Positions 1 through 39,199 of a stretch of DNA of 39,199 bases are shown piece after piece. Each line of letters opens with the position of its first letter. Positions within the stretch are counted from its first letter, which is position 1. The position numbers were made by a program, and so were the translations under genes. Below the pieces are notes generated by a model. The model was not told the DNA's origin, made no database searches, and saw nothing but the letters and a program-made list of their open reading frames with translations. The DNA is from Aeriscardovia sp. (lineage in GTDB: Bacteria > Actinomycetota > Actinomycetes > Actinomycetales > Bifidobacteriaceae): the NCBI GenBank assembly GCA_017537945.1, contig JAFYJT010000060.1, positions 1 through 39,199 of the forward strand, in the 5' to 3' direction.

Positions 1-837
1 AAGGTGGGAAAAAGTTGGGGGCTGAACTTGACCCGCGCCTCCCTGGACGCCTGCACAAAATATCCTTGGAGCAAAAGCGAAGCCCCCAGATATATAAAAG
101 GGGGGAAAAAATTCTGCATTTATCCCGAAGACATGGAGGCCTTCCTTTGGATGAAGGAGGGGGGGATGGAGCACTCGCGCCCTATGGAGTGCCAAGTCAT
201 GGACATTTCCGATGATATAGCCTACTGCGTGCATGACTTTGAAGATGCGCTGGAAGGCGGGGCGGACTTTTCGCGTTTCCTCCCTAACGACATGTCCTCG
301 CTGGAAGAAGGCATGAAGGAGTGGTACGGCAAAGAGGAGGACCCCGGAGGGCTGGAGGAAGCGTTTTTGCGCCTTTCCTCCTTCAATCCCTTCTTCGGCA
401 AAAAAGTGGACGGCTCCCGGAAGTCGCTGGCCGCGCTCAAAAGCCTTACCAGCGCCCTTATAGGGCGTTTCGCCTCCTCAATAATGACGGCTACGAGGAA
501 AAGGGACGGAAACGATCCCCTGGTAAGGTATAAGGCCCGATTGGAAGTCCCGGAGGAAACTAGGATGGAAATAGAGCTTTTAAAGGGCCTTTCGGCCTTT
601 GCGGCCAGATCGGAAAAGGAATACTTGAAAGCGCAGGCTGAGGAAAGGGAAGCGTTGAAGACGGTGGTTATGACCCTGGCGGAGTGCAAAAACCCTGAAG
701 AGTACTTTGAAAGGCAGTACCTGGACGATTTCAGAAAGGCCGGTTCCGATAGCGAAAAGCTAAGGTGCGCCTGCGATCAGGCTTCAAGCATGACCGACGC
801 CTCCATCAAACTCCTCTATAAAGAGATGAAGGGATAG
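1..837 (+). CDS. dgt: Deoxyguanosine triphosphate triphosphohydrolase-like protein, C-terminal part (5' truncated by window)
   Basis: The reading frame is open from base 1 (AAG GTG GGA...), so the gene starts upstream and only about 278 C-terminal residues are present. The N-terminal segment GLNLTRASLDA followed by KYPW and later QVMDISDDIAYCVHD matches the dGTPase branch of the HD-phosphohydrolase family, where the DD pair lies in the metal/HD core. The family hydrolyses dGTP or other dNTPs to the deoxynucleoside and triphosphate and helps set dNTP pools. The stop TAG at 835-837 is immediately followed by the dnaG ATG, so the two genes are almost certainly co-transcribed; a dgt-dnaG order is common in Actinomycetota. 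The N-terminal half with the first HD histidines lies outside the window, so activity cannot be judged here. Confidence 0.88.
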   Translation, partial: KVGKSWGLNLTRASLDACTKYPWSKSEAPRYIKGGKKFCIYPEDMEAFLWMKEGGMEHSRPMECQVMDISDDIAYCVHDFEDALEGGADFSRFLPNDMSSLEEGMKEWYGKEEDPGGLEEAFLRLSSFNPFFGKKVDGSRKSLAALKSLTSALIGRFASSIMTATRKRDGNDPLVRYKARLEVPEETRMEIELLKGLSAFAARSEKEYLKAQAEEREALKTVVMTLAECKNPEEYFERQYLDDFRKAGSDSEKLRCACDQASSMTDASIKLLYKEMKG

Positions 838-2814
838 ATGGCCTATTCCATTCCAAAAGAAGAGGTAGAAGAAGTCCGCGAAGCTGCCGACCTCTATGAC
901 CTGGTTTCCGAAACCGTGGCCTTGAAGCGGGGCGGATTGGGGCTGTATATGGGCCTCTGCCCTTTTCACGATGAGAAAACCCCCAGTTTTTCCGTGCGCC
1001 CTTCCCTGGGCACATGGCACTGCTTCGGATGCGGCGAAGGCGGGGACGCTTTTGACTATGTTGAAAAGAGGGACGGCATAGATTTCCAGGAAGCCGTCAA
1101 AACCCTCGCAGACAAGTACTCCATCCCCCTTCACATGGAGCGCCTTTCCGGGCCCCTGAGGCTTTCTTCGCGTTCCAGGCTGTTGGAAGCCTGCGCAGAA
1201 GCCGAAAGCTTCTTTAAAAAAAGCGCGAGGGAAGATCCTGAAAGGCACTTGGAAAAATTCCTTGCAGGAAGGGATTTTTCCTTGGAGCAGGGTGAAGAAT
1301 TTGGATGCGGATGGGCCCCCAACAGCCGTGACGCCCTCCTTAGCTACCTTGTGGGCAAGGGATTTGCCGTGCAGGAAGCCATAGAGGCTGGGCTGGCCCG
1401 GAAAAAGGAGGGGGGAGGGGGATACGACTACTTCCGGGGAAGGGTCACCTGGCCCATTTTCGATTCTTCCGGAAGGGTCATAGGCTTTGGCGCCAGAAGG
1501 GTATTGGAGGAAGACAAAATAGAGGCAAAGTACATAAACACCCCCGAAACCCCCCTCTATAAAAAGTCCAAGGTCCTTTTCGGCCTCAGCATGGCCAAAG
1601 ACGAAATAATGCGCACCCGATCCGCCGTGGTGGTGGAAGGGTACACCGACGTTATGGCTATGAGGTTTTCCGGGGTGAAAAATGCCGTGGCCGCCTGCGG
1701 GACGGCCTTCGGTTACGAACACGCCCAAATCCTGCGCCGGCTCATACAAGATGACGCCCTTGGGAAGATACAGCTAAAGTCGGAAAGGCAGAGCCGGGTA
1801 ATTTTCGCTTTTGACGGGGACGAGGCCGGGAAAAAGGCCACCCTGAAGGCCATGGAGCTGGATTCGGCCTTCCTTTCCCAGACTTTTGTGGCCAGGACCG
1901 AAGACGGGAAAGATCCGTGCGAACTGCGCATGGAAAAAGGCGGGGAGGCCGTCAAAGAACTGGTCAAAAAAGCCAAGCCCATATACGAATTTATAATTGA
2001 CGGGATTTTGGAGGGTTTTGAGAAAAATGAAGACGTGGAAAAGGCCGAAAAGATAGAAGCCGCCACAGGGGTAGTTTCAACGATAAAAGACGCCTTCCTG
2101 CGCGAACTTTACACCCAGTCCCTGGTTAGGAAGCTTTCCACCCTCCTGCTGCCCTACTTGGATTCCAAAACCTCCAAAAGCGTGCTCCTGGCCTTCAAAA
2201 ACAGGTCTGTAGACAATCCCGAGCTGTCCCAGCGAATAGGATCTCTGATAGAAAAGTCGGTCAAAAATTTGGAGCGGGAAAGGGAGGAGGCCCGTTTTAA
2301 GGAGCAAAGGCCTAAAGAGTACGAAAAGAAGAGGGAGGAAGTCCGGGATCCGGTTTTTGACTGCGAGCAGCAGCTCATGGCCCAAGCCGTGCAAAGGCCC
2401 GAAGATATCGACCCCGGGCTTTGGGAAAAGCTGGAGGAGGACAGCTTCAAATCCCCCGTTTTCAAGGATTTTTTTTCGGCCATAGAAGCTGCGGGAGGGA
2501 TAGAGTACGCCCAGCAGGCCGGATGCAAGGAATGGGTAAAAAGGCTGATGGATTCCGTACCCTCGCTCCTTTACCCCGTAGTCCCCGCTTTGGCCTCCCT
2601 CCCCCTCCCTTCCACCCCTGACGGAAGGGAATTGGCCTCCTCCCTGATAGCCAAAATACTGGAGATCGGGATAATGCAAAAAGAGGTCCTTTACAAAAAA
2701 GAGCTGACGGAAGGGGAAGGGAGCGTAGAAGAAATACTTGCCAAAATACAGGACTTAGAAGAGCAAAAGCAGGATCTGAGAAAAATGATGGCCGGAAAGA
2801 ATGAAGAAAAATGA
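838..2814 (+). CDS. dnaG: DNA primase
   Basis: Bacterial primase, 658 residues, close to the usual length. It makes the RNA primers for leading- and lagging-strand synthesis and works with the replicative helicase. The N-terminal CHC2 zinc-binding module is complete (C41, H44, C62, C65; motif CPFHDEKTPSF then CFGCGEGGD). The TOPRIM core carries the glutamate in VVVEGYTDVMAM (E267) and the acidic DGDEAG motif (D326, D328). The last 250 residues are helical and charged, as in the helicase-interacting C-terminal region. The ATG abuts the dgt stop codon and a purine stretch (GAAGGG) ahead of it can act as ribosome-binding site. The 3' end overlaps the next gene by ATGA, implying translational coupling. 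All catalytic motifs are intact. Confidence 0.96.
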   Translation: MAYSIPKEEVEEVREAADLYDLVSETVALKRGGLGLYMGLCPFHDEKTPSFSVRPSLGTWHCFGCGEGGDAFDYVEKRDGIDFQEAVKTLADKYSIPLHMERLSGPLRLSSRSRLLEACAEAESFFKKSAREDPERHLEKFLAGRDFSLEQGEEFGCGWAPNSRDALLSYLVGKGFAVQEAIEAGLARKKEGGGGYDYFRGRVTWPIFDSSGRVIGFGARRVLEEDKIEAKYINTPETPLYKKSKVLFGLSMAKDEIMRTRSAVVVEGYTDVMAMRFSGVKNAVAACGTAFGYEHAQILRRLIQDDALGKIQLKSERQSRVIFAFDGDEAGKKATLKAMELDSAFLSQTFVARTEDGKDPCELRMEKGGEAVKELVKKAKPIYEFIIDGILEGFEKNEDVEKAEKIEAATGVVSTIKDAFLRELYTQSLVRKLSTLLLPYLDSKTSKSVLLAFKNRSVDNPELSQRIGSLIEKSVKNLEREREEARFKEQRPKEYEKKREEVRDPVFDCEQQLMAQAVQRPEDIDPGLWEKLEEDSFKSPVFKDFFSAIEAAGGIEYAQQAGCKEWVKRLMDSVPSLLYPVVPALASLPLPSTPDGRELASSLIAKILEIGIMQKEVLYKKELTEGEGSVEEILAKIQDLEEQKQDLRKMMAGKNEEK

Positions 2815-3461
2815 GCAACGCGGAAGAGGAAAAGGAAGAAATAAAGGAAGATGAAAAGGTAAGGAAAAGATCCAAAACCATACTGCTCTCAGGCATTGCC
2901 GTCATTTTCTGCCTTATCCTGGGGGGCATATGGGCCATAGCCTTTTACCACGGCAAGAAGGCGATAGAGCAAAAGTGCTCCCAGGCTTACTCCCAGGCCC
3001 AGGAGGCATCCAGGGCCTTTGAAAGCGAAAGAGCTTCCTCCATGAATATTAGGGATACTTCTTCCGCAAAAGCTTCCCAAGCCTATTTGGATCTCAAAAA
3101 GGCGTTGGACACCAAAACCGATTCTTCTCCCGTCCTCTGCAGCGCCGGCACCCACGAAGCGATAGAGGCAAACGAAGCCCTTATAAAGACTTTGGGATCC
3201 AAACAGGAAAATATCGCTTATCTTTCCGCGCGCCTGCTCGTCCAGGAAAACGCCTCGAACCTAACTGAAGAAAAAGCCGCAGCGGAAAAGGAAATCGAAG
3301 CTGCGAAAAATGCCCTTCCGGCCCTTCCACCATCTTCTAAAACGGAGGCGGAGTCCAGAATTTCGGATTTGCAAAACGAGCTGGACGCCCAAAACCCCTC
3401 CCTTGCAGGAATCAAAGACGCGATGCTCGCCCTCGAAGGAAGCCTTAAAACCGGGAAATAA
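2811..3461 (+). CDS. Small membrane-anchored coiled-coil protein of unknown function
   Basis: 216 residues, not assigned to a named family. An acidic/basic N-terminal tail (residues 1-22, many Glu and Lys) is followed by one clear transmembrane segment at about 23-45 (ILLSGIAVIFCLILGG region). A 170-residue Ala/Glu/Lys/Ser-rich, mostly helical domain would then face the outside. There is no signal-peptidase site after the segment, so it looks like a single-pass protein with the N-terminus inside. Start codon ATG overlaps the dnaG stop (ATGA), so it is the third gene of the dgt-dnaG operon. No enzymatic motif is visible. The context makes it a passenger of a replication operon, not evidence of a replication role. 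Confidence 0.75.
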   Translation: MSNAEEEKEEIKEDEKVRKRSKTILLSGIAVIFCLILGGIWAIAFYHGKKAIEQKCSQAYSQAQEASRAFESERASSMNIRDTSSAKASQAYLDLKKALDTKTDSSPVLCSAGTHEAIEANEALIKTLGSKQENIAYLSARLLVQENASNLTEEKAAAEKEIEAAKNALPALPPSSKTEAESRISDLQNELDAQNPSLAGIKDAMLALEGSLKTGK

Positions 3462-3474
3462 GCGAAACAAGGAG

Positions 3475-3547
3475 TGCCCTGAGCCGGATTCGAACCGGCG
3501 ACACGAAGATTAGAAGTCATCTGCTCTATCCCCTGAGCTACCAGGGC
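3475..3547 (-). tRNA. tRNA-Arg (anticodon TCT)
   Basis: Read on the minus strand this folds as a full cloverleaf: acceptor GCCCTGG with TCAGGGC, D-arm GCTC/GAGC, anticodon loop CTTCTAA giving TCT, T-arm GCCGG-TTCGAAT-CCGGC, discriminator A. One T-T mismatch sits in the anticodon stem (GATGA/TCTTC). CCA is not encoded (CTC follows). It reads AGA/AGG, which suits the heavy AGG use in this window. It lies just downstream of the APC permease on the same strand. Confidence 0.95.
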
Positions 3548-3555
3548 GCCCCTAA

Positions 3556-3564
3556 ATTATACCA
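3556..3564 (-). promoter_or_regulatory. Extended -10 promoter for tRNA-Arg
   Basis: On the minus strand the sequence TGGTATAAT (TGN plus a perfect TATAAT) lies 8 bases upstream of the mature tRNA end. No good -35 hexamer is visible at 16-18 bases, as is usual for extended -10 promoters. The same nonamer precedes tRNA-Gly at 29109-29117. It sits almost against the permease stop codon at 3567. Confidence 0.6.
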
Positions 3565-3566
3565 TT

Positions 3567-4976
3567 TCAGGCCGAGACAAGGCCCAGGCATACAAGTACT
3601 ACGGCCAAGACGGCCAGGGCCGTGATGCAAACTATGGCCGCAATCTGGCCCTTTTTAAGCCCCCCTCGCCTCCTGTAGATGAAAAGGGCAAAACCGGGGA
3701 CGTAGCAAATTGAAAGAAGCAAAACTTCCTGCCAGCCCGAAACCGCCAAGCCCAGAATTTCAAAAAGGCCCGAAATTACCCCCATCGCCAGCCCCAGGGG
3801 CTTTTTGTTTTTTGCAGAATATATAACTTCGTATATGCTCACAAAAGCGTAGCAGACCAGGGCGGTGGTCGAGCTTATAGTGCTTGCAAAATTGTAAGCG
3901 TTGGAAGTGATTAGGAAGCTGAAAAGGAACAGGGTTTCAAGAAGGGAGGTGACGATTAGGGAAAACAAGGCCGCGCCGTGCCTGTCGGACTTCCCCCAAA
4001 TCCGGGGAAGCAGCCCGTCCTGGGTCAGGAGGGTGGTGGTTTCCACCGGAAGGAGGGTCCAGGAAAGAAGCCCCCCAAGGCAGGATATTATCAGCCCCGC
4101 GTCCACGAGACCCTCCCCCCATACTCCTACAGTCTTAGCCAAAATGCCGCTCATGGCCGGTTGGGGCAGGGCGGCCAGCTGGGCGCGCGTCATGACTCCA
4201 TAAGGCAGGAGGGAGATAAAGCCGTAAATGAGGATGAGCGCTACAAGGCTCATAACCGTGGCAAAAGTTGCGTCGCTTTTCTTCTTTGCCCTGGAGCCCA
4301 TTACGCTGGCCCCTTCTATTCCCACGAATACGAATACCAGGTACATCAGGCTTCCCTGGACCTGGGTGAAGAGGGACTTGGCGGTAAAGGGGGAGCCGGA
4401 TGAGGCCACGTTTTCCCAAAAGTGCGAAGTGAAGATTCCGGATTTGAAGGCCGCAAACATCACCACGAGGAAAACCAAAAGCGGAATGAGCTTGCAAACC
4501 GTCACCAGGGCGTTTACGAAGGAGGCGCTTTTAAGCCCCATGCTCACCAAAAGGGTGATAAGCCAGACTACCGCGCAGGAAAGGAGGACGGAAGGCAGGT
4601 TCTGGCCGCCTTTGAAAATGGGGAGGAAATTGCCCAATGCGCTCATAATCATAGTGCAGAAGGCAATGTTGCTCACCCAGCTGGCCAGCCAGTAGCCCCA
4701 CCCGGATATGAACTCCCCCAAGGGGCCGAAAGCGGCGCCCGCATAAGAAAAAATGCCGGAGTCGAGTTCGGGCCTAGCCTGGGCCAGGTGGTTCAGGCAG
4801 TAGACGAGGGCCGCAAAGCCTATATCGACCACTACCCATGCCACTATGGCCGATCCGGGGCTCGCCTGGGAAGCCAACTGGCTCATCAGGCCGAAAATCC
4901 CCGTCCCGATTGCAGAGCTTATTATTAAGGCCGTAAGGCCCGTTTTCCCAATTTTTTGAGATTTTTCCTGGCTCAT
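3567..4976 (-). CDS. APC-superfamily amino acid permease/antiporter (basic amino acid type)
   Basis: 469 residues with about 12-13 hydrophobic segments. The start of TM1 reads SSAIGTGIFG, the unwound helix that forms the substrate site in APC transporters, followed by YAGAAFGPLGEFISGWGYW in TM3. The general look (GIEGASVMGSRAKKKSDA after TM6, PVETTTLLTQDGLLP later) resembles the APA branch of basic amino acid/polyamine or arginine-ornithine antiporters. The substrate is an inference. The ATG overlaps the xseB stop (TAATG), so it is the last gene of an xseA-xseB-permease operon. No RNA hairpin terminator is visible before tRNA-Arg, so read-through into the tRNA is possible. Confidence 0.85.
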   Translation of the reverse strand: MSQEKSQKIGKTGLTALIISSAIGTGIFGLMSQLASQASPGSAIVAWVVVDIGFAALVYCLNHLAQARPELDSGIFSYAGAAFGPLGEFISGWGYWLASWVSNIAFCTMIMSALGNFLPIFKGGQNLPSVLLSCAVVWLITLLVSMGLKSASFVNALVTVCKLIPLLVFLVVMFAAFKSGIFTSHFWENVASSGSPFTAKSLFTQVQGSLMYLVFVFVGIEGASVMGSRAKKKSDATFATVMSLVALILIYGFISLLPYGVMTRAQLAALPQPAMSGILAKTVGVWGEGLVDAGLIISCLGGLLSWTLLPVETTTLLTQDGLLPRIWGKSDRHGAALFSLIVTSLLETLFLFSFLITSNAYNFASTISSTTALVCYAFVSIYEVIYSAKNKKPLGLAMGVISGLFEILGLAVSGWQEVLLLSICYVPGFALFIYRRRGGLKKGQIAAIVCITALAVLAVVLVCLGLVSA

Positions 4977-5257
4977 TAAGACTGTCCGGCGCCTCCAAGG
5001 TTAAGTTGGGTGCCTGCCGACTGCCCCGCGGCCTGTTGCTCTTTTTGTACTTCTTCTATCTTTTCTTTTACCTTTTCCAGCATTCCTTCGGCCCTTCTGG
5101 CCAGGTATTCCCCTTTTTCCCACGCATGCACGCTTTCTTCTAGGCTTAATCCCCCCGTCTGCAGCGCGGACACTACCCTTTCCAGTTCATCCCTCGTTTC
5201 TTCGTAGTTAAGCGAGTCGATGACTTCTTTTTCTTCTTCCGTCAGTTCTTCCTTCAT
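4976..5257 (-). CDS. xseB: Exodeoxyribonuclease VII small subunit
   Basis: 93 residues. It contains the family core YEETRDELERVVSALQTGG followed by LSLEESVHAWEKGEYLARR, the short two-helix coiled-coil that binds the large subunit. Exo VII degrades single-stranded DNA to oligonucleotides. The C-terminal 20 residues (Gln/Ala/Gly-rich) are a tail beyond the core. It overlaps xseA by ATGA at its start and the permease by TAATG at its end, so all three should be translated from one message. Confidence 0.93.
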   Translation of the reverse strand: MKEELTEEEKEVIDSLNYEETRDELERVVSALQTGGLSLEESVHAWEKGEYLARRAEGMLEKVKEKIEEVQKEQQAAGQSAGTQLNLGGAGQS

Positions 5258-6489
5258 TTTTTAACCTCTACTTCTTCCACTTTCAGCTTTACTTCCCCGT
5301 CCTGCATCACGATCTTTATTTCTTCCCCCGGCCTCAGGTTTTTGACTTCCCGAAGGATCTCCCCTTTCCTTTCTACAAGGGCGTAGCCCCTGGAGAGGGT
5401 GGAAAGGGGGGAAAGGGACTTTAACGAAGCCGAAAGCGCGAAGGCTTTGGACATCTCTTCATCCAGCCTCATTGAAAGGGCTACAGTAATGTCTTTTTTG
5501 GCTTCTTTTATGGCCCTTTCGGCACGCTCTATTAGCCTTGAAGGTTCGCGCATGAAGGGGGAAGAAGTAAGGCGGAAGAGCCTTCCTTCTTCCAACTCCA
5601 CTGTTCTTTCCATTGCCCCTGCAAGCCGGGATCGGGCGATCCCCACCCTTTCTTTCTCCTGCAAAAAGTCGGGAATGATCGTTTTTGCAACGTCTGTAGG
5701 GGTGGAGCAGCGCCTGTCGGCCACAAGATCCAAAAGCGTCCAGTCCCCTTCGTGGCCTATGGCTGAAACTAGGGGCGTCCTGCATTCTGCAGCGGCCCTC
5801 ACTACTTGTTCGCTTGAAAACCCTATAAGATCCTCGTAGGATCCCCCTCCCCGGGCCACTATTATGACGTCAAGGCCCAGCCCGTCAAGTTTTTTGATGG
5901 CTCCTGTGACTTCCGGGGGGCAGTTTTTCCCCTGCACGGCCGCGTACTCGATAGTAAAGTCCAAATCAGGCCACCGTAGGAGGGAGTTGGTTACTATATC
6001 CCCTTCGGCGCGCGCGCCTGCGCCGCAGACAAGGCCTATTTTCTGCGGAAAAGACGGAATGGGGACTTTGCGGGACGAATTGAAAAGTCCTTCTTCGGCA
6101 AGCCTGCGCTTTAGCTCCTCTATGGCCCTCACCAGGGGCCCCTCCCCTGATTTTTCCACTTCAAAGGCCTGCAGGGAGAATTTGCATTGGGCCTTCCAAA
6201 GATCGGGCTGCCCGTAGACCGCGATCTTGTCGCCTTGCGAAAAGTTTTCTTTCCTGCACCGGTCGGCTGCGGGGGAAAAGGCCGTAACCGACATCGAAAC
6301 ATTTTGCTGCAGATCTTTTAGCGTGATGTATACGGCCGACCTTTTGCCGTCTATCTGCGCTATCTGCCCCTCTACCCAAAGGCAGGGCCATTTTTTTACG
6401 GCTTCTGAGAATTTGGATACCGCCCAGACCACAGGCCACGGATGCTCCTGTGTGGTATCTTTAGCCTTCGGAGGCGTAAAATTATCCAT
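5254..6489 (-). CDS. xseA: Exodeoxyribonuclease VII large subunit
   Basis: 411 residues. The N-terminal OB-fold for single-stranded DNA occupies roughly residues 17-110 (VSKFSEAVKKWPCLWVEGQI). The catalytic domain shows IGLVCGAGARAEGD at 151-164, VARGGGSYEDL at 211-221 (RGGGS) and SAIGHEGDWTLLDLVADRR around 242-260. The standard catalytic positions are present, with GHE in place of the usual GHExD arrangement conserved up to the aspartate. The C-terminus ends with the LSRGYALVERKGE segment typical of XseA. The start ATG has no clear Shine-Dalgarno. The upstream 69 bases are shared with the divergent hydrolase gene, so the two promoters must lie there. Confidence 0.95.
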   Translation of the reverse strand: MDNFTPPKAKDTTQEHPWPVVWAVSKFSEAVKKWPCLWVEGQIAQIDGKRSAVYITLKDLQQNVSMSVTAFSPAADRCRKENFSQGDKIAVYGQPDLWKAQCKFSLQAFEVEKSGEGPLVRAIEELKRRLAEEGLFNSSRKVPIPSFPQKIGLVCGAGARAEGDIVTNSLLRWPDLDFTIEYAAVQGKNCPPEVTGAIKKLDGLGLDVIIVARGGGSYEDLIGFSSEQVVRAAAECRTPLVSAIGHEGDWTLLDLVADRRCSTPTDVAKTIIPDFLQEKERVGIARSRLAGAMERTVELEEGRLFRLTSSPFMREPSRLIERAERAIKEAKKDITVALSMRLDEEMSKAFALSASLKSLSPLSTLSRGYALVERKGEILREVKNLRPGEEIKIVMQDGEVKLKVEEVEVKK

Positions 6490-6558
6490 ATATTCAAGCT
6501 TACAGGCAGGGTTTAAAGTCCCTTGTTAAATTCGCCTTTCAAACTTCAGGATTGTAAA

Positions 6559-7671
6559 ATGCGCAAAACTTCACCCCCCCCGATCTTTCCCCTCCCCCCC
6601 GTGAGCGTCATAAAAGCCGAAGATTTTAAAAGGGAAATGGAAGATGAAGTTTTGCCCGCTTTGAAAAAGTGCAGGCGGGACGGGTGGACCCGGATAAAGG
6701 GGGAGTTTTGCGCCGTAAGGGGGATAAAGGCCGCAAAGCCTGGGGAAGGCTTTGCGCACTGGGTTTTTTATGACGCCTCCGGGTTTGAAAACTCGAAAAG
6801 GAAGGCGGCGTTTGGCGCCCCTTTGGGGACGGCCGTAATACTTATAGGTTTCACGCAGTCCGAAGTGCGTTTTTCCGAGCTGGCGTGGTACTTTTTGCAG
6901 TACGGCCTTAGCGTGCTGATCCTCGAGCACAGGGGGCACGGCCTTTCTTCCAGGGAAATTTCAGATCCTGAAATTGTAAAAGCCTCCCACTGGGAAGACT
7001 ACCGCAAGGACTTTGCGGCAGTTATGGAAGATGCTGAAAAAAAGGGCTGCCTCACCCGGCCCCTTTTCCTTTTCGCCCATTCCATGGGGGGCGCCATCGG
7101 GGTTTCTATAGAAGAGGCCTTCCCCCTCTTTTTCGACAGGGCCGTCCTCTCTTCCCCCATGCTCCTGCCTAAAATGAAGCTCCCGGCCTTCGCCATGCGG
7201 GCGGCGGCGGAATTTATGTGCCTCATAGGGAAGGGGGACATGAGGGTCCCGGGGAGCCTGGGCTTTGCCCCCCCTCCTTCAAACAGGCCCCCGTCCTACA
7301 GGCTGAGGGACGAATGGTACTTTTCAAAGCGCCTCCCTTCGCCCTTGCTCCATCTTTCCGATCCCTGCTGCAAATGGAGCCGGGAAGCGTTGAGGATGGA
7401 TTGGGAAATTTCAAGAAGGGAGTCTGTGAAAAAGATTTTGACCCCGACCCTCCTTTTTCAGGCCGAAAAAGACTGCCTTGTAGACCCCAGGGCCCAGGAC
7501 AGGTTTATAGAAAAGGCGAAAAAAGCCGGGGTGCCGGCCTGGATGTTCCGGGTCAGGGGGACAAGGCACGAAATTTTTTGTTCCTCCCCCCAGACCCTCT
7601 CCAAGTACCTGGCCACGGTGATAGGATTCTATTTTTCGGCCTTACACGCCGCCCCCAGATTGGTAGAATAA
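6559..7671 (+). CDS. Alpha/beta hydrolase, lysophospholipase-like (serine hydrolase)
   Basis: 370 residues from the ATG at 6559, chosen because AGGA lies 8 bases upstream; a longer TTG start at 6523 is possible but unsupported. The fold signals are clear: LEHRGHGLS (oxyanion region), nucleophile elbow FAHSMGGA with S175, acid D305 in AEKDCLVDP, and H337 in GTRHEIF. It resembles monoglyceride lipase/PldB-type lysophospholipases (Hydrolase_4). There is no signal peptide, so it is expected in the cytosol or peripherally on the membrane. The extreme N-terminus is coded by C8 and C7 tracts (prolines). The substrate cannot be named from sequence. Confidence 0.85.
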   Translation: MRKTSPPPIFPLPPVSVIKAEDFKREMEDEVLPALKKCRRDGWTRIKGEFCAVRGIKAAKPGEGFAHWVFYDASGFENSKRKAAFGAPLGTAVILIGFTQSEVRFSELAWYFLQYGLSVLILEHRGHGLSSREISDPEIVKASHWEDYRKDFAAVMEDAEKKGCLTRPLFLFAHSMGGAIGVSIEEAFPLFFDRAVLSSPMLLPKMKLPAFAMRAAAEFMCLIGKGDMRVPGSLGFAPPPSNRPPSYRLRDEWYFSKRLPSPLLHLSDPCCKWSREALRMDWEISRRESVKKILTPTLLFQAEKDCLVDPRAQDRFIEKAKKAGVPAWMFRVRGTRHEIFCSSPQTLSKYLATVIGFYFSALHAAPRLVE

Positions 7672-7728
7672 ATTCGTAATTCACCTTGTTAAAGTCCCAA
7701 AAGCCAAAAATACAGAGGGGAGAAAAAT

Positions 7729-7938
7729 TTGCCAGTCTACAGGTACAAATGCAGCGACTGCGGATACGAGTTCACCCAGCGCCAGAATTTTGACGACAAG
7801 CCTTTGACGGTCTGTCCAAAATGCGGGGGGAAAGTCCGCAAAGTTTACGCCCCGGCCTCCATCCAGTTCAAAGGGAGCGGTTTTTACCGCACTGACAAGG
7901 GAGGGGCGGAAAAGAAGCCCTCCAAGAAGGGGGACTGA
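7729..7938 (+). CDS. FmdB-family zinc ribbon protein
   Basis: 69 residues starting with TTG (7729), supported by AGGGGAG 8 bases upstream and by the family start MPVYRYKC. Two CxxC knuckles are present: C8/C11 and C29/C32 (CSDCG, CPKCGG), with VRKVYAP after them. FmdB-like putative regulatory proteins bind zinc; their biochemical role is not established. The tail is Lys/Gly rich. It lies 29 bases upstream of mscL on the same strand, a pairing seen elsewhere in Actinomycetota as far as I recall. Confidence 0.9.
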   Translation: MPVYRYKCSDCGYEFTQRQNFDDKPLTVCPKCGGKVRKVYAPASIQFKGSGFYRTDKGGAEKKPSKKGD

Positions 7939-7955
7939 TTTTACGCAAGCCATAC

Positions 7956-7961
7956 TTTAAT
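7956..7961 (+). promoter_or_regulatory. Candidate -10 element for a leaderless mscL transcript
   Basis: TTTAAT ends 7 bases before the A of the mscL ATG, and no purine-rich ribosome-binding site lies between. A start of transcription at or next to the ATG would make the message leaderless. The same geometry is seen at pepO. No convincing -35 hexamer is visible. Confidence 0.35.
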
Positions 7962-7967
7962 TGAAGT

Positions 7968-8546
7968 ATGACTTCTTACCAAATTTCTTCCTTCCACGAC
8001 CTGGGCGTTTTTTCCGGATTCAAAAAATTCATCACCAAAGGCAGCATAATCGACATGGCCATAGGCGTGGTCATGGGAACGGCCATCTCTTCTGTCGTTA
8101 GCACCTTTGTCTCCAGCATAATAAATCCGCTTATTTCCATGATTTTCGGAAAAAAGAACATGTCGGACGTCCTGACTTTCACCTGCAACGGCGCCACGGT
8201 GTCTTTCGGAGCCGTTTTAAATGCCGTAATTCAGTTCCTGACTATCGCCCTCGCCATCTATTTCCTCGTGATAGTGCCGGTAAACAAGATGTACGACGTA
8301 TCCAAAAAACTTGCAAAGGCCAAATACCGCAGCCAGGAGCTGAATGTCATAGAGCAGGCGGCCCAGTCGCAGGGGACCGACAATGAGGAAAGGATCATAA
8401 CTCTCCTTTCGCAGATAAAGGAGGAGCTGGAAAGGAAAGAAAGGCCCGTCACCATTTCAGAGCTTGTGGAGGGCAAATTTAAGAAAAATAGCCCTTCCGG
8501 AGCGCAAACGAGTCAAAATGCGGGGGGAGTTCGAAGTACCCGCTGA
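7968..8546 (+). CDS. mscL: Large-conductance mechanosensitive channel
   Basis: 192 residues. The MscL signature is complete: amphipathic N-terminus then FKKFITKGSIIDMAIGVVMG with the pore-lining GVVMGTAISSVV helix, an extracellular loop (about residues 55-80), and TM2 around VIQFLTIALAIYFLVIVPVN. The channel opens under membrane tension to release solutes during hypo-osmotic shock. The cytoplasmic C-terminal part is long (family members are usually 130-150 residues), with a charged helix (EERIITLLSQIKEEL) and a Ser/Gln tail. There is no Shine-Dalgarno before the ATG, only the AT-rich TTTAAT box. Confidence 0.96.
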   Translation: MTSYQISSFHDLGVFSGFKKFITKGSIIDMAIGVVMGTAISSVVSTFVSSIINPLISMIFGKKNMSDVLTFTCNGATVSFGAVLNAVIQFLTIALAIYFLVIVPVNKMYDVSKKLAKAKYRSQELNVIEQAAQSQGTDNEERIITLLSQIKEELERKERPVTISELVEGKFKKNSPSGAQTSQNAGGVRSTR

Positions 8547-8623
8547 GCCCTCCTTTGGAAGGCGGATTCAAACAGAACCCGCTCCTTTTTTCTCCCCCTT
8601 TCCGGAAGCTCTTTTTGTACTTT

Positions 8624-11600
8624 TTACCCTTTATCATCTTCCAAGTCTCCAATGCCTACGGAGCGGCCCCTGGGGTTTATGGCGTTTAGGGCCCGCGCCA
8701 CTTTTTCTATCTCCCTGTCCGGATCTATGAACATTCCGACCGACCATGCGAACACCGAACCCCACCCCATGGGGCTGAGCAGATCCGGAAGGCCCCGGTA
8801 TCGCAGGCGCATGGATGGGATGGACATAAACCTGGCGTCGTCGGTAAAGACGGCCAAGTCCAGCTGCCCCTCCCCTTTTCCTACCGCCAGCGGAATTTTT
8901 ACCCCGTCTTTGTAGCCCAAATAGCTCTCGGCCCCGTAGCCTTCGCGTTCCACCCTCTCTTCCAAGTCTTGAACGAGCGTGTTTGAGGGCGCGCAAGGGG
9001 AGGGGGGCAGGAAGGAAGGGGGATTTTGCGCCCATGAAATCAAGTCTTTTAGGAGCTTTGTTCCCGGCGTCAGCCTGGCCTCGTCCAAATCTTTAGCCCT
9101 GAAAGAGGAAACTACGTCCAGTTTTCTTTCAGCGAGGCATAAGGCCGAGAGGAGGAGCTTTTCCCCTCCTTCCTCTTGGATCCTCCCGAATTGCTGCATA
9201 AGGCGCCCGTCGCCCATCTTGGCGTACCCTGCGGTAATTATGACGTCCCCTTTTTGGGCCGCGGCGACGTTTGAAATGTCTTCCACGGATATGTGGGAGC
9301 TTACAAGATCCGGGCATTTTTCCCTGACGCCCATTTTCTTTACGGCTTCTGCCACGCTTTCGGCATGATCCGGGTTCAGGGCTATGACGGTCAGGTGGTA
9401 AGAAGGGCTGAGGGGGGTTTGGCTCAGCCTAAAGGCTGCAAGCTTTGCAACATATTCCGCCTCCTGATTCGTGCTCTCCACAAGATCGGAGGATCGCAAT
9501 GGGACCCCCTGGCCTGAAAGGGGGTGGCCGGCAATCCCCGGCTCGTTGCCAAATGCAGGGGGCAGCAGGACCCTTTCGACCCCGCAGTCGGAAAGGAAAG
9601 TCTGAAGCCTTTCATCGCAACGCGCCCACCTTTTAACTTCTACCCTCTGCATGAAGGAGGATAGGGCGGAAACGATAGGGGAGCAGGAAAGGCCCAGATC
9701 CGAAACTATCACGCAGCTTCTTGCCAAAGGCAAGAGGGACATTATCTCCGCGCTCTCGGCATCCTGGCACCCGTCTATTATCAACACATCGGCCAAAGCC
9801 TTGTTGGGAAGGGCAGTGGCAATCGAAGCGGGAGTGGAAGCGATTATGGGTTTTGCGAGCCTTAAAAGATCCGGGCATTCGGCCTCAAATTGGGCAAGGG
9901 AGAGGTCGAAAGAGGGGGAAGAAAGCCGGGAGTGCCAGTCATTGGCTTCATCCGCATTGGAATATAGGAACTCGGAAAGCCTGGACATGCACGAGCTTTC
10001 TATCAAGGCGGCCGCAGAAGACACGTGGGATCTGTCCAGCTCTATAAACCTCTGGGCGGTTTCGGCCAAAAGGTGGCCGTCCTGGCTGGCTATAAGCGGG
10101 GAAGACTGCACTATAAGGTCGAATACGCTTGCGTACCACGCCAATTCCAACTCGTCTCCTGCAAAAGAGGGGTTGAGCTTCCTGGATTTGAGCTCCTCTA
10201 TCAGTTCCCCTAGGCCCATCTCCCTGAGCTCTTTTTCAAGGCTTTCCCTCTCGGGCAGAGTTTCCAAAGACTTTTCAGCCCTTTTCAGATCGGAGATTTT
10301 TGCTTCTATCGCATCAAATTTTCCGCTGGAGAGGACGTTTCCCGACAAAGAAGCGGGAAGGATGCTGTCCAGGGCGGTCAAATCGGAATTTAAGGTCTCC
10401 AGATTCGAAACCATTGCATCCAGATTTTTAGGAATCGTCACTTTGGGAATTGAGCTGTAGGAGCGCCACCTTTGATACTGCAGGAACACGGCCTGCAAGG
10501 TGCCGTGAAGGTCTTCTACCTTTGCTCCGGGCTTAAGGCACCCTTTGGCTTCCTTTACAAGCTTCTTTCTTTCCCAAAAGCCCAGCTGCGAGTCCTTTCT
10601 CTCTTCTTTGCTTTTTGTGGCTTCAAGGACGGAAGGGAAGTCCAGATCAAAAACGTCCGGGGAAAAAAGATCCATGGCCCTGCGGAGGTTGTTTAGCATC
10701 GTAACGTGCTTCCCCCACTCTTCGACGGTGGACGCCTCTGGAAAACCGCACCCTCTGACTGCCGAAGCCGCCTGCTGCTTTATTTCGGGAAGCAGGGAGG
10801 AAGAGATTCTTTCCACCCTTTCCTGCGCCTTCTGCGCTTCTTCGGGCGTGAAGATGGAAGCCTTGTACCAGGGGGTGTCCCGGGGGGTGAGGGAAAAACC
10901 GCCCAATTCCCCAAAACGCTCAAGTTTTTCTGATGCCTCCCCCAGCTTCCCCTTTAGATTCTTCGCCACATCCTCATCCAGCCTCACCCTGTTGCTGGGC
11001 CTGCTCTTTTTGGATCCGAGGAGAAGGAGTTTTTCGAGCACTTGGTATGCTGACAAATCCCACGGCTCCACTTTTTTATGCAAATCTCCAAAATACTTGG
11101 AAAGGCGCGCCCTTACCCCCACCAATTCGTCCGCGATCCGGTTGAAATTTGTAACCGCCTCCTCGTTCTTAAAGCTCAAAGAATTTGAAAGCTGGGCGTC
11201 GATCTCTTTGGCAAAGTCGCGTTCGTCTACATCCAGCACAAGGTTTTTAATCCCTTCCTTTCCGGCATACCTCAGGAAGGCCTCTTTTTGCCCCCCCAGG
11301 GGGGAGGAATAGATTACGCTTTTCCCTTCGCACGCGCACCTTGAAGCGATGGCCAAGGCCAGGGAGGCCGAAGATGAAGAGGAGGGCGCGTCCAGGAAGA
11401 CGCACTGCCCCATGGAGGCCAGCTTGGCGGCGCGCCTTGCGCCGTTTGGCACGTCCCCCACTTCCTTTTCATCGTGCGGGTCCAAGTCTTCTTTTTCTAT
11501 AGGCCTTTGCACGGCCTCCTTCCCCCCCAGGAAGTCCTTTAGGATTTTTACGTCGCATTCTCCCTGCCCTACGCCTTTTATGAGGCGTAGGGCCCTGTCG

Positions 11601-12229
11601 CGGATCACCACCTCCGGATTGATGAAGCACCCCATTATGAACCGGAGTTCTGCGCTGAAGCCGTATACCATTTCCCCGACTTCCCTCGCCACCTGGCTTA
11701 TAAATTGCTCGCGGCCCGAATCCAAATTCAGCGGAAGGGAGGAAAAGTCGAATTCTATCCCAAAATCATCGCGCATGGCCCCGATAAAGGCGGGATTTAC
11801 CATGGACCTTTTTCCCAGCTTTATAGTAGTTTTCGCCGGATCCCCTTCTTCTTCGATCTCGAGGGGGTAAATGAGGATCGGCATCTGCCTGCTAGATCCG
11901 TTCCACCTTGCAATGCCGGCCGCAAGGCTGATTTTTCCAAAGCCGCACTGCTTTATTTCAGACTTGCATTGGGAAAGAATCTGCAAAAATTCCCTCCTGG
12001 CGGCGGTAAAGAGGCTCGGGTTGGGAAAAAGGAGTGGGAGGGTGACTTTGACGTTTGAAAGCAGCCTGGACTTCCCGTTCGGGCTGGCGTTGGAAAGATC
12101 GAGGCCGGCTTTCAAATTCGCTATGTTGCTCAGCGGATCCGGGGTCCTTTTTTCAAGATAGGCGTCGCTCCATTTTTTTAAATCCGCCAGCGCCTGCGCC
12201 TCCCGGGCAAGATTCTCAGATCCTTCCAT
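8624..12229 (-). CDS. Giant SF1 helicase/endonuclease-like protein with degenerate catalytic motifs
   Basis: 1201 residues, one intact frame. The layout matches the DUF4011-type SF1 helicases with a C-terminal REase-like domain: N-terminal domain (1-250), helicase core 1A (about 260-340), long coiled-coil insert (350-690), rest of the core (700-1070), nuclease-like domain (1085-1185). Catalytic motifs are eroded. At the Walker A position I read LDAPSSSSSAS (279-289) with no GKT/S, at Walker B LIIDGCQDA (816-824) with no DE, and at motif VI GGEKLLLSALCLAERKL where relatives have RLNVA-TRA. The nuclease region keeps QLDLAVF and MGWGSVFAWSVGMFIDP but reads MSIPSM where the acidic core would be. 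It is likely a scaffold or nucleic-acid-binding pseudo-enzyme. It overlaps the FHA gene by 14 bases. Confidence 0.7.
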   Translation of the reverse strand: MEGSENLAREAQALADLKKWSDAYLEKRTPDPLSNIANLKAGLDLSNASPNGKSRLLSNVKVTLPLLFPNPSLFTAARREFLQILSQCKSEIKQCGFGKISLAAGIARWNGSSRQMPILIYPLEIEEEGDPAKTTIKLGKRSMVNPAFIGAMRDDFGIEFDFSSLPLNLDSGREQFISQVAREVGEMVYGFSAELRFIMGCFINPEVVIRDRALRLIKGVGQGECDVKILKDFLGGKEAVQRPIEKEDLDPHDEKEVGDVPNGARRAAKLASMGQCVFLDAPSSSSSASLALAIASRCACEGKSVIYSSPLGGQKEAFLRYAGKEGIKNLVLDVDERDFAKEIDAQLSNSLSFKNEEAVTNFNRIADELVGVRARLSKYFGDLHKKVEPWDLSAYQVLEKLLLLGSKKSRPSNRVRLDEDVAKNLKGKLGEASEKLERFGELGGFSLTPRDTPWYKASIFTPEEAQKAQERVERISSSLLPEIKQQAASAVRGCGFPEASTVEEWGKHVTMLNNLRRAMDLFSPDVFDLDFPSVLEATKSKEERKDSQLGFWERKKLVKEAKGCLKPGAKVEDLHGTLQAVFLQYQRWRSYSSIPKVTIPKNLDAMVSNLETLNSDLTALDSILPASLSGNVLSSGKFDAIEAKISDLKRAEKSLETLPERESLEKELREMGLGELIEELKSRKLNPSFAGDELELAWYASVFDLIVQSSPLIASQDGHLLAETAQRFIELDRSHVSSAAALIESSCMSRLSEFLYSNADEANDWHSRLSSPSFDLSLAQFEAECPDLLRLAKPIIASTPASIATALPNKALADVLIIDGCQDAESAEIMSLLPLARSCVIVSDLGLSCSPIVSALSSFMQRVEVKRWARCDERLQTFLSDCGVERVLLPPAFGNEPGIAGHPLSGQGVPLRSSDLVESTNQEAEYVAKLAAFRLSQTPLSPSYHLTVIALNPDHAESVAEAVKKMGVREKCPDLVSSHISVEDISNVAAAQKGDVIITAGYAKMGDGRLMQQFGRIQEEGGEKLLLSALCLAERKLDVVSSFRAKDLDEARLTPGTKLLKDLISWAQNPPSFLPPSPCAPSNTLVQDLEERVEREGYGAESYLGYKDGVKIPLAVGKGEGQLDLAVFTDDARFMSIPSMRLRYRGLPDLLSPMGWGSVFAWSVGMFIDPDREIEKVARALNAINPRGRSVGIGDLEDDKG

Positions 12230-13283
12230 CGTTCCCTCCGTCTTTCTTGAAGGCTTGGTACCCCCTGTTGGTCTGCAGGGCCGCGCTTATCACCGGATCC
12301 CCCAAGGCCTCCAGCCACATGTAGAGATCGGAATAAAGGTTGGGGTTAAGGGCAAGGAAAGGGAGCATTTCACGGTGCTTTGCAAGTTCGAACTGCCTGG
12401 CAAAGCTTTCAGTCCTCTCCGCTTCTTCCGAAGTCATGCCGTTCTCAAGTCGTATCACCCCATTCTGCCTGCGCTTTTGCCGGCTCAGCCTCTCAAAAAG
12501 GGACCCGGCCCCCGTGCCGGCGGCAGGGAGGGGCACGGTTGCAGACGAAGGGGCGGATAGGGGCGCGGGCCCGCTTTTCAGCCTTTCTTCTATGGCTTTG
12601 TCTACAAGCTTTGCTTTCTCTTTGTTTTCCTCCTGGATTTTTTCAATATTTTCTTCTTCGGAGCTGGACTTTTGGGCTTCCTCATTCTCCGCCTCCTCCG
12701 TAGCCGAAGGTATCGGCGCTTCCCCAGGCGCTTCCTGGGCTTTCTCCCTTTTTTCCCTTACTTTTTCCGCCACCCTGTCGGCGTCTATGAGGAATGTAGG
12801 CTCCCCCTCCCTTTCCTCCATGGCCTCCCGTATGTCTTTAACGCTTCTGGGGGCCGAGGGGGCTGAGGAGGAATTGGCGAAAAGGTCCCCCTCTTTTTTG
12901 CCTTTTCCGCCCTCTTCTTCTTCGGCCGTCTTTTCAAGAAGGATGCCCACATTCCCGAGCTGCAGCCTGACGGGGGACTTGTCCAAGAGGAATTCTTCTC
13001 CAGCCGGAAGCCTGACGAGCGCCCCGTTTTTTTTCACGAGGTAGGTCCCGTTGGTGGACCCCAGATCCTTTATAGTCGCCGCGCCCCTCCTTATTTGAAG
13101 GGAGACGTGCCTTTTGCTCATGGACTTCTGAGGGTTGTCTATATTGAAACGCATAAACGAGGAGCCGGGGGTGGGAAGGTGCTTGGGGGTCCGGCCTATA
13201 ATTACCAGGTCTCCGGGCTTGAACACGCCCTTTTGCCCTGTGCCTACAACGGTTACGAGCCAATTATGCTCATTGCTCTCCAT
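12216..13283 (-). CDS. FHA-domain protein with C-terminal variant leucine-rich repeat
   Basis: 355 residues. An FHA phosphothreonine-binding domain spans about 10-110: IIGRT (R31), MSKRHVS (S56, R58, H59) and GSTNGT (75-80) are all present, so phosphopeptide binding should be intact. Residues 125-290 are a low-complexity, Glu/Ala/Pro/Lys-rich linker. The end (about 290-340) holds LAKHREMLPFLALNPN then LYMWLEALGDPVISAAL, which fits one unit of the variant leucine-rich repeat found in actinobacterial proteins. It is translated first and overlaps the helicase-like gene by 14 bases. That suggests a partnership, perhaps recruitment under Ser/Thr kinase control. The start ATG has a GGGGG purine box 5 bases upstream. 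Confidence 0.85.
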   Translation of the reverse strand: MESNEHNWLVTVVGTGQKGVFKPGDLVIIGRTPKHLPTPGSSFMRFNIDNPQKSMSKRHVSLQIRRGAATIKDLGSTNGTYLVKKNGALVRLPAGEEFLLDKSPVRLQLGNVGILLEKTAEEEEGGKGKKEGDLFANSSSAPSAPRSVKDIREAMEEREGEPTFLIDADRVAEKVREKREKAQEAPGEAPIPSATEEAENEEAQKSSSEEENIEKIQEENKEKAKLVDKAIEERLKSGPAPLSAPSSATVPLPAAGTGAGSLFERLSRQKRRQNGVIRLENGMTSEEAERTESFARQFELAKHREMLPFLALNPNLYSDLYMWLEALGDPVISAALQTNRGYQAFKKDGGNDGRI

Positions 13284-13378
13284 GCGGCCCCCAAGTTCCA
13301 GGTTGTATGTTTGCGCCCGTCAAAACAATTTTCAGTATATCCGTTTATCCCTTCTCCGCTTTTAAGGGGCCTAATTAG

Positions 13379-13411
13379 AAAATTAGGCAACTACTTAAAG
13401 TAGTTGCCTAA
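13379..13411 (-). terminator. rplL: Rho-independent terminator of the rplJL operon
   Basis: A perfect 14-base inverted repeat (TTAGGCAACTACTT, one base, then its complement; 13383-13411) lies 20 bases after the rplL stop. On the minus strand it is followed by TTTT. It ends the rplJ-rplL transcript before the FHA gene. Confidence 0.8.
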
Positions 13412-13431
13412 CAGCCTTTCAAAGGGAAAGC

Positions 13432-13815
13432 CTACTTGAGTTCCACGCTTCCGCCGGCATCCTCGAGGGCCTTCTTCGCCTTTTCGGCGTCTTCCTTGGA
13501 GGCGCCGGAAAGGATGGTGGAAGGAACATTGTCGGCAAGGGCCTTGGAGTCGCCCAGGCTCTTCTTGGTGAGCTCGCGAATGGCCTTGATCACCTGGATC
13601 TTCTTGTCTCCGGCGGCGGTGAGCACCACGTCGAATTCGCTCTTCTCATCTTCCGCATTGCCGGCGGCAGCAGCGGCTGGGGCTGCCGCCACGGCTACGG
13701 GGGCCGCGGCGGTTACGTCAAATTCTTCCTCGAAAGCCTTTACGAACTCGTTGAGTTCCACGAGGGTCATTTCCTTGAAAACTTCAAGAAGTTCTTCTGT
13801 AGACATCTTAGCCAT
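13432..13815 (-). CDS. rplL: 50S ribosomal protein L7/L12
   Basis: 127 residues from the ATG at 13815, chosen because AAAGGA lies just upstream and the protein then begins [16 protein letters not shown]. An upstream in-frame ATG at 13830 has no such support. The N-terminal dimerisation domain, an Ala-rich hinge (about 38-58) and the C-terminal factor-binding domain ([20 protein letters not shown]) are all present. L7/L12 forms the ribosomal stalk with L10 and recruits translation GTPases. It lies 26 bases after rplJ on the same strand and is closed by a strong terminator. Confidence 0.98.
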
Positions 13816-13841
13816 GAAAAATCCTTTCAATCATCTGATAG

Positions 13842-14372
13842 CTAGTTTTGCTTCTTTTCGCCCAAAGCGTCTATCGTCCTTACCGCTTTGGTGGGGACGG
13901 CCGCCATCACTCTGGCGACTTTCCCTATGCTGGCCTTCATGGCTCCGGCAAACATAGACAGAACTTCAGGCCTCGTCTTGAGATCCGCGAGCTGCTTCAC
14001 TTCCTCGACGCTCATCGCGCTGCCATCTACATAGCCGCCCTTGACCTTTAATTTCGGTTCGGACTTGGAGAAATCGCGCAGAATCCTCGCGTTTTCCACG
14101 TAATTTTCTCCCATTATGACTATTGCAGAAGGACCGGTGAGCTGGTCTTCCACCCCGTTCATTCCGGCTTCTCTGGCCGCTATGCGGGCCAAAGTGTTTT
14201 TGGCCACTACATAGTCGCATCCCTTGAGTTCGGAACGCAGCTGGGTAACCTGCGCGACGGAAAGTCCACGATATTCAGTGAATATCACAGCTTGTGAAGC
14301 TTTAAATTTCTCTGTCAGATCTTTAACTATTTCTTCTTTTTCTGACTTTTTCACAAGTTTCCTTCCTGGCAT
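13842..14372 (-). CDS. rplJ: 50S ribosomal protein L10
   Basis: 176 residues, the usual length. It begins MPGRKLVKKSEKEEIVKDL and carries FTEYRGLSVAQVTQLRSEL and YVVAKNTLARIAA, the conserved rRNA-binding core. The C-terminal helix (RVMAAVPTKAVRTIDAL) binds L7/L12 dimers. GAGGA upstream (CCGAGGATCGGATAT before ATG) serves as ribosome-binding site and is part of the predicted autoregulatory leader. Confidence 0.98.
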   Translation of the reverse strand: MPGRKLVKKSEKEEIVKDLTEKFKASQAVIFTEYRGLSVAQVTQLRSELKGCDYVVAKNTLARIAAREAGMNGVEDQLTGPSAIVIMGENYVENARILRDFSKSEPKLKVKGGYVDGSAMSVEEVKQLADLKTRPEVLSMFAGAMKASIGKVARVMAAVPTKAVRTIDALGEKKQN

Positions 14373-14374
14373 AT

Positions 14375-14505
14375 ATCCGATCCTCGGGAAACTTACACCG
14401 ACAAATTCGCTTGCTTATAAAACGACTGAGCCTGTGATGGCGTTCCTTAGTGAGGAAGTTTGGAAAACAAAGCGTTTTACCAACGGTCTTCGGCTTATGC
14501 GCGAT
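14375..14505 (-). promoter_or_regulatory. L10 leader (autoregulatory 5' UTR of rplJL)
   Basis: The 130-base untranslated stretch before rplJ carries, on the minus strand, GCCGAAGACCGTTGG near its 5' end and CCCGAGG just ahead of the start codon. These are the two conserved blocks of ribosomal protein L10 leaders (kink-turn hairpin bound by L10/L7/L12). Binding of surplus L10 complex would stop expression. The assignment rests on motif recognition, not on a covariance search. Confidence 0.65.
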
Positions 14506-14511
14506 CCTATT

Positions 14512-15213
14512 CTATAACTCCGCCCCAACTTTTTCATTGGACAAAAGCTCGAGTATTTTTAGGACCACCCTGCTCGACTGGCGGGAGTAAGAGGAAGTGT
14601 CGAAGCGGCGGAAGGAAGAGTATTTTGTGCAGGCTCCGTCGCTTATGGTCCTTAATACCAGCGCCGGAAGGCCGTTTTTGGCGCAAATCTGCAAAAATGC
14701 GGCCCCCTCCATTTCCGCGGCTTCCGCCCCCGACTTTCTCCTTGCCTCTTCCTTCATATCAATGGAGCCGATAAAGCGGTTGCTGCTGGCCAAAGCCCCT
14801 GAGGCGTGGGGGACCGACAGGCTCTCCAAAGCCCGGGAAGCGAGATTTACCAAAAAGGGATCGGAAGGGAAGTGGTCCAAATGGGGGGCGTCCTGGCTTA
14901 TAAGCTCCATGTCCGCATCGAGAAATACGGCGCTTTCCCCGATCACTACTTCCCCTATCCCGCATTCTTCAGACAAGGCTCCGGCAATTCCGGAAAAAAT
15001 GAGGAAATCTGGCAAAAAGGCGTCTATCAAAAACTGCGTAGCCGCGGCCGCGGCTACGAGCCCCATGCCGCTCCTTGCGCACGCAACTTCGATCCGGCGG
15101 TAAGAACCCGTAAAAACTTCCAATCCTGCGCCCTTAAAGCCGGAGGGGCCCTCCAAAGAGGCCCTTAAAAGTTCAATTTCCTCCTCGAGGGCGCCTAAGA
15201 CGGCTACTTTCAC
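14512..15213 (-). CDS. mtnN: 5'-methylthioadenosine/S-adenosylhomocysteine nucleosidase
   Basis: 233 residues. It cleaves adenine from MTA and SAH in methyl-group recycling and is cytosolic. Visible signatures: the start VAVLGALEEEIELL with the catalytic-position glutamate (E12), SGIAGAL at 74-80, EMEGAA with the substrate-ribose glutamate E169, and the proton-donor aspartate D192 in TISDGA. It starts with GTG inside GTGA, overlapping the stop of the coiled-coil gene upstream, so it should be translationally coupled to it. Fit to the PNP/UDP phosphorylase family is clear; an alternative as a nucleoside phosphorylase is unlikely given EMEGAA. Confidence 0.92.
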   Translation of the reverse strand: MKVAVLGALEEEIELLRASLEGPSGFKGAGLEVFTGSYRRIEVACARSGMGLVAAAAATQFLIDAFLPDFLIFSGIAGALSEECGIGEVVIGESAVFLDADMELISQDAPHLDHFPSDPFLVNLASRALESLSVPHASGALASSNRFIGSIDMKEEARRKSGAEAAEMEGAAFLQICAKNGLPALVLRTISDGACTKYSSFRRFDTSSYSRQSSRVVLKILELLSNEKVGAEL

Positions 15214-16706
15214 TGCTGCTTTGCTTCGTGCTGGGAAGGGCTTGAAGCCGGCCCTCCCTCTTTCTCCCCTTCTTTGGGGCCGGCGGTCTTTGGAGCCTCG
15301 GGGACAGCGTCGGGGGCCGGAACGGCCTTCTGGGAATCCTGGGCCTCAGGGGCTTCTTCCTTCCCTGCCTCTTCCTGCGCCTTTGGCTTCGCTTCAAGCT
15401 TTTGCCCGCTTTTTTCTCCATTCTCCCCCCCGCTTTCGGGGGCGGGAGCGGGCATGGGGGTGAAGTTCCCAAAGGTCTGGGAAAACATGGTCCTTATTTC
15501 CTCCACCCTGGAAGTCAACTCGGTTTCGGTGGCGTGAAGCTGGCTTATCTGGGCCTTCAGGCCTTCAATTTCGCTTTTAGCCGCTTTTCTTTGGGTGTCT
15601 ATCTCGCTTTTGGCGTCATTTCTGGCCTTCTCAAGTATCTGTGCGGCTTGAGTCTCAGCCTCCTTGCGCTTGGAAGCCGCGTAGGCTTCGGCATCCTGCT
15701 TTGCCTTCTGCGCCTCGGAAAGGATGCCTTCGCTCTCCTTTTGGGTTTTTTGCCTGTGCTGCTCCAGCTGGGCCAAGAGATCGTTTATTTTCTGAGTCGT
15801 CTCGGTTTGCTGGGTCTGAATCTGCTTTCTTGTGTCGTCGTACTCTTTTGCGGCTTTGGCCAGCGTCTGGGATCTCTGTACGGTTGCGGCATCCTCGATT
15901 TGCCCGGCTTTCACTTTGGCCTGATCTATAATCTCCCCGGCCTGCCTCTGGGCGGCCGCGAGCACGTTGCTGGCTTCCTGCTCGATTTGGGAGCGCTTCT
16001 GGGCGGCTGCCGCAAGCTCCTGCTGGATTTGATCGTGGGCCGCGCTTTTCTGCTTCATTATTTCATCGTTCGCGGCTTTGCGCTTGTCGGCTATTTGGCT
16101 GTCGGCCTGCGCCTGCTTATTGGCCAGTGCCTGTTCCTGCGAACTCTTCAATGCCGCCATTTTCTTTTCGTGCTCCTGCCTGGAGTTTTCCAGTTCTATC
16201 GCAAGGCTCTGCCTCTGGTTGTCGCATTCCCTGCCGGCCTGGCTGGAAAGCTGGGCGGCCTTTTCTTTAGCTTCGGCCACCATGTCCTGGGACTGCTTTG
16301 TGGCCTGGTTGAGCATAGAAGTCGCTTGCGCCTTGGCCTCCGAAAGGAGCCGGCTGGATTCGTTCTTGGCATTGTTCAGGAGGGTTTCCGATTCATGGGT
16401 GGCAGAATCCTTGATGGTAGCGGCGTCGGCTTTAGCCCTGTTTAAAAGGTCCACGCTTGTTCGTTCTGCGCTGGCTAAAAGGGCTTGGGCGTTCGCCCCC
16501 AAGGAGGTAAAGGAGCTTTTCGTATTTGCATCCTTTTTTGCCTTCTCCTTTTCCAGTTCGGCTTCCAAATTTAATATTCTTTCGTCATAATTCCGGATTT
16601 GCTCACGCAGCAGGCTGATGGTCTGCTCGTTTTCCTCCATGGCGTGATCCACCTGCTCTTTGTTGTAGCCGCCTCCGAAAGCGGTTGATTTGAATCGTTC
16701 TACCAT
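15210..16706 (-). CDS. DivIVA-like coiled-coil protein
   Basis: 498 residues. The N-terminus FKSTAFGGGYNKEQVDHAMEE is the membrane-binding DivIVA/Wag31-type start (residues 5-25; YNKEQVD). Residues 25-410 are almost pure coiled coil rich in Ala, Gln, Glu and Lys with phase-like repeats (ANAQALLASAERT, LLNNAKNESSRLL, LLSEAKAQATSML). The last 85 residues are Pro/Ala/Glu/Gly rich and probably disordered. Homologous polar scaffolds recruit growth and division machinery. It overlaps mtnN by GTGA. Ribosome-binding site GAAAGGCAGAG precedes the ATG. A terminator at 16833-16862 isolates it from the permease upstream, so a promoter should sit in 16707-16830. Confidence 0.8.
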   Translation of the reverse strand: MVERFKSTAFGGGYNKEQVDHAMEENEQTISLLREQIRNYDERILNLEAELEKEKAKKDANTKSSFTSLGANAQALLASAERTSVDLLNRAKADAATIKDSATHESETLLNNAKNESSRLLSEAKAQATSMLNQATKQSQDMVAEAKEKAAQLSSQAGRECDNQRQSLAIELENSRQEHEKKMAALKSSQEQALANKQAQADSQIADKRKAANDEIMKQKSAAHDQIQQELAAAAQKRSQIEQEASNVLAAAQRQAGEIIDQAKVKAGQIEDAATVQRSQTLAKAAKEYDDTRKQIQTQQTETTQKINDLLAQLEQHRQKTQKESEGILSEAQKAKQDAEAYAASKRKEAETQAAQILEKARNDAKSEIDTQRKAAKSEIEGLKAQISQLHATETELTSRVEEIRTMFSQTFGNFTPMPAPAPESGGENGEKSGQKLEAKPKAQEEAGKEEAPEAQDSQKAVPAPDAVPEAPKTAGPKEGEKEGGPASSPSQHEAKQQ

Positions 16707-16832
16707 CTCTGCCTTTCAAGGGATGTGAAAAAGAAGCCTATGATTAAAGTCTAATTGAGTTATTTCAAATATAGTGCAATCAAAAAGATATTCGATTTAG
16801 GCGAAAATCATCCCTGCTTCTTCAAGGGCAAC

Positions 16833-16862
16833 AAAAAACCGCCCCCTTCCGGCAGGCGGTTT
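16833..16862 (-). terminator. Terminator of the first GadC-like permease gene
   Basis: Hairpin AAACCGCC / GGCGGTTT (16836-16843 and 16855-16862), GC-rich loop, followed on the minus strand by a T6 run. It lies 20 bases beyond the stop codon of the permease at 16882. Confidence 0.85.
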
Positions 16863-16881
16863 CTATTTGGCGCTTATTTGC

Positions 16882-18597
16882 CTATTCGGCGTTTTTTGCC
16901 CCCTCCAGTATGTCGGCAGGCACGTCCTCCAATTTTGCGTCTTTGCCCCAAATGTGCTTTATCTCCACGCCCATGGGGTTCTGGTCATAACTGAGCACCT
17001 CCGTAGGGATGTTGGAAAGGCTTTTTGCAGGCTTACCCATCCCTTCAATCTGCCAAGTAAAAGGAGAGAACGCATTATTGGGATCGGCCCAATTGCGTTT
17101 GCGGGAAACCAGGTAGATAATCCAGCTCAAAATAATCACGAATACGGCTATAGCCAAAATCACTACAACGTAAGTAACGGGGGATCCTACCTCCTGGGCC
17201 ACTTGGGCGGGAGGCCAAACGGAAAGGAGCATCCCAAATCCGCAGGCTATAAGGCCTACTACGCATACTATCCAGCCTCCGACTTTTCCTCCGGGGATTT
17301 TGAAGCCCCTGGGCCTGTTGGGCTGGTTGTATTTCAGCCTCAGGTAGGTTACAAACATCAGGACGTAGTAGAAAAGGTAGAGGAGCGTGATGGCTTGGGT
17401 AATCAAAATCACAAATCCTTCCACATTTGGAAGCAGCGTCACCAGGAATGCGATTATCGTCATGAACACGCATTGGATGTACATAAGCTTGGAAGGCATT
17501 CCGTGCTTGTTGTAGTTTTGCGTCCACTTGGGAAGAAAGCCCGCTTTTCCGACTTGCCCCAGCATAAAAGAGGGTCCGGCGAAGCTTGTAACCGTCATTG
17601 CTATCGTGTTGCACAAAAGCGCCCAAGTGAGCACCATGTAGAGCCATGGGAAGCCGAAAGTGGCGCCTAAAACCCTGAAGGTGGCAAAAAGGGCGTAAAG
17701 AACGTTGAGCTGCCCGTAGGGGATAACGGTAGCGATAATCAGGGTGCCGACAACGAAAATAAGGAAAGCCAAAATCATAGCGATGATGATGGCCTGTGGG
17801 AACTCCTTTTCAGGATCCTTAAGCTCCTTAATATGCGCGGCGTTCATATCTACGCCCGCATAGCTGAAAAGTACGCCGGCAGCCAGGGAAAGCGTGGAAA
17901 GCCCCTGCCACTTGGGGATCAGATTCGCCCCGTTCCAGCTCATGGCAGAGTGGTGCCCCTCGCAGAACCAGACTATGACCAGGACAATCATCAGCCCCAG
18001 AGGGATAAGGCTGCCTATCATTACCCCGTACTTTGCTACCGAAGCGAAGATCTTCAGCCCCTTGGTTGCCAAGAAGGCCAGGAACCAATAGAAGCAAAGC
18101 CAGCCTATGACAATCCAAATTTCAAATTTAGGATTTTCCGCAAAAGCGACTGCTTTATTGAAATAGGGTCCGTAGAAAAGGATAGTGGCCGCTCCGGAGG
18201 CCGGGGCTACGCCGAAATTAATGGAGCACTCCATCCAAAGGATGAATAGGCAGCAGAAGGCCCAGCCTTTTCCGATCCCTTCTCCGACCCATCTGAAAAT
18301 CCCCCCCTTGCGGGGCCAGCCGGTAGCAAGTTCCGCCGTTACCAGCGCCGTCGGAATGAAGAATACTATGGCGCCTATCGCAAAGAACGTAATAGATGAA
18401 AGGCCATAAAAAGCTTGCTGCGGATCATTTGCCAGGCCCGCTATGGTGGCCACGTTCATCATGGCCAACGCAAACATTGACATGTACTGGCGCTTGGCAG
18501 CCTTCGGAATCTTTGGATAATTCGAGGCGTCAGGCACTCCCCCACTTCGGCTCATCCCCTGAGCTACATCGCTCCGGGGACTGTCTGCATCTGTCAT
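16882..18597 (-). CDS. GadC-like APC amino acid antiporter (copy 1)
   Basis: 571 residues from the ATG at 18597, preferred over an ATG 45 bases upstream because GAAAGTGG precedes it and because the N-terminus then matches the paralogue. About 12 TM helices. It begins SMFALAMMNVATIAGLAND, with TM3 VGEGIGKGWAFCC, and resembles the glutamate/GABA antiporter family that exchanges an amino acid for its decarboxylation product. The cytoplasmic tail KSLSNIPTEVLSYDQNPMG is shared almost word for word with the next gene and may be the equivalent of the C-plug that gates GadC. No decarboxylase lies in the window. It has its own terminator. The substrate is an inference. Confidence 0.82.
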   Translation of the reverse strand: MTDADSPRSDVAQGMSRSGGVPDASNYPKIPKAAKRQYMSMFALAMMNVATIAGLANDPQQAFYGLSSITFFAIGAIVFFIPTALVTAELATGWPRKGGIFRWVGEGIGKGWAFCCLFILWMECSINFGVAPASGAATILFYGPYFNKAVAFAENPKFEIWIVIGWLCFYWFLAFLATKGLKIFASVAKYGVMIGSLIPLGLMIVLVIVWFCEGHHSAMSWNGANLIPKWQGLSTLSLAAGVLFSYAGVDMNAAHIKELKDPEKEFPQAIIIAMILAFLIFVVGTLIIATVIPYGQLNVLYALFATFRVLGATFGFPWLYMVLTWALLCNTIAMTVTSFAGPSFMLGQVGKAGFLPKWTQNYNKHGMPSKLMYIQCVFMTIIAFLVTLLPNVEGFVILITQAITLLYLFYYVLMFVTYLRLKYNQPNRPRGFKIPGGKVGGWIVCVVGLIACGFGMLLSVWPPAQVAQEVGSPVTYVVVILAIAVFVIILSWIIYLVSRKRNWADPNNAFSPFTWQIEGMGKPAKSLSNIPTEVLSYDQNPMGVEIKHIWGKDAKLEDVPADILEGAKNAE

Positions 18598-18694
18598 AAG
18601 TCCACTTTCTCGAAACGAACTATACTTCGATATAAAAAGCATCTGGTGCTTTTGTTTACTTTAATGATAGATAACTCCAACTAAATACTGAAAT

Positions 18695-18732
18695 AAAAAA
18701 AAGAAAACGTTACCACCCTCGGGGTGGCAACG
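18695..18732 (-). terminator. Terminator of the second GadC-like permease gene
   Basis: On the minus strand the hairpin GTTGCCACC / GGTGGTAAC (one mismatch, about 18709-18732) is followed by TTTTCTTTTTTTT. It lies 28 bases after the stop codon at 18761. Confidence 0.88.
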
Positions 18733-18760
18733 CCCTCCTGTAAGAATCCTAAGTTAGCGG

Positions 18761-20518
18761 CTAGGCCATATCAGCCGAAGCTTTAACGTCATCTACCAAT
18801 TGTGAAGGCAGGTTTGACAACTGATCATTGGGGCTGAAGGGATGCTTAATCGGCATCCCCATGGGGTTCTGATCGTAAGAAAGGACTGTCGTGGGGACGT
18901 TGGACAAGGACTTGGTAGGCCTGCTGAAGCCTTCAATCTGCCAGGTGAGGGGGGCGAACTTGTTTTCAGGATCCGCCCAGTTGTGCTTGCGGGCCGCCCA
19001 GTAGATAAGGAACGGAATTGCAAGAATTATGCAGCAGATGACGATTATCGTCCATACGTAGACTTCGGGAGATCCTACTTCCTGGGACACTTGGGCAGGA
19101 GGCCATATGGACATCAAAATCCCGAGGCAGGAAGCCAAGATGCCGATAATCGCCACAATCCACGCGCCGGTCTTCCCTCCGGGGCACTTGAACGCCCTGG
19201 GCCTGTTGGGCTGGGTGTACCTTAGGCGCACAAAAGTACAGAACATGAGGATGTAGTAGGCGAGGTAAAGGACGGTCATAGCTTGGGTGAGGAGTATGAC
19301 GAAGCCCTCGACATTTGGTATCAGCTCTATTACGAATGACAAAATTGTCAGGATAACGCACTGTATAAACATGAGGGCTGAAGGCATGCCGTGCTTGTTC
19401 GTGCGCTGAAGCCATTTGGGAAGCATCCCCGCGCGGCCGGACTGCCCCAGCATGAGGGAGGGGGCTGCGAAAGCGGTAATGTTTCCGGCTATCATATTGA
19501 AAATGCCAAGGTACACTACCACAAGGTAGAGCATGGGAAACCCGATTGTGGCGCCCAGAGACTTGAATACGGCGTTTAAGGTGTAAATGACGTTGATCTG
19601 GCTTTCAGGCACGATGACTGCCACGATCAGCGTGCTGAAGATAAAGATGCACAGGCAAATGAAAATGGTAAGAAGGAGCGCCCTGGGGTACTGCCTTTCG
19701 GGGTTTTTAAGCTGCTTGACGTAGGCGGCGTTCATATCGATTCCCGCATAGCTGAAGAACACGCTGGCCGCCAGGGCTATAGTCGACATCCCCTGCCACG
19801 GAGGGAGCAAAGCCGATCCGGAAAAAGAGCAAGCGGCCCTGTGGCCTTCGCCCAGCCAGACAAATATCAGGATGATCATAAACACCAGGGGGAGGATCGT
19901 GCCTACGGTAACTCCCCAGGAAGCAATCTTATCGAAAGCCTTCACGCCTCGGCTGGCGACCCAGGCAAGCCCCCAGAGGAAGACGAGCCAGGCAATCATT
20001 ATGCCTATAAAGCCGCCTTCCCCCAGGTACTTTGTGGGATTTTCGGCAAAGGCGATAGCCTTATTGAAATTCGGACTGAAGAACAGGATGGTGGAGGTGT
20101 AGGAGGCCGGGATCTGGGCTAAGACCAGGGCCTGCTGGATCCAGAGGATGAAGACGCACATAAAGCCCCATCCTCTTCCGACCCCTTCGCTTACCCATCG
20201 GAAAATTCCGCCGTTTTCCGGCCAGCCGGTGGCAAGCTCCGCCGCCACGAGGGCCGTCGGAATAAAGAACACTATGGCGCCGATTATGAAGAACGTGACG
20301 GAGGAGAAGCCATAGAAAGCCATCTGAACGGAATTTCCTATTCCCGCGATAATGGCAACATTCATCATTGCCAGCGAAAGCAGGGAAACGTAGGTCTTTT
20401 TCGTTTTTGGATCCAAATGCAGAACCGGATAATTCGATCCGTGGTTGGGGACTGAATAACTTTCCGCCTGCGTTACAGTGGAAGTGTTACTACTTGCACT
20501 ACCATCTCCACTGTCCAT
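18761..20518 (-). CDS. GadC-like APC amino acid antiporter (copy 2)
   Basis: 585 residues, a full-length tandem paralogue of the downstream copy 1. Both have YVSLLSLAMMNVA/YMSMFALAMMNVA at TM1, LVAAELATGWPENGGIFRW versus LVTAELATGWPRKGGIFRW, and the same C-terminal tail (KSLSN, then VLSYDQNPMG). About 12 TM helices are predicted. Where copy 1 has WMECSINFGVAP after TM3, this copy has WIQQALVLAQIP, so the substrate pockets may differ. The start ATG has GGAAGG at a normal distance. An inverted repeat lies 20-45 bases upstream. It is separately terminated, so the two copies look independently expressed. Confidence 0.82.
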   Translation of the reverse strand: MDSGDGSASSNTSTVTQAESYSVPNHGSNYPVLHLDPKTKKTYVSLLSLAMMNVAIIAGIGNSVQMAFYGFSSVTFFIIGAIVFFIPTALVAAELATGWPENGGIFRWVSEGVGRGWGFMCVFILWIQQALVLAQIPASYTSTILFFSPNFNKAIAFAENPTKYLGEGGFIGIMIAWLVFLWGLAWVASRGVKAFDKIASWGVTVGTILPLVFMIILIFVWLGEGHRAACSFSGSALLPPWQGMSTIALAASVFFSYAGIDMNAAYVKQLKNPERQYPRALLLTIFICLCIFIFSTLIVAVIVPESQINVIYTLNAVFKSLGATIGFPMLYLVVVYLGIFNMIAGNITAFAAPSLMLGQSGRAGMLPKWLQRTNKHGMPSALMFIQCVILTILSFVIELIPNVEGFVILLTQAMTVLYLAYYILMFCTFVRLRYTQPNRPRAFKCPGGKTGAWIVAIIGILASCLGILMSIWPPAQVSQEVGSPEVYVWTIIVICCIILAIPFLIYWAARKHNWADPENKFAPLTWQIEGFSRPTKSLSNVPTTVLSYDQNPMGMPIKHPFSPNDQLSNLPSQLVDDVKASADMA

Positions 20519-20539
20519 ATTAATTTCCTTCCAAGAACG

Positions 20540-20563
20540 TTGTTAAGTTGAAAGATTTAACAA
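20540..20563. promoter_or_regulatory. Inverted repeat upstream of GadC-like copy 2, candidate operator
   Basis: TTGTTAA and TTAACAA separated by 10 bases, 22 bases before the ATG. Size and spacing fit a dimeric repressor site or a small RNA hairpin. No regulator gene is adjacent. Confidence 0.3.
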
Positions 20564-20646
20564 TGTAGACAAATGAGCCCGATTTCTACGATGAAGTCCG
20601 GCTAATTAATTTAATTGTACTAGACCCCATAAATCTCACAGGATGC

Positions 20647-20676
20647 AAAAAAGCGCGCCTTTTCCGCGCGCCTTTT
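20647..20676 (-). terminator. Terminator of pnp
   Basis: GCGCGC (20653-20658) pairs with GCGCGC (20666-20671), flanked by A6 and T5 so that the stem is extended and a T-run follows on the minus strand. It lies shortly after the pnp stop codon and could also work on the plus strand. Confidence 0.82.
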
Positions 20677-20691
20677 TAAAACGATCGAAAA

Positions 20692-23283
20692 TTAGTTCTC
20701 ATCGTCGTAGCGGTCGTGGGAAACATGCCTGCGGGGGCGGCTCATCCTTTCGTCCCTATCCTGCCTGTACTGGGAATAAAGGTTGCTGTCCTCCGAAAAG
20801 TCGCCATAGCGGGGAGAGGATCCTGCGCCGTAACGGCCTTGGGATCCGCCTCTACGCGTGAAGGAGGAGCGCCGATCCTGACTGTCCCTGTCGAAATCGG
20901 AAGAATACCTGTACCCGCCGCCCCTTTGCTCGTTTCTGTCGTAGAAGCGGTTGCGCGTTTCCCTGTAAGGCGCGAACTCCTCCCTGTTTCCCGAGAACCT
21001 GGGCTGCCTGCGGAAAGTCCTGGGAGGCTCCTGGTACTCGTAAGAGTTTTGGAACCTTCCCGCAGGGCGCCTGAACCTTTGGGAGGAAGAGGATTCGGGG
21101 AGGGCCAGGGTGACCCTTCCGTGAGAGTCTATGCTCTTCACTACCACTTCAATCCTTTCGCCCTCATGAAACAGATCCTCCATCCCCTCTTTCCCATTCA
21201 GAAGGTGGCTGATTTGGGAAATGTGGAGGAGGCCGTCAAGGCCGGGGGCGAGGTTCACAAATACCCCAAAGCTTGTGATTCTCGTCACTTCGCCCTCCAT
21301 CACTTCCCCGACTTCAGGAAGCTTGGAGCTGACGATGCCTTCTATGGCTTCGCAGGCCTTCTTTCCTTCGGAGGCGTCCTGGGCCGTTATATAGATCGTC
21401 CCGTCCTTTTCCACCGTTATCTCGCAGTGGTAGTCCGACTGGAACTGGTTTATATTTTTTCCTCTCGCGCCTATGACTTCGCCGATTTTCTCCTCCGGAA
21501 CATGGAGGGTGAGGATTATAGGAACCAGGTCGCTAAGTTCTGCAGGCTCCTCTATGCATTCGTCCATGACGGAAAGTATTTCGAGCCTGGCCTTTTTAGC
21601 CTGATAGAGCGCGGAAGCGAGCACGTCTTCCGGAATGGCGTCAAGCTTGGTGTCAAGCTGGAGGGCGGTAAGGAAGTCAGCGGTTCCGGCAACTTTGAAG
21701 TCCATATCCCCAAAGGCGTCCTCTATCCCCAAAATATCGGTCAGGACCCTGTAAACGGTTTTATTTCCGACTTTCCCGCATACAAGGCCCATTGCCACGC
21801 CGGCCACGGAAGCCTTGAGGGGCACGCCCGCATCCAGAAGGGAGAGGGTGGAGGCGCACACAGATCCCATGGAGGTCGAGCCATTGGAGCCTATGGCTTC
21901 AGAGACCTGCCTTATGGCGTACGGAAACTCGTCCTCGCTCGGAAGGACCGGGGCCAGGGCCTTCCTGACGAGCGCGCCGTGGCCTATCTCCCTGCGCTTG
22001 GGGGAGCCCAGGTGTCTGGTTTCCCCTGTGGAAAATGGCGGCATGTTGTACTGATGGATATAACGGCGCGATTCGGATCCCGAAATGGAGTCCAGCTGCT
22101 GGGCCATGCGGAGGGTCCCCAAGGTAGTGACCCCCAAGACCTGGGTCTCCCCCCTCTGGAAGAGCGCAGATCCGTGCGTCCGGGGGATTATGTCGATTTC
22201 GGCCGTAATGGAGCGGAGTTCGTCCAGCCCCCTGCCGTCCACCCTTTCCTCATTCTTTAAAATGTGCTCCCTGAGGATATTCTTCTGAATCTCCTTGATG
22301 GAGGCGTCTATCTGCCTCGACTTTTCCTTGGGATCCATCTCTTCGAACGACTCGGCCATCTCGACGTGCACGTGCTCGACGATTTCATTGAGCCTCTCGC
22401 GCCTGGCCATCTTCCCTGGGATTAGGAGCGCTTCGTCAAGATCCCTGGAGCAGATCTTGCTTACCTGCTTGAAAAGCTGCTCTTCGTATTCCGGGAAGAG
22501 CACGACTTCCTTCCGGCTCTTTCCGGCTTTGCGTTTAAGTTCGAGCTGGGCCTCGCAAAGCATCTGTATGAAGGGCTTCGCCAGTTCGACCCCCTCGGCC
22601 ACAAGCTCTTCATCGGGCTTGGGCTGGTTTTCGTTATGTATGAGGTTCCACGCGTCCTTCCCCGCGCAGGCCTCTATAGTTGTGACCGCCACTTTTCCTT
22701 TTTCGGTCAGCCTTCCTGCCAAAGTCAGCTCGAAAACGGCCCTCTTCCTTTCCGAAAGCCGCGGGAAGGCGAGCCACTCCCCGTCGATTAACGCGAGCCT
22801 TACGGCCCCTACCGGGCCTTTGAAGGGGATGCCCGCTATGCAGGTGGACGCGGAAGCGGCATTCAAGGAGAGAAGATCGTAAGCGTCGTCCGGGTCGACC
22901 GACAGCACCGTCTCTATAATTTGAAGTTCGTTCCTCAAAGTATGGGGAAAGAGGGGGCGCAAGGATCGATCCACCAGCCTGCAGACCAGTATGGCTTCTT
23001 CAGAAGGCTTTCCTTCCCTTCTGAAGACCGACCCCGGTATTTGGCCGCACGCGTACATTTTTTCAACAACGTCCACCGTGAGGGGAAGAAAGTCGCATTC
23101 TTCTTTCGGAAGGCTGCCTACGGTAGTGGTGGAAAGCACCATGGAATTGTCATCCAGATAAGCCACCACCGACCCGTCGGCCTGCTGGGCCAGGGATCCC
23201 GTTTCAAGCCTTATGACTCTCTTTCCGTACTTGCCGTTATCTATCACGGCCTCAACGGCTGTGACCTTGCCGTTATCTTTCAC
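20692..23283 (-). CDS. pnp: Polyribonucleotide nucleotidyltransferase (PNPase)
   Basis: 863 residues. PNPase degrades RNA 3' to 5' by phosphorolysis in the cytosol. Two RNase PH-like domains (about 12-150 and 330-560, with GETQVLGVTTLGT and IEDAFGDMDFKVAGT), an alpha-helical linker, a KH domain with VIGARGKNINQ (about 590-645) and an S1 domain starting near MEGEVTRITSFGVFV are all present. Start is GTG with AAGGAG 6 bases upstream. Beyond S1, residues 729-863 form a 135-residue Arg/Tyr/Ser/Asp-rich tail without predicted fold. It lies 47 bases downstream of rpsO, the classical rpsO-pnp pair. Confidence 0.97.
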   Translation of the reverse strand: MKDNGKVTAVEAVIDNGKYGKRVIRLETGSLAQQADGSVVAYLDDNSMVLSTTTVGSLPKEECDFLPLTVDVVEKMYACGQIPGSVFRREGKPSEEAILVCRLVDRSLRPLFPHTLRNELQIIETVLSVDPDDAYDLLSLNAASASTCIAGIPFKGPVGAVRLALIDGEWLAFPRLSERKRAVFELTLAGRLTEKGKVAVTTIEACAGKDAWNLIHNENQPKPDEELVAEGVELAKPFIQMLCEAQLELKRKAGKSRKEVVLFPEYEEQLFKQVSKICSRDLDEALLIPGKMARRERLNEIVEHVHVEMAESFEEMDPKEKSRQIDASIKEIQKNILREHILKNEERVDGRGLDELRSITAEIDIIPRTHGSALFQRGETQVLGVTTLGTLRMAQQLDSISGSESRRYIHQYNMPPFSTGETRHLGSPKRREIGHGALVRKALAPVLPSEDEFPYAIRQVSEAIGSNGSTSMGSVCASTLSLLDAGVPLKASVAGVAMGLVCGKVGNKTVYRVLTDILGIEDAFGDMDFKVAGTADFLTALQLDTKLDAIPEDVLASALYQAKKARLEILSVMDECIEEPAELSDLVPIILTLHVPEEKIGEVIGARGKNINQFQSDYHCEITVEKDGTIYITAQDASEGKKACEAIEGIVSSKLPEVGEVMEGEVTRITSFGVFVNLAPGLDGLLHISQISHLLNGKEGMEDLFHEGERIEVVVKSIDSHGRVTLALPESSSSQRFRRPAGRFQNSYEYQEPPRTFRRQPRFSGNREEFAPYRETRNRFYDRNEQRGGGYRYSSDFDRDSQDRRSSFTRRGGSQGRYGAGSSPRYGDFSEDSNLYSQYRQDRDERMSRPRRHVSHDRYDDEN

Positions 23284-23330
23284 AACTGCTCCTTAACCCG
23301 CCCTCAAGTTCCGAGGGCGATGACGTGCGC

Positions 23331-23600
23331 CTAGTGGCGCAACCCCAAGCTCCCTATCAGGGCGCGGTAACGGTTTATGTCTTCTTTCTTCAGGTAGGCT
23401 AGAAGGCGCCTGCGCCTTCCAATCATCAGCAGCAACCCGCGCTGGGAGTGATAATCATGTTTGTTTGCCTTCATGTGCTCAGTCAGATTTACAATCCTCT
23501 TGGTCAATAGGGCGATTTGGACTTCAGGCGAACCTGTGTCACCCTCGTGAGTTGCATATTCGGCGATTATTTCTTGTTTTGACTTGTCGACGAGTGCCAC
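23331..23600 (-). CDS. rpsO: 30S ribosomal protein S15
   Basis: 89 residues, standard length. It contains [37 protein letters not shown] and [14 protein letters not shown] in register with the family. It binds 16S rRNA early in small-subunit assembly. Start is GTG (GTG GCA CTC) with AAGGAG 6 bases upstream. The 107 bases before it contain a GCCGG-CCGGC hairpin on the minus strand, which could be an S15 autoregulatory leader, but I do not recognise a known class. Upstream gene is the membrane protein at 23708. Confidence 0.98.
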
Positions 23601-23707
23601 AATGTCTCCTTAAAATCTGGTTGTGCGATGCCGGGTCCCGTTATATCCGGCTCTCTTTATTCGCAGACGATACACGTCGTTTTCATGATATCAATTAAGA
23701 GTAACAA

Positions 23708-24328
23708 TCAGATGTTTGTCGGAGGAACGAATCCGAAAAGCACCACCAGGCATATAAGGATAAATTCGCAAACCAGAAAGAAGGCGCAGGCAGACCAGCC
23801 CTTTAGGAGCAGCGAAAAGCGGGAGCTCTTTTTAGCGAAAATCAAGAGCACCATAAAAACTACCGCGAAAACGAACATTCCCAAAACGCCCGTTATTATC
23901 CCTACGTTCAAAGCGTTGGGAAAAAGGCTGTAGCGCTTATAGACGACGTAGGTCGCGTACCAAAAGTTGCTTTTCAAAAGGGACGATCCCGATAAGAACT
24001 GCACCCCGCAATAGAGGATCAGGTCGGAAATGAGCCACCAGGCTTTCTTTCTGAATACCAGGGCCCCACCCATGCATATAAATATCAGCGTGACTACGAG
24101 CCAGCCCAAAAGCGCCCAGCCCATGGGGGAAATGCGGGTGAAGAACTTTATAAGGATGCCCGTGCGCATTATGGCCATTCTGCGCCCGATCCAATAGGGC
24201 GCGATGGTCGCGGCAAGCAGCAGGACGATTGTGGAAATGACTTTCAGCTTCGTGTGCCTGCCGCTGCCTTTTTCAGGCAAAGATACGGGGTCTGAAGAGA
24301 CGCCTGGATCCCTCTCTTCAGACCCCAT
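23708..24328 (-). CDS. Five-TM membrane protein of unknown function
   Basis: 206 residues from the ATG at 24328. That start is chosen because CAGGGG lies 5 bases upstream, whereas the GTG two codons earlier has no spacing. After a polar 30-residue N-terminus there are about five hydrophobic helices (STIVLLLAATIAPYWIG, GWALLGWLVVTLIFICM, WLISDLILYCGVQF, GIITGVLGMFVFAVVFM, FFLVCEFILICLVVLFG). No family is recognised and no catalytic motif is visible. It follows pepC by 15 bases, so it is likely co-transcribed with the peptidase. A 13-bp perfect inverted repeat covers its first codons. Confidence 0.7.
   Translation of the reverse strand: MGSEERDPGVSSDPVSLPEKGSGRHTKLKVISTIVLLLAATIAPYWIGRRMAIMRTGILIKFFTRISPMGWALLGWLVVTLIFICMGGALVFRKKAWWLISDLILYCGVQFLSGSSLLKSNFWYATYVVYKRYSLFPNALNVGIITGVLGMFVFAVVFMVLLIFAKKSSRFSLLLKGWSACAFFLVCEFILICLVVLFGFVPPTNI
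24287..24326 (-). repeat. 13-bp perfect inverted repeat at the start codon of the membrane protein gene
   Basis: GGGGTCTGAAGAG (24287-24299) and its exact complement CTCTTCAGACCCC (24314-24326) are separated by 14 bases. On the minus-strand RNA the 5' arm begins at the G of the ATG and covers codons 2-5; the 3' arm covers about codons 10-14. A 13-bp hairpin here would compete with initiation. Confidence 0.85.
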
Positions 24329-24343
24329 AACCACCCCTGAAAC

Positions 24344-25693
24344 TTACTTGGTAGGCTGCATCCCGTTGTAGAAGGGAAGCACTACCGGCTCCGTCTCGAA
24401 AGCCGCCTTTTGCTCGTCGGTGAGGTATTTTTTGTTCACCACCACTTCGTAAGTGTACTCTTCAAACCAGGCCTGGCTCATTACCATATAGCCCTTTTTC
24501 CCGATTTTATCCCCCCAGGAGTTTTCGACCTTCCACCTTACCGGCTCTCCGTTCAGCAAATCTACTCCGGCAAGGACCATGGCATGGGTAGGGAGGGACT
24601 CCCTGGTGGAAAACATGGCTCCCTTGCCGAAATTGAGATCAGTCCCGAACAGGTCGTTAAACCCGTAAAGGTCAAGGTCCATTATCCCCTTATCCCTGTC
24701 GAACTGCTGTAGCACGTCGCAGCCGAACCATACCCCCATCCCGTCCTTGACTTGGGACAGCGCGGCCCGGGTAAGTTCCCCTATAGGCTGGTTGAGGTAG
24801 AGGTTGGGCCTTCCTCCCACCATGTTTCCGGAGTCTTCTACCGTGTAGAGTTTTCCGAAAGGCATGCCGTCTACATCGGGCACGTTCATAAGGATAACGT
24901 AGTCTTTCAGGTCCTCCCCTATAAAGTCCTTGTAGAATTCGTGCGGCGTAAGGGGGCCGGACTGGTGGAACTCCTTTTTGTCGGTAGTGTCCCTGTATTC
25001 GAATTCCACTTTGCATGGGGGGACCCCGAGGGCGATGGCGAGAATCTTGTAGTTTTCCTCCATCATTTCAGATCTCAGGGTGGAAATTTCATCTTCCCCG
25101 GCGCCGGAGGCCACCATCCCCCTGAGCTTTAGGCCGTCTTTGCGCAGCTTCCTGTTAAGGATGGAGTTAAGCTCCGAAGAAGTTATAGAGCAGCTCGTCT
25201 CCCCCATGGCGTCCTGGGGGACTACGCCGTATTTGTCAATCAGCGCGCATACCAGGCACCAGTCTCCCCCGTCCTGCTCGGGGGTGGCGAAGATGTACCA
25301 CACTTCCCTGTCGTCCATGGGCTTCTTGGCGGTGCGGATCACGTTCTCGTAAAAATAGTTGCTTTTTTCCAGCTTGTCGTAGAAATTGAGGTAGTTCTGG
25401 GAGAGCTCGAAGTCGCTAGACATTTTGTAAGTCTTGATCATGTGCTGCCTGAGGGTGTTTAGGCAGGCGTAGATCCAGCACCTTCCTGACTTGTTCTGGT
25501 TGGAGGCCCCGATGGAAACGTTGTCTATGGAAAAGGAGAAGTTCGAGTCTCCGTTCCTGTCTACGGCGCCCATGTCCTCGGCCGCCTTGTAAATACCATT
25601 GGTGGTCACGGCCCTTTGGGCTACTTTGTTGAACTTGCAGGAGCAGTATTTGTCCTTGTAGGACTTGATGTCGTCTGCCGTCAGTTCTTTCAT
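24344..25693 (-). CDS. pepC: Aminopeptidase C (peptidase family C1B, bleomycin hydrolase type)
   Basis: 449 residues from the ATG at 25693 (MKELTADDIK), preferred because AAAAGGAAG lies 7 bases upstream; the longer frame from 25741 has no ribosome-binding site. It is a papain-like thiol aminopeptidase, cytosolic and typically hexameric. The catalytic triad is visible: C72 in NKSGRCWIYACLN, H370 in PTHAMVLAGVD and N391 in VENSWGDKIG. The C-terminal arm that blocks the active site and sets aminopeptidase specificity is present (ending FYNGMQPTK). With PepO and the permeases it supports a peptide-scavenging lifestyle. It is followed after 15 bases by the membrane protein. Confidence 0.96.
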   Translation of the reverse strand: MKELTADDIKSYKDKYCSCKFNKVAQRAVTTNGIYKAAEDMGAVDRNGDSNFSFSIDNVSIGASNQNKSGRCWIYACLNTLRQHMIKTYKMSSDFELSQNYLNFYDKLEKSNYFYENVIRTAKKPMDDREVWYIFATPEQDGGDWCLVCALIDKYGVVPQDAMGETSCSITSSELNSILNRKLRKDGLKLRGMVASGAGEDEISTLRSEMMEENYKILAIALGVPPCKVEFEYRDTTDKKEFHQSGPLTPHEFYKDFIGEDLKDYVILMNVPDVDGMPFGKLYTVEDSGNMVGGRPNLYLNQPIGELTRAALSQVKDGMGVWFGCDVLQQFDRDKGIMDLDLYGFNDLFGTDLNFGKGAMFSTRESLPTHAMVLAGVDLLNGEPVRWKVENSWGDKIGKKGYMVMSQAWFEEYTYEVVVNKKYLTDEQKAAFETEPVVLPFYNGMQPTK

Positions 25694-25803
25694 TGGACAC
25701 TTCCTTTTTGTCCCGATTACTAGGGACCCTTTCTCTAACACCCTTACATTAACCCCTCTGGAAAGGGGACGGTTGCAATTTTACCCAAAGAAAAAAGCTT
25801 GCC

Positions 25804-27279
25804 TCATTTGCGGGAAGCGGTTTGGGGTGAGGGGGCCCTGGCTGGAGCGCCTCCGGAAGGGGGGAAATTGGAGGCGGGGCGGCCGGGCCTTTCTTCCTTT
25901 TCCTTTTCCTTGCGCTCGGCCTCTTCCTTCCTTCTAGCTTCAATGCCCTTTTTGATCTCTTCAGGGGAAAGCTTCTTAAACATCTTCCTGTCGTCAAGGA
26001 AGACGAAGAGTATTGCCGCCGCCGCCCCCACGCATATTCCCAGGATTATGGTTTTAAGCGTGAATTGGAAAACCATGTAGAAGGCTATGAGAAGAGCGAT
26101 TATGGGGACGGTGTAGCCCCCCTTCAGGCTAAAGCCGTGATTGGGGAACTTTTTATCGTGCTTGAACTTCATGACGGCCATAATGCTTGGAACGTATTGG
26201 ACAAAGGATGCGAATACGATCATGCCCACCAAAAACAGGTAGGACTGGGTAACAAGGAAGCAGCTGACGACCGTGGTTATTATTATGGCCACCCAGGGGG
26301 CCTCGAAGCGGTTCATCTTTCCAAAGAACTTTGGAAGCATGGCGTGCTCGTTAGAGAGGGAGGCCATAAGGACCGGGGTGTTGAAGCTTGTGGCGAACCC
26401 CACCCCGAAAATCGACATCAGCATGCCTATTATCACTACCACGTACCCCCAAGTCCCCACGGCCTTCCTAAAAGCCACGGCTATCGGAAGGGAGTAATTT
26501 ACCATGCTGGCCCCTAAAACGCCTATAGCAAAAAGCATCATAAGGCCGTAAAGGACGGTGACGGTTATCATGACCCCTATAAGGACCCTGGGTATGTTCT
26601 TTTCCGGATCCACCATTTGGCTGGCGGCGATGGGGATGAAGGAAAAGCCGGTAAACATATAGAAGACCACGCTAAAAGCGCTCCCAAAGTGGGAAGAAAA
26701 GGCGCCCACCCCTTTGGAAGCCGTAGCCGGGATGACCGGATGGAAGTTTGCCCCGTGCATAAAGAAGGCGGCGACCACTATGAAGAGGATTATTACGGCG
26801 ATTTTCGCTCCTGAAGAGACGTTGTCGACCCATTTGACCAGGGCGCGGCCGAAAATGTTTATAAGTCCAAAAAGCGCCACCAGCCCTATGCAGGACCAGA
26901 TGCGCACCTGGGAGTTGCCGAAGGCCGGCACGAAGGCCTGCAGGGTCGTAAAAAGGGCCACGGTTTCCGCCGCCACCGTGCAGCATCCCAGGAACCACAC
27001 GAAAATTCCGAGTTCATAGCCTACGAAGGGCCCAAAAGCGTGGTAGGAGTAAATCCAGGCCGCGCCGGCCCCTGAAAACCTGCTGGCCAGGTCCGCGTAG
27101 CAAAGGGCTATCAGGCTTACGGTTATGGCCGCGGCTATAAGGACCGCTATGCTCGTCAGATCCATGTACTGGTAAATGGTCTGGGGGAGCAGGAAGGCGC
27201 CCGAACCTATAACCCCGTTTATGCCCAAAAGGTAGATAGACCAAAACCCCAGTTGTTTTGGCTTCTTTGCAGCATTCAT
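25804..27279 (-). CDS. APC-superfamily amino acid permease
   Basis: 491 residues, about 12 TM helices over residues 10-435. TM1 reads LLGINGVIGSGAFLLP (the broken-helix GxG motif of APC transporters) and TM6 reads FYMFTGFSFIPIAASQMVDPEKNIP, typical of the family. It ends with a 60-residue cytoplasmic tail that is first very basic/acidic (EARRKEEAERKEKEKEE) and then Pro/Ser/Ala rich. The substrate is not identifiable; it differs from both the GadC-like pair and the 3567-4976 permease. Start ATG with AGAAAGAAG upstream. No decisive terminator was seen between its stop and pepC. Confidence 0.84.
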   Translation of the reverse strand: MNAAKKPKQLGFWSIYLLGINGVIGSGAFLLPQTIYQYMDLTSIAVLIAAAITVSLIALCYADLASRFSGAGAAWIYSYHAFGPFVGYELGIFVWFLGCCTVAAETVALFTTLQAFVPAFGNSQVRIWSCIGLVALFGLINIFGRALVKWVDNVSSGAKIAVIILFIVVAAFFMHGANFHPVIPATASKGVGAFSSHFGSAFSVVFYMFTGFSFIPIAASQMVDPEKNIPRVLIGVMITVTVLYGLMMLFAIGVLGASMVNYSLPIAVAFRKAVGTWGYVVVIIGMLMSIFGVGFATSFNTPVLMASLSNEHAMLPKFFGKMNRFEAPWVAIIITTVVSCFLVTQSYLFLVGMIVFASFVQYVPSIMAVMKFKHDKKFPNHGFSLKGGYTVPIIALLIAFYMVFQFTLKTIILGICVGAAAAILFVFLDDRKMFKKLSPEEIKKGIEARRKEEAERKEKEKEERPGRPASNFPPSGGAPARAPSPQTASRK

Positions 27280-27439
27280 GCAAAAATCTTCTTTCTTACA
27301 ACATGATGCCTAAAACTTCCTAATTAAATAGTTTAAAACCGCCCTGACTTTGCAATTCATATGCTTTGTCAACAGGCTAGAACTATAATGGCGCCTCGAT
27401 TGCAGAAGGATCTACCGAAAATAACAGGGCATAAAAAAG

Positions 27440-27511
27440 TACCCCCGAAGAGAATCGAACTCTTGTTGTCAGAGTGAAAGTCTGATGTCCTGACCATTAG
27501 ACGACGGGGGC
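27440..27511 (-). tRNA. tRNA-Glu (anticodon TTC)
   Basis: Minus-strand cloverleaf: acceptor GCCCCCG with CGGGGGT (one G-T end pair), anticodon stem TCAGA/TCTGA, loop CTTTCAC with TTC, T-arm AAGAG-TTCGATT-CTCTT, discriminator A, no encoded CCA. A T6 run follows directly. Confidence 0.95.
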
Positions 27512-27524
27512 AGAACCGCAAATT

Positions 27525-27553
27525 ATTTTACTAGAGGCTTGCAACCAATTCAA
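27525..27553 (-). promoter_or_regulatory. Promoter of tRNA-Glu
   Basis: On the minus strand TTGAAT (-35), 17-base spacer, TAAAAT (-10), ending 13 bases upstream of the mature tRNA. Spacing and hexamers fit a primary sigma factor. Confidence 0.65.
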
Positions 27554-27585
27554 GAGGTAAAAGGAAATCAGCCGGGAGGAAAGTT

Positions 27586-29013
27586 ATGCGGGCCCCAAAA
27601 GAAAGATGGATGGTTTACCTTGGGATAACGGCTTGCGCTATTTTGGCGGTCACTTCGACTTTTGCAAACAAGTGCATAAACGTAATGTACCCGAAAATCG
27701 CTTCAGACTTTGATGTGAGCGTAAACGCCACTGAGTGGATGACTACAGGCTACATGCTCAGCCAGGCGGTAGTGGCCGCCTCCACGGCCTACATCCTCAA
27801 AAAAGTTCATGCCAAGAAGGTGGAAATATCCGGTTGCGCGCTGTATCTTGGAGCCACAATCCTTTGCGCCCTCTCCCCTTCCTTTTCCCCCCTCGTGATC
27901 GGAAGGATCCTCCAAGGCATGGCGGTGGGCCTGGAATACCCCACTACCCTATTTTTAATCCTAACCCAGATTTCCCCCCGAAAAAGGGCTACGGCCTCCG
28001 GAATACTTGGAGGTTTAATCGGGGTGGCCGTGGCCCTGGGGCCCATATGGGCGGGCTGGCTTGAAAACTTTACAAGCTGGCGCTGGATTTTCTGGAGCCT
28101 GGTCCCCTTCGTGGCCCTCTCCCTCATCCTCACTTTCCCCTTCGTAAGAAACTCCCCCCAAGGGACCGACACCAAATTCAGCTTCCTTTCCCTGGCCCTC
28201 ATGGCCGGGGGGCTTGCGGTCCTGGACTTTGCCATTTCCTCTGCGGGCTCTTCAGGATTCAGCTGGAAGTTCTGGCTCCTTCTAGCCGTAGGCGCGGCCG
28301 TTATGGCAGCATTCGTGCTGGCGAACCGCAACGCCAAAAGGAGGCTGTTTGAACTGGATCTCTTCCTTGTTCCGGCTATAGCGTGCGGGGCCGCGATTTA
28401 CTTCCTTTCGGAGGCCGTCAACATAGGGATGCAGGCCCTAATTCCCACTTACGCACAGTATGCCTTAAAAAGCTCCCCCTTTGTTTCGGGCCTGATTTTG
28501 GCTCCGGGAAGCCTCCTAGGATCGTTTGGCGCCGTTCTGTCTGGGAAATGGGCCGACAAAAAGGGCTATGGAGCGCCCCTGTTGGCGGGCTCGGTAATGA
28601 TGTGCGTCGGAACGGCTTTGGTCTATTTCCTCCAGCCCTTCCTGAATGCCGGCATCGCCTGTTTTTTCTACATTTTCCAGAGGGTGGGGTTCGCCTTCCT
28701 GTTTACAAACACCATAACCGGAGCATGCAGCATGCTGCCCGAGTCCAAAACTCCCGACATTAACGCGATGTTCAGCGTTATAAACAACTACTCCGCTTCA
28801 GTGGGAAGCGCCCTCATGCTTTCGTCTTTTTCCCTGACAGTAGGAAGCCAGAAGGGGTTCGAAGCGGCCTTTGATGGGGGAAAAGTTTCTTTCGGGCTGG
28901 GATTCTGGCTCACTCTGGCCATGGTTGCTATAGCCGTAGTTTTCTATTTTCTTACCAGAAAAAAAAGAGCCGGCAGAGCCGGCTGGAGGAAACTAAATAA
29001 AAATCGGAGTTAG
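27586..29013 (+). CDS. MFS drug/solute exporter, DHA2 (14-TM) type
   Basis: 475 residues. The TM pattern (about 14 helices) and motifs fit the DHA2 drug:proton antiporter group: ATEWMTTGYMLSQAVV in TM2, GRILQGMAVGLEYP (TM4, where other members have GR-LQG-G-A), RKRATASGILGGLIGVAVALGPIWAGWL (motif C, GP at the TM5 kink), and SWRWIFW. It should export small hydrophobic or organic compounds using the proton gradient; the substrate is unknown. The ATG has GGGAGGAAAG upstream. Its last 18 codons overlap a hairpin plus A8 that is a terminator on the other strand. Neighbours are tRNA genes, with no partner regulator. Confidence 0.85.
   Translation: MRAPKERWMVYLGITACAILAVTSTFANKCINVMYPKIASDFDVSVNATEWMTTGYMLSQAVVAASTAYILKKVHAKKVEISGCALYLGATILCALSPSFSPLVIGRILQGMAVGLEYPTTLFLILTQISPRKRATASGILGGLIGVAVALGPIWAGWLENFTSWRWIFWSLVPFVALSLILTFPFVRNSPQGTDTKFSFLSLALMAGGLAVLDFAISSAGSSGFSWKFWLLLAVGAAVMAAFVLANRNAKRRLFELDLFLVPAIACGAAIYFLSEAVNIGMQALIPTYAQYALKSSPFVSGLILAPGSLLGSFGAVLSGKWADKKGYGAPLLAGSVMMCVGTALVYFLQPFLNAGIACFFYIFQRVGFAFLFTNTITGACSMLPESKTPDINAMFSVINNYSASVGSALMLSSFSLTVGSQKGFEAAFDGGKVSFGLGFWLTLAMVAIAVVFYFLTRKKRAGRAGWRKLNKNRS
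28959..28984 (-). terminator. Terminator of tRNA-Gly, embedded in the 3' end of the MFS gene
   Basis: On the minus strand AGCCGGC-TCT-GCCGGCT (28968-28984) is followed by C and a T8 run (28959-28966). It lies 41 bases downstream of the tRNA-Gly 3' end but inside the coding sequence of the convergent MFS gene, where the arms encode the Arg/Ala-Gly tail. Confidence 0.75.
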
Positions 29014-29024
29014 ACTTAACTATT

Positions 29025-29098
29025 TGGAGCGGATGACGGGAATCGAACCCGCGTCATCAGTTTGGAAGACTGAGACTCTACCATTGAGCTACATCCGC
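29025..29098 (-). tRNA. tRNA-Gly (anticodon TCC)
   Basis: Minus-strand cloverleaf: acceptor GCGGATG with CATCCGC, D-arm GCTC/GAGT, anticodon stem TCAGT/ACTGA, loop CTTCCAA with TCC, T-arm CGGG-TTCGATT-CCCG, discriminator T. The 3' CCA is encoded (29025-29027), unlike the other tRNAs in this window. Confidence 0.95.
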
Positions 29099-29108
29099 AA
29101 CGCTCAAG

Positions 29109-29117
29109 ATTATACCA
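29109..29117 (-). promoter_or_regulatory. Extended -10 promoter of tRNA-Gly
   Basis: TGGTATAAT on the minus strand, 10 bases ahead of the tRNA 5' end. It is the same nonamer as before tRNA-Arg. The tRNA therefore has its own promoter after the LPXTG gene ends at 29145. Confidence 0.6.
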
Positions 29118-29144
29118 CAGAGGACTACAAGCTTGTTTTAAACG

Positions 29145-32100
29145 CTACGCCCTTTTCTTCCTGTAAATGGCAAGCGCCGCCGCCGAAGCGCCGAGGAAGG
29201 CCAAAGAGAGCACGACGGCCATTATGAGCTTTAAGGGCCTGCCCCCCGTGAGGGGGAGGGAGGAAACGGGGAGGTCGCCCGCGCCTTTAACTATGTTGAA
29301 GTAGGAGACCTGACCGCTGCCGTTGTCGGGAGATTGCCCCCAATAGGCCGTAACCTGCACCAGGTTCCCGGTCTCAGAGGAGTTTGAGTTCAAATAGACC
29401 GGGAACTTCAAAGAAAATTGCTCCCCGGGCTGCACCCCTCCCCAAGCAGGAGCTGTGGTTTTGGTGGCTGCCTTCTGCCCCGATTGCTGAATCTGCTTCA
29501 GATCTTGCGGCCCAAAAGAAATATACCAACTGTCGCCGCTCTCGCCGCTTATCCATTGGGGGCCGTTATCCGGGCGTATGTTGTAGTACAGGTTGTAGTT
29601 TTGCCAATACCACAAATCGCTTCCGGCTATGAAGACATGGGTCCAGTTTGTGGTGTTATAGTTCCCCCCCGAATCGTTAGGGGATGCGGTCATGGCATCC
29701 ACGCCCTTTTCAGGCTTTATCTTTATGACCATCCTTTGGTACGCTTTAGCTTCGGCGTCGCTCGGCATGGTAATCGAAACTTGGAGGGTCTTCGTATTCC
29801 CGCTTCCTTCTCCGGCATCGTCAAGCCCCCATCCGGACACAGTATCGGCCTGGTAGTCCCCGCCTTTGGCGATGAAGTGGGTTTCGATTTGTATGGGGGT
29901 ATTGCGGAAAATTTCCAAAGACTCCTTTTCGCTTGTAAGAGCTGTGCCGGAGGAAGCCTTCCATTCGACATACCCCTCGAGCGCATTTGAAGACAAGGAG
30001 GATTCCCCGTTCAAATAGGCCCAGAGCGTGAGGGCTACAGGCTCTCCGGCTTTCAATCCGGGAGTCGTGCCCTGGGCCTGCGTCAAAGTTGCAGGCGAAA
30101 CGCCATGGGCCTCTATGTAGGAAATGTCTGCCGGATCCAAGCCAACTTCCAGCGTGGGCGAGGAGGCGCTTCCGCGTATGAAAGGCTGCGAGGGGGAGAC
30201 TGAAGGAGGATCGGGCAATGCGCTGAGGGCCACCCCTCCCACCTCTATGTCTTTCAGATCCGATCCCCCGTCTATGGTCACTCCCTCCGAGGGGGAAAGG
30301 TAAAACTTCAGGGAAGAGCCGGAGGAAGGAAGCGACGCCGAAAGCTGGAGCTTAAAGGAGTTCGCAATGCCCTTAGAGGGGGCGAAAGCCGAAGTGGAAG
30401 GGGAAGCGAAAAATTGTGTGACGACTTGACCGTCAGAATTTACGATCCCTAAGGATGAGGCGCCTCTGTGAAGGACGACGGTAGTGGAGTAAGGAGTACT
30501 GTACCAGTTTCCCGTCATTGCGTTATTAGTCGCGTACTGGATATCTCCAACCTTTATCGTCACAGGGTTGTTTTCCACCGCGTCGCTGTTGAGCTCCACT
30601 CGGAAAGTGAAAGCGAATTGCTTTCCGGGCTCTATCCCTCCCAATTCCGGCACTTTGCCTTGAGGGGAAGTCGCTGTGGCGGGAGACATCCCCGAGGGTT
30701 CAATCGAATCTTCCAGCGCGTCCCCCGGAATCGCCATAACGAAAGTCTTGGAGTCGGCTATCGGGTAGTTGTCATCGTCTGTCAGGGGGATATTTTGTAT
30801 TTGTACGCTGTGGTCGTATTGCGTTTCATTTGATAAGCCGGGAAGGGAGATCCCTGCTATCTGCATGGGTTGGTAAGACTCGTAACCCACGCCATTGTCC
30901 TGACTATCGCTGTGATAATCGATAGAAACCCCCTTTGCCACCTCGACCATGATTCCCAACGCGTGAGGGTATCTGATAAGGGTGGGGGTCGGCATAGTTA
31001 CCAGAGCCTGCATCGTGATCCACTCGTTTATAGGGTAGACGGTATTTTGAGTAACCAGGCCGTTAGGATCCAAAATTTGCAGTTTGCTTTCTTTTTGGGT
31101 CTTTTCCAGGCTGTACTTGTCCCTTTGATCGCTGGTGTCGACGGTAATTATCAGATAAGGGGCTGAGGAGGGTAAGGTAGTATTTCCGTCCGAATTTGCG
31201 TAAGACACTAGGGCCTGGTTATAAACCTGGGACACCCCGGAGTTTACAAAAGCTTGGAACGTAACGGCGAATTCGTCGCCGGGAGAAAGATCCTTCGTAC
31301 GCTTCGCCTTTGAAGATTCAGTGGCCGGCTGCATTCCGTGGCCCTCTATATAAGAAATGTCATCTGACGTCAGAACAAGGGCGTTGGAGCGGGCGTTCCC
31401 ATCGCCTTGGAGCCAGTCGCCAGTCTGGGAGCTTTTTATCTGGCACCCGGAAGGAAGATCTTTGCAAGGAATTCCGGCGACGTCAAAAGAATTTTCTATG
31501 CTCAGCCCCACGGAAGGGTAGTTCTCAAAAATGAAATCCGAATACTGCCCCTTCATTAGGGATATGTCGGGCAATTTCGTTTCAACCTGTATGGTGAACT
31601 TTTCTTGAGGCTTGAAGGAATCGGGAAAGTCATCCCTGACGAACGAAACCGAGTAAGGGGCCTCGCTAAGGTTTTGCCTGATCTTCGGATCTACCAGCCC
31701 TTTCCAAAGGACCTGCTGGCTCACTACAGGCTGGGGAGGGGTCCCATTGTTCTTTTCGACAGTCACGGTTTGGTCTGAAGACCTACTGCGCCCTAAAAAG
31801 ATTCGGGAGGTCATGGTATTTTTTGCCGTGGCCTGGGCGTTAAGCATGGCTTCAAACGTCAGGGCAAATTCCCCTCCGCGGCTTATGCCGGTTTTCGAGG
31901 CCTGCTGGGAAGAGGCGCTTGCGGGGGCGTACCCGTGGCTTTCAATGTAGGAATAAGAATCTTTCGTCAGGGAAACTTTGAAAAAGTTGCCATCCCCGCC
32001 TTTGAGGATTGGATTCCCCCCTCTCGCATCCAGTTTGGCCCCCGGAATTTCGCTGAGGGGAATCCCGGCCACTTCCAAGGGCTGGGTCAGGATGGAGGAC

Positions 32101-32390
32101 AAGTCGGAATCCTTATCCTGGACTTGGACCGTAAAGCCCTCGGAAGGCACATCGACTTCAAAAGTCAAACCGGAAGAATCCGTGGGAAGGTCGGTCTCGA
32201 CTTGGAAGGTTAAAAGCTGATCCCACCCCGAGGAGGCGGAGGAGCCGATCTGCAGGCCCTTTTGCAGAATCTGGAACTTGTTTTCAATTTCCGCATCGGC
32301 CCATGAGGAGACGCAGGGAAGAAGAAAAAGGCAAAAAGCCGACAAAGCCGCAGCAAGGGATGCAAGCTTCAACTTTTCTCTTGAAACCAT
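29145..32390 (-). CDS. Sortase-anchored surface protein with five repeated modules
   Basis: 1081 residues. N-terminal signal peptide (K-rich start, hydrophobic ALSAFCLFLLPC, probable cleavage after SSWADA). C-terminus is a classical cell-wall sorting signal: LPLTGG at 1045-1050, hydrophobic stretch to 1075, then YRKKRA. Between them about five modules of 195-216 residues repeat. Each ends with a block like SYIExHGxxPATxxS, a short linker, PGxxFAxTFxxxLNS (near 147-183, 346-383, 561-601, 756-794, 965-1001). Modules 2-5 differ strongly in sequence. It is exposed on the wall; adhesin or scaffold role is an inference. No sortase gene is in the window. Ribosome-binding site GGGGGCGG precedes the ATG. 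Confidence 0.85.
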   Translation of the reverse strand: MVSREKLKLASLAAALSAFCLFLLPCVSSWADAEIENKFQILQKGLQIGSSASSGWDQLLTFQVETDLPTDSSGLTFEVDVPSEGFTVQVQDKDSDLSSILTQPLEVAGIPLSEIPGAKLDARGGNPILKGGDGNFFKVSLTKDSYSYIESHGYAPASASSQQASKTGISRGGEFALTFEAMLNAQATAKNTMTSRIFLGRSRSSDQTVTVEKNNGTPPQPVVSQQVLWKGLVDPKIRQNLSEAPYSVSFVRDDFPDSFKPQEKFTIQVETKLPDISLMKGQYSDFIFENYPSVGLSIENSFDVAGIPCKDLPSGCQIKSSQTGDWLQGDGNARSNALVLTSDDISYIEGHGMQPATESSKAKRTKDLSPGDEFAVTFQAFVNSGVSQVYNQALVSYANSDGNTTLPSSAPYLIITVDTSDQRDKYSLEKTQKESKLQILDPNGLVTQNTVYPINEWITMQALVTMPTPTLIRYPHALGIMVEVAKGVSIDYHSDSQDNGVGYESYQPMQIAGISLPGLSNETQYDHSVQIQNIPLTDDDNYPIADSKTFVMAIPGDALEDSIEPSGMSPATATSPQGKVPELGGIEPGKQFAFTFRVELNSDAVENNPVTIKVGDIQYATNNAMTGNWYSTPYSTTVVLHRGASSLGIVNSDGQVVTQFFASPSTSAFAPSKGIANSFKLQLSASLPSSGSSLKFYLSPSEGVTIDGGSDLKDIEVGGVALSALPDPPSVSPSQPFIRGSASSPTLEVGLDPADISYIEAHGVSPATLTQAQGTTPGLKAGEPVALTLWAYLNGESSLSSNALEGYVEWKASSGTALTSEKESLEIFRNTPIQIETHFIAKGGDYQADTVSGWGLDDAGEGSGNTKTLQVSITMPSDAEAKAYQRMVIKIKPEKGVDAMTASPNDSGGNYNTTNWTHVFIAGSDLWYWQNYNLYYNIRPDNGPQWISGESGDSWYISFGPQDLKQIQQSGQKAATKTTAPAWGGVQPGEQFSLKFPVYLNSNSSETGNLVQVTAYWGQSPDNGSGQVSYFNIVKGAGDLPVSSLPLTGGRPLKLIMAVVLSLAFLGASAAALAIYRKKRA

Positions 32391-32439
32391 AATCCGCCCC
32401 CTTTGAGAACAAATGCTGATTTTGAAAGGTGCTGTTAAT

Positions 32440-32445
32440 TAAAAT
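32440..32445 (+). promoter_or_regulatory. Candidate -10 element for a leaderless pepO transcript
   Basis: TAAAAT ends 7 bases before the pepO ATG and no Shine-Dalgarno is present in AATTAAAATTGTAGTATG. Transcription starting 7 bases after the -10 would begin on the ATG. The -35 region is poor. Confidence 0.4.
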
Positions 32446-32451
32446 TGTAGT

Positions 32452-34470
32452 ATGCAAGTCAAAGCTGACAAAACTTACAGAGCCCAAGACGATTTTTATC
32501 GTTTCATAAACCACGAATGGCTGGAGACTTACACCCTCCCACCCGACAAAGCCCGCTTCGGAACTTTCGACAAGCTTGCCGAACAAAGCGACAAGGACGT
32601 GCGCGCCATTCTCGAAGATCCTTCCAACAATGCGCTAAAGTCTTCGATCCTCTACAGAAAGTTCATGGATCAGGAAGCGATTGAGGCAAAGGGAATTGAA
32701 CCTATAGCCGAATCCATAAAGGAAATTAAAGGGGCAAAGTCCATGCAGGACCTTCTTAAGGCTATGGCCCCCTTAGATTCCCTCCTGGATCTTCCTTTCG
32801 AAGTCATGGTGTTTGCGGATCCAAAAGACCCTGAGATGAACGCCGTACACGTCATGCAGGGGGGCCTCGGCCTTCCCGACGAGTCGTACTACAGGGAGCC
32901 TAGATACGCCAAGATAGTGGAAGACTATAAAAAGATGCTCTCCGCCCTTTTTTCCCTGATAGGAGAAGAAGAACCGGACAAAACGGCAGAAGCCGTGGCG
33001 GACCTTGAAACCAAAATCGCCCACTTCCACTGGGACTCGGTGCAGGTCAGGGACGACATTAAGACTTACAACCCCATGACCCGGGACGAATTTGCAGACA
33101 GGCTTTCCAATTTCAACGTCCCCGACTGGATTTCCTTCATGCAGGCGGCCTACGAGACGCACGAAATTTCCAAGAGCGTGCCCGTCAATTTCCAAAGCGC
33201 GATAGAAAAAGTCATAGTCCACGAGCCCTCGTTTTTGGATGGCCTTAACGGACTCTGGAAGTCTGAAGGGGTGGAAGCGTGGAAAGCGTGGGCCTTGGCA
33301 AGGCTCCTCACCAATTCCGCCTCCCTCCTCACCAAGGCATTCGACGAGGCGTCCTTCGACTTTTACGGCAAAGTCCTTAAGGGGCAGCCTGCCCAGAAGG
33401 AGAGGTGGAAGAGGGCGGTAGCTCTCGTGAACTCCATAACCGGCGAAGAAGTGGGGAAAATCTACGTCCAGCTCCATTTCCCACCCTCTTCCAAAGAGCA
33501 GGTAAAAGATCTCGTAGACAAGCTTTTGGAAGCCTACAAGGTTTCAATCTCCAACAGCACGTGGCTGGGGGAAGAAACCAAAGGCCGCGCTTTGGACAAG
33601 CTTTCCCTCTTCACCCCCATGATTGGATACCCCGAAGAGTGGAAGGACTACTCCGCCCTAGAAGTGGACGATTCAAAAGACCTTATGGACAACATGCGTT
33701 CTTCCTACCTCTTTTTGAGCGCCAAAGAATTTGAAAAGGCGGGAAAAAAGGTAGACAAAGGCGAATGGGAAATGAACCCGCAGACAGTGAATGCCTACTA
33801 CGAGCCCACCCTAAATGAGATAGTGTTCCCCGCCGCCATCCTCCAGGATCCCTTCTTCAGCCCCGACCGCCCAAAGAGCGCGAACTTCGGCGGCATAGGG
33901 TGCGTAATAGGGCACGAAATCGGGCACGGCTTCGACGATCAGGGAAGCTGCTACGACGGGCACGGGCGCCTCGAAAACTGGTGGACCGACGAGGACAGGA
34001 AGAATTTCAAAGCCCTTACCCAAAAGCTGATAGACCAGTATGACAAGCTCGTCCCCTTGCAGCTTGAGAAGAAGTACGCCGAGGAAGGAAAAGCGGATCA
34101 GGCGCCCCATGTGAACGGCGCCCTTACAATAGGGGAAAACATAGGAGACCTGTCCGGGGTCGACATTTCCCTTAAAGCCCTGGCCCTCCACCACGGCCTC
34201 AAAGTGGATACCTCCCAGGATCTTGCCGCCTCCCTAAAGCAAATGGGGGACGCCGAAGCCGTGTCCTTCTTCTCCACTTACGCCCTTATTTGGAGGATGA
34301 AGATAAGGGATGCGTTTGCAGAGCAGCTTTTGGCCATAGATCCGCATGCGCCCGCAGAATTTAGGACGAATCAGGTCCTCAAAAACGTGGATGCCTTTTA
34401 TTCCACTTACGAAGTAAAGCCGGGGGACGGCATGTGGCTGGATCCGGCAGACAGGGTGAGGATCTGGTAA
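32452..34470 (+). CDS. pepO: M13-family zinc metalloendopeptidase
   Basis: 672 residues, typical for bacterial PepO/neprilysin-like enzymes. Zinc site HEIGH (H488, E489, H492) within VIGHEIGHGFDDQGSCYD, third ligand E562 in GENIGDLSG with D566, and NAYYEPTLNEIVFPAAILQ upstream, which is the substrate-backbone-binding segment. There is no signal peptide or TM segment, so it is cytosolic and cleaves oligopeptides. The C-terminus ends DRVRIW, like other M13 members that end with a conserved W. It is divergently transcribed from the surface protein gene with 61 bases between starts. With PepC it supplies peptide turnover. Confidence 0.96.
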   Translation: MQVKADKTYRAQDDFYRFINHEWLETYTLPPDKARFGTFDKLAEQSDKDVRAILEDPSNNALKSSILYRKFMDQEAIEAKGIEPIAESIKEIKGAKSMQDLLKAMAPLDSLLDLPFEVMVFADPKDPEMNAVHVMQGGLGLPDESYYREPRYAKIVEDYKKMLSALFSLIGEEEPDKTAEAVADLETKIAHFHWDSVQVRDDIKTYNPMTRDEFADRLSNFNVPDWISFMQAAYETHEISKSVPVNFQSAIEKVIVHEPSFLDGLNGLWKSEGVEAWKAWALARLLTNSASLLTKAFDEASFDFYGKVLKGQPAQKERWKRAVALVNSITGEEVGKIYVQLHFPPSSKEQVKDLVDKLLEAYKVSISNSTWLGEETKGRALDKLSLFTPMIGYPEEWKDYSALEVDDSKDLMDNMRSSYLFLSAKEFEKAGKKVDKGEWEMNPQTVNAYYEPTLNEIVFPAAILQDPFFSPDRPKSANFGGIGCVIGHEIGHGFDDQGSCYDGHGRLENWWTDEDRKNFKALTQKLIDQYDKLVPLQLEKKYAEEGKADQAPHVNGALTIGENIGDLSGVDISLKALALHHGLKVDTSQDLAASLKQMGDAEAVSFFSTYALIWRMKIRDAFAEQLLAIDPHAPAEFRTNQVLKNVDAFYSTYEVKPGDGMWLDPADRVRIW

Positions 34471-34473
34471 AAC

Positions 34474-34502
34474 TTGAGAATGTATGCGCCCCTGTGTATA
34501 TT
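34474..34502 (+). promoter_or_regulatory. Promoter of tRNA-Met
   Basis: TTGAGA (-35) and TATATT (-10) separated by 17 bases, ending 11 bases before the tRNA. It lies just after the pepO stop codon. Confidence 0.65.
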
Positions 34503-34513
34503 TTTCTCAAGGA

Positions 34514-34587
34514 GGGGATGTAGCTCAGTCGGTTAGAGCGGCGAACCCATAATTCGTTGGTCCGGGGTTCAAGTCCCTGCATCCCCA
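34514..34587 (+). tRNA. tRNA-Met (anticodon CAT) with C33
   Basis: Plus-strand cloverleaf: acceptor GGGGATG with CATCCCC, D-arm GCTC-AGTCGGTTA-GAGC, anticodon stem GCGAA/TTCGT, loop CCCATAA, T-arm CGGGG-TTCAAGT-CCCTG, discriminator A, no encoded CCA. Position 33 is C instead of the near-universal U. The stem lacks the three G-C pairs of initiator tRNA, so it is elongator Met, or tRNA-Ile2 if C34 is modified to lysidine. Confidence 0.92.
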
Positions 34588-34599
34588 CTTCCTTCCATC

Positions 34600-34629
34600 C
34601 GCCCCTCGCTTTCACAGCGGGGGGCGTTT
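34600..34629 (+). terminator. Terminator-like hairpin after tRNA-Met
   Basis: CGCCCCTCGC (34600-34609) pairs with GCGGGGGGCG (34617-34626) with one G-U, loop of 7, followed only by TTT. The T-run is short, so termination may be partial. The region 34630-34780 holds no gene. Confidence 0.5.
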
Positions 34630-34742
34630 GCATTTATGCTGCCTGCCTTGCGCGCTAAAGCAAAATCTCAAATATACAGCATTTGGAGTGGTAAAGTTTT
34701 AGAGTCGATCATTTGCAGTTCCAGAATCGGTTTCAAGAAGGC

Positions 34743-34759
34743 CCTCCGGCTTCCGGAGG
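34743..34759 (+). promoter_or_regulatory. Small hairpin upstream of the methyltransferase start
   Basis: CCTCCGG-CTT-CCGGAGG, 7-bp stem with 3-base loop, 21 bases before the methyltransferase ATG. It would fold in the mRNA leader and contains a GGAGG that is too far from the ATG to act as its ribosome-binding site. Confidence 0.4.
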
Positions 34760-34780
34760 ACAGGAAGCGGGGAAAAGGGC

Positions 34781-36641
34781 ATGGGAAAAACTGAGTCTGA
34801 AAACAAGGGCCAAAAACTTTTCCCCTTTTCTTTCAGCCTTGGGCGCCTCTGCCGCATAGATTCCTCCCTGTATTCCGAAATCCTGAAAATCCTGCTTTCC
34901 GACAGATCCCGCAAGAGAAACATTATCTGGGCCACCGACGCCTACGAAGGGCATGCGTGGGAAAGCCCAATCCGCCAGGACGAGGTCTCGCTTATCCGCC
35001 CGCGGGCCTTCAAAGAGGATGCGGAAAAACAGGCCAGGATAAAGACGCATGCGGAGGTATTTACCCCGTTCGAGGTTGTTTCCCGGATGACGAAGGCCCT
35101 CTGGGAAGACCCCGAAGGGCATGACAAGACCTACCTTGAAATTGCCTGCGGGGAAGCCCCTTTCATTACATCGCGCTATGACGCCGCTACGGGAACACCC
35201 GTCGCTTTGCAGGAGCGCGTGGGGATTTTGGACAGGAAGCTCCAGGAGGCCGGGAAAGCGGCCGAAGACGACGAAGATTGGATGGAGCGGGTCGAAGAGG
35301 CATTAAAGTCGGTCTACGGCTACGAGTTTCAGGGCGACAGCCTTTTCATAGCCCGCGCCAATGTTTTAGACGCCTTTCTTGAAAACTTTGAAACGCGGTT
35401 CCACAGGGTCTGCGATCCTGATCTCCTCCTCAAAGAGGCCAGCATAGTCTCGTGGAACTTCTGGCAGATGGACGGAAGGACCCAGGCTCCGCCTATAAAA
35501 GGCGGGGGCAGGCCGGCAAACGATCTTTTCAATGACAATCCGCCGTGCAGGATCCGCTTTTGGGACCAATCGAGATCGACGCCATTCAGCAACATAAAGT
35601 TGGAAGAAAGGAGAGGCATGAAGCGGTTTTACGCCGTGATAGGCAACCCGCCTTATCAAAATAAGCGGGAAGGCACTAGCGATGAATCCATATACCATTA
35701 CTTTATGGAGGGAGCTTTTGAGGTTGCCGATAAAGTCGAGCTCATTACGCCAGCGCGATTTTTATTCGATACTGGAGACACTCCAAGCAAGTGGAATCAA
35801 AAAATGCTCCACGACCCTCATTTCCAAATTTTAGATTTTGACGCAAAAAGCGGGAGGTTTTTTCCTAATGTCGATCTGAAGGGGGGGGGTATGCGTCTCT
35901 CTTTGGGATAGGGAGAAGAAGTGTAACCCTATAGAAGAATTCATTCCGTTCAAAGAATTAGCTTCCATAAAAAACAAGGTATGGACAAAATCCCCAGAAT
36001 CATCTTCATTGGAGGAAGAAATCCATCAGCCTTATCGCTTTTCTTCCGCATTCTTTGACAAATACCCCGCAATGCATGAGAGGCTAAGCACCCTAACGGA
36101 AAAAAGGCTAACCGCAGATATATTCAAAAGGCTTGATGGCGATATTTTTGACACGGAGCCAAAAGATGATTCTTCGGTTAAAATTGTTGGTTTAATCAAT
36201 TCAAATCGTGATTATCGGTATATTGATAGGCGTTGGCTGGAAACCCATCCAGATTTAATGAAATGGAAAGTCATAGTACCAAAGGCAAACGGATCAGGGG
36301 CATTAGGAGAAGCAATCTCTACCCCTTTGATCGGCACCCCTTTGATCGGCTATACGCAAACTTTCCTAGGAATTGGAAGTTTTGGTAGCGAACAAGAGGC
36401 TGCAGCATGCTTAAAGTATGTAAAAAGCAAACTCGCCCGCGTCCTCTTAGGGATAAGGAAAACTACGCAAAACAATCCCCCTTATGTTTGGAAGTACGTC
36501 CCATGGCAGGACTTTTCCTCTTCTTCCGACATTGACTGGACTCAATCCATTTCCGACATCGACCGCCAGCTCTACCAAAAGTACGGGCTGAATGAAGAAG
36601 AGATCGCGTTCATTGAGAGCAATGTGAAGGAGATGGAGTAA
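34781..36641 (+). CDS. Eco57I-type N6-adenine DNA methyltransferase, frameshifted at a G9 tract
   Basis: The gene reads in one frame from 34781 to a stop at 35909-35911 (376 residues) and continues in the -1 frame to a stop at 36639-36641. With 8 instead of 9 G at 35881-35889 the two parts join as one 619-residue protein, and the junction then reads DLKGGVCVSLWD, the expected continuation of the family. Motifs: THAEVFTP (89-96), SAM-binding LEIACGEAPF (119-128), catalytic NPPY (289-292). The C-terminal part (TRD-like) lies after the break, so the present form should lack target recognition. The 35700-36500 part is AT-richer than the rest and holds a 15-bp tandem repeat. The product should methylate adenine for self-protection. 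A sequencing error in the tract cannot be excluded. Confidence 0.85.
35881..35889 (+). repeat. G9 homopolymer at the methyltransferase frameshift
   Basis: Nine consecutive G, the longest homopolymer of G or C I see in the window. It lies exactly at the point where the methyltransferase frame breaks; loss of one G restores the frame. It is a candidate slipped-strand switch. Confidence 0.9.
36321..36350 (+). repeat. Perfect 15-bp tandem duplication in the methyltransferase
   Basis: ACCCCTTTGATCGGC occurs twice in a row, encoding TPLIG-TPLIG. The unit is a multiple of three, so copy change would keep the frame and only alter the specificity domain. Confidence 0.95.
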
Positions 36642-39199
36642 TGGCAAAAACAGATGGGGCCTCAAAATATGTAGATCCTTTCGAGCCTTGCGATCCGAGG
36701 ATGTACGCCTACGTTATCCCCGATTACCCCAAGTTGGAGGGCTGGACGAAAATCGGGTATACGGAGCAAAAAGCCGAAAAGAGAGTTAGGGAGCAGGTCT
36801 TTACCGCCAACGTGGAAGCCGAGCTAAAGTGGGATCTTCCCGCCGTTTATGATGACGGCAAAATCTTCAACCAGGATCACGGGTTCCACGAATACCTCGA
36901 AAGGCTGGGGTATGAGAGGATGCCCCATGAAAACGGCGAACCTTCAGAATGGTTCAAAATTTCCCCAAGCGAGGCGAAGCAGCGCCTTTATGAGTTCAAG
37001 GAAAATCACGGAATCCTAAAGGATGACCCGTCAGCGGCGCCCTTTCCGCCGCTTAGAAAAGAACAAAAAAACGCGATAGAAAAGACCATGCGCTGGTTTG
37101 AAAGCTCCGGCAAGGGCAGCGACTTTTTGTGGAACGCAAAGCCCCGCTTCGGGAAGACCCTGACAGCCTACGCTCTTTGCGAGCGCATGGGATTTAACCT
37201 CATCCTGGTAGTCACCAACAGGCCTGTAATTGCAGATTCCTGGTACAGCGATTATGCGAAATATTTGGGAAGCCAGAAATATTACTTCATAAGCAACGTT
37301 AAAGACTTGCAGAATGCTGCCAAATACCCGCTTTGCATCACGCGGGAAAAGTATTTGAAAAACATTCATAACCTGGTGATGTCTGGAGAACTCGATACAG
37401 GCAAACCGATCATAGATTTTGTAAGCTTCCAGGATCTCAAGGGTTCGATGTATTTCAACCCTGCGGCGGCAGAGGACAAGCTGAAGCAGATCAGCGAAAC
37501 CCACTACGACATTATGATCGTCGACGAGTCCCATGAAGCTGTAGACACCCTGGAGACCCAGACGGTTTTTGAGGGAATCCAGCGCGGCTACACCCTCTAT
37601 CTTTCGGGCACCCCCTTCAAAGCCCTCGCCAGCAACAAATTCCCTGCCGAGGCCATATTCAACTGGACTTATGAGGACGAGCAGGAAGCCAAACAGGAGT
37701 GGAAAGGCAAGGATCGCAACCCTTACGAAGCCATGCCCAGGCTGAATATGCTGACTTACAAAATAAGCGACATAGTCCTGGATGAGCTTCAAAAGGGGAC
37801 CGTGGTAGACGGAGACGCCTATAGCTGGGCCTTCGATCTGAATGAATTGTTTGAAACTGATTCCAAAGGCGCCTTCAAGCACGGGGAGGCCGTCGACAAG
37901 TTCCTAGACGCCTTGACATCTAACGCCAAGTACCCCTTCTCAACCCCGCAACTTCGGGGGGAGCTCCGCCACACATTCTGGCTTCTTAACAGAATTGCCT
38001 CTGTGAAAGCCCTGGCTAAAAAGCTTCGAAGCCATCCCTTCTTCAATGAATACCAGGTAGTGGAGGCCGTAGGAAAGAAAAATAACGATGAAGACGGGGA
38101 TGCGGAATTCGAGGAAGAAAGCTTCTCGGAGGGTAATAAAGGATCTTTGGCGAAAGTGCGTGAAGCGATAGAGAACGGGGGAAAGACAATCACGTTTTCC
38201 GTTGGGCAGCTTACGACGGGAGTCACGGTTCCGGAATGGAACGCGATCCTGATGCTTTCAAGCCTCAAGTCCAAAGAAAGGTATGTGCAGGCGGCGTTCC
38301 GCACTCAAAATCCCTACAGTTTCCAGGCAAAATCCGACGGAAGGATGCAGGAATACCGCAAGCAGAACGCCTACGTCTTCGACTTCGATCCCGCCAGGGC
38401 CCTGACCATATACGACGCTTACGCCAACAGCCTCTGCTCCCACGGGGAAGGCGAATACTTGGATACGCGCCGAAAGGAAGAAAATTCCAGGCGCCTCCTC
38501 AATTTCTTCCCCGTTATAAGCGAGGACGAGCAAGGGGAAATGGTGGAGCTGGATCCCGAGCAGATCATCGCCTTCCCGGCTAAAACCGAAGGAAAGGAAG
38601 CCGTAGAGAGGGGCTTCCACTATGACGGGCTGTTCCAAAACATCGGGATCGTGATGAGAAACCCCAGGTCTTACAGGATCTTGCAAAACGTCAAGCAGTT
38701 CGGAGACGCCCAGGCGGAAAATGGAAATGAGGGCGCTTCCGTTCTCCAGTCCCTCGACGCCGAAGGCAACGCACAACCCACCAGGGAAGAGACGGAAGCC
38801 AGAAAAGAAGAGATTTTCGGAAAGAAAGTCTATTCGGATCCCGATCCTTCCGATATGCAAAGTTTCCGGAATCGCGTGCAAAACGCCCCTCAAAAGAACC
38901 CTTTGGCAGCCTACGACAAGTTCGTCAAAGAAACAGTCACTTCCCCGGTGATTGGGGAAGCGAAGGAAAATGCGAGGCTATCCCCGGACATCATTAGAAA
39001 ATGCGAAAAGAGGATAAATCAGGAGATTACCCCCAAGCTCCAAATCAAGGAGGCCTCTTACCTCCTCAGGAAAAACAATCTTGAAAAGGATAGGGAAGAG
39101 AGCCTAAAGGCGGCAGGCAATGACGAAGAAGAAAAGCGGCGCATTGCCAGATATTTCGACTTGAAGCTCGAAAGCCTCGAAGCCGAGCAGGGGAAGGAA
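36641..39199 (+). CDS. T5orf172/GIY-YIG-like nuclease fused to SF2 helicase (3' truncated by window)
   Basis: An ATG at 36641 overlaps the methyltransferase stop (TAATG), with AAGGAG 8 bases upstream. The frame stays open for 853 codons to the window edge. Residues about 20-110 fit the T5orf172 branch of the GIY-YIG clan: MYAYVI (Y22, Y24), WTKIGYT (K37-G39), R48 and SEWFKIS (E103-W104-F105). From 135 on it is an SF2 helicase: motif I AKPRFGKT (166-173), II DESH (295-298), III SGTP (322-325), VI YVQAAFRTQNPY (Q550, R554). The rest to 853 is charged and helical. It should be the restriction partner of the preceding methyltransferase, translocating on DNA and cutting with the N-terminal domain; this is inferred. 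The name of a full family is not certain. Confidence 0.85.
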   Translation, partial: MAKTDGASKYVDPFEPCDPRMYAYVIPDYPKLEGWTKIGYTEQKAEKRVREQVFTANVEAELKWDLPAVYDDGKIFNQDHGFHEYLERLGYERMPHENGEPSEWFKISPSEAKQRLYEFKENHGILKDDPSAAPFPPLRKEQKNAIEKTMRWFESSGKGSDFLWNAKPRFGKTLTAYALCERMGFNLILVVTNRPVIADSWYSDYAKYLGSQKYYFISNVKDLQNAAKYPLCITREKYLKNIHNLVMSGELDTGKPIIDFVSFQDLKGSMYFNPAAAEDKLKQISETHYDIMIVDESHEAVDTLETQTVFEGIQRGYTLYLSGTPFKALASNKFPAEAIFNWTYEDEQEAKQEWKGKDRNPYEAMPRLNMLTYKISDIVLDELQKGTVVDGDAYSWAFDLNELFETDSKGAFKHGEAVDKFLDALTSNAKYPFSTPQLRGELRHTFWLLNRIASVKALAKKLRSHPFFNEYQVVEAVGKKNNDEDGDAEFEEESFSEGNKGSLAKVREAIENGGKTITFSVGQLTTGVTVPEWNAILMLSSLKSKERYVQAAFRTQNPYSFQAKSDGRMQEYRKQNAYVFDFDPARALTIYDAYANSLCSHGEGEYLDTRRKEENSRRLLNFFPVISEDEQGEMVELDPEQIIAFPAKTEGKEAVERGFHYDGLFQNIGIVMRNPRSYRILQNVKQFGDAQAENGNEGASVLQSLDAEGNAQPTREETEARKEEIFGKKVYSDPDPSDMQSFRNRVQNAPQKNPLAAYDKFVKETVTSPVIGEAKENARLSPDIIRKCEKRINQEITPKLQIKEASYLLRKNNLEKDREESLKAAGNDEEEKRRIARYFDLKLESLEAEQGKE

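Follow-up and report, generated by a model that had tools for sequence, protein, structure and literature searches.

The window analyzed here, a 39,199-nucleotide stretch of Aeriscardovia DNA from a small Bifidobacteriaceae genome, contains on its minus strand (8624–12229) a gene for a protein of 1201 residues that appears to retain the fold of a helicase-nuclease without the catalytic residues of either activity. The favored reading, held with roughly even confidence, is that this protein is an old, vertically inherited pseudo-enzyme repurposed as an ATP-independent platform and tied in bifidobacteria to phosphothreonine signaling. The dead enzyme probably has some other job, which may be a structural, sensor or partner role. 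An earlier note on this DNA had reported an uninterrupted frame of 1201 codons, and ORF calling recovered exactly this single frame on the minus strand. The ORF is a real gene, because matches to it were found in 52 of 59 relatives, its dN/dS is low, and its confident AlphaFold2 (AF2) model matches SF1B helicases. It takes up 3.6 kb of a genome of 816,645 bases (0.82 Mb; 100% complete as reported), of which the window is contig C8. The features of this gene and of its upstream neighbor that are given below by coordinates lie on the minus strand.

The AF2 model of the full protein, built from 45 sequences, has a mean pLDDT of 87.6 and a pTM of 0.78. Compared with the PDB, it aligns with IGHMBP2, DNA2, and UPF1 at Z 16–17 over ~450–520 residues, the best structural match being IGHMBP2 (Z up to 17.2), and a profile search of PDB sequences returned SMUBP-2/UPF1/DNA2 together with very weak matches to Vsr endonuclease. 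Two RecA-like domains are found in UPF1-like order in the model, in the PDB comparison, and in the profile matches, and the helicase/nuclease fold proposed from the sequence is supported. The model predicts a helicase core of the SF1B type (UPF1/IGHMBP2/DNA2-like) that carries a helical insertion of 440 residues and is followed, at the C-terminus, by a domain of Vsr type (MTES_1575). Unlike UPF1, IGHMBP2, and DNA2, with which it shares the RecA-like core fold, the window protein lacks the catalytic motifs and carries the large helical insertion, which has no clear PDB match, and the Vsr-type domain. Its N-terminal region (residues 1–245; 11495–12229) is equivalent in the alignment to the DUF4011 region of intact relatives. 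Pfam DUF4011 (PF13195) scores above cut-off in intact relatives, with matches in L039, L042, and L044, and no match to it was found in the window protein or its genome; the earlier placement among DUF4011-type proteins therefore holds by way of the intact relatives, while the Pfam model misses the window protein itself.

The insertion lies in RecA1 (residues 356–795; 9845–11164), is all-helical, and forms a long, well-conserved block of the family. Modeled alone by AF2, it reached a pLDDT of 94.5; no significant match to it was found in the PDB (best E 0.099), and structural comparison gave Z up to 8.5, mostly with unrelated coiled coils, a result that does not by itself establish a novel fold. 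Net charge was considered as a pointer to nucleic-acid binding and rejected, since the insertion is acidic overall (pI 5.4), as it is in intact relatives, and its charge therefore gives no such hint; a protein ligand is thus as possible as DNA or RNA. The C-terminal domain (8678–8980) has a Vsr/MTES_1575-type nuclease fold according to Pfam and the alignment, with both catalytic carboxylates replaced. It accounts for the sole Pfam match in the protein, which is sub-threshold (E=1.6e-4) at 22.2 bits against the gathering score of 38.2 bits for REase_MTES_1575 (PF18741), a score that the related copies L028 and L050 do reach.

The loss of catalytic residues was followed in an alignment of 111 family members with 23 family codes, in which four marks were scored per sequence, namely the Walker GK, the motif II DE, the nuclease D, and the nuclease E. 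Where intact copies read GPPGTGKSQTI in Walker A, the window protein reads DAPSSSSSASL (residues 280–290), within a loop identified as degenerate by alignment and pairwise identity (FLDAPSSSSSASLA, residues 278–291; 11357–11398). The VVFDEASQ of motif II has become LIIDGCQD, with D819 kept and E820 changed to G (LADVLIIDGCQD, residues 812–823; 9761–9796), and the RRLNVAITRAR of motif VI has become KLLLSALCLAE, in which the arginine is gone (GEKLLLSALCLAERK, residues 1022–1036; 9122–9166). The Q-motif Q is replaced by R. Alignment and conservation show the motif V block to be retained (AGYAKMGDGRLMQQFG, residues 1000–1015; 9185–9232). At the nuclease site, IDLAV has become IPLAV (D to P1113) and AVESDG has become AVFTDD (E to F1128). 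The window protein thus has neither the set expected of an active SF1 helicase (GK[ST] in Walker A, DE in motif II, and R in motif VI) nor that of an active Vsr/MTES_1575-type nuclease (the D of IDLAV and the E of ExD). Throughout the 27 aligned Bifidobacteriaceae proteins GK[ST] and DE are absent, and none of the four marks is kept in any of them. Helicase landmarks that are recognizable but lack catalytic residues, as the earlier note had described them, are therefore confirmed by alignment to intact relatives. Its account of the nuclease core was right in that the catalytic residues are lost, although the MSIPSM that it singled out (~1135–1140) adjoins the core and the lost sites are P1113 and F1128.

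These replacements suggest that catalytic activity has been lost, and the protein fits the description of a pseudohelicase, in which the motifs are lost and the fold and gene are kept by selection. It is improbable that nucleotide binding or hydrolysis, or nucleic-acid cleavage, persists by means of replacement residues. Such activity could draw on the D819 kept in motif II and on a new conserved acidic pair, D1130–D1131, at the former nuclease site; however, no stretch measured in the family is less conserved than the Walker loop (0.24), the nuclease D is proline in 27 of 27 Bifidobacteriaceae members, and neither the R of motif VI nor the Q of the Q-motif remains.

Among the 111 aligned sequences, 73 are without any of the four marks and 6 have all four; the copies seen to be fully intact come from just three families, two within the order and one beyond it. 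Loss of the Walker A K always goes with loss of the motif II DE, and neither occurs singly. Three members (L044, L041, and L045, of family codes f5, f6, and f19) have lost the Walker lysine and kept the nuclease ExD; they represent an intermediate stage and could be motor-less nucleases. Family code f17 holds both intact and Walker-less copies (L042, L157, L173, and L180 versus L184 and L190), so that a younger, independent inactivation is open to study there. Recent decay, with orthologues still carrying intact Walker motifs, had been raised as a possibility; no such orthologue occurs among the members examined from the window’s family (0/27), every intact copy seen belongs to another family, and the loss is therefore taken to be ancient.

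A FastTree tree was built without the motif columns and rooted on few outgroup rows; some rows are long-branched, and with the exact counts to be read as provisional, the tree follows families (21 family-label changes versus a minimum of 20), the Walker state needs 4 changes, and the nuclease E state needs ten. We place one of the Walker changes at the base of a clade of 86 rows and the rest within f17 and in families that do not belong to the order, and loss of the nuclease E covers the entire clade formed by Bifidobacteriaceae and five other families. Judged from the aligned sequences, the catalytic losses were stepwise and old.

Within the order, which we take to be Actinomycetales of the GTDB, 117 of the 119 genomes sampled have a match, as do 55 of 56 genera; full-length matches outside the order are scattered. 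In Bifidobacteriaceae, the neighbors of the gene are rplJ, mscL, MTHFS, or SepX genes, and the MTHFS (5-formyltetrahydrofolate cyclo-ligase) gene also lies close by in four genomes from other families, a shared neighborhood that points to vertical descent. The gene looks like a vertically inherited core gene rather than a mobile defense gene.

This distribution bears on the relation to anti-phage systems. NCBIfam and PADLOC gave partial matches to ProA (E=1e-43; 149 bits, against an equivalog cut-off of 1500 bits), Hhe (38 bits, against an equivalog cut-off of 2000 bits), and PDC-S37 (E=4e-50). These are the best named profile matches of the window protein and are far stronger for its intact relatives, which are DUF4011 + AAA_11/12 + MTES_1575 proteins with anti-phage ProA and Hhe as their nearest named relatives. 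The profile similarity and the intact relatives suggest descent from a defense-type enzyme. In contrast to ProA, Hhe, and PDC-S37, which are patchy defense genes, the window protein belongs to a family that is a near-universal core gene of the order; it is also shorter, falls far below the curated cut-offs, and lacks the catalytic residues. An anti-phage sensor that still serves in defense, as ProA and Hhe do, is accordingly a rather unlikely reading: the nearest named profiles (ProA and PDC-S37) speak for it, while the scores far under the ProA and Hhe cut-offs, the vertical and nearly order-wide rather than patchy occurrence, and a housekeeping neighborhood in place of a defense island speak against it.

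The pattern of selection further informs the likely role of the protein. For Aeriscardovia pairs with unsaturated dS, a simple counting method applied within this genus only gave dN/dS of 0.06–0.09 (~0.07), within the range of the flanking genes; together with the presence of the gene in nearly all sampled order genomes, this upholds the claim that selection has kept the scaffold. Recent decay in a reduced genome was rejected as a candidate. Gene decay is common in small genomes such as this one, but five Aeriscardovia genomes and the family at large keep the frame uninterrupted, dN/dS is low, and the losses are family-wide and occur equally in genera with genomes of 1.1–2.7 Mb, which makes this explanation barely credible. 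Nor is it likely that the protein inhibits an intact paralogue or dimerizes with one, a role that the earlier note had entertained in mentioning an inhibitor. A second, larger ProA-like relative does occur in several order-level genomes, yet in the window’s genome no second copy of the pseudo-helicase was found while selection on the gene is strong; this role is thus very improbable here.

Conservation, taken as mean pairwise identity per block, is ordered inversely in Bifidobacteriaceae and in intact relatives. In the small intact sample (7), identity over the blocks measured is highest in the Walker loop (0.85) and lowest in the insertion (0.43), whereas in Bifidobacteriaceae the values are 0.54 for the insertion, 0.55 for the nuclease domain, 0.56 for motif V, and 0.24 for the Walker loop. 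When the columns that are fixed in intact copies are followed into the dead clade, 35% of them persist in the insertion and nuclease region and 10–11% in the RecA parts. The altered nuclease site is itself conserved (IPLAV...TDD..FM...S.R.R.R), and the replacements P1113 and D1131 are fixed at 96% in the dead clade. The main targets of selection in Bifidobacteriaceae are now the helical insertion, the region of motif V, and the nuclease domain in its dead form, so the protein most likely offers a binding platform, independent of ATP, to another protein, a nucleic-acid structure, or both.

The main mechanistic rival is a RecC-like role beside AdnAB-like genes. RecC and AddB are non-catalytic, helicase-nuclease-like subunits that read Chi in RecBCD and AddAB. 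By analogy, the window protein could be a non-catalytic subunit of an active helicase-nuclease that reads a DNA sequence or end, an explanation that is unlikely though still the strongest of the competitors. A dead SF1 helicase and a dead nuclease in one full-length chain reproduce the RecC layout, that of a scaffold with both folds and without catalytic residues. RecBCD chains are also among the Foldseek matches, at low TM-score, and an AdnAB-like pair, two adjacent large ORFs with PDDEXK_1 nuclease domains, is present in the genome (G000:C34:25399–30001). These genes are unlinked to the window, however, lying on contig C34 rather than C8, and the fold is closest to UPF1-like SF1B helicases with a Vsr-type domain and not to the RecC type; in contrast to RecC and AddB, the protein belongs to another SF1 branch and nuclease fold and has no demonstrated active partner.

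Pseudohelicases are already known. One is PriA of Deinococcus radiodurans, in which the helicase motifs are gone while DNA binding persists and there is evidence that the protein interacts with DnaB (PMC4504706). It resembles the window protein as a bacterial helicase that has lost motifs in one lineage and differs from it in belonging to another helicase family with a known pathway, while the window protein has lost a nuclease site as well. Among the papers searched, we found no description of an order-wide core pseudo-helicase and pseudo-nuclease with all stages of inactivation living, of DUF4011 in such a context, of PDC-S37 or ProA by name, or of a bifidobacterial pseudo-helicase with FHA. 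The main text of the essential-gene survey of Bifidobacterium breve UCC2003 names no helicase or FHA gene (PMC5514069).

In crown Bifidobacteriaceae, the gene adjoins, in nearly every genome in which both are readable, a gene for a protein with Pfam FHA and LRV_2 domains above cut-off, in keeping with the FHA partner suggested earlier. In the window, this gene (355 residues; 12216–13283) lies directly upstream and runs 14 bp into the beginning of the pseudo-helicase gene, an overlap accompanied by a ribosome-binding-like GGAGG. The FHA signature GR..SxRH..STNG is present in the window partner and its residues are intact in most partners, so that the phosphothreonine-binding residues look intact by sequence. 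Ser/Thr kinase domains and four further FHA matches occur in the window’s genome; the two proteins may make physical contact, with a possible link to these kinases. A terminator-like hairpin with a 14-pair stem (13382–13412, minus strand), found upstream of the FHA gene in a consensus scan in which such sites are not enriched overall, follows a reading frame taken from its sequence to be rplL, suggesting that the pair is a separate transcription unit. In other families, the FHA partner was not found in the stretches examined or among 12 genomes searched; since the adjacency is confined to crown Bifidobacteriaceae, FHA cannot account for the retention of the pseudo-helicase across the order.

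The platform reading can be set out as a sequence of steps. The ancestor would have combined an SF1B helicase of the DUF4011 type with a nuclease domain resembling Vsr. Most families of the order would share an ancestor that had already lost the ATPase site (the Walker A K with the motif II DE); on the branch to Bifidobacteriaceae and several other families, motif VI and the nuclease carboxylates would then have gone as well, with the fold kept after these losses. In crown Bifidobacteriaceae, the gene forms a two-gene unit with that of the FHA-LRV_2 protein, which could recruit clients that Ser/Thr kinases have phosphorylated. A bolder version, offered tentatively and with distinctly less confidence, is that a helicase-nuclease of the anti-phage type became a domesticated gene at the base of most of the order, was switched off stepwise (ATPase first, nuclease later), and turned into a core platform wired into bifidobacterial Ser/Thr phospho-signaling through the FHA-LRV_2 adaptor. 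If true, a relative of phage-defense enzymes has been turned into a housekeeping part. A core pseudo-enzyme spanning an order points to an unrecognized process that needs shape rather than chemistry, and the pseudo-helicase is singled out as a target among core genes still unexplained in bifidobacteria and in the order at large. Since all stages (intact, ATPase-dead, and fully dead) are alive in present families, the non-catalytic role is directly testable by comparison.

Several smaller observations concern the partner and the genomes. The linker of the FHA-LRV_2 protein varies except for a short conserved motif, usually F/YEPGSVFDRL among the partners and GSLFERLSR in the window (12480–12506), which is a candidate docking peptide. 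In two genomes, G004 (95% complete) and G013 (99%), both the pseudo-helicase and its FHA partner are undetected, through joint loss or an assembly gap; because the two genes adjoin, a single gap may account for both. Elsewhere in the window, two tandem genes for GadC-like glutamate/GABA antiporters (16882–20518) occur in this 0.82 Mb genome.
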